From a virus: DNA of 33,851 bases. This document shows, piece after piece, positions 1 through 33,851 of the stretch (the stretch's first letter is position 1; each line of letters begins with the position of its first letter). Under the pieces are notes generated by a model. The model saw only the letters and a program-made list of their open reading frames with translations, was not told the DNA's origin and made no database searches. The translations under genes and the position numbers were made by a program. The DNA is taken from positions 1 through 33,851 of the IMG/VR virus record IMGVR_UViG_3300025138_000167; one strand, given 5' to 3'.

Positions 1-1250
1 GCATTAGGTACTGTACCACTTGATAAATCATCTGCATTATTTGTTACAACATCAAAGGCTGTATAGGCTATTATATCAACAACGTCACTATTAACCAATG
101 CAACGCCAAACACAACACTTGTTCCGTTTGTTGCAGTTATATCAACTGGTGCCATTCTAATACCATTCACAAACACATCTATCTGTCCCACAGTATATGC
201 TAGTGTATTGCCGTTTGAGTCTGATCCAGATACTGTTGTAGGTGTACCGGATATAGAATAATTAAATAGTGTTCTTCCTGTTCCAATTTGACTAACATCA
301 ATAACGTTATGGGCTATAATGTCAACTACATCACCAGCAACTAGTGTTTCACCAAATACAATACTGGTTCCATTTGTTGCAGTTATATCTGCAGCCGATA
401 CTCTTACTCCGTTAACATATACATCAATTTGTTCTGCAGTATATGCCAGTGTGGCACTATTTGCATCTGTACCGCTTAGTGTTGTTACACTTCCTGTAAT
501 ATTAAAAGTAAATTTTGTTCTACCAACAGAGCCGCTACTGCCTGAATCAGCCCAACTTAGTACGCCGCTACCATCTGTTGTTAGTTGTTGTCCTGCTGAA
601 CCATCAGCAGTAGGATATGTTAATCCAGCAACTTCTAATCCTGTACCATTAATTAATTTAAGTTCTGTGCTTGTAAGTCTTGCCGTAATAACATTTGATC
701 CTGCTTTTTTATTAGCAAATTCTAATAACCCGTCTTCAGTTCCATCACTTGCATCATCAATTTTTCCAGTAATTTTTGCAAATACTTGGCTAGATCCTGC
801 GTCATTGTCGCCTTTAAATTTTAATTGTCCTAAATAGTTTCCATCCGCTGCTGTGTCACTTGCATTTCTTGTTAGTGTAATTACCGGTCCTGCGGCTGAG
901 CCTGTAGTCGTGTCTGTTAAACTTGCTCCATCACTCTCAGCAGTAAAGGCACCACTAACTCCTGTTAAGTTGCTTCCATCACCATAAAATGCATTGGCTT
1001 TAATATCTGCGTAACTTGTTATAGTGACATTACCACTAGTTGTTCCAACTTCATCTGTATTAATTACTGCAAAATGATTTGCACTCTCATCATATATTAA
1101 CGCAACATTACCATCACTACCTCGTTCCATAACAATACCAGTATCTTTATCAGCACTTCCTGATTCTCCGCTATTGATTCTTATTAAAGGATCTGTTATA
1201 TTTGTTACATCAAAATTTACCTGGGCGGCCTTAGGTCTTGTTAATGGCAT
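1..1250 (-). CDS. Partial virion fibre/appendage protein (C-terminus off window)
   Basis: An open frame starts at the ATG at 1250 (minus) and runs off the left edge with no stop, so at least 416 residues are present. It begins MPLTRPKAAQVNFDVTNITD and continues with a segment containing RINSGESGSADKDTGIVMERG, a variant of the 'NSGESG...RG' module seen in the 1128- and 265-residue proteins here. Downstream are two consecutive copies of a roughly 80-residue unit, each beginning GRT and containing VDV(Y/F)VNG(V/I)R and DVVDIIA. Composition (Thr, Gly, Ser, Asn, Asp) and neighbours indicate a tail-fibre or baseplate-appendage protein that probably contributes to host contact. It lies after a strong terminator and has its own late-promoter motif about 40 bp upstream. 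The ribosome site (GGGA, about 10 nt before ATG) is weak. The exact role is unknown. Confidence 0.7.
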   Translation of the reverse strand, partial: MPLTRPKAAQVNFDVTNITDPLIRINSGESGSADKDTGIVMERGSDGNVALIYDESANHFAVINTDEVGTTSGNVTITSYADIKANAFYGDGSNLTGVSGAFTAESDGASLTDTTTGSAAGPVITLTRNASDTAADGNYLGQLKFKGDNDAGSSQVFAKITGKIDDASDGTEDGLLEFANKKAGSNVITARLTSTELKLINGTGLEVAGLTYPTADGSAGQQLTTDGSGVLSWADSGSSGSVGRTKFTFNITGSVTTLSGTDANSATLAYTAEQIDVYVNGVRVSAADITATNGTSIVFGETLVAGDVVDIIAHNVIDVSQIGTGRTLFNYSISGTPTTVSGSDSNGNTLAYTVGQIDVFVNGIRMAPVDITATNGTSVVFGVALVNSDVVDIIAYTAFDVVTNNADDLSSGTVPN

Positions 1251-1289
1251 TTTTAAATTCCCGTTCTTACTTGAATAATTATATAAACA

Positions 1290-1296
1290 TATTTAG
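1290..1296 (-). promoter_or_regulatory. Late promoter motif CTAAATA
   Basis: The minus strand reads GACTAAATATG here, about 40 bp before the start at 1250 and just after the terminator of the upstream gene. T4 late promoters are TATAAATA, and marine T4-like phages commonly use CTAAATA-type versions read by the gp55 sigma factor, which this window encodes. Confidence 0.55.
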
Positions 1297-1297
1297 T

Positions 1298-1325
1298 CAA
1301 AAAGAAAGGCCCCGGAGGGCCTTTC
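1298..1325 (-). terminator. Intrinsic terminator after the 1128-residue fibre gene
   Basis: A perfect 9-bp stem, GAAAGGCCC (1304-1312) with GGGCCTTTC (1317-1325), has a 4-nt loop. On the minus strand it is followed directly by TTTTT (1303-1299). It lies 22 nt past the stop at 1347 and just before the next late-promoter motif. Confidence 0.9.
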
Positions 1326-1346
1326 TAAGTTAGTTTTTTGCGTAAA

Positions 1347-4300
1347 TTACATACGGCCTACAACTACTTCAATAACGCCTTCTGCGCCGTCAAAGTCTTC
1401 TAGTGCCTTACCGATTACTGATCCCATTTTTGGATCTTCTTCAGCACGGGCCTTACCACCACCTGCACTTACAAGCATATCACCTTTAGCAATTTTACCT
1501 GTAACTTTACAAGGTACACGACCTTGTAATGCAACTGCGATACCGTCTGCATCACTGTTCATTAAGTATGCTGGGTTTGTTGAAACAACACCTGCAACCT
1601 TTTTACAATGATCGTCACCACACTCAGTTACTTCAGCGTCACCGCCAAACATTACCACAGTACCTGGAGCAATATTACCGTCTGCTTTATAGATCTCAGC
1701 CAAGTCAGCGTATTGTGCCGAAGTTGCTGTACCACTAAATGTACCAGCGTTAGTAATGTCGTTTCCGCCCATGTTAATGTCACCACTCATAGTACCACCT
1801 GTCAACTGTAATCTTGCGTTTACAGATGCGTTGATTGTACTTGCGAAGTTGGCGTCATCACCTAGTGCTGCCGCTAATTCGTTAAGTGTGTCTAATGTAC
1901 CAGGCGCACTATCTACTAGTCCGTTAAGCTCATTATCGACATATGCCTTAGTTGTTAAATGGTATGCATTACTTGGTGTGTAATTTGATGCAGTTAGAAT
2001 ACTACCTGCAGTCAATGTTAACAACGCCGCGTTATCTACATTAAACGCAATGTTACCTGAACCAGTATCTGTAACTGTAACACCAGTATCTGACTGGTTA
2101 ATAGCACTTGAACTGATTTCTTGTAAACCACTAGCAGTAAATGTAGCAACAGTTGAACCACCAACTTTAATCAATACTTGATCATTGTCAGCATCCATAA
2201 CGATCGACTCTTGACCGTCTGTACCTGTTATTGTTGTAACAGTTGATGTTGTTGTTAATACACGAGCATCAATAACATCGCCAGTTGCCGGAGCCTCTGT
2301 AAACGTTAATGTTGTTCCACTAATCGCATAAGCAGTTGTTGGAATCTGTACAACACCGTTTAATGCAACGATTGTTGTAGCAGTTGTACCACTTACACTT
2401 AATGTAAATGCAACTGTACTATCATCACCAGCAAAAGCGTCTGCTGTAATAACTGTAAAGTCAGTACCTGCATTCCACTCAGTACCTGTATATACTTCAA
2501 TAGCACCAGTTGAACTGTTAAAACGGAACATACCCGCTACACCAGTTGCTGGTCTTTGTGCTGAAGTACCTACCGGTAACATCATACTATCAGTTGCTTG
2601 AACTTTAAAAGTTGCACCAGTTGTAGCAGTTGTACCACCAACAATACCTGATGCAGCTGTAATTGCTCCACCAAATGCGGCACTTGTGTCGCTAATTGTT
2701 AATTGTGTACTTGTACCATTATCATCAATACCAGTTGAAGCGAAAGTACCAATTGTACCGCCTTGTATCTTATCACCTGAGATTTGATTGTCTGCTAATG
2801 TTAAAGTACCACCACTTACATCAATAGTTTTACCACTACCAGCAGTTACACTACCAGTTAAGTCACCAGTTACGTCACCAGTTACATCACCAGTTAAGTC
2901 GCCAGTAATGCTTGTTGAAGCAGCCAATGTTGTAAATGTACCTGCAGCCGGAGTATTTCCACCTACAACGCCATCGATTGGTCCAGCAAAACCAGTGTTT
3001 GCAGTAATAGTTGTACCAGTTACGGCTGCTGGAGTATTGTTACCCACAACGCCATCAATTGGGCCAACAAAGCCAGTGTTTGCAGTAATAGTTGTACCAG
3101 TTACGGCTGCTGGAGTAGTTCCACCAACGATACCATCTTGTGTACCTGTTACGTTACCTGTTACGTTACCTGTTAAGTTACCTGTGATATCAGTTGTTAA
3201 AGCAGATCCGTCAAATGCAGGACCGTCTGTTAATTCACCGTTTGCACCGGCTAGTACTAAATCACCTGATGTTAAGTCTTCAACTCTCATACTTCCGAAA
3301 GCCGCAGCACCTAAAGAACCACTGATAACACTTGAAGTATCAGTTGCATCTGCAATGTAGATAAACTCATTACCAGTTTCACTCATATCCGCTCCAAAAT
3401 AACCCTTCTTAGAAGCGCCATCATTGTGTAGGAATAAGATACCTCTGTCTAAACTATCTGCACTATCGGCACCAACCTGGAAGATTGGATCTGCAATAGT
3501 TACAACAGTTGAGTCAACAGTTGTTGTTGTACCTTGAACAGTTAAGTTACCAGCAACGATTAACGTTCCACCACTTCCATCTGGAGTTGGATCGATTGTT
3601 AAATCACCACTTGTACTTCTGATTGTACCACCATCTATTCTGATGTTACCTAGTGTAAAACCGTCTGCATCAATTTTGCCTTCTTCAGCACCATCAATGT
3701 TAAATGCGATCTTACCGTCTGACCCTGTGTCAGTTACAACAACACTTGAATTACCTTGTGTTATTGAGTTTTCTGCACCACTTAACTGATCGTCAACATA
3801 TTTCTTTGTTGCCGCGTCTTGGTTTGCAGTTGGATCTACTACGTTTACAATTTTGTTTGTACCAGCATCAATTGTACTAGAAGCATCAAAAGTAATACCA
3901 GCGGCAGTTAATGCACCGTTAATATCTACTGCGTTGAATGAACTTGTACCTGAGCCAGCAGTTACGTTACCAGTTAAGTCACCAGTTACGTCACCTGTAA
4001 TTGTACCAGATGCGCCTATAGTTGTAAATAGACCTGCAGCTGCTGTTGTTGCACCTACTGTTCCATTTAATGCGCCTGCAAAACTTGTATTTGCAGTAAT
4101 AACAGTACCTGTAATTGCAGCCGGTGTATTTCCACCAACGATACCGTCGATGTTACCAGTTACATTACCTGTAAGAGCACCTGCAAAGTTTGTGTTTGCA
4201 GTAATAACTGTACCAGTTACGGCAGCAGGTGTTGTTCCACCTACGATACCATCAACTGCACCAGTGTGAGCACCAGCAGAAGCACCTGTTAGGTCTCCAG

Positions 4301-4733
4301 CAAATCCTACACTAGCAGTAATTGTTGTACCAGTTACTTCTTTTGCTCTCATGTCGGCGTATGCTGCGATGGTTACGTTACCAGCAGTTGTTCCGTCATC
4401 AGTTGTTGTTGCGAAAGCAAATTGATCTAAGCTCTCATCAAAGATTACAGCCGCGTTTGCTTCTGAACCTCTGTTTATTATAAATCCACCATCAACTGAT
4501 GGTGCTCCCGATGCTCCACTACTTAGTAGTAAGAACGGATCGGCGATTGTTGTGTTTGTTGTGTCAACAGTAGAGGTTGTACCACTAACGGTTAAATTTC
4601 CGCTAACAGTAAGGTTACTACCGTAAGTTAAATTGTCAGCCAGTTTGCCAGCAGTAACCGAATTGTTGGCAAGTTTTGCATTGGTTACATTTAAATCTGT
4701 AATCTGGTTGGTTTTTATACGAGTAACAGCCAT
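1347..4733 (-). CDS. Large modular tail-fibre-like structural protein (1128 aa)
   Basis: A likely trimeric fibre or appendage protein. The N-terminal part has an NLTVSGTT...TIADPFLLLSSG module. Two clusters of glycine-rich repeats (DGIVGG(T/N)TPAA(V/I)TGT.ITANT.F.G, period about 27-35 residues) lie near residues 155-230 and 515-600. Near residues 690-830 come a VGTSAQRP module and an NGVVQIPTTAY module. Around residue 960 the segment VDSAPGTLDTLNELAAALGD matches the Phage_fiber_2 tail-fibre repeat. The last about 130 residues begin SAQYADLAEIYKADGNIAPG and end EVVVGRM; this resembles C-terminal autoproteolytic/chaperone domains of phage appendages (Peptidase_G2-like), an inference I cannot test. 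The start is supported by AGGAG upstream. It has its own late promoter and ends at a strong terminator, so it is a separate transcription unit. Confidence 0.8.
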   Translation of the reverse strand: MAVTRIKTNQITDLNVTNAKLANNSVTAGKLADNLTYGSNLTVSGNLTVSGTTSTVDTTNTTIADPFLLLSSGASGAPSVDGGFIINRGSEANAAVIFDESLDQFAFATTTDDGTTAGNVTIAAYADMRAKEVTGTTITASVGFAGDLTGASAGAHTGAVDGIVGGTTPAAVTGTVITANTNFAGALTGNVTGNIDGIVGGNTPAAITGTVITANTSFAGALNGTVGATTAAAGLFTTIGASGTITGDVTGDLTGNVTAGSGTSSFNAVDINGALTAAGITFDASSTIDAGTNKIVNVVDPTANQDAATKKYVDDQLSGAENSITQGNSSVVVTDTGSDGKIAFNIDGAEEGKIDADGFTLGNIRIDGGTIRSTSGDLTIDPTPDGSGGTLIVAGNLTVQGTTTTVDSTVVTIADPIFQVGADSADSLDRGILFLHNDGASKKGYFGADMSETGNEFIYIADATDTSSVISGSLGAAAFGSMRVEDLTSGDLVLAGANGELTDGPAFDGSALTTDITGNLTGNVTGNVTGTQDGIVGGTTPAAVTGTTITANTGFVGPIDGVVGNNTPAAVTGTTITANTGFAGPIDGVVGGNTPAAGTFTTLAASTSITGDLTGDVTGDVTGDLTGSVTAGSGKTIDVSGGTLTLADNQISGDKIQGGTIGTFASTGIDDNGTSTQLTISDTSAAFGGAITAASGIVGGTTATTGATFKVQATDSMMLPVGTSAQRPATGVAGMFRFNSSTGAIEVYTGTEWNAGTDFTVITADAFAGDDSTVAFTLSVSGTTATTIVALNGVVQIPTTAYAISGTTLTFTEAPATGDVIDARVLTTTSTVTTITGTDGQESIVMDADNDQVLIKVGGSTVATFTASGLQEISSSAINQSDTGVTVTDTGSGNIAFNVDNAALLTLTAGSILTASNYTPSNAYHLTTKAYVDNELNGLVDSAPGTLDTLNELAAALGDDANFASTINASVNARLQLTGGTMSGDINMGGNDITNAGTFSGTATSAQYADLAEIYKADGNIAPGTVVMFGGDAEVTECGDDHCKKVAGVVSTNPAYLMNSDADGIAVALQGRVPCKVTGKIAKGDMLVSAGGGKARAEEDPKMGSVIGKALEDFDGAEGVIEVVVGRM
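2953..3114 (-). repeat. Two tandem 81-bp repeats inside fibre gene
   Basis: Repeat one (2953-3033) and repeat two (3034-3114) are near-identical 81-bp units, with a partial third beyond 3114. On the minus strand each encodes a 27-residue unit with core VTGTTITANTGF(A/V)GPIDG. A more diverged cluster of the same unit lies at about 4060-4270. The repeat is in frame and so is protein architecture rather than a mobile element. Confidence 0.85.
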
Positions 4734-4767
4734 AAGTGAATCACTCCTCTTTATTATGGTTTATTGG

Positions 4768-4780
4768 TTTGGTCGGACCA
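4768..4780 (-). promoter_or_regulatory. Short inverted repeat in 5' leader of 1128-aa fibre gene
   Basis: TTGGT/ACCAA arms (5 bp, loop CGG on the plus strand) lie between the late-promoter motif (4784-4792) and the start codon at 4733, so they would be in the mRNA leader. No function can be assigned. Confidence 0.3.
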
Positions 4781-4783
4781 ACT

Positions 4784-4792
4784 GTATTTATA
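4784..4792 (-). promoter_or_regulatory. Late promoter TATAAATAC
   Basis: The minus strand reads TATAAATAC, an exact T4 late-promoter core, 51 bp before the ATG at 4733 and within the 108-bp gap after the 428-residue gene. It is the best match to the T4 consensus in the window. Confidence 0.7.
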
Positions 4793-4841
4793 AAGGTCGT
4801 GTGGTTTATTACTACTACGTTAACGTTTTAACGAATAAAAT

Positions 4842-6128
4842 TTAATGGAAATCTACCCAAACACTATTTGCATAACCTTGGAATTTATTTGTAGTTGTAT
4901 TATAAATAACCATTCCATTGGCTGCTGTAAGAGCGTTACGTTGCGTTGTTGTCATACTTGCTAACTGTACTGCATTACTAAATGCACTTTTGCTGTTTTC
5001 TAATGCAAGTACTTCGGTACCGGCTGCATCAAAACGTATTGTATCGTCATCTGCGCCTTCTTCAACTTGTATTCTAGTATCACTGTCTGAATCTGACATT
5101 CCTCTAATAGTAGTTACAAGTCCTAGTTTTCTAACTTCAATTCTATCGCCAGTTACTGGTGCTCCGGTAAATGTTAATGTTGTTCCGCTAACGCTATACG
5201 CTTGGGTTGGCTCTTGTACAACACCATTAAGTGTTACCATTACAGTTGCACTATCTGCCGCACTATTAAGTGTAAATGCAGTTGTAGTACCATCTCCAGC
5301 AAATGCCTGTGTACTAATGGCTCCTGTACTTGCTCCAACTTGGACCCAATCAGCACCGTCATATACTTCAACTTTGTCATCATCATCGTTGAATCTTATC
5401 ATTCCGTCTAATGGTGTTCCTGGACGTTGTGCTGATGTTCCTACTGGAATAATCAGTGCCGTAGTTGCATCAATATCAACTACACCTGCTCCTTGTGGTT
5501 GTAATACAATATCATCACCACTGTTAGTTGGTGTAATAGTTGATCCGCTAACATCTAAACTTGCAACCTGTGTGTCTGAACCTGGTGCTGAACCTACTCC
5601 AAATGTGCCTGTATACCTTGCACCTGTAATATAAACACTTGCTCCAGAAAAGTTTTTACCTGCTGGTAAGTTTGTACCAATAAAATGTAGTACTCCAGAT
5701 TGATAATCAAAAAACCATTCATCATTACTACCACTACCACCAGCAAAAACTTTATTACCAATTACTGCGGCACTACCCGGAGAACTAGCAGTATGTACAT
5801 AAACACTAACCAAATAAGTACTTCCAAACTCTGGCGGTATCCAATCAGTTGTACCTGTCTTCCAAGTTCTGTTTGCTGTTGAAGTTACATCTTCAGTACA
5901 TTCAACAGGTGCTGAACTTGTATATACCGTTACCGGTGTAGCACTAGTGGAAGGTATAGTTCCAGGAATACTACCGGCTGATTGCCATACTTTATCCCCA
6001 CGTACTAACATCGGACTTGCTATTGATTCGTTAGCCGCTGCCTTTGATGCATTTGTATCAGTTTTACTAACTGCAAAACCTAATTTTTTAAATAAGTAAT
6101 CAACTTTTTGGGTATCTGAAATAGCCAT
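4842..6128 (-). CDS. Modular virion protein (428 aa), fibre-associated
   Basis: Structural protein of the fibre cluster. The first about 30 residues (MAISDTQKVDYLFKKLGFAV) recur in marine T4-like virion proteins and may be an attachment segment. Mid-protein are VGTSAQRPGTPLDGMIRFND...VEVYDGADW (about 225-260) and a module with TAFTLN...VTLNGVVQEPTQAY (about 275-335), both shared with other proteins here. The C-terminus ends in a variant of the first module (NGMVIYNTTTNKFQGYANSVW). Its ATG overlaps the stop of the preceding 1139-residue gene (TAATG), suggesting translational coupling. Molecular role unknown; an appendage or decoration component is most likely. Confidence 0.7.
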   Translation of the reverse strand: MAISDTQKVDYLFKKLGFAVSKTDTNASKAAANESIASPMLVRGDKVWQSAGSIPGTIPSTSATPVTVYTSSAPVECTEDVTSTANRTWKTGTTDWIPPEFGSTYLVSVYVHTASSPGSAAVIGNKVFAGGSGSNDEWFFDYQSGVLHFIGTNLPAGKNFSGASVYITGARYTGTFGVGSAPGSDTQVASLDVSGSTITPTNSGDDIVLQPQGAGVVDIDATTALIIPVGTSAQRPGTPLDGMIRFNDDDDKVEVYDGADWVQVGASTGAISTQAFAGDGTTTAFTLNSAADSATVMVTLNGVVQEPTQAYSVSGTTLTFTGAPVTGDRIEVRKLGLVTTIRGMSDSDSDTRIQVEEGADDDTIRFDAAGTEVLALENSKSAFSNAVQLASMTTTQRNALTAANGMVIYNTTTNKFQGYANSVWVDFH

Positions 6129-9100
6129 TAACTTGCCTCCCCTATACTAAGCGAGGTAATACTTTGTCCACTTGTTAATGCAATTCTTACTAGTACAACA
6201 CTTCCTGTTGCGTTTGACATATTTTCACTACCTAATGTCATTGTGTATCCACCACTTAAACTGCTACCAGTTGGTATAACGTCTGCACCTGTACTTGCAC
6301 CGCCGTCCACACCGTTACCACCGTTGCCTGTGTCACTTCCAGGAACACCTGCACCAGCATACTGTGCCGTACCTGGAATCCATCCGTTTAATCCACTTGC
6401 ACTATCAATTCCCGTACCCGGTGCTGCAAACCAAACACCTGCTACACCAGAACTAGTAATGCTAAGATCAAAGTTTGCAACAACTTTTCTACGGAAAGCA
6501 AATGTAAAGTATTGCGTACCTGTATCGCTGCTTCTATCAGGGCCTGCTGGTAAACTAGTACTATGGTCTGTTACATCATATTTTAATGTACCAAAAATAA
6601 CACTTGCTTCTTTAGTTCCACTAACTGAAGTTGCTCCTGCAGTTGTATAAGGACTATTTGTATAAAAGTTTGTACTACCTGTAAATGACGGAGTGTCAGT
6701 TGTATCACTTAAAAAGTCTTTAATTCTTACGCCATCATCAGTAAAATCGCCGTTACCTAAACTGTCAGCAACTGGAATAGAAAATTCACTAATACCACTT
6801 GGTGTTTCACTTACTAGTGTTACAACTTGGTTTAATTCTGCGTAACTTCCATTGCCATTTACATTGGTTGCTCTAAATTGGAGTTTTCTACTTGCAGTTA
6901 CACTTGAACTTGTGAGTGTAATTGTTTGATCACCTATTGCATACTTGCTACTACTGTTTAATCCTGTACTTGCAGTTGGAACACTACTTACTAAGTAAGT
7001 ACTTGCTCCTTCAAGATTAGCATATGATTTATACTGTGTTGAAATAATGCTATCACTTGTACCACCAACTGATGTGCCATTAGCAATAGTAAAAACACTA
7101 CTTGTATCTCTATACGTTTGACCGATCCAGTCGTAAAGTTGAACACCACTCAATGTAAGTGTACTACCTGCACTGTAATAAGGAATACCCGAAATATAAT
7201 TATATGTAACTGATCCTTCTGTAAGTGTTGCTCCACTTAAATCAACTGTTGGTGTACTAGTTACACTATCAATAATAACAGATACATAATTTGTGTTTCC
7301 TGTTGTTGTGTGTTCAAGTCTTTGATCGTTTACACCGGCACTATAACTACCTGTTGCTTGTGTAATCTTTGCATCAAATGTTTGATAAAAACCTGTTGGG
7401 TATGTTGAACTACTAATTGTATCGTGTGCATCTCTTTGATCTGAAACTATAAGAGCACCTGTTGTACCTGTCTGATTAAGTGCGGTACTAAATGTTCTAT
7501 TACCAGCATCTGCACCGTTTATAGTTGCAGTAAGTGTACCTGCAGTTCCATCATATACGTTAGTAACATTGTTAGTATCTATTGTTCCACTTGTATACCT
7601 TCTAGCAGTAGTTGTTGTTAGACTTGCTCCTGCACTTAGTGGATTGGTTGCACTATTATCCGTAAAGCCGTGTGCTAGTTTTGGACTTGTTCCTTGATAA
7701 CTATCTTGTAATGTTAAACTTTCTGCACTTAATCCGTTTGGAGCAGACGGTACTGCATTAACTTGAAATACTAAACTATCAGTATCTGTTTGTGCTGAAA
7801 TATCTGGTGTTCCGTTTGCAGTAAAGTTTAATGTTTTGTTTCCTGTGCTTACTCCAGTAAAATCGTGTCCTAATGTTGCCCCAATTGATCCAGCACTTGA
7901 ACCGTCTTCAGTCACTGTATCGTTTGAACTGCCATCATTCCAGTTATAAACATAGTCATCTGCATTTTGTGTTGTATTAGTAACTGTAACCAATGCATGA
8001 TTTACACCGTCATAAGTTACACCATCATATACGTCATATTGATTGTCACCGCTTCTGTCACTAATTCTGTTAGCAGTTCCGCTGATGTTTGCTCTTACAT
8101 CAGGCTCAACATGTACTGTAAAGTTTGTGCTTATAAACGGACTACTTGTATGGTTACTAGTAACACGCAAGTTACCTGTATAATCTTGCGGTGTTCCACT
8201 TGCTTGATCTGAACCACTTAGTATATAAGTGTGACTTATTGTTTGCCCTGTATCGCCACTACCATTATTTCCTGTGTTTACTGTTTGTGTTGTGCCATCG
8301 CCCCATGTATACACATATTGAATTCCGTATGTACTATAGTTGCCTATTGTATTTTCTGTATTGTTTGTAAACGTAACCGGTAAGCCACTGGTTGCACTTT
8401 CGTTAATTCCTGTTGTGACGCTTAATCCTACTGTTGGTGTGTGATCATCATATATTTTTACAACTTCTGAATCGTCAGTCGGTACTGCACTCGGTAACGC
8501 AGTACTATGAGAATCAAGTGTTAATTCAACTGTTCTACTTACTTCTGTTTCTGTGCTTGTAGCAAATGTATGTGCTAATCGTGTTCCTGTTACGCCACCT
8601 GCATCACTGTCTGATGTAACAACGTTATCGCTTGAACCGTCGCCCCATGCGTATGTATACTGAACAGTTGCTCCAGTTGTATTTGTTGTATTGTTTTGAA
8701 AATATACTGTAGCACCATCGTCCCAATATGTAATTGGACTTCCGCCACTTACCGCGGCATAGGCTGCAAAACTAACTACTGGGTCAGCAGTATAGATTGT
8801 AACATAACTTGTTCTTGCCTTTTGTGATGAACTTCCTGCACCTTCACCGCTGGTGTTACTTGCCGTAACCGTAACTGTAAAAGGGCTTCCGGTGTTAGTT
8901 GCATAAACGTGACTAGGAGTAGTAGACGAAGTTGTTGTATTAGATGTTCCATCTCCCCAATCAATTACATACTGATTGGCGTTACCATCTGAACTAATAC
9001 TAAGAGTAACGTTCATACCAGCACCACCAGTTAAAGGACTTCCTGTAAAGTCTGCGTCTATTACTGCTGTATTATTAATAACGTTACGAGATAGTTCATT

Positions 9101-9547
9101 TAAATCGTCAATTGAATTAGTAACTTTAGTTGCCGTAGTCCAACTATTAATTGCACCGTATTGTGTTAAACTTGAATCTGAGGGTGTAGATAAACTAACA
9201 TCCATTCCTGTCAGACCGCCACCACCGCCTGATGCTAAATTACCTAACGAATTCCAAGTTAAATTACCCGAGCCATCGGTGGTTAAAACATAGTCTGCAC
9301 TTCCGCCGCCAATAGTAATATTAGTTGCGTCTGTACCTAAGTCTAAGTCACCGGCTACACTTCTAATTGCAGATCCGCTAATCGTTACATTATCTGCTTG
9401 TAATGTTGTTGTGGGGGTTGATGTTCCTATACCTATTCGACTGTTTGCTACGTCGAGGTATAATAAATCTGTTTCAAATGATAGATCTGTGCCTAATCTC
9501 TCAAGATTATTCTTGAGCATAGCACCAGAAATTCTTCCTATTGCCAT
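6128..9547 (-). CDS. Giant tail-fibre/appendage protein with PKD-like domains (1139 aa)
   Basis: The N-terminus MAIGRISGAMLKNNLERLGT, then LLYLDVANSRIGIGT, resembles the head of fibre proteins in T4-like marine phages. From about residue 175 to 590 there are repeated immunoglobulin-like PKD domains, recognised by DWGDGTSN (about 196), YAWGDGSSDN (about 300), YTWGDGTTQ (about 425) and YNWNDGSSND (about 535), each followed by a Gly/His-Val-Tyr or His-Thr-Phe type strand. The middle and C-terminal thirds are Ser/Thr-rich beta-type sequence ending in an Ala/Gly-rich domain containing GVAGVWFAAPGTG. PKD folds in phage fibres usually serve as spacers or carbohydrate-binding modules, so host-surface recognition is inferred. 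Start supported by AGGAAGAG upstream. It leads the operon that continues into the 428-residue gene. Confidence 0.78.
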   Translation of the reverse strand: MAIGRISGAMLKNNLERLGTDLSFETDLLYLDVANSRIGIGTSTPTTTLQADNVTISGSAIRSVAGDLDLGTDATNITIGGGSADYVLTTDGSGNLTWNSLGNLASGGGGGLTGMDVSLSTPSDSSLTQYGAINSWTTATKVTNSIDDLNELSRNVINNTAVIDADFTGSPLTGGAGMNVTLSISSDGNANQYVIDWGDGTSNTTTSSTTPSHVYATNTGSPFTVTVTASNTSGEGAGSSSQKARTSYVTIYTADPVVSFAAYAAVSGGSPITYWDDGATVYFQNNTTNTTGATVQYTYAWGDGSSDNVVTSDSDAGGVTGTRLAHTFATSTETEVSRTVELTLDSHSTALPSAVPTDDSEVVKIYDDHTPTVGLSVTTGINESATSGLPVTFTNNTENTIGNYSTYGIQYVYTWGDGTTQTVNTGNNGSGDTGQTISHTYILSGSDQASGTPQDYTGNLRVTSNHTSSPFISTNFTVHVEPDVRANISGTANRISDRSGDNQYDVYDGVTYDGVNHALVTVTNTTQNADDYVYNWNDGSSNDTVTEDGSSAGSIGATLGHDFTGVSTGNKTLNFTANGTPDISAQTDTDSLVFQVNAVPSAPNGLSAESLTLQDSYQGTSPKLAHGFTDNSATNPLSAGASLTTTTARRYTSGTIDTNNVTNVYDGTAGTLTATINGADAGNRTFSTALNQTGTTGALIVSDQRDAHDTISSSTYPTGFYQTFDAKITQATGSYSAGVNDQRLEHTTTGNTNYVSVIIDSVTSTPTVDLSGATLTEGSVTYNYISGIPYYSAGSTLTLSGVQLYDWIGQTYRDTSSVFTIANGTSVGGTSDSIISTQYKSYANLEGASTYLVSSVPTASTGLNSSSKYAIGDQTITLTSSSVTASRKLQFRATNVNGNGSYAELNQVVTLVSETPSGISEFSIPVADSLGNGDFTDDGVRIKDFLSDTTDTPSFTGSTNFYTNSPYTTAGATSVSGTKEASVIFGTLKYDVTDHSTSLPAGPDRSSDTGTQYFTFAFRRKVVANFDLSITSSGVAGVWFAAPGTGIDSASGLNGWIPGTAQYAGAGVPGSDTGNGGNGVDGGASTGADVIPTGSSLSGGYTMTLGSENMSNATGSVVLVRIALTSGQSITSLSIGEAS

Positions 9548-9576
9548 TTTATTCTCTTCCTACACCACTGTTCATT

Positions 9577-9592
9577 CCCGGGTGTGCCTGGG
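9577..9592. promoter_or_regulatory. Leader hairpin before the PKD fibre gene
   Basis: CCCGGG and CCTGGG arms around TGTG (six pairs including one wobble on the plus strand; one A-C mismatch on the minus transcript) lie between the late promoter at 9601-9608 and the start at 9547. They may stabilise the mRNA leader. Confidence 0.3.
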
Positions 9593-9600
9593 TATAATGT

Positions 9601-9608
9601 TATTTATA
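9601..9608 (-). promoter_or_regulatory. Late promoter TATAAATA
   Basis: The minus strand carries TATAAATA 54 bp before the ATG at 9547, in the short gap after the 147-residue gene. An exact T4-type late core. Confidence 0.65.
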
Positions 9609-9628
9609 CTTAGAAAACAAAAAGAAAT

Positions 9629-10072
9629 TTATATAGCAGTTACACTATCAAAACCTACAATACCGTAGATTCTATGTCCATTTGGTGGTGGACTTGTAAA
9701 TGTAAGTGTTGTTGTGCCGGAAGTTGTATATGCTTGTCCTGGCTCTTGTACTACGTTTCCAACTACTATAACAACGGCTTGATCACTAATAGGTGCAGTT
9801 GCAAAGAAACTTGTAAATGCTGTTGTAGTTCCGTCGCCTGTTGCTACTGATGTTTTTGTAATTGCGGCATTTCCTGCGCCGGCTACGTTAGTGTATTGCG
9901 TTCCGTCATAAACTTCTAATACAGTATTATCGGTATTATATCTAATTTCTCCAATTAAAGGATCTGAACTTCTTTCTGCCGATGTACCAACTGCAAGTTG
10001 TGTACCTGCATCCAAAGGTCCTTTAATTAAATTAGATGATGGAATTGAAAACTGCTTTACAAAGTTTGCCAT
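9629..10072 (-). CDS. Small modular virion protein (147 aa)
   Basis: Begins MANFVKQFSIPSSNLIKGPL and then consists almost entirely of two modules found in larger neighbours: LAVGTSAERSSDPLIGEIRY...LEVYDGTQY (about 27-60) and GDGTTTAFTSF...VIVVGNVVQEPGQAYTTSG (about 75-125). It therefore looks like a minimal version of the fibre-associated architecture. It lies 1 bp after the 102-residue gene and is co-transcribed with it. Likely a baseplate or fibre accessory protein, but no specific function can be given. Confidence 0.68.
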   Translation of the reverse strand: MANFVKQFSIPSSNLIKGPLDAGTQLAVGTSAERSSDPLIGEIRYNTDNTVLEVYDGTQYTNVAGAGNAAITKTSVATGDGTTTAFTSFFATAPISDQAVVIVVGNVVQEPGQAYTTSGTTTLTFTSPPPNGHRIYGIVGFDSVTAI

Positions 10073-10073
10073 T

Positions 10074-10382
10074 TTATATACCTACATAACTTACAGTTGC
10101 AGTTACGGCAGTACCCGCACTTGCTTTTGCATGAATACTGTCACCATTTGCTAATACAATCTTTTCTAAGTTTAACATATATGTGTCTTTAGCATTGATT
10201 GATATTTCTGAAATAAGTTGTGTAGTAGCCGATGCCGCTCCTGCATTTGGGACTGCATAAACATCAACTGTTACTGCTGATGCACTTGTATTGCAAAAGA
10301 ATATTACAGTTGTTGCAGTGTTTCCGGTACTGGTGTAAATTGCGGCAGTACTTGTTGTTAATTGAGCTTGTGCTAATGCCAT
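10074..10382 (-). CDS. Small beta-type virion protein (102 aa), unknown function
   Basis: Begins MALAQAQLTTSTAAIYTSTG and contains VIFFCNTSASAVTVDVYAVP. The regular alternation of hydrophobic and small residues suggests a compact beta-sandwich, like short phage head or tail decoration proteins (inference). It sits between two fibre-cluster genes with short gaps (12 bp upstream, 1 bp downstream), so it is in the same late operon. Not assigned to a named family. Confidence 0.65.
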   Translation of the reverse strand: MALAQAQLTTSTAAIYTSTGNTATTVIFFCNTSASAVTVDVYAVPNAGAASATTQLISEISINAKDTYMLNLEKIVLANGDSIHAKASAGTAVTATVSYVGI

Positions 10383-10394
10383 TATTGTTACCTT

Positions 10395-11192
10395 TTAAAA
10401 TATTAATCCAAAAGCAATCGCTTTTGATTTCGTTACTAGTTCGTCTGTTGTATCCTGATTGGCAACAAACATGCCACTTCCACCATCTCCTGGTGTTTTA
10501 GCATATAATCTTGTTTCACCTGATTGTGCAGTTGGATTTACACTCTGTTCAGTTAATGTTAGTACTTCAGCAGTTTTTACTTCACCAGTTCCAGTTGTTG
10601 CTAGAATTAAATCCTCACCTGTTGCACTATTACTAATAGTGTTTCCAGATATAGATACGTTTGCATATGAAAGTGTAGTTGATGTAACTTCCATTATTTG
10701 TGTTGCATCTAGTTCAAGAAAGAGCTTTATATCAGCGCCTGCATCAATAATTTCTAGTTTACTGTCACCTTCAGTAATTCTATCAACTATTGCTCCGCCA
10801 CCACCTACTTGTGTATCAACATAACTTTTTGTTGCCACGTGAGCAGCCGCAGTTGGATCTAGTGCTTGTATGTTTATATACGCACTTCCAAGTTTAGCAT
10901 CGAATGTGTCGCCTGTTTCGTTAAACTGCCAAGTTGCATTGTCAGATGTTCCTCTGTCAATTTCAATACCTGCAGTTCCTGATGTAACAACTGCACCTGA
11001 TTCTCCACTGTTTAGTATAAGTGTGTTATCTGTAACAGCAGTATCTGTTGTTGATACTGTAGTTTGTGTACCAGTTACATTCAAATTTCCATTGATAGTT
11101 ACTGTTCCAGAATCAATTAATACTGTTCCGGTAGTGCCATCATTTGTGATTAAATCATAATCACCATTAATTCTTTTAGTCGTTTTTGCCAT
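10395..11192 (-). CDS. Modular virion protein (265 aa) of fibre cluster
   Basis: Starts MAKTTKRINGDYDLITNDGT, followed by NLNVTGTQTTVSTTDTAVTD and NTLILNSGESG, the same module as in the 1128-residue and partial proteins. AAAHVATKSYVDTQV is the 'TKxYVD' segment typical of phage fibre proteins and is also present in the 1128-residue protein (DAATKKYVDDQL). It is followed by a short beta-rich C-terminus. First gene of the operon running 11,192 to 9,629, with a late-promoter motif about 20 bp upstream. Probably a fibre or baseplate accessory component. Confidence 0.68.
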   Translation of the reverse strand: MAKTTKRINGDYDLITNDGTTGTVLIDSGTVTINGNLNVTGTQTTVSTTDTAVTDNTLILNSGESGAVVTSGTAGIEIDRGTSDNATWQFNETGDTFDAKLGSAYINIQALDPTAAAHVATKSYVDTQVGGGGAIVDRITEGDSKLEIIDAGADIKLFLELDATQIMEVTSTTLSYANVSISGNTISNSATGEDLILATTGTGEVKTAEVLTLTEQSVNPTAQSGETRLYAKTPGDGGSGMFVANQDTTDELVTKSKAIAFGLIF

Positions 11193-11208
11193 TGTAATTC
11201 AGTCCTAT

Positions 11209-11222
11209 ATGCTATTTAGCAT
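11209..11222 (-). promoter_or_regulatory. Late promoter CTAAATA within an inverted repeat
   Basis: The minus strand reads CTAAATA (11219-11213) inside ATGCTA-TT-TAGCAT, a perfect 6-bp inverted repeat with a 2-nt centre. The motif is 20 bp from the ATG at 11192, so the leader would be very short. The dyad may be coincidental or may affect sigma access. Confidence 0.45.
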
Positions 11223-11252
11223 CTTATGAAACGTTATCTATATTACTTATGC

Positions 11253-11282
11253 TAAAATAAAGTTGCCCCCGAAGAGGCAACT
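11253..11282 (-). terminator. Intrinsic terminator with UUCG loop
   Basis: The minus-strand transcript forms AGTTGCCTC-TTCG-GGGGCAACT (11282-11261): nine pairs (one wobble) closed by a C(UUCG)G tetraloop, followed by TTTATTTT. It lies 20 nt past the stop at 11302. Confidence 0.9.
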
Positions 11283-11301
11283 CTAAGTTATCTATGACAG
11301 A

Positions 11302-11760
11302 TTAAGCGTCTTCTGTAAAGTCGTCATCATCTGTGTTAGCAACGTCATCGTCACCTGCTTCTTCAAGTTGTACTTTACCTGATGATGCGGCTGCAAAATC
11401 CCACTTTAATGATAAACCATTTAGTGCATTTGAACCTGTTGCACTTGGTTGTGCGGCTGTTATTTTACGAGCAGTAATTTTACTTACGCCATAAGTTTCA
11501 CTGTCGCTACCGTCAACTGAAATTGACATTTCACCGGCTGCTAGAGCAGATGATAATTTACCAGTTGTTAGTGTGCAAGTGTGTGTTGTATCAGCAGTAC
11601 CTGTTTCAGCACATACAAATTTCTTTGAACCTTTTTGCTTAATAATTGTACCTTCAACCACAGCAGTACCATTGTGAAAGTTTACTTTAATTTCGCTCTT
11701 ACCAGCAGTAGCACCTGCAACTGCACCTGTAAAAAGTCTCTTGTTTAGTGGACGTCCCAT
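11302..11760 (-). CDS. Conserved small virion-type protein next to gp23 (152 aa)
   Basis: Begins MGRPLNKRLFTGAVAGATAG and ends in an acidic tail (EEAGDDDVANTDDDDFTEDA). The centre is short beta-type sequence with VVEGTIIKQKGSKKFVCAE. I recall the MGRPLNKR-type start from proteins of unknown function beside the capsid gene in marine T4-like phages, but cannot confirm it. It is bounded by its own late-promoter motif, a strong RBS (AAGGAG) and a strong terminator, so it is a single-gene unit, which suggests high and separately tuned expression. A head decoration or tail structural role is possible. No catalytic motif is visible. Confidence 0.65.
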   Translation of the reverse strand: MGRPLNKRLFTGAVAGATAGKSEIKVNFHNGTAVVEGTIIKQKGSKKFVCAETGTADTTHTCTLTTGKLSSALAAGEMSISVDGSDSETYGVSKITARKITAAQPSATGSNALNGLSLKWDFAAASSGKVQLEEAGDDDVANTDDDDFTEDA

Positions 11761-11792
11761 TTGTTTCTCCTTAGTTACGTTCTATGTAATAC

Positions 11793-11806
11793 GGGGTTGG
11801 TGCCCC
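11793..11806. promoter_or_regulatory. Leader hairpin of the 152-aa gene
   Basis: GGGG/CCCC arms with a 6-nt loop lie between the late-promoter motif at 11836-11842 and the start at 11760, so they would fold in the 5' leader. Confidence 0.3.
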
Positions 11807-11835
11807 ATAAGTAAATGCTTATGCATCTACAAGTA

Positions 11836-11842
11836 TATTTAG
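11836..11842 (-). promoter_or_regulatory. Late promoter motif CTAAATA
   Basis: The minus strand reads GACTAAATATAC about 76 bp before the start at 11760, immediately after the gp23 terminator. This is the same terminator-then-promoter order as at 1290-1325. Confidence 0.55.
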
Positions 11843-11844
11843 TC

Positions 11845-11872
11845 ACAAAAAAGCAGGGCCTAAGCCCTGCTT
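11845..11872 (-). terminator. Intrinsic terminator after major capsid gene
   Basis: A perfect 9-bp stem, AAGCAGGGC (11851-11859) with GCCCTGCTT (11864-11872), has a 4-nt loop and is followed on the minus strand by a T run. It lies 22 nt past the gp23 stop. Confidence 0.9.
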
Positions 11873-11894
11873 TATGTTTAACATATCTTAGTTA

Positions 11895-13118
11895 TTAACT
11901 GAATGATAGGTTAGCAACTGAAATGCTACCTAGGTAATCAGCGGCGTTACCAAGAGAGTTTGATGTGTTTGTTAGTGTTTGATAACCATAACGTGTCATA
12001 AAACCAACTACTGGCTCTAGACTTGCTGGATCAAGCACAACACCTGAACTCATTAGTGGAACGTATGGGCAGTAAAATGCTGCTGCATCTGTTTCACTTG
12101 AACCTTTGTAACCAACTAATACTGCTGTTGCATCAGAGGCATATGAGTCTACATAGATTCTCATGCTACTGTTTAATGTTCCAACCATTTTAGTGTTTGT
12201 TGGTGCTTCAAAAGTACCTTCTGTTGTTCTAGCAAATGCTGAAGTTGATGCACTTTGTAGTACTGTAAGTGCCTGTGGACTTACAACTGCCCAGTTACCT
12301 GCGCCTCTACGTGTTCTTTGTGCAATCTTGTTACCTACACGATTCATTAATACTGCTAATGCGGCATGCTCATCACCTACGTAAGTAGCTGTACCAGATA
12401 CTGCAGCCTGATCATATGCGGCTGTGTTGGCGCCAAATGCGGAACCTGTACCAGCAGCTGCTAATGCTCTTAGACTTACAAGAATCTCTTGGTCGATTTC
12501 AGCAGTAATTTCTTGTGCTAATGCAGCCATAATTTCTGCTTCTACATCGATACCGTGGATGCTTTGTGCGTCTTGAGCTGATTCAAAAGTCCAACGAGCT
12601 GATAACTTACGAGTTTTCGCAGTTACTGTCTCTTTTAGAATTTCGATACTCATTGTGTTTCCTGCTTTACCTTCTAAGTTAGCAGTTGCATCAGGGGCAC
12701 CAGATGTTCCACTATCAACACCAGAATAACCTGCTGCGATTGCAGCTGGTGATAATGCTTCGTCACCTGCGGCTAAGTTAGAACCAGTTGAATCTTGTAA
12801 CTGTGTAGCGGCATGGTCAGTCGCTGCATTGTACTTAACTCTTAGTGTGTGGATCTGTGAAACAGGTCCTGCCATTGGCTGAACACCAACGATTTCGTTA
12901 GCAATAACAGTTGGCATTACACGTCTGATTACAGGTAAAATTACCTTGTTTAGTACACCAATGTCGCCGGCTGCAGTTGCACCTGCTGTTGCTGCTTCAC
13001 TGATATATCTTTTGGTGTTTTCTAAAACAACACCCATATTTTTTCGCTTAGAACCTGCGAGGCCTTCTAAAAGGGCATCTTTTGTTTCGTCCCAGCGACT
13101 TTCGATTAAGTTAGACAT
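11895..13118 (-). CDS. 23: Major capsid protein gp23
   Basis: T4-type HK97-fold major head protein that builds the hexamers of the capsid. Diagnostic segments are the N-terminal LLEGLAGSKRKNMGVVLENT, then VLNKVILPVIRRVMPTVIAN, the central AEIMAALAQEITAEIDQEIL and the C-terminal SLEPVVGFMTRYGYQTL. At 407 residues it is shorter than T4 gp23 (521). An I-S-E|A site at residues 39-42 matches the (L/I)-x-E consensus of the gp21 protease, so the mature protein probably starts at Ala42. RBS AGGAGA is strong. It follows gp22 by 26 bp with no clear promoter between, and ends at a strong terminator. Gene order 20-21-22-23 is the conserved T4 head block. Confidence 0.96.
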   Translation of the reverse strand: MSNLIESRWDETKDALLEGLAGSKRKNMGVVLENTKRYISEAATAGATAAGDIGVLNKVILPVIRRVMPTVIANEIVGVQPMAGPVSQIHTLRVKYNAATDHAATQLQDSTGSNLAAGDEALSPAAIAAGYSGVDSGTSGAPDATANLEGKAGNTMSIEILKETVTAKTRKLSARWTFESAQDAQSIHGIDVEAEIMAALAQEITAEIDQEILVSLRALAAAGTGSAFGANTAAYDQAAVSGTATYVGDEHAALAVLMNRVGNKIAQRTRRGAGNWAVVSPQALTVLQSASTSAFARTTEGTFEAPTNTKMVGTLNSSMRIYVDSYASDATAVLVGYKGSSETDAAAFYCPYVPLMSSGVVLDPASLEPVVGFMTRYGYQTLTNTSNSLGNAADYLGSISVANLSFS

Positions 13119-13144
13119 TTTTATCGTCTCCTAGTTAAAATGTA

Positions 13145-14227
13145 TTATAAACCTGCTAAACGCTTGATTTCGATGATTTTGCCCTCATCTGAATCCTGCT
13201 TGGTTTCTTTTTTATTCCCAGTTACTTCTTTAGTTTCTGCTAAAACTTTATTAGTTGTTTTAGTGTCATTCTTAAGAACTGCTGGCAAATACTTGTTAAA
13301 TGATGCGTCTAAACGATCAGTTGTAATTGATTCAAGTAATGAACTCATTACTTCTTTTTGATCTTTGTTCAAAGGTGCCATCATCTGTGATAACATTGAA
13401 TCGCGGGCAATACGATCTTTAATTCTACGAATTTCGGCTTCTTTACTTTCAACTAGTGCTGATTTCTCATCAGTAGTCTTTGTAGATTCTGCCAATTTTG
13501 CTTTTACTTCTTCAACTTGCTTTTGCAAATCTTTGATATCCGCATTTTCATTTAAATGCGAAGTTGCAAACTCTGCCGCAAAAGTTTCAAATAGTTTACG
13601 TCCGAAGTTATTCTGACGTGCTTGTTCGATGTCTTCTTTTAGTTGAGTTAATTCGTTATTGAGGTTCTCAGTTACTGTTTTCTGAACTAGTGTAGAAGCA
13701 CGATCAATAAATTTAGTCTTTAATGACTCAATTTGTTTCTTGCCTTCTGCAACTAACTTGACCTTTGTTTCAACAACAGATTGCTTGTCCTTGTGGAACT
13801 CGCTAATTTCTTCTGCTAAAGCATTAACAACAAACTTTTGTAACTTATCAAGTGTACTAGCCTGTGCTTTACGGTCTTCGTTTAGTTCTGCTAACTCTTC
13901 TGCTAATTTGGTAGCCATAAAGCCTTCAAATTTTTCTGACTTTGTAGTCATCTTAGCATTAAAGTTGACACGGTCTTCTTCGAGCTTTGTGCGTTCTGCA
14001 ACGACTTGTTCGATTTCAGACTGTAGTCCTTCAGTAACCATTTTGTCTAGAGCCTCAACCATTGTGTTTTTATCATGCTCGTAACGTCTTGAAAATTCTT
14101 CTCTTAATTCAGAGCGAATCTCTTCACGAGTCTCAGTTAACTTGGATTCCCAGGCTTCCTGAATCTCGGTCTTAGTTTCTTCATTTACAATACCGCTGTC
14201 AAGCAATGGTTTGAGTGCGTCAAACAT
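13145..14227 (-). CDS. 22: Prohead scaffold core protein gp22
   Basis: The internal scaffold around which gp23 assembles, later degraded by gp21. The sequence is almost wholly charged and helical (Lys/Glu/Gln/Leu-rich), predicting long coiled coils through residues about 20-280. N-terminal MFDALKPLLDSGIVNEETKT and the segment ARQNNFGRKLFETFAAEFAT are typical of gp22 of T4-like phages. At 360 residues it is longer than T4 gp22 (269). It lies directly between protease gp21 (5 bp upstream) and gp23 (26 bp downstream), as in T4. Confidence 0.93.
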   Translation of the reverse strand: MFDALKPLLDSGIVNEETKTEIQEAWESKLTETREEIRSELREEFSRRYEHDKNTMVEALDKMVTEGLQSEIEQVVAERTKLEEDRVNFNAKMTTKSEKFEGFMATKLAEELAELNEDRKAQASTLDKLQKFVVNALAEEISEFHKDKQSVVETKVKLVAEGKKQIESLKTKFIDRASTLVQKTVTENLNNELTQLKEDIEQARQNNFGRKLFETFAAEFATSHLNENADIKDLQKQVEEVKAKLAESTKTTDEKSALVESKEAEIRRIKDRIARDSMLSQMMAPLNKDQKEVMSSLLESITTDRLDASFNKYLPAVLKNDTKTTNKVLAETKEVTGNKKETKQDSDEGKIIEIKRLAGL

Positions 14228-14232
14228 ATTGG

Positions 14233-14868
14233 TTAACTCCTTAGTTTAAGTTCTTTGATTAGGCGTAAAGCCTCATCTCTTAAGTATTTTTGTACACGAC
14301 TATCTTCTTGTGCCTCTCGCGCCACATCTAATGCTTTATGACCAAATTTCATGTTCATTAAGCCTTCGTATATAGCTGTTGGGTATGCGTTTGGCGCCGA
14401 TGGTTGTGCAACTACGTCGACTGTGACGATTTCGAAGTCGCTTACTTCTCCCGAAGCCTCATTGACATTGCCACTACCGCGGCTTGATACTCCCAACTTG
14501 ACGCCACTGTCTAGCATTGTTCGTACTAGACTCCCCATTGGCGTAGGAAGTATTTTTAATTTACCATAACCGTTTGGACCATCCATCCATGCATCGGTTA
14601 TCATATGACATACTCGATCTAAGTTGATCTTTAAGTCATCTGGATGATCGACTTCTCCTAATACCGAGCTGCCTTCAGTAATTTGTTCATTTAGTGCCGA
14701 AACTGCCTTGGTAATTTCACTTACCGGATAGTTACGTCCGTTGGCGTTAGTAACGCCACCTTGAATGCAAATGCCTTTAAGGAATAAATCCTTGCCATCA
14801 TCTGAACTTTCTGTTATCAAGCGAGCTTGAGCAAATGTCAAATTCTCTTTTAAGTATACTGAAGTCAT
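14233..14868 (-). CDS. 21: Prohead core protease gp21
   Basis: Serine protease that matures the prohead by cutting gp23 and degrading the scaffold. Expected catalytic residues of the T4 gp21 family are visible: His75 in GEVDHPDD, the Ser pair 128-129 in GVSSRGSG, and Asp151 in VTVDVVAQPSAPNA. The length (211 residues) matches T4 gp21 (212). It lies 11 bp after the acidic core protein gene and 5 bp before gp22, so they are translated from one late transcript. The substrate site is seen in gp23 (ISE|A). Confidence 0.95.
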   Translation of the reverse strand: MTSVYLKENLTFAQARLITESSDDGKDLFLKGICIQGGVTNANGRNYPVSEITKAVSALNEQITEGSSVLGEVDHPDDLKINLDRVCHMITDAWMDGPNGYGKLKILPTPMGSLVRTMLDSGVKLGVSSRGSGNVNEASGEVSDFEIVTVDVVAQPSAPNAYPTAIYEGLMNMKFGHKALDVAREAQEDSRVQKYLRDEALRLIKELKLRS

Positions 14869-14879
14869 CTAAGTACTCC

Positions 14880-15608
14880 TTAGACTTTTTTCATGTCTGG
14901 CTTTGTTGTTCCACCCATGCTTTGTGATTTAGGTGTTGCTCCACCTTTTTCTTCTGCTGAACTAGAATTTTTGATTCCGCCTTTACCAGATTTTGCTACA
15001 GTTGATGTTGCATTATCATCATCACCACCTTTTGGTGCTGGTGCTTTTTCTGTGTACTCAACTACAACTTCTTCTGACTCTTCTACAGCGTCTGCATCTT
15101 CTTCAGTTGCTTCTTCTACTGCTTCTGACTCTTCTTCAGTTGCTTCTTCAACAGATTCCATTTCTGGCTCTTCTGTTTCTTCTGGCTCACCGTCATTCAT
15201 TAACTCAGCGAATTCTGCCTTAAGTGCTTCAATTTCGTCGCCTAATTCATCAACCTTATTTTCGGTATCAACTACACGATTTTCAATTTCGCCTTCTGCA
15301 TGGTCTTCATCACTTGGAATATCCATTGCATCATTAACTTCGTCTTCAGCGCCTTCGAGGTCTTCGTCTTCTTCGTCGTCCTCTTCTCTTACGCCTTCTT
15401 CGTCTGCTTTGATATCATCAATAAAATTATCAACTTCATCACTGCTTACTTCGTCTACAGACTCTTCTTCAACTGCTTCTTCACTGTTGATTAAGTTTCC
15501 ATAAATTTCACGAGAATTTTCAATTACAATCTCGTGGAAAAGCTCGGAGGCTTTATCTTCTTCTTCATTGACCACTAGGTCAATTAATTGTTTCCATTTA
15601 TCGCTCAT
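14880..15608 (-). CDS. Acidic prohead core protein, gp68-like (242 aa)
   Basis: N-terminus MSDKWKQLIDLVVNEEEDKA, then SELFHEIVIENSREIYGNLI, looks like the folded head of T4-like gp68 prohead core proteins. The rest is extraordinarily acidic and low complexity (long Glu/Asp/Ala/Val runs, about residues 45-190), with a short coiled segment (VDTENKVDELGDEIEALKAE) and a Gly/Lys-rich tail ending TTKPDMKKV. The position between portal and protease equals that of T4 gp67/gp68. Core proteins of this kind are packed with the scaffold and cut by gp21. At 242 residues it is longer than T4 gp68 (141). The acid-rich expansion means homology outside the first about 40 residues cannot be judged by eye. Confidence 0.7.
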   Translation of the reverse strand: MSDKWKQLIDLVVNEEEDKASELFHEIVIENSREIYGNLINSEEAVEEESVDEVSSDEVDNFIDDIKADEEGVREEDDEEDEDLEGAEDEVNDAMDIPSDEDHAEGEIENRVVDTENKVDELGDEIEALKAEFAELMNDGEPEETEEPEMESVEEATEEESEAVEEATEEDADAVEESEEVVVEYTEKAPAPKGGDDDNATSTVAKSGKGGIKNSSSAEEKGGATPKSQSMGGTTKPDMKKV

Positions 15609-15648
15609 TTTCAGACTCCTATTAGGATATGTTTTATTATGGTAGTAA

Positions 15649-15655
15649 TATTTAC
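15649..15655 (-). promoter_or_regulatory. Possible late promoter GTAAATA
   Basis: The minus strand reads AAGTAAATATTAC 41 bp before the start at 15608. It is one substitution from the CTAAATA type and follows a possible terminator, so it could drive the core protein-21-22-23 block. Confidence 0.4.
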
Positions 15656-15685
15656 TTATGTTTTCAATAAAGGTAGGTATAAAGG

Positions 15686-15704
15686 CAAAAAAGTAGCACT
15701 TTTT
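15686..15704 (-). terminator. Possible weak terminator (A/T-rich hairpin)
   Basis: A 7-bp stem, AAAAAGT (15688-15694) with ACTTTTT (15698-15704), has a 3-nt loop and a T run on both strands. It lies about 40 nt past the stop at 15747. Low GC makes it a weak or partial terminator at best. Confidence 0.4.
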
Positions 15705-15746
15705 GACATTTATATCGGGATAACTATAACTTGAACTAAAACTAAA

Positions 15747-15953
15747 CTATTCTGACCCGCCACTGCCGCCATATTGTAATTTTATACGTTTGAGCTTCTC
15801 GTATTCTTCAATTTTCTTTGCTTCACGAATACGACGCATTTTATTGATTTGCTCCAAGGTCAAACGGGATTTACGAGTATCACTTAGTTGTAGTGTACTA
15901 TTATCGCTTTCGCCGTCTTGTCTATTCTTTTTAAAAAGATCATCTAGTTCCAT
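15747..15953 (-). CDS. Small basic helical protein at the gp67 position (68 aa)
   Basis: MELDDLFKKNRQDGESDNST, then TRKSRLTLEQINKMRRIREA and EEYEKLKRIKLQYGGSGG: a short acidic head, a long basic amphipathic helix and a glycine tail. I recall small proteins with an RLTL..INK.R..R pattern between gp20 and gp21 in marine T4-like phages, in the place of T4 gp67, a prohead core protein. Homology to gp67 itself cannot be claimed from sequence. It lies 14 bp after gp20, and AAAGG upstream serves as RBS. A head-core assembly role is inferred from context. Confidence 0.65.
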   Translation of the reverse strand: MELDDLFKKNRQDGESDNSTLQLSDTRKSRLTLEQINKMRRIREAKKIEEYEKLKRIKLQYGGSGGSE

Positions 15954-15967
15954 GTTAGTATTTACCT

Positions 15968-17671
15968 TTACTCATCTGCAGCATCATCTGCCGGTAGAGC
16001 GTCTCCACCTACATCTAAGTCTAAGTCTACATCGTCGCCGCCGATGTCTGCATCATCACCTGTTTCAAGTGAATCAAAATCAGTGTTAATATCACCTGGT
16101 GTGACACCTACACTTCTAAGTTCTTGTCCAGAAGTGCTACCTATATTAGATGCACCATTTTCTTCAGCCCACATTCTATCGTTGTCAGTTATCTCTTCTT
16201 CACTTAATCCTAAGAAACGTTTAAGTAAGAAACGTTTACTTAGATACTCGGTCTGTGATAGACTTGTAAACAACGAAGCACGTTGACTATCAATTTCTGC
16301 TTGTCTATAAGCGGCAAAGTTTTGAGGCTCATTCATTCTAAGCTCAAACATGCTACTATCTATATTGTAACCTTTCCAATTAAGGAACATCTTAAATTCA
16401 AAATCAAACGTACTTGCTACACTATGTTGCAATCTTTTACAATATTGATTAAATCTGTATTCTTGAATTAATGCAGTTCCAACTCTACCGTCAACTACTG
16501 TTGAACTTCCGTCATCTGCACCAGTTGGCAAATAACTACTTGGAATTCTTAATCCTCTAAATAACTTATTAGTAAAATATTTTAAGTCATCAATTTCACC
16601 AAGTCCTGTACCACCTGGTAATGTATCAACTTTTGATCCACGTCCTTCAGCAGTTTGTGGAAAGAAGTAGTCTTCGTTAATACTTAATGGATTATATGTT
16701 GCATCCATTGTATTAGCACCACCGCTTTGACTTGGAATACGTCTTTGATGTATTTCATTCTTAACTCTGTTAACATAGCCCATTGCCATGTGTGCTGGCA
16801 TGTTACCTACGTCAATATAAAAAACACGTCTTTCAGGAGCACGTTGTACTCTGTAAATAATAATCGCATCTTCTAATAATTCTTTTTGTTTGTATACTTT
16901 AAATACACTTTCTAAAACACTAAGTCCAAAAGGCCAGTTAGGATCTAATCCTTCTGTTAAACTAATATGTACAACGTGTTTTGCATCAATAGCCAATTCA
17001 TTTGTACTATTACTAAAACGTGAACCACTACTTGATGATCCTTGATGTTGTCCTAAATCATAAACATTGCCTGCACTTTGATCTCCGCTCATTTTTCCAG
17101 TCATTTGATCTGAATGTTGCGGTTGTGTAGTTGTTAAGTTTTGAAAGTTAACATTGATGTTTTTTAGTATGTACTGCTCTGGTTTCTTTCCAGCACTTTC
17201 GTTTACAATAACTTTTACAACGTCTGCGTTGTCTACCCAAAACCATTGAAAGGTTTGTGGATCACGAATAAACACTTGATCTCCATACTTAATAGTATTA
17301 CGAAATACTTTAAAAATACGTCTGTCAAAGTCATTTAAACTAATCCAGTTATATAATGCTTCTCTTAATACCTGCGTTTCAGTATCACTCGGTTGACTTT
17401 TAAAAAATATATCAAACGGTGTATGATTCTCTACATTTGATTGTGTACTAAATTCACTTAATATATCTAATGCGGCATTGATTTCACTGTCGCTATCCAT
17501 TGTTTCATACTGATTGTACCTATCAATACGATTAGGATGTCCTGTGTACACTTCTGGTAGTACACTTTGATAATTTTTAAATCCTACATCAGGCTGAGTG
17601 CCTATAGGAGCAGTAACAGAACCTGTCATGTTGTCTGCATTTACTACTTTAAAATACTTTTTCCAGCTCAT
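15968..17671 (-). CDS. 20: Portal vertex protein gp20
   Basis: Forms the dodecameric portal at the head vertex, through which DNA is packaged and to which the neck attaches. Conserved T4-portal segments are visible: RIDRYNQYETMDSDSEINAA near residue 50, FQWFWVDNADVVKVIVNESA, LEDAIIIYRVQRAPERRVFY near 275, the LPGGTGLGEIDDLKYF segment, and LFRGLRIPSSYLPTGADDGS near 370. The last about 40 residues are an Asp-rich tail. Length 567 compares with 524 in T4 and is usual for marine relatives. It has its own late-promoter motif and heads the head-morphogenesis block. Confidence 0.96.
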   Translation of the reverse strand: MSWKKYFKVVNADNMTGSVTAPIGTQPDVGFKNYQSVLPEVYTGHPNRIDRYNQYETMDSDSEINAALDILSEFSTQSNVENHTPFDIFFKSQPSDTETQVLREALYNWISLNDFDRRIFKVFRNTIKYGDQVFIRDPQTFQWFWVDNADVVKVIVNESAGKKPEQYILKNINVNFQNLTTTQPQHSDQMTGKMSGDQSAGNVYDLGQHQGSSSSGSRFSNSTNELAIDAKHVVHISLTEGLDPNWPFGLSVLESVFKVYKQKELLEDAIIIYRVQRAPERRVFYIDVGNMPAHMAMGYVNRVKNEIHQRRIPSQSGGANTMDATYNPLSINEDYFFPQTAEGRGSKVDTLPGGTGLGEIDDLKYFTNKLFRGLRIPSSYLPTGADDGSSTVVDGRVGTALIQEYRFNQYCKRLQHSVASTFDFEFKMFLNWKGYNIDSSMFELRMNEPQNFAAYRQAEIDSQRASLFTSLSQTEYLSKRFLLKRFLGLSEEEITDNDRMWAEENGASNIGSTSGQELRSVGVTPGDINTDFDSLETGDDADIGGDDVDLDLDVGGDALPADDAADE

Positions 17672-17700
17672 TTATATTTCTTCCAATACGTGGGTTGTAA

Positions 17701-17712
17701 CTATTATAATAG
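17701..17712. repeat. 12-bp palindrome in gp20 leader
   Basis: CTATTATAATAG is a perfect 12-bp palindrome between the late-promoter motif (17723-17730) and the gp20 start at 17671. It is too AT-rich and loopless for a stable hairpin; a protein-binding dyad is possible. Confidence 0.3.
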
Positions 17713-17722
17713 CATACTATTG

Positions 17723-17730
17723 TATTTATT
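17723..17730 (-). promoter_or_regulatory. Late promoter motif AATAAATA
   Basis: The minus strand reads GCAATAAATACAA about 52 bp before the gp20 ATG, in the 66-bp gap after the tape measure gene. Similar to the T4 late core. Confidence 0.5.
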
Positions 17731-17737
17731 GCAACCG

Positions 17738-20068
17738 TTATGCTAGTCTATCTCCGACTACTTTAATATTTTTATTAAATTTTCTCATCTCTTGTAACAT
17801 TTCAGAGTTATCAAAGTTAGTTACTGCTTTTGCTATCTGTTGTGCCGCTTGAGCCATTGCTTTCTCACCGCTTCTGTCAAAGGCTGTCTCTTTGTCAAAG
17901 TTTGCAGGTAAAGGAAAAACACCTTCTTGTGTTCCTGGTTTTTCACCGATTGCAGCATTGTAAACTGGTTGTGTAACAATTCCGCCATCTGCAAATCCAA
18001 AGAAGTTTGCTAACTTACCTCCTACAGATTTACCAAGCATATCTCCGCCAATACCGCCAGCAATACCGCCTATTATTCCACCAATTAAAGTTCCAATAAT
18101 TGGAACTGCACTTCCTATTAATGCACCTGTTGCCGCTCCGCCGGCTGCACCGCCAAATGATCCAAGTCCTGAACCAATACCTTCACTGAGTTTACCAACT
18201 TGTGTTTCTTGCTCACTTGTTGCATATGTTACACCACCCGAAAGTGCTGAACCTATAATAGGAATTCTTGGAAGAATCTTGCCTAACAATCCAGATGCTT
18301 TACTAAGCATAGTAGTTGATTGGCCGGCTGCTTTTGCTACCTTGTCTGATTCTGTGGCTCCTTTTATTACACCTTCTGCAATAGAACTTGTTCCTTTAGT
18401 AGTTGCTGAAGCACCACCACCAATTCCTATACTTTCTAATGCTTTTTTAAAAAAACCCAACTGATTTTTTGCTGACGCAAGTCCTTTTTGCAATCCCATA
18501 GCGGCACCTGTTGCTGATGCTGGCTTACTAGCATCTCCAAGTGCAGTACTAAATTCGTCCATTGATGTTGGCATACCAGCAACAAGAGTTTTTAAGGCTT
18601 TAACACCATCTGACATAACGCCTACTGCTGACTCTGTTACACTATTAAAACCTAATCTTACAGTTTTACCAATTTCTTGTGATAGCAAGTCAACATTCTT
18701 CATGTTCTTACTATTTTCGTCTAGTTGTGTTTTTTGAGCTGCAACAAACTTGTCATAGTCTCCGTTAAAATCTTTTTCAACTACTAATCTTTGCTTTTGT
18801 GCATTTAATAATGCAGCCGATACTTCTGTAAACGCCATTGCAATTTCACTATATTGTGCAATGCCTTCCATTCCTTTATTTGCATCGATAAACTTAGTAC
18901 TAACTCCGGCTAATTCTTTTTGGATGTCAGTCATACTCACTGTGCCATCTTTTAACCCGGCAGTAATCTTTGCAATAACAGGACCCATATTACCGTCTTG
19001 TAGTAACATGTTTCCAGCAGTAGTTGCCGCTGCCGGTAATCCTAAGAAACTAGTTCTTAGTGCGTCCATTATTGGCGAGCTTTCACCAAACTGTGTACCC
19101 ATTGTTGCAAATGCAGCTCTGGCACCTTTGGATGCTTCACCAGTCATACGACTCAATTGTAGTTCAACATCTGCTCTACGTTTATCGTTTGCCATTTTAC
19201 TAGCAAGTTGTTTACGATCTTGTCCAGTTAAGTTTGCCATCATTTGTATTTCTTTTACAAAATTGGCTCCGGCTTGTGCTTGTTGTTGCACACCCATTGT
19301 TGCAAACTGTGTGTTTCTGGCTTGCATTGCAGTGAACTGTGCTAACAGTTCTGCACTTTCACTAGCCTTAATACCCAACATAGCAAAGTCTGTACGATAA
19401 GTGTCTTGTACAACACGATTCATTTCAGTAAAACGTTTTGCACCTAATCTTGCACTACCACCAAATACTGCTAAACTTTCACTGTTTTGTCGTAACATAC
19501 CTGTCATTTGTTCTAATGACAAATAACTGTTAGCCGCTACTCTTTCAAGATCAAATAAGTTATTTGTAAATGTTGCACCGGTTGAACTTAATCCATCAAA
19601 TGTGTCAATTAAGTTTGCACTGTGTCCTACTATAGCACCTGCGGCTGCACCAAAAACGGCACCTAAAGCACCAAAGTGACTAGCATTTTTGTCTACTGCG
19701 TCACCTAGTGACTTCATATTCATGCCAGTTCCGGCAACTTCTCCACCAAACTGTATTAATCCTTTACCAGCACCAAGTACTGCGTCCAGCATTTTTTTGC
19801 CTCTGGCTGCAAATGTGTTTGCACTTTTGGCTGCATCTTCTAATGCATCAGTGGCATCTGAACCAGCACTTGCTAGTCCTTTTAACTTGACTACTCCTTT
19901 TGTCAATTGTTGTGTGGTTGCCACACGAGCTTTTAATTCTGCAGCTTTGCTAGGATCTTTGTTAGTTGCACTTTTTTCCATTAAGTTAACTAATCGTTCA
20001 AGTGTTTTCTCAGTTGCTACGTCACTGATTTCTACTCTACCACCGTCTATGTCTACTGTAACTGCCAT
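17738..20068 (-). CDS. Tail tape measure protein (gp29-like), 776 aa
   Basis: Long helical protein that fills the tail tube and sets tail length. Seen: an N-terminal beta-rich start (MAVTVDIDGGRVEISDVATE), long Ala/Gln/Lys-rich helical stretches, small hydrophobic helices (FGALGAVFGAAAGAIVGHSA near 130; a Gly-rich hydrophobic block with GTLIGGIIGGIAGGIGGDML near 665), then FADGGIVTQPVYNAAIGEKP, a 'GGIV' ending common in tape measure proteins. It sits next to gp26 and its frameshift partner, as expected for a tape measure beside its chaperone. T4 gp29 is 590 residues; using about 0.15 nm per residue, 776 would predict a tail near 115 nm (inference). Transcribed divergently from gp26. Confidence 0.78.
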   Translation of the reverse strand: MAVTVDIDGGRVEISDVATEKTLERLVNLMEKSATNKDPSKAAELKARVATTQQLTKGVVKLKGLASAGSDATDALEDAAKSANTFAARGKKMLDAVLGAGKGLIQFGGEVAGTGMNMKSLGDAVDKNASHFGALGAVFGAAAGAIVGHSANLIDTFDGLSSTGATFTNNLFDLERVAANSYLSLEQMTGMLRQNSESLAVFGGSARLGAKRFTEMNRVVQDTYRTDFAMLGIKASESAELLAQFTAMQARNTQFATMGVQQQAQAGANFVKEIQMMANLTGQDRKQLASKMANDKRRADVELQLSRMTGEASKGARAAFATMGTQFGESSPIMDALRTSFLGLPAAATTAGNMLLQDGNMGPVIAKITAGLKDGTVSMTDIQKELAGVSTKFIDANKGMEGIAQYSEIAMAFTEVSAALLNAQKQRLVVEKDFNGDYDKFVAAQKTQLDENSKNMKNVDLLSQEIGKTVRLGFNSVTESAVGVMSDGVKALKTLVAGMPTSMDEFSTALGDASKPASATGAAMGLQKGLASAKNQLGFFKKALESIGIGGGASATTKGTSSIAEGVIKGATESDKVAKAAGQSTTMLSKASGLLGKILPRIPIIGSALSGGVTYATSEQETQVGKLSEGIGSGLGSFGGAAGGAATGALIGSAVPIIGTLIGGIIGGIAGGIGGDMLGKSVGGKLANFFGFADGGIVTQPVYNAAIGEKPGTQEGVFPLPANFDKETAFDRSGEKAMAQAAQQIAKAVTNFDNSEMLQEMRKFNKNIKVVGDRLA

Positions 20069-20078
20069 AATCTACCCA

Positions 20079-20087
20079 GATAAATAC
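20079..20087 (+). promoter_or_regulatory. Late promoter GATAAATAC for gp26
   Basis: GATAAATAC on the plus strand, about 42 bp before the gp26 ATG. It faces an identical GATAAATA core on the minus strand at 20111-20118. Confidence 0.6.
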
Positions 20088-20110
20088 TATTGTACTAATG
20101 TACATATGTT

Positions 20111-20118
20111 TATTTATC
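20111..20118 (-). promoter_or_regulatory. Late promoter GATAAATA for tape measure gene
   Basis: The minus strand reads GATAAATA (plus strand TATTTATC), 43 bp before the tape measure ATG at 20068. With the plus-strand motif it forms an 8-bp inverted repeat, so the two predicted transcripts start toward each other and overlap for a short distance. Confidence 0.6.
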
Positions 20119-20128
20119 GGAGCAAAAC

Positions 20129-20992
20129 ATGGATGAAAACGCGAATCCTTTAAAACAGGATCAAAATCCCTTAACCGGGTATTTTCGTAAACCCGAAGTA
20201 TATGTATCTCTACCCAGCAAAGGAAACTACTATGCACATGGTGCCTTAGATCTTCCACAAAATGGCGAGATAGGTGTATTTCCAATGACTGCAAAAGACG
20301 AGTTAGTCTTTAAAACTCCAGATGCACTACTTAACGGAAGCAGTACCGTTGAAGTTATTAAGAGTTGTGTACCTTCTATTAAAGACCCGTGGTCCATACC
20401 AAGTTTAGATATGGATGTTATATTAATTGCTATTCGTATTGCAACATACGGTAATCAAATGGATATTACCGCTACTTGCCCTACTTGTCAATCACAAAAT
20501 GAGTTTGGTATTGACTTAGCAAACTTAATTGATCAAAGTGGCAAATGGGTGTTCAATAATACGTTAAAAATTAATGATTTAACAATTACATTTAAACCGT
20601 TATCATATAAAGACTTGAACACTGAAAATCTAAGACAATTTGAAGAAGCAAAAATTATGAGAATTGTCAATGATGAAACAACAACTGATGAGCAAAAACA
20701 AGATTTATTTAACGATACGTTCTTAAAACTCACAGTACACACTGTTGACTTAATTGCTAAAACAATTTATAAAATTACTACTGCTGATGGTACCGAAGTA
20801 ACAAATCCTACACACATCAATGAGTTCGTACATGGAGTTGATAGAAAGATGTTTGACAATATTCAAAAACATCTTGATAATGAAAGAATCAATAACAGTT
20901 TTGCAGAGTTTGAATTAACTTGCGAAAATGAAGGTTGTGACACAAAGTATAAAACACCTATAGTATTTGACAATTCAAATTTTTTCGCATAA
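20129..20992 (+). CDS. 26: Baseplate hub subunit gp26
   Basis: T4-type baseplate hub protein (T4_baseplate family). The N-terminal YFRKPEVYVSLPSKGNYYAH and GEIGVFPMTAKDELVFKTPD segments ('LPS.G..Y' and 'MT..DE') are the family hallmark, followed by IDMTATCPTCQ-like text (ITATCPTCQSQNEFGIDLAN). CPTC near residue 115 and CENEGC near 271 form a possible four-Cys metal site. Length 287 versus 208 in T4. RBS GGAG lies 9 nt before ATG. In the last codons (NSNFFA, stop at 20990-20992) it carries a -1 frameshift signal, so part of the product is predicted to be a 362-residue gp26 fusion reaching the next frame. Confidence 0.9.
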   Translation: MDENANPLKQDQNPLTGYFRKPEVYVSLPSKGNYYAHGALDLPQNGEIGVFPMTAKDELVFKTPDALLNGSSTVEVIKSCVPSIKDPWSIPSLDMDVILIAIRIATYGNQMDITATCPTCQSQNEFGIDLANLIDQSGKWVFNNTLKINDLTITFKPLSYKDLNTENLRQFEEAKIMRIVNDETTTDEQKQDLFNDTFLKLTVHTVDLIAKTIYKITTADGTEVTNPTHINEFVHGVDRKMFDNIQKHLDNERINNSFAEFELTCENEGCDTKYKTPIVFDNSNFFA

Positions 20993-21054
20993 GGCTTCTG
21001 AGTCTTAGCAACGAAGATATCGAATCGATGCTAAAGCAGTTTGACACAGAAGCC
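20977..21054 (+). promoter_or_regulatory. Programmed -1 ribosomal frameshift element
   Basis: Two overlapping slippery heptamers are in frame at the end of gp26: A AAT TTT (20977-20983) and T TTT TTC (20980-20986). Six nucleotides after the second (20987-20992, which include the TAA stop) begins a stem GGCTTCTG (20993-21000) pairing perfectly with CAGAAGCC (21047-21054). Inside it, after an A-A mismatch, GTC (21002-21004) pairs GAC (21043-21045), and TTAGCA (21005-21010) pairs TGCTAA (21029-21034). The -1 frame is open only from 20971 (a TGA is at 20968), so the slippery site falls inside a 22-nt overlap window. Confidence 0.85.
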
Positions 21055-21216
21055 GACACTATTAGAGAAAATATATTTAAGATAGTTTGGTATATGCGTG
21101 GTGGCATTAATCTGGACCAGGCATTCATGCTCAATCAGAAAGAGCAGAAGATTGTCTACGATATCGTTGCGGAAAACATCAAGAACACAGAGAAAAGCGG
21201 AATGCCATTACTATAG
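20986..21216 (+). CDS. gp51-like C-terminal extension of gp26, read by -1 frameshift
   Basis: After the slip the frame reads RIRLLSLSNEDIESMLKQFD, then IRENIFKIVWYMRGGINLDQ and AFMLNQKEQKIVYDIVAENI, ending GMPLL: 76 residues, or 62 if started at the only ATG (21028). The 'LLSLSNE' run before that ATG looks like real protein, and the ATG has no Shine-Dalgarno sequence, so independent initiation is unlikely. Small proteins of this type ('WYMRGG...AF.L') follow gp26 in marine T4-like phages (recalled, not checked). By analogy with lambda G/GT, short and long products would both act as tape-measure or hub assembly chaperones. T4 gp51 is a separate hub assembly factor; equivalence is inferred. Confidence 0.75.
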   Translation, partial: RIRLLSLSNEDIESMLKQFDTEADTIRENIFKIVWYMRGGINLDQAFMLNQKEQKIVYDIVAENIKNTEKSGMPLL

Positions 21217-21229
21217 CATCACACTATAA

Positions 21230-21281
21230 GATGAACTAAAGTTCATCAGCAATTTCGTTTTTCAAACTCATTGCTTTTTTC
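21230..21281 (+). terminator. Terminator region after gp26 operon
   Basis: First a 7-bp hairpin, GATGAAC-TAAA-GTTCATC (21230-21247). Then AGCAAT (21248-21253) pairs ATTGCT (21270-21275) around an inner GTTT/AAAC hairpin, followed by TTTTT (21276-21280). The second hairpin with its U run is a plausible intrinsic terminator. Confidence 0.6.
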
Positions 21282-21298
21282 TTAATTAATAATATATA
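21271..21298 (+). promoter_or_regulatory. Possible sigma-70-type promoter for the candidate RNA
   Basis: TTGCTT (21271-21276) and TATATA (21293-21298) are 16 nt apart; TATAAC at 21295 would give 18. The -35 is the same type as the TTGC(T/C) box of the gp55 promoter. A 12-bp direct repeat, TATATAACTAAA, occurs at 21293-21304 and 21309-21320. Start would fall near 21306. Confidence 0.35.
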
Positions 21299-21305
21299 AC
21301 TAAAT

Positions 21306-21523
21306 GATTATATAACTAAAGTCTTCATGCAGATCGTTTCAGTCAGACGGAACCTGTTTAAGGGTTCCATCTAATCTTGACTTCATGCGAGTATTACCCA
21401 GCCGAGACTTGGAAGTAGGTATTCTTTATACACAAGTTTGATGGGCTCTGACCTTACCCAACCTACGTCGACATACATATTGCTATGTTACCCCACGCTT
21501 CGTTCCTGTTGCCATGGGTTTTT
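21306..21523 (+). ncRNA. Candidate structured non-coding RNA (unidentified)
   Basis: Part of a 484-bp gene-free gap between converging genes, unusual in this compact genome. GC here is about 43% over 21361-21540, visibly above nearby genes. Strong pairings: GGAACC (21349-21354) with GGTTCC (21363-21368), extended by AGA/TCT and by AGTC (21341-21344) with GACT (21379-21382); GTAGGT (21415-21420) with ACCTAC (21461-21466) stacked on TGGG (21442-21445) with CCCA (21457-21460); ACATA (21471-21475) with TATGT (21484-21488). CTTCATGC is repeated at 21323 and 21381, flanking the first hairpin. A possible end is a weak CCCA/TGGG stem before TTTTT (21519-21523). I do not recognise it as tmRNA, RNase P, a tRNA or a group I intron. 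The minus strand cannot be excluded. Confidence 0.4.
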
Positions 21524-21540
21524 ACAAACTATATTGTGTT

Positions 21541-21700
21541 TTTTGATTGACAGTAATTCAATCTATACTAACCGGTGAGCCCAATTTGTTTGATGGCTTC
21601 CACACTCTGGTGTGTTGATCTGTATGTTGCGTGTGTTCCTATACGGAAACTTTTTCCACAGCGGTAATTTAAACTGGCCCGCTAACCTTAAGTACTGTAA
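21541..21700. other. Remainder of gene-free gap
   Basis: No coding frame of note. Three small inverted repeats are present: GATTGA/TCAATC (21545-21563), CACAC/GTGTG (21601-21614) and AGCGG/CCGCT (21660-21683). They could belong to the candidate RNA or form 3' ends for the minus-strand operon, but none has a U run on the minus strand. Confidence 0.4.
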
Positions 21701-22141
21701 CTATAATTGTTGATTGTTCTTGAACTGTTGAATGCCTTCGTGGAGAATTTTGCTACTGCCTACGCGAACGTTTATAATGCCATTATAGTAATCATCTGAT
21801 AAAAGAACTTCTCTTTCAAACTGCTCCTTTGCTTCAAGGTAACTCATTAAGCCCCTACTTGAACAAAGATAAAGTATTTCACGTGTGAAGTTCTTGCTGC
21901 CTAGCTCTGCTACATCTGCCTGTAAGTGATCTGAAGATCCATAATATTCTCTCCAATCACTTTCTACTGTGGTTCGTCTTTTGTTTTTCTTACCTTTAAG
22001 AGGTGGTTTTGTTTTTTTAAATTTTGCTAATTTTTTGCCAATGTATTTTTTGTTGCTTTTTAAGTTGGTTATTAAGTAAACAAATCCTTCAATGTCACTT
22101 GGTAACTGCTCAATAGGATCACCCTTGTAAGTCCAACTCAT
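21701..22141 (-). CDS. GIY-YIG nuclease-like protein (146 aa)
   Basis: After a short N-terminal extension, EGFVYLITNLKSNKKYIGKK has the GIY (FVY, residues 20-22) and YIG (33-35) halves with the usual 10-residue spacing. Downstream, LEAKEQFEREVLL supplies the conserved Glu (about 103) and DYYNGIINV the conserved Asn (about 120). The middle is strongly basic (KTKPPLKGKKNKRRTTVESD), fitting DNA binding. No separate DNA-binding domain of a homing enzyme is present. It could be a free-standing endonuclease or a recombination/repair accessory. Its start overlaps the stop of the DUF6356-like gene by 4 bp (ATGA), so it is the last gene of the gp46 operon. Confidence 0.72.
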   Translation of the reverse strand: MSWTYKGDPIEQLPSDIEGFVYLITNLKSNKKYIGKKLAKFKKTKPPLKGKKNKRRTTVESDWREYYGSSDHLQADVAELGSKNFTREILYLCSSRGLMSYLEAKEQFEREVLLSDDYYNGIINVRVGSSKILHEGIQQFKNNQQL

Positions 22142-22356
22142 TTCTTTTGTTTTCTTAACTGCTGTAATTGTAATGCCTTCTTGTGGTAATAGTCAACCTT
22201 TTTCTCTGCATAAAATGGTAAAACGTTAGGAAGTATACCATGTATAATACTAACTATACCTGTGAGTATAAGATCGAAGCCTGCCACAACAGCAAACTTA
22301 CCATGCTGGAAGTATCCTTTACGAGCTTCGTTAAGATGAGCTTTAATTTGAAACAT
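22138..22356 (-). CDS. Small hydrophobic protein, DUF6356-like (72 aa)
   Basis: MFQIKAHLNEARKGYFQHGK, then FAVVAGFDLILTGIVSIIHG and a basic tail (YHKKALQLQQLRKQKK). The layout (short polar head with Y..H, a hydrophobic segment of about 25 residues with 'GI.S.IHGI.P', charged tail) resembles DUF6356, small membrane-associated proteins found in bacteria and marine phages. One or two membrane passes are likely; function unknown. Its start lies 14 bp inside the ligase gene and its stop overlaps the next gene by 4 bp, so all three are translationally linked. Confidence 0.65.
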   Translation of the reverse strand: MFQIKAHLNEARKGYFQHGKFAVVAGFDLILTGIVSIIHGILPNVLPFYAEKKVDYYHKKALQLQQLRKQKK

Positions 22357-23671
22357 ACTTGTGCCTTAATTTTCCTATATCAGGTTTTCCTAATACATTA
22401 AGCTCTATGGGTACTATTAGTTTATCATAACTGATACCCTGGCCTGTTAATTTCTGGATCAAACTATCAGTATTCACTGAATCATCATTCACACAGACTA
22501 CAACATGTGTCTGAGAAGTACCAAACAACACAAGTTTTGTTGCTTGACTTTCGTCAACAAGTTGTTGTGGATTAACTAACTCTCCGTTAATCCTTATAAA
22601 ATCTTTATTACGTTTTTCAAAATAATAATTGTTTCCAACCGTGTTTACACGGTCACCTGTATTTAATGTATCCACATTAGAATCATTGATTTGGGTTGCT
22701 AAATGTTTACTTTTAACAATCACTAATTCACCGTGCCTATCAATTTTATACTCGGCAGTATCATCACAGTTTACGCCCATATCTTGTTGATTGTAGTCAG
22801 CAATATTTTGTTTGTTTATAAACTTGTGCATAATAGGAGGCAAACATTCTGTTAGCCCGTATATTACAACAACGTCACTAACACCTTGTTTAATTAGTTT
22901 TTCACAAAATGTTTTTGGAATCGTTGAGCCGCCAGTAAGTACATACTTAACATGACTTAAATCTAACTTGCTTAAATTTTCATACTGCTCGTAATTTGAC
23001 GGAAACAATAGCATTGTATCAGGCTTGTGTTTATTAAATGTATCAACGTCATATGTGTCCCATAACTGAGGCAAAACGACCTTTTTACTAGAAAATAACG
23101 CAGGAAAGAAATACACAGTACTAACACCTAAGTGTACAATATTATGATAAAACCAACTTACTTTTGCTTCTTTCCAGTAGTGCTTGATACTATCGTTTGA
23201 AGCACAAGTAATACTTTCGTGTGTATGTTTTACTGTTTTAGAATGCCCTGTTGTACCACTAGTAAACGATTCTAGTATAATATCATTGTGGTTAACACGA
23301 TAAAGTTTTGATGGTTTAATATTGCCATCTAATTCAATATGAGGAACATTAACAGTTTCTACAATTACAGGTTGTATTCCACGAGTTAAAACAATTTTAA
23401 TATTGCTCCTTGCACAGTACTCGTCATCAATGTAGTGATCGCCGCTAATAACAGGAACAAGTCCGTAGTCAATAGAAGCAAACACTACTGCTAAATGATG
23501 TATGTCTTCTTGCAGACACAATGAAATACGATCGCCTCTTTTAAGTTTTTGACTCTCAAAGAAACACTGATATCCTCCAGCAAGACAAGTTAGCTCATCT
23601 TTACTGTAGATACGTTCGTTAGTGCAATCATGTATTTCAATATCGTTTTGTAATCTCGATATTGAAATCAT
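22343..23671 (-). CDS. AMP-forming adenylate/acyl-CoA ligase (ANL superfamily), 442 aa
   Basis: Enzyme of the family that activates a carboxylic acid with ATP to an acyl-adenylate and usually passes it to CoA or a carrier. The family motifs appear in order: P-loop FTSGTTGHSKTVKHTH (136-151; Ser where Pro is usual in TGxPK), YHNIVHLG (175-182), YGLTE (271-275), NTGDR (337-341), KDFIRINGELVNPQQL (356-371) and NVLGKPDIGKLR (425-436, with the expected catalytic Lys434). At 442 residues it is shorter than typical acyl-CoA synthetases (500-600), mainly in the N-terminal and C-terminal subdomains. All core residues appear kept, so it is probably active, but the substrate cannot be told. Its ATG overlaps the preceding stop (TAATG). 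An unusual gene for a T4-like phage and a candidate auxiliary metabolic gene. Confidence 0.85.
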   Translation of the reverse strand: MISISRLQNDIEIHDCTNERIYSKDELTCLAGGYQCFFESQKLKRGDRISLCLQEDIHHLAVVFASIDYGLVPVISGDHYIDDEYCARSNIKIVLTRGIQPVIVETVNVPHIELDGNIKPSKLYRVNHNDIILESFTSGTTGHSKTVKHTHESITCASNDSIKHYWKEAKVSWFYHNIVHLGVSTVYFFPALFSSKKVVLPQLWDTYDVDTFNKHKPDTMLLFPSNYEQYENLSKLDLSHVKYVLTGGSTIPKTFCEKLIKQGVSDVVVIYGLTECLPPIMHKFINKQNIADYNQQDMGVNCDDTAEYKIDRHGELVIVKSKHLATQINDSNVDTLNTGDRVNTVGNNYYFEKRNKDFIRINGELVNPQQLVDESQATKLVLFGTSQTHVVVCVNDDSVNTDSLIQKLTGQGISYDKLIVPIELNVLGKPDIGKLRHKYVSN

Positions 23672-23853
23672 TACATACTGTTTTTCTTTTCTTGGATCTC
23701 AGCACGTCTTGATTTGGTAAGTTTACCAATGTCGCCTAGTGACTTTCTTGCTCGAGCGGCTGCGGCTTTAACACCTTTGTCTTCCCAAGCGGCATGCTCT
23801 TTTAAGTATGCTTCATAGGCTGCTACGATTTGTTCGTGAATTTGATTTGCCAT
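23671..23853 (-). CDS. Histone H1-like (Hc1-type) small basic protein (60 aa)
   Basis: MANQIHEQIVAAYEAYLKEH, then KGVKAAAARARKSLGDIGKL and TKSRRAEIQEKKNSM. The 'KAA..RARK.L..I.KL....R.EI' pattern resembles the helical part of bacterial Hc1/histone H1-like proteins, which bind and compact DNA. The protein is lysine/arginine-rich and almost fully helical. A strong RBS (AGGAG) lies just upstream. It is placed 9 bp after gp46 and overlaps the ligase start by 1 bp. DNA binding is inferred; it might also modulate the gp46/47 nuclease. Confidence 0.6.
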   Translation of the reverse strand: MANQIHEQIVAAYEAYLKEHAAWEDKGVKAAAARARKSLGDIGKLTKSRRAEIQEKKNSM

Positions 23854-23862
23854 GTTGTTCTC

Positions 23863-25632
23863 CTATATGACTTCGATATCTGTATTATAACTTGTAAACC
23901 CATTTTCTTTTGTAACTGTAAGTATGTTGTTTACACGACCAGCAAGTTCGTCTTTGTGCGACACAAGCCACACACTCTTTTTACGTTCTCTGCTAATCTT
24001 CTTTAGTATGGCAAGCGAGTTTTCAACTCCACTTGAATCCATTCCACTGTCAACTAATTCATCAATGAATAACAAATTAATTGGCTGGTATAGATTTTCC
24101 CATACATCACGGAAAGCCCAACTTAAACTTAATATAAGTCTGTTACGTTCTCCACGACTTAAATTGTCAAAATCTAAATCTCTTCCAAGCTCTTGTATTT
24201 CTACTGTTAAATCGTTTAAGAATACAACACTATGTGGTAATCCTATACGTTCTAAATAGTATGCTAATCGCTTGTTTAAGAATGCTAAGTTTTGATCAAT
24301 AATTCTTTTTCTTATAAAACTATCTTTACTAGTTAGTAATCGTTGTAAAAACTCCTGATGGTCTTTGACTCTTACAATTTCGTTAAGTGTAGTATAATCT
24401 ACTTCTTGTATTGCAGTTTCCTGCATCTCTTGTATTTGTTCTGCGTATGGATCTACTTGTGCTAGTAAACCATCTAGTTCTGCTTTTAGTTTATCTAAAC
24501 TACCTCTGTGATCATAAGCATCATCAAGAGACTCATAAAATACATTAGGTTCATCTCCAAGATCGCCTAGTTCGCCTAGTGCAATATTTAATGTATTTTC
24601 TTCAACACTATTTTTTTCTACAACATCTATTGCTTCTTGTAGAGATTCTTTTTTAGTGTTAATTGTATCTTCTTGTTTGTTATCGTGTATTTCTTGCCCA
24701 CATGCATAACATTTGTGTTCGCTTAGTAGTGCTAATTCTTTTTCAAGTTTTTGTATACTTTTATTGTTACGTTTTGTTTCAGCAGTTATTCTATCTAGTA
24801 AATCGTTTGTTTCTTTAATCTGTCTCTTTTTAGTTTTGTAATCTTTACGTTTACTGTGTGCTTCTAATTCTGCTTCAATATCAACATGCGATAATGCATC
24901 AAGCCCACTGTCAAGTTGTCTAGCATCTTCATCGTGTTTATTCTTCCACAATGTTTGTCTGCGTTTAAGTGCTTCAACTTGTTCTTCAATACGACCATTA
25001 GCATCAATTTGACTCTTGATACTAAACTCTTCTGTAGTTGCTAGTTCCTTACTAACTTTTAGTTGTTCTTTAAGTACATCTGCTTTTTCACTGAGCAATG
25101 TAATACCTAGTAACTGTTCGATAATAGCACGTTGATCGTTTGCTTTCATACTAAGGAAAGGTTCAGTGTATGTGTTTAGTGCAACAATATGTTTAAACAT
25201 GTTGTGTTGCATACCAAGTAAACGTTCTATCTCTGCTTGTGTTTCTCGACTATCACCTTGTGCAGAATCACTTGCTTCTTGTTCGTGGTTATTAATATAA
25301 AACTTTAGTACATTTGGCTTACGTCCACGTTCAATCCTATACTGCATTCCTGAAAGTTCAAATTCACAAGTAACTAACATATTTTTACCGTTAGTTTTGT
25401 TTACCAAATTATCTCTACGAATGTTAGTTAAAGCCAGACCATATAGTGCATAACTTAATGCATTAATTATAGTTGTTTTACCTGTACCGTTTCTTGAACC
25501 ATTGTCACCACCACCAGTATCTAAGTTTTCACCTAGCACAAGTGTTAAGTCATCACGATTAAAATCAACTGCCTGGGTACTATTACCCACACTCATAAAG
25601 TTTTTTGCTGTAAGATTGTTTATTTTAAACAA
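23863..25632 (-). CDS. 46: Recombination endonuclease subunit gp46 (Rad50/SbcC-like)
   Basis: ATPase subunit of the T4 gp46/gp47 nuclease, which resects DNA ends for recombination-dependent replication and host DNA breakdown. Walker A GSRNGTGKTT at residues 45-54; ABC signature LSRGERNRLI at 491-500; Walker B NLLFIDELVD at 519-528. Between them are two coiled-coil arms joined at CYACGQE (308-314), the single CxxC of a zinc hook that joins two subunits. Length 589 versus 560 in T4. It starts 1 bp after the gp47 stop, so the two subunits are co-translated. Confidence 0.96.
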   Translation of the reverse strand: MFKINNLTAKNFMSVGNSTQAVDFNRDDLTLVLGENLDTGGGDNGSRNGTGKTTIINALSYALYGLALTNIRRDNLVNKTNGKNMLVTCEFELSGMQYRIERGRKPNVLKFYINNHEQEASDSAQGDSRETQAEIERLLGMQHNMFKHIVALNTYTEPFLSMKANDQRAIIEQLLGITLLSEKADVLKEQLKVSKELATTEEFSIKSQIDANGRIEEQVEALKRRQTLWKNKHDEDARQLDSGLDALSHVDIEAELEAHSKRKDYKTKKRQIKETNDLLDRITAETKRNNKSIQKLEKELALLSEHKCYACGQEIHDNKQEDTINTKKESLQEAIDVVEKNSVEENTLNIALGELGDLGDEPNVFYESLDDAYDHRGSLDKLKAELDGLLAQVDPYAEQIQEMQETAIQEVDYTTLNEIVRVKDHQEFLQRLLTSKDSFIRKRIIDQNLAFLNKRLAYYLERIGLPHSVVFLNDLTVEIQELGRDLDFDNLSRGERNRLILSLSWAFRDVWENLYQPINLLFIDELVDSGMDSSGVENSLAILKKISRERKKSVWLVSHKDELAGRVNNILTVTKENGFTSYNTDIEVI

Positions 25633-26646
25633 TTATAGATTCCTGTATATTTCCATTAATAGGTTACTGTCGTATAACTCACTTTGTACTGCCGTAAGTT
25701 GACTGTAAACAATACTATCAACACTTTCAAAGTTAATTTCTACTTGTTCGTCAAATTCAGTCTCAACATTCTTTTGTGGCAATAGTGCAAGTTCTCTTAC
25801 ATCATACTGTTCATAGAATGTTTCTTTTATAAAGTTCGCTTCTTCATAACTGATATCAATATCTAAATTAATTCTTGCATATGTTTTAGGCAACAATAAC
25901 TTATCTGGATTATCAAGCAGGTCACTAAGTTTTAGTACACGGTACTTAGGTGCATCAGGCCATGCATGATATACATGTGGCTTATCCCATTCAAGTATCA
26001 TTGCACCTCTGTCATCGTCCCACGCATCTGAATAGTTATGTGGAAAAGCATTACCAATGTAACTTATGTTTCCTACTTCTTGTCTTTTGTGAAAGTGCCC
26101 GGTAAACATACGTTCAACACCTTTGAAGTGATTGTTCTTTAGTTCTCCGTGGTCGGGCATTTGTACCATTGCATTCATATAAAAACTAGGAAGTTCAAAA
26201 TGTCCTAGCATATACTTTGCTTCAATTTTTTTAATTTGTTTCCATTCATCGCCAACAAGCCATGGAACAATAGCAACATCACCTTCAACTGTAATATCGT
26301 TAAACAATCTTACATTAGGTAAATGCTTAATCCATGCTACACTATTGAAGTCACGTTTATCTCTATAATACTCATCGTGGTTACCAGGCAAAAATATTAC
26401 CTGATCAAACGCATCGCTAAGTTTAGTCATAGCCATAATACTGTAATTCAGTGTAGCAACGTTTATACTTGCTCTGTGGTGGTGCCAATCACCAAGAAAT
26501 AAACAAGTTTCTGCTCCTTGTTCTTTTCCTAGTTTAATAGCCCATTCAACAAATGCCACACCATCTTCGTTATGTGCATATGCATTACTCTTGTTGCCAA
26601 AGTGTATATCCGTAAAGACTACTGCCTTCTTGAATAAGTTACTCAT
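25633..26646 (-). CDS. 47: Recombination endonuclease subunit gp47 (Mre11/SbcD-like)
   Basis: Nuclease partner of gp46. The calcineurin-like phosphoesterase motifs that bind two metal ions are present in order: FTDIHFG (11-17), LFLGDWHHHR (49-58), LPGNHDEYY (86-94), GHFE (148-151) and GHFHKR (183-188). Length 337 matches T4 gp47 (339). It lies 62 bp after gp55; the gap contains no strong terminator. Works with gp46 in double-strand-end resection. Confidence 0.96.
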   Translation of the reverse strand: MSNLFKKAVVFTDIHFGNKSNAYAHNEDGVAFVEWAIKLGKEQGAETCLFLGDWHHHRASINVATLNYSIMAMTKLSDAFDQVIFLPGNHDEYYRDKRDFNSVAWIKHLPNVRLFNDITVEGDVAIVPWLVGDEWKQIKKIEAKYMLGHFELPSFYMNAMVQMPDHGELKNNHFKGVERMFTGHFHKRQEVGNISYIGNAFPHNYSDAWDDDRGAMILEWDKPHVYHAWPDAPKYRVLKLSDLLDNPDKLLLPKTYARINLDIDISYEEANFIKETFYEQYDVRELALLPQKNVETEFDEQVEINFESVDSIVYSQLTAVQSELYDSNLLMEIYRNL

Positions 26647-26708
26647 ACAAGTCCTAACATGTTTCTAATATATACGTTATTGTATAGGTTTTTTAAGCAA
26701 AGAGCAAC

Positions 26709-27542
26709 CTATTTCTTGTCTGCAGGTGCTACTACTTTAGATTCTTCAGCAATTCTAGTATTCCATTCACTGTTGTGTTGTCTGGTATAACTTGGTGTTA
26801 AATCATTCATTTCAAGTATATCATCACGTATGTTTTGATTACGTTTTTCGATGTTTAGTACTCTTGTAAAACTATTTGTAATAGCGGCAGTATAATAAGC
26901 AAATGGGTTTTGACTCTTTGATTCATCAAATTGTAAACCAATTTGTGCAAGTTGTACAAGTGCTTGTCCACGCATTTCATCAACATATGTATAACCACGC
27001 CAGTTATATCTGTGACTGTAACGTTCACATAGTTTCATGTACATGTTTGCAAGTTTGTTTGATGTTTTTCCATGATCCTGACTAAAGTAACCATTTTCCA
27101 TTCCACCAACCCAATGACTTTTAGCCACTAGCTGTAGTTCTCCGTCATCATCATGTCTATAATGCTGGTATGGAGGAAACAAACACTTGGTATGATGGTC
27201 TGCAACTGTTTTAGGAGTTTTCTTACGTCCTGGTTCTAATGGAATATGTTCAAATGTCATTACACGGAACACTAGTTCACTTAACTGAAAACTTTCAGGG
27301 TCAACTGCAAAGTCTGCCATCTTTAGTTTTTTGTTATCGTTTTTCTCAAACGCCGCACGTTGTATTCGGTCAGCCCGTGCTTTACGAGCTTCTTTAATTG
27401 AGGACTTGTCAATAGCGGCTACGCTTAATACAATACAATCAACATCTTTTGATTCGATATCAATATATGATCCGTAACTTGTTTTACTTTTGTGTATTTC
27501 TTTTAATAAATCTCTGTTGTTGAGATAGTTTCTGGTGGCCAT
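26709..27542 (-). CDS. 55: Late transcription sigma factor gp55
   Basis: Directs host RNA polymerase to late promoters of TATAAATA type. The key segment near residues 190-250, GYTYVDEMRGQALVQLAQIG, then KSQNPFAYYTAAITNSFTRV and LNIEKRNQNIRDDILEMNDL, is the sigma region-2-like core of gp55 (NPFAY..Q..Y/N.F.R). The N-terminal half (LNNRDLLKEIHKSKTSYGSY and AFEKNDNKKLKMADFAVDPE) is the extension seen in marine relatives. Length 277 versus 185 in T4. It has its own near-consensus sigma-70 promoter, which fits expression before the late genes. Its presence supports the late-promoter calls above. Confidence 0.92.
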   Translation of the reverse strand: MATRNYLNNRDLLKEIHKSKTSYGSYIDIESKDVDCIVLSVAAIDKSSIKEARKARADRIQRAAFEKNDNKKLKMADFAVDPESFQLSELVFRVMTFEHIPLEPGRKKTPKTVADHHTKCLFPPYQHYRHDDDGELQLVAKSHWVGGMENGYFSQDHGKTSNKLANMYMKLCERYSHRYNWRGYTYVDEMRGQALVQLAQIGLQFDESKSQNPFAYYTAAITNSFTRVLNIEKRNQNIRDDILEMNDLTPSYTRQHNSEWNTRIAEESKVVAPADKK

Positions 27543-27572
27543 TTAAGGGTTTCCTTATAATTATATATGTAC

Positions 27573-27601
27573 ATTATAACGTAAATAAATACATAGAGCA
27601 A
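27573..27601 (-). promoter_or_regulatory. Sigma-70-type promoter of gp55
   Basis: On the minus strand TTGCTC (27601-27596), a 17-nt spacer, then TATAAT (27578-27573), an exact consensus -10. Start would be near 27566, giving a short leader with AAGGAAA before the ATG. Its spacer overlaps the late promoter of the opposite-strand baseplate operon (27584-27592). Confidence 0.75.
27584..27592 (+). promoter_or_regulatory. Late promoter AATAAATAC of the baseplate operon
   Basis: AATAAATAC on the plus strand, 24 bp before the ATG at 27616. It lies between the -35 and -10 of the gp55 promoter on the other strand. Confidence 0.6.
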
Positions 27602-27615
27602 GAGGTATTTTAATA

Positions 27616-28551
27616 ATGGGTAGAATTTTAAATAGTAAGGGCGATGTACAATACAATAGTAAAGGTGCACCGGTTTCACAATTAGCAAAAAACAAAGGTG
27701 TAACAACATCAACTGTTCCATCTTATGCAAGTTTTGGAGAGTTTGCAGACAAAAATCCAATGGCGGCTAATATTGTAGGTGGATTTATGCCTGGCATGAA
27801 AAACTTAGCAGGTGGTGGTGCTCCTGATATTGGTAGACTATTTGGTGCCGGTATTAGTAAAGGCGCTAGTGCTAATAAAAAAGGTGCTGCAATGAGTACT
27901 AGTTACCCAGTTGTTGGTAATAAAAACGCAGACCATAGAGTAAGACTTAGTTTACCTCCTAAAAGTAAAATTTTATATAATGGCAGTACTGGCGGTTTAA
28001 TTTCACCGTTAGCCGAGACAAATGGAGTTGTATTTCCATATACTCCTGCTATTACATTTCAACATCAAGTTGATTATTCAAGAACAAGTCCTACACATAG
28101 TAATTATCCCTTTAATTTTTACAGTAATAGTTCAGTACAAGACATATTAGTAACTGGAACATTTACTGTTGATTCAGGGCCTGATGCAATCTATGTAATG
28201 GCAGTAATACAATTTTTAAGAACAATTACAAAAATGTTTGGAGAAGCGGACGGAGCTCTTGCAGGTAACCCGCCTCCAATTATGAGATTAAGTGGACACG
28301 GACAACACTTAATGCCAAACATTCCTTGTGTTGTTAACAACGTATCGATTACACTACCCGCAGAAGTAGACTATATGGCAATACCAGGTCTGTCAGCAGG
28401 AGGTTTTGAAAGTTCACCAGGAACAACTCGTGTACCAAGACAAACTGAAATAAGTGTAGGCGTTACACCGGTTTACAGTAGAAATCAATTAAGAGAATTT
28501 GGTTTAGATACACTTGCAAGTGGAGCCGGTAGTTCAAAAGGATTCATCTAA
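27616..28551 (+). CDS. Baseplate tail-tube cap/initiator protein (gp48/gp54 family), 311 aa
   Basis: In T4, gp48 and gp54 are related proteins that sit on the baseplate and start tail-tube polymerisation. The C-terminal two thirds here (from about residue 115: HRVRLSLPPKSKILYNGSTG, GVVFPYTPAITFQHQVDYSR, THSNYPFNFYSNSSVQDILV, GTFTV, VMAVIQFLRTITKMFG, PPPIMRLSGHG) match the tube-like fold of this family in marine T4-like phages (recalled). The N-terminal about 110 residues are Gly/Ala/Lys-rich and less structured. Which of gp48 or gp54 it corresponds to cannot be settled by eye; only one is present in this window. First gene of the plus-strand baseplate operon; its stop overlaps the next start (TAATG). 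Confidence 0.78.
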   Translation: MGRILNSKGDVQYNSKGAPVSQLAKNKGVTTSTVPSYASFGEFADKNPMAANIVGGFMPGMKNLAGGGAPDIGRLFGAGISKGASANKKGAAMSTSYPVVGNKNADHRVRLSLPPKSKILYNGSTGGLISPLAETNGVVFPYTPAITFQHQVDYSRTSPTHSNYPFNFYSNSSVQDILVTGTFTVDSGPDAIYVMAVIQFLRTITKMFGEADGALAGNPPPIMRLSGHGQHLMPNIPCVVNNVSITLPAEVDYMAIPGLSAGGFESSPGTTRVPRQTEISVGVTPVYSRNQLREFGLDTLASGAGSSKGFI

Positions 28552-28700
28552 TGGAAGAAAAAGTAACTGAAGGTGATGTACAAGCAGGCATAGAATTTAT
28601 ATATCACATGCGTGAACATTTACCAGATGTAGGCGTAGCAACTGTATATTTGTTTGCTTGTTATACAATTTACTTGTTATTAAAGAAATACATAAAGTAA
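28551..28700 (+). CDS. Single-membrane-span small protein (49 aa)
   Basis: MEEKVTEGDVQAGIEFIYHM, then REHLPDVGVATVYLFACYTI and YLLLKKYIK. The final about 20 residues form a hydrophobic segment bounded by KKYIK, so a C-terminal membrane anchor is expected with the acidic N-terminus in the cytoplasm. Its ATG overlaps the gp48/54-like stop (TAATG), and the next gene follows with an AAGGAAA ribosome site, so it is a true operon member despite its size. No family is recognised. A lysis-related or membrane-attachment role for baseplate assembly are both possible; neither is shown. Confidence 0.65.
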   Translation: MEEKVTEGDVQAGIEFIYHMREHLPDVGVATVYLFACYTIYLLLKKYIK

Positions 28701-28709
28701 GGAAACATT

Positions 28710-29009
28710 ATGGCGTACAGTAATACCAGCCCTTATTATAGAACTGGAACAAACGTTAATAGACAACTAGAAACATTAACACCTAGACCAATCAGTGCTT
28801 CAGCAGGTGACCAAATATTAACAATCAATACCACATATGAATATCGTCCAGACTTACTTGCGAACGACTTATATGATAACCCAAAGTTATGGTGGGTGTT
28901 TGCACAACGTAATCCAAATATAATTCATGACCCAATATGGGATATGAAACAAGGAGTTAATATATTCTTACCCGAGCAAGAACGACTATTTAATGATTTA
29001 GGAATATAA
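28710..29009 (+). CDS. 53: Baseplate wedge protein gp53-like (99 aa)
   Basis: Contains YEYRPDLLANDLYDNPKLWW, then VFAQRNPNIIHDPIWDMKQG and VNIFLPEQERL, the hallmark of gp53-type wedge proteins (YR.D.LA.DLY.NP.LWW). The C-terminal part resembles a LysM-like fold. In T4, gp53 (196 residues) completes the wedge and links neighbouring wedges; this version keeps mainly the conserved core. RBS AAGGAAA upstream. The next gene starts 1 bp after its stop. Confidence 0.8.
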   Translation: MAYSNTSPYYRTGTNVNRQLETLTPRPISASAGDQILTINTTYEYRPDLLANDLYDNPKLWWVFAQRNPNIIHDPIWDMKQGVNIFLPEQERLFNDLGI

Positions 29010-29010
29010 C

Positions 29011-31752
29011 GTGGCACTTCAAAACTTAATAAATGGTTTAGGTAAATTAGTACCAGAAAGCCAAAAAGCAGAATACAATAAAGATGCTGCGGCTGCAATG
29101 GATGTTATGAACAAACTTACAGGTGGGCCTGGTGGCAAGTCAGAAGGTATTACTGGTGCTAGTTCAGGTGGTAAAGAAAAAATAGGAACACCGGTAACTA
29201 AGACAAGTTTCTCAAAACCACCTCCAGGACATCCTGAAAATAAAAACACGGCACCTGTTGATAAGAATAACACAGATGATAATATTGACAATAAAACCTC
29301 AGGACCACCTCCAGGGCATCCAGAATATAATAAAACTGCTAAAGATGTTGCAACTAAGGATGTACGTCTTAGTCAGGCAGACGCACTAGAACCGTTTGGA
29401 GGTTCAGGCAGAACAATAGTAAGATCACAAACAAAAGATACAACTGAAATCCCAGCACTGTTTAAGAAAAACGTATTACATGAATATGCAAGTTACACAT
29501 ATCATTTTGAGTTTTTTGTTTTAGGAGTAAATGATTTTAATAGTTTTGTAGACGATCCTAAGTTTGCAATAGAAGACTTGCCCGGACGTTTGTTAATTAA
29601 ATCAGGTGGCGGAAATCAAAAGAATAGAAACAAGTTTTTTAAGTTAGATTACTTTATTGATGATGTTGAGATTGCTAGTAAAATTGCACCGTCTGCCGGC
29701 AATGCTGGAAGTGTAAACACAGAGGTTAGTTTTACAGTTACAGAACCATATGGAATGACATTACTTAATGGACTTGTAATGGCATGCAAAGAGATGGGTG
29801 GTTATAATTATACTAATCAACCATACTTGTTAAAAATAAGTTTTAAAGGCTTTGACAAGGACGGTGTATTAGTTGAAAATGGATCTCCTGAATCAACAAG
29901 GTATATTCCTGTAAAAATAAAAAAGTTTACATTTGGAGCAACTGAGGCAGGCACAGTTTATAATGTTGAATGTGTTCCTTACCACAGTTTAGCATTAGAG
30001 AATACTAAAGCAACAATCAAAACTGATGTTAAGGTTGATGCAACTACTATTGGAGAGTTTCTAACTAGTGACATTACAACATTTACCAAGTACAGGAAAA
30101 AGATAACAAACCCAATGGGCGATCCAGAGGATATAGTAGATGCACTTAGATCAGATGTTGTACAAGGCGGACTTGCAGGATATTTTAACTTAATTGAAAA
30201 AGAACAAGTAAAACAAGGAACTAAACTATTTGCTGATGAATATGAATTTGTAGTAGATCCTGATATTTCTACATCAACTATTACGTTGCAAGATGTTGTT
30301 GAATATAGAAAAATTAAAAATGAAAACGATCCTGCTAAAAAGGCACAAGGGCAATTTCTACAAAATTTTAATTACAACGAGTCAAAACAGTCTTATTCAA
30401 TACGAGCAGGAACAAACGTTATTCAGTGTATTCACAGCATAATGAGAACAAGTACATACATGACTAACCAAGTTAAGAACGATAACTTGCAGTTAGTACC
30501 TGATAAGCAATTTTCAGAATATAAAGAAAACCAAGACACACCAATTAACTTTTACAGAATTGTTCCTAAAATTACACTATTAGACAAGTGGGACACAAAG
30601 AGAAATTGCTTTGCAAGAAAAATAACATACACAATTAAGAAGTATAACATGCATGGTAAAGACTATGAAAACTTTGGTCAGGCACCTATTAAGGACGTTG
30701 TTAAAGACTATAAATATCTATACACAGGACAGAACAACGACATACTAAACTTTGACATTCAGTTTAATAGTGCGTACTATCAAAAGAACTTATACCAAAT
30801 TGCGGAAAAGGCAAAAAAATCGTCATCATCAAAAGCACAGTACGACCCATCAGATTTTGCCGCAGGTAACTTGGCTAAGTCAGATGCTAACTCAGTTAGT
30901 GTTATTGCACCATTTAATAAAGAGGCTGTTATAGATACTGGAACTTCAAAAGGTATAAGTGATCCTAGAAGTGATCCTCGTGCAATGATTGTTGATAACT
31001 TTATGCAAGATGTTTTTTCAACTGGTGCAGATTTAATTGAAGTCTCTCTTGAAATTATAGGAGATCCTGCTTTTATACAATCACAGGACTTACGAGCAGT
31101 AAGCAATGTTACATCAGAAGCACCGTCTTATCTTCCAGATGATAAAACGTTGAATCCAGACAGAGAGTGGCATTTATCACTATCATTTAGAAACCCAGAA
31201 GACATTAATACAGAAACAGGGTTGTACAGTGGATTTGGACACGACAAAGAAGGACTTGCAGAAGTTACTGCACCTACTATGAATGGCATATACAAAGCCG
31301 TTGAAGTTGATAGCAAATTTACAGGTGGTAAGTTTACACAAAGTATAAAAGCAATTAGAGAAAGAGGCAAGCAGTTGTCTGATTTTGTTGAAGCATCTGA
31401 AAGTCAAAAGCGTGTTGAAACTGTAAAAGAAATTAATCAGCGTGTTGATTTAAAAATTAAACAAACACCAACTGCGGCACAAAGATTTAGTCCTGGTGCG
31501 TTAGGTGGGAAAGTTCCCGGAATACCATTACCAGATAATTTTGATAAAACAATAACAGGATCCAATGGAATTCAAAATGCAATAAACAAAGCAGGTAGTT
31601 TAGCAAAAGGATTTCCTTCAGGTGATGTTAATAGCATAGGCGAAGGCGTAGAAGCAATTACAGGTGGATGGGAACCACCGGCGTCAGCACTTACTAAGGC
31701 AAAGAAAGCCAGTAATGCGTTACTAAACAATGCTAGGAAAATAGCAACATGA
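29011..31752 (+). CDS. Large baseplate hub-type structural protein (913 aa)
   Basis: Begins with GTG at 29011, supported by TTAGGA 6-11 nt upstream and the 1-bp gap from gp53. Residues 1-115 are low complexity with two PPPGHPE motifs. From about 155 (LHEYASYTYHFEFFVLGVND) the protein is a beta-rich virion protein. The segment YSIRAGTNVIQCIHSIMRTS near 460, then GADLIEVSLEIIGDPAFIQS near 670 and GIYKAVEVDSKFTGGKFTQS near 755, resemble the gp27/gpD-type hub fold ('GDP...', 'G.Y.V..V...F..G.F.Q'). It lies directly before the gp5-like spike and overlaps its start (ATGA). A gp27-like hub is the best guess, though it is more than twice the length of T4 gp27 (391). Confidence 0.7.
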   Translation: MALQNLINGLGKLVPESQKAEYNKDAAAAMDVMNKLTGGPGGKSEGITGASSGGKEKIGTPVTKTSFSKPPPGHPENKNTAPVDKNNTDDNIDNKTSGPPPGHPEYNKTAKDVATKDVRLSQADALEPFGGSGRTIVRSQTKDTTEIPALFKKNVLHEYASYTYHFEFFVLGVNDFNSFVDDPKFAIEDLPGRLLIKSGGGNQKNRNKFFKLDYFIDDVEIASKIAPSAGNAGSVNTEVSFTVTEPYGMTLLNGLVMACKEMGGYNYTNQPYLLKISFKGFDKDGVLVENGSPESTRYIPVKIKKFTFGATEAGTVYNVECVPYHSLALENTKATIKTDVKVDATTIGEFLTSDITTFTKYRKKITNPMGDPEDIVDALRSDVVQGGLAGYFNLIEKEQVKQGTKLFADEYEFVVDPDISTSTITLQDVVEYRKIKNENDPAKKAQGQFLQNFNYNESKQSYSIRAGTNVIQCIHSIMRTSTYMTNQVKNDNLQLVPDKQFSEYKENQDTPINFYRIVPKITLLDKWDTKRNCFARKITYTIKKYNMHGKDYENFGQAPIKDVVKDYKYLYTGQNNDILNFDIQFNSAYYQKNLYQIAEKAKKSSSSKAQYDPSDFAAGNLAKSDANSVSVIAPFNKEAVIDTGTSKGISDPRSDPRAMIVDNFMQDVFSTGADLIEVSLEIIGDPAFIQSQDLRAVSNVTSEAPSYLPDDKTLNPDREWHLSLSFRNPEDINTETGLYSGFGHDKEGLAEVTAPTMNGIYKAVEVDSKFTGGKFTQSIKAIRERGKQLSDFVEASESQKRVETVKEINQRVDLKIKQTPTAAQRFSPGALGGKVPGIPLPDNFDKTITGSNGIQNAINKAGSLAKGFPSGDVNSIGEGVEAITGGWEPPASALTKAKKASNALLNNARKIAT

Positions 31753-33083
31753 GTACAACTGCACAACAGTATCTAAATAGGATTGATCCAGATCTTGACG
31801 TAACTAAAAAACGTCAAATTGTTGATCCAGGTCCTTATGAAGGTATTATTAAAAACAACAGTGACGTGTTGAGAACAGGACGTATTGAAGTATACATTCC
31901 AGCATTTGGCGGTCCTGAACAAGCAACAAATAGTTGGATACCAGTACAATGGAGTACACCATACTACGGCAAAACAGATAAAGACAACATAGGTAAAGAT
32001 CAACTTGAGGGCATATACAGTTACGGAATGTGGATGTCACCTCCTGATCCAGGAGTTAGAGTTGTTGTAACTTTTCTTGAAGGTGTTAAAGACAAAGGTG
32101 TTTGTATAGGTTGCTTGATTGATGATATGAGTAATCATATGACTCCGGGTATTCCTAGTAGTAAGCATTGGCTCGAGGATCCAAAAGTATTTGATATTTT
32201 ACCAGCCGCGGAAACTGGAAAAGACATTCTACCAGTCATTGAAAGAAATGTAAAATTTAAAGATGAAAATAGAAGCACACTAGGTGTAATACAAAGACCA
32301 GTTAATATTCCGTTGTTAAAAATATTTAAACAACAAGGGCTACTAAACGACACAGTACGTGGACAAAGTTTTAGCAGTAGCCAAAGAGAAAACAATAGTG
32401 CAGTTTACGGTATAAGCACTCCAGGAAGATCAGTAAACACTGATCCTGCTACAAATATTACATTAAAAGCAAGAATGGAAGAAGGTACTGCAACTGAAGA
32501 AGATTTAAAAGTTAAGCAACGTTTACCAGGCCATATGTTTATTATGGATGATGGAGATGTTGAAGGTGATAGTAACTTGATTCGTTTAAGAACAAGTACT
32601 GGACATCAAATATTAATGGACGATAAGAAAGGTATTCTATACGTTGCAACTGCAAGTGGTAATGCTTGGATTGAAATGGACAACACTGGAAATACAAATG
32701 CCTATAGTGCAGGAAACTTTAGTGTACATTGTGAAGGAACATTTAATGTACAAGCAGGTGGCAATATTAATTTAGAAGCAGACATGAACGTAAATATAAA
32801 ATCAAAAAAAGCGGCAGTAAAAATACATGCCGAAGATGGAACAATAGATGCAGTAAGTGAAAAAGGAACCTACATACAAAGTGAAGGACCTTTACATGTT
32901 AGAACTGCTGAAGATCAAAAGTTCACTGCATTAGATAGTGACATACATCATAATGGACCAGAGGCAACAGTTGCATCAACACCAACAACAAATGACTTGG
33001 TAACATCTAATAATAACAAAGATGTACTAAGCAGTATTGCCAACGTGGTACCAGAACACGAACCGTGGAGTAGAGGAGACTAA
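31749..33083 (+). CDS. 5: Baseplate central spike protein gp5-like, lysozyme domain apparently absent (444 aa)
   Basis: N-terminal OB-fold-type segment near residues 25-130 (GPYEGIIKNNSDVLRTGRIE, VYIPAFGG, PPDPGVRVVVTFLEG, KGVCIGCLIDD) is typical of gp5/VgrG spikes. The C-terminal stretch, about 260-400 (GHQILMDDKKGILYVATASG, GNFSVHCEGTFNVQAGGNIN, LEADMNVNIKSKKAAVKIHA), is the repetitive triple beta-helix that forms the needle. T4 gp5 (575 residues) carries a lysozyme domain between these parts. Here only about 110 linker-like residues intervene, with no Glu-Asp-Thr lysozyme pattern seen. Cell-wall lysis during entry would then depend on another protein. Confidence 0.82.
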   Translation: MSTTAQQYLNRIDPDLDVTKKRQIVDPGPYEGIIKNNSDVLRTGRIEVYIPAFGGPEQATNSWIPVQWSTPYYGKTDKDNIGKDQLEGIYSYGMWMSPPDPGVRVVVTFLEGVKDKGVCIGCLIDDMSNHMTPGIPSSKHWLEDPKVFDILPAAETGKDILPVIERNVKFKDENRSTLGVIQRPVNIPLLKIFKQQGLLNDTVRGQSFSSSQRENNSAVYGISTPGRSVNTDPATNITLKARMEEGTATEEDLKVKQRLPGHMFIMDDGDVEGDSNLIRLRTSTGHQILMDDKKGILYVATASGNAWIEMDNTGNTNAYSAGNFSVHCEGTFNVQAGGNINLEADMNVNIKSKKAAVKIHAEDGTIDAVSEKGTYIQSEGPLHVRTAEDQKFTALDSDIHHNGPEATVASTPTTNDLVTSNNNKDVLSSIANVVPEHEPWSRGD

Positions 33084-33085
33084 CA

Positions 33086-33851
33086 ATGGCTTTTAATTTT
33101 GCCGGACGAGCCTTTAACTTTGACCTAGATGGTGATGTAGCAACCAACTTAACAAAACTAACAGAGGGTGCAAACAAAACACTTAAACTAGGCGGAGATT
33201 CCTGTAACATTATGGGAACTATTGGCGCAATTACACCAGACATTAAAACTGCAATTACGGCTGCTGAAACAGAAGTAAAAACTGCAGAAATGTTAACAAA
33301 GACACAAGATGCCGCAGGACAGTTAACTGAAGCAATGAGTAGTATAATTGCTTCTAAAGAAACTGCAACTAGCAAGATTGATCAAGTAAATGCATTACTA
33401 ACAAAACTAACTAATGCCGGTAAGACAGAAATGAAATCAAAACTTGAACAAGCATTTATTGATTATATGGATGCAGTTGACGGTAAAGCAACTAAAGTAA
33501 ATGCATCAGCAGGAACTGGTATACAAATTCCAGTACCAGTAATGGATGCAGATGGACACCCTACATATGATGCATTTGGCGATCCGATAACAGAATTAAA
33601 ATCACCAGGTGATGCTATTGCAGACGCTATGACAAAAGCAGAAGAAAAACTTAATGTGTGCGTTGAAAAACTAGGTGACATGGTTAGTGTTACAGGCGGA
33701 TTAAGTTGTAAGGGAATACAAGAAGCAATGCTCAACAGTAAGTTTGAAGCAAGTGGAACAGTAGGCGAAGCAACTAAAGAAGTTAAAAGTAAAGTGCCGA
33801 GACACACTAGACGCATACAAGATAACGGAGCACTAGTTAACTTTAACATCG
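33086..33851 (+). CDS. Partial structural-operon protein, unknown function
   Basis: Open frame from ATG at 33086 (2 bp after the gp5-like stop, GAGGAG upstream as RBS) running off the right edge, at least 255 residues. Begins MAFNFAGRAFNFDLDGDVAT, then long Ala/Thr/Lys/Glu-rich helical text (ATSKIDQVNALLTKLTNAGK) with a central VPVMDADGHPTYDAFGDPIT insertion. Two cysteines occur in SCNIMG and LSCKG. The helical, Ala/Lys-rich composition suggests an elongated virion component, but no family is recognised. Position after the spike gene suggests a baseplate part. Confidence 0.65.
   Translation, partial: MAFNFAGRAFNFDLDGDVATNLTKLTEGANKTLKLGGDSCNIMGTIGAITPDIKTAITAAETEVKTAEMLTKTQDAAGQLTEAMSSIIASKETATSKIDQVNALLTKLTNAGKTEMKSKLEQAFIDYMDAVDGKATKVNASAGTGIQIPVPVMDADGHPTYDAFGDPITELKSPGDAIADAMTKAEEKLNVCVEKLGDMVSVTGGLSCKGIQEAMLNSKFEASGTVGEATKEVKSKVPRHTRRIQDNGALVNFNI

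Follow-up and report, generated by a model that had tools for sequence, protein, structure and literature searches.

The tail genes of phage P2 (E/E+E') use the same kind of -1 slip as those of phage lambda, and the heptamers of both phages differ from the one described here. The 2022 abstract of Vladimirov et al. reportedly states that frameshifting appears conserved in several T4-like groups and that the T4 group uses genes 26 and 51. As described in a 2016 review, a -1 slip late in a small tail gene of lambda (gpG) yields a longer, minor form (gpGT), with the tape measure gene adjacent, and frameshifting of this G-T kind is broadly conserved among phages with long tails, "except T4" (PMC5009743). 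We analyzed a 33,851-nucleotide stretch of viral DNA, here called the window, in which a gp26-like gene is predicted to make such a slip beside a putative tape measure gene. Judged by its Pfam assignment (PF12322), the window protein belongs to a different family from lambda G and P2 E.

Closer to the window are the T4-like proteins TAC-N and TAC-NC (Vladimirov, Gautam and Davidson 2022, Virology 566:9-15), which are reported to come in short and long forms and apparently belong to the same gene family as the window gene. Two papers (PMC10885494 and PMC12846349) cite Vladimirov et al. in the sense given above for its abstract, and the second describes a poly-T slip where the short form of T4-like TAC-N ends, as in the window (PMC12846349). 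The same paper, on phage Adele, presents comparative evidence that in the Vandenendeviridae and Andersonviridae TAC-N ends in a poly-T motif, reported as an invariant GTTTTT, at which a -1 slip takes place; these chaperones come from other phage families than the window's and are likened to it by that description. Because frameshifting in T4-like tail chaperones was already published, the window is a further case of a mechanism that is in print. A search covering titles and the opening lines of abstracts, with most subscription papers lying outside it, found no report of the junction in jumbo phages. Our additions to the printed record are the breadth of the comparison, a codon test, RNA tests, and a stem whose 5' arm is anchored and whose 3' arm moves.

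Taken together, the data indicate that the window gene very probably encodes a tail assembly chaperone of the T4-like kind and yields two proteins through programmed -1 ribosomal frameshifting. Comparison of the sequences of relatives shows a conserved site, reading frame, codon choice, helix and protein collinearity, and the gene is best read, by analogy, as a tail assembly chaperone of the G/GT type.

The gp26 junction in the window

The gp26-like gene of the window ends in AAATTTTTTC, and its last codons in the 0 frame are TCA AAT TTT TTC GCA TAA. The initial annotation, which proposed that a -1 slip here joins gp26 to a gp51-like extension, described the site accurately. Two overlapping in-frame heptamers, AAATTTT and TTTTTTC, occupy the end of the gene and are followed by a spacer of 6 nt (Table 1). 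The -1 frame is open only from 20971, to 21213, the preceding -1 stop being a TGA at 20968. The first ATG, GTG or TTG in this frame is the ATG at 21028, where the Shine-Dalgarno match covers 3 bases only. After a shift, reading would resume with the codon that begins at 20986, the C of the heptamer; the final sense codon of the frame is completed at 21213. The predicted products, a short form of 287 residues and, by in-silico fusion, a long form of 362 residues, have the sizes first proposed. The 26 open reading frames (ORFs) of the window that were taken as genes contain 32 in-frame XXXYYYZ heptamers, and the two at the junction are the only ones that lie no more than 45 nt from a stop, and also the only ones that lead into at least 30 codons beyond it. 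The presence of a slip-site junction in the window is secure.

Table 1. Features of the gp26 junction and its divergent neighbor, in window coordinates
Feature	Position	Strand	Basis
Divergent neighbor, putative tape measure protein, 776 aa	17738..20068	-	Weak profile matches and position
gp26-like gene, predicted short form (TAC-N), 287 aa	20129..20992	+	PF12322, phrog_150, AF2 model
Overlapping heptamer A AAT TTT (AAATTTT)	20977..20983	+	Not conserved in most relatives
Slippery heptamer T TTT TTC	20980..20986	+	In-frame in relatives; codon test
6-nt spacer, including the 0-frame stop TAA (20990-20992)	20987..20992	+	
-1 frame extension, predicted to be read after the slip	20987..21216	+	Open frame; protein conservation
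5' arm of the predicted stimulatory stem, GGCTTCTG; codes R-L-L in the -1 frame	20993..21000	+	Fold; same spacing in the FFR lineage
3' arm of the predicted stem, CAGAAGCC	21047..21054	+	Fold; register shared only by the closest relatives, L010, L011 and L092

The product of the divergent neighbor matches tape measure profiles over a glycine-rich stretch (phrog_23574, 3.4e-6; phrog_167, 0.002) and has stronger matches under other names, for example, phrog_1047, "tail associated lysin" (2.1e-10). BLASTP of this product against the gp26 neighbors in Phosso, PA5oct and RaK2 gave no convincing match. The weak tape measure matches hint that the neighbor may be the tape measure gene. The public record of PA5oct carries ESI-MS/MS notes on neighboring genes and none on the gp26-like gene, a faint hint that the gp26-like protein may be missing from the virion.

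On the other side, the roughly 480 bases between the stop of the extension and the convergent ORF 21701-22141 (positions 21217 to 21700) contain no listed ORF of at least 60 aa, no tRNA and no Rfam match at gathering score. This convergent ORF encodes a SegE-type GIY-YIG nuclease (PF19835, 4.3e-36) and adjoins a gene at 22343-23671 (minus strand) that encodes, amid phage genes, a 442-aa AMP-binding enzyme (PF00501, 4.2e-28). Elsewhere in the window, the Rfam "freshwater-2" RNA (RF02980, 54.4 bits) lies at 11758-11828 on the minus strand, immediately ahead of ORF 11302-11760 (minus strand) and in contact with its start; the product of this ORF has no Pfam match at 0.01.

Conservation and codon choice at the slip site

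Relatives were collected by tblastn with gp26, which returned 64 phage records, including PA5oct, Atu_ph07, Phosso and phages of the RaK2, 121Q and GAP32 kinds, and by scanning IMG/VR with peptide patterns; named phages were then added. The three scans contributed 80 of 126 loci, 28 loci, and 80 of at least 599 loci. One of the six peptide patterns of the 28-locus scan lies on the junction, and the patterns of both 80-locus scans lie off it. The 207 loci with a gp26 3' end formed 106 clusters at 90% protein identity, a count that excludes L012, L084 and L108 (unusable gp26 3' ends), a copy of the window (L001) and T4 (L113). A search with the extension alone returned three records (Atu_ph07 twice and Phosso), each showing the same -1 relation to gp26.

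The alignment of the junction across these relatives, suggested as a check in the initial annotation, bore out the proposal. TTTTTTC is present in frame in 98 of the 106 gp26 clusters, TTTTTTT in 3, and neither in 5, and all 101 heptamer-bearing clusters have a -1 frame that is open from the slip onward. Where a cluster is not cut by a contig end, this frame extends 53 to 79 codons beyond the stop, heptamer-less clusters included. The distance from slip to stop is 10 nt in 61 of the 101 clusters, 16 nt in 21, 19 nt in 14, and another value in 5. The site had been proposed for T4-like marine phages; cyanophages do carry it, but it is not confined to marine phages, as we also found the junction in soil and enteric-host jumbo phages, in Caulobacter phage Cr30, and in the Straboviridae AS-szw and LPCS28.

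Among the five clusters that lack the heptamer, three divergent ones (L056, L070 and L079) read AAATTTTTCC; they have lost T TTT TTC and kept A AAT TTT and the -1 frame, and they offer a natural test of which heptamer suffices. The other two are Cba120 (L210, Ackermannviridae) and Vibrio phage K361 (L209), in which the -1 ORF is retained although no slip heptamer is present; in K361 the gp26 stop shares bases with an ATG, whereas Cba120 has no ATG there. In XacN1 (L211; gp26 at 2480-3319), the -1 frame is already open before the slip, and the 0 frame runs about ten codons past its usual end, because T TTT TTT sits 37 nt ahead of the stop.

Codon usage at the slip is strongly constrained. The first Phe is encoded by TTT in 101 of 101 clusters (background in the same genes, 0.713), and the second by TTC in 98 of 101, though TTC is used less often than TTT (binomial p = 4e-49). 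A codon ending in T precedes them in every cluster, against 61.6 expected (log10 P = -22), while the residues encoded just before TTT TTY number eight (N, S, D, H, T, Y, R and A). As a control, the 38 other FF pairs in gp26 include 2 of the form NNT TTT TTC and 4 of the form NNT TTT TTY. These p-values are too small, because the clusters are related and not independent. Under looser clustering, the site is found in 49 of 52 clusters at 60% and in 15 of 17 at 40%, the latter being the cautious level for the codon test. The codon choice exceeds what the protein needs, which points to selection at synonymous positions of the heptamer.

Both overlapping heptamers had been put forward as the slip site. 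TTTTTTC (or TTTTTTT) is conserved, whereas AAATTTT is not: AAT precedes TTT in 64 of 101 clusters and another codon does so in 37. A AAT TTT was dismissed as the principal place of slippage because the residue before TTT TTY varies while the final T of its codon is invariant (101 of 101).

Predicted RNA structure around the slip

In the minimum-energy fold of the window, the perfect 8-bp stem between GGCTTCTG and CAGAAGCC recognized in the initial annotation is present, together with its extension by GTC/GAC and TTAGCA/TGCTAA. The stem region folds at -23.4 kcal/mol (z = -3.98), and 0 of 200 shuffled sequences were equally stable. Over 104 clusters, the 70 nt that follow the heptamer have a mean z of -2.24, compared with -0.41 for control windows from the same genes (p = 6e-26). 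Counted from the end of the heptamer, pairing increases at nt 7-8; in the FFH group it does so at nt 3, and in cyanophages partly from nt 4 onward.

To obtain a null expectation for the helix, the 5' arm was held fixed and the downstream codons were redrawn synonymously. Measured in this way, a strong helix at fixed spacing is in excess in the window lineage (29 of 37 clusters versus 7.8 expected; p < 5e-5, 0 of 20,000 simulations), in the FFH group (16 of 22 versus 7.4; p = 5e-5), in cyanophages (29 of 30 versus 13.2; p < 5e-5, 0 of 20,000) and in other phages (8 of 15 versus 3.4; p = 5e-3). No such helix is predicted in the remaining 8 of the 37 window-lineage clusters. The 5' arm in the window lineage begins 6 nt past the heptamer and is paired with a probability above 0.9 in 29 of 35 sequences, and its partners fall in ten columns, or eight when neighboring columns are merged (L050 and L058 were left out of the RNAalifold runs and of the partner-column listing). 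The predicted folds place the 5' arm of the stem at an anchored position and let the 3' arm move between lineages. Owing to this mobility of the 3' arm, RNAalifold found no consensus fold for either window-side group.

Covariation of heptamer, spacer and stem, the other outcome proposed for this alignment, was seen in part. Compensatory changes occur at three pairs among 8 sequences of one register, which differs from that of the window, with a structure derived from these same sequences (alignment A1, 8 of 10 loci, L002 and L034 omitted), and at three pairs among 30 cyanophage sequences. In the window and its three nearest relatives (L010, L011 and L092), the 3' arm is too conserved for covariation to show.

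Upstream of the slip, a Shine-Dalgarno-like element is enriched in cyanophages (mean score, 5.52 versus 2.18; p = 8e-8), with a gap of 7 to 10 nt where it is strong, and in the other phages as well (5.44 versus 2.41; p = 5e-4). We did not find this upstream stimulator in the window lineage, where scores are below background.

The extension, its translation and its history

The gp26-like protein of the window matches PF12322 (T4_baseplate, 3.3e-18) and the baseplate hub profile phrog_150 (1.4e-20). In T4, both gp26 and gp51 match PF12322 over its full length, and of the two only gp51 goes on into phrog_634 and reaches the end of phrog_150. A 60-aa cyanophage ORF annotated "gp51" also matches phrog_634 (7.6e-27). 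The extension is conserved from its first post-slip residues (FFR..LL, or FFHGFL in the sister group), upstream of most start codons. A profile of window-side extensions matches one built from cyanophage and other extensions (E = 7e-13) but gives no significant direct match to T4 gp51 (probability, 2%). The description of the extension as gp51-like thus stands by way of intermediates, the cyanophage gp51 ORF and the C terminus of T4 gp51 both lying in phrog_634. In-silico fusions gave a similar picture: 38 from the cyanophage side align to T4-type gp51s straight across the junction (E = 1.8e-17), and 64 from the window side align through the junction to those of the cyanophage side (E = 6.7e-21) and only weakly to T4 gp51 directly (27% probability). 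Short extensions of the second set were left out of the extension profiles and fusion alignments, and L211 was left out of the window-side fusions.

T4 resembles the window in that both of its proteins belong to PF12322, gp51 carries the extension, and the cyanophage-side fusions are collinear with gp51. It differs from the window in that the two forms are two divergent paralogous genes, and gene 26 of T4, which lies outside the cluster count, has no slip heptamer. On these profile alignments, gp26 and gp51 of T4 are paralogues, and gp51 is a naturally occurring fusion in which the extension is joined to the gp26 fold; the T4 lineage likely split the two chaperone forms into two genes.

An AF2 model of window gp26 (mean pLDDT, 91.5) terminates at the slip with a short helix, and the extension would continue this terminal helix. 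In a T4-type gp51 modeled at pLDDT 83.7, the extension folds into C-terminal helices. Searched against a viral library, the window gp26 model matched T4-like baseplate hub assembly proteins (best E = 1.4e-22). Its fold also matches larger uncharacterized proteins of jumbo phages Special G, RSF1, RP12, phiRSL1 and Motura (E = 1e-8 to 1e-5). Among solved structures, there was no convincing sequence relative and no Foldseek PDB match to the model at E ≤ 0.001, and the best Z in a VIA comparison was a middling 7.1, on common helical parts.

The second frame could in principle be translated alone, giving two separate proteins, either from the ATG at 21028 or by re-initiation at the gp26 stop. The public records of several relatives do give the extension its own gene, some of them with a start that overlaps the stop, and -1 overlaps of the TAATG kind are common among phage genes, T4 genes 26 and 25 overlapping in this manner. 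In 9 of 104 clusters (5 TAATG and 4 ATGA), the gp26 stop shares bases with an ATG of the -1 frame, so re-initiation could add product there. In the window, the codon overlapping the stop is AUA. Neither start codons nor ribosome binding sites for the second frame are conserved across relatives. Among the 59 window-like clusters, 2 have no ATG and in the others the first one lies anywhere from 3 to 50 codons past the slip, and a Shine-Dalgarno match of at least 4 bases precedes the first ATG in 6 of 59 window-like, 0 of 30 and 2 of 15 clusters. Simple coupling at the stop was rejected as a general rule: the stop lies at differing distances from the slip (mostly 10, 16 or 19 nt), the slip itself being invariant, and the codon choice and the helix would serve no purpose if the extension were made separately. 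We consider separate translation highly unlikely.

RNA polymerase slippage on T runs is known in general, and if it took place on the six-T run of the junction, which an A precedes, it would yield -1 frame mRNA with no slip by the ribosome. Longer T runs would favor such slippage, yet the second Phe is TTC in nearly all clusters though TTT is commoner, and a downstream RNA helix is conserved at fixed spacing; this origin of the long form is extremely unlikely. The chance is close to negligible that there is no functional link at all, the motif being a conserved N-F-F protein end and the -1 frame a chance overlap with a neighboring gene. While FF is indeed conserved at the protein level too, the synonymous codon test refutes this account unless the dataset is grossly non-independent, and the extension is conserved in a -1 frame that is open in every heptamer cluster.

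Programmed -1 frameshifting accords with what the sequences contain, namely, a heptamer before the stop, an open and conserved frame, downstream structure and selection at synonymous positions. From this pattern we infer that ribosomes slip at the site and that a minority do so. Most would read N-F-F-A-stop and release the 287-aa short form. A minority would be paused by the stem that starts 6 nt downstream, their two Phe-tRNAs would slip back by one base on T TTT TTC, and they would read on through N-F-F-R-I-R-L-L to make the 362-aa long form with its gp51-like C-terminal domain. By analogy with lambda gpG and gpGT, many short and few long copies may cover the tape measure protein while the tail is being built and depart afterward. 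A chaperone role is suggested by membership of the gp26/gp51 family, by the short/long design, in which the long form equals the short form plus a gp51-type C-terminal extension, and by the literature.

We lean slightly toward a history in which the T TTT TTC slip is ancestral for the long chaperone in T4-like phages and their jumbo relatives, with T4 gp26 and gp51 as a later replacement by gene duplication. In this history, the RNA stimulator would evolve by partner switching, its 5' arm staying 6 nt after the heptamer and its 3' arm ranging over eight to ten registers in one lineage, and cyanophages would add the Shine-Dalgarno-like element 7 to 10 nt upstream that is absent in the window lineage.

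Standard gene calling, as the initial annotation expected, splits the protein: the two frames are joined in 0 of 22 public regions examined, where the C-terminal domain appears as a separate small "gp51," as a hypothetical gene, or not at all. Recognizing the slip corrects annotation across an abundant phage group. The junctions also supply a large number of natural variants of heptamer, stem and upstream element with which the evolution of a frameshift signal can be studied, and the slip links T4 hub genes 26 and 51 with the tape measure chaperones of other tailed phages.
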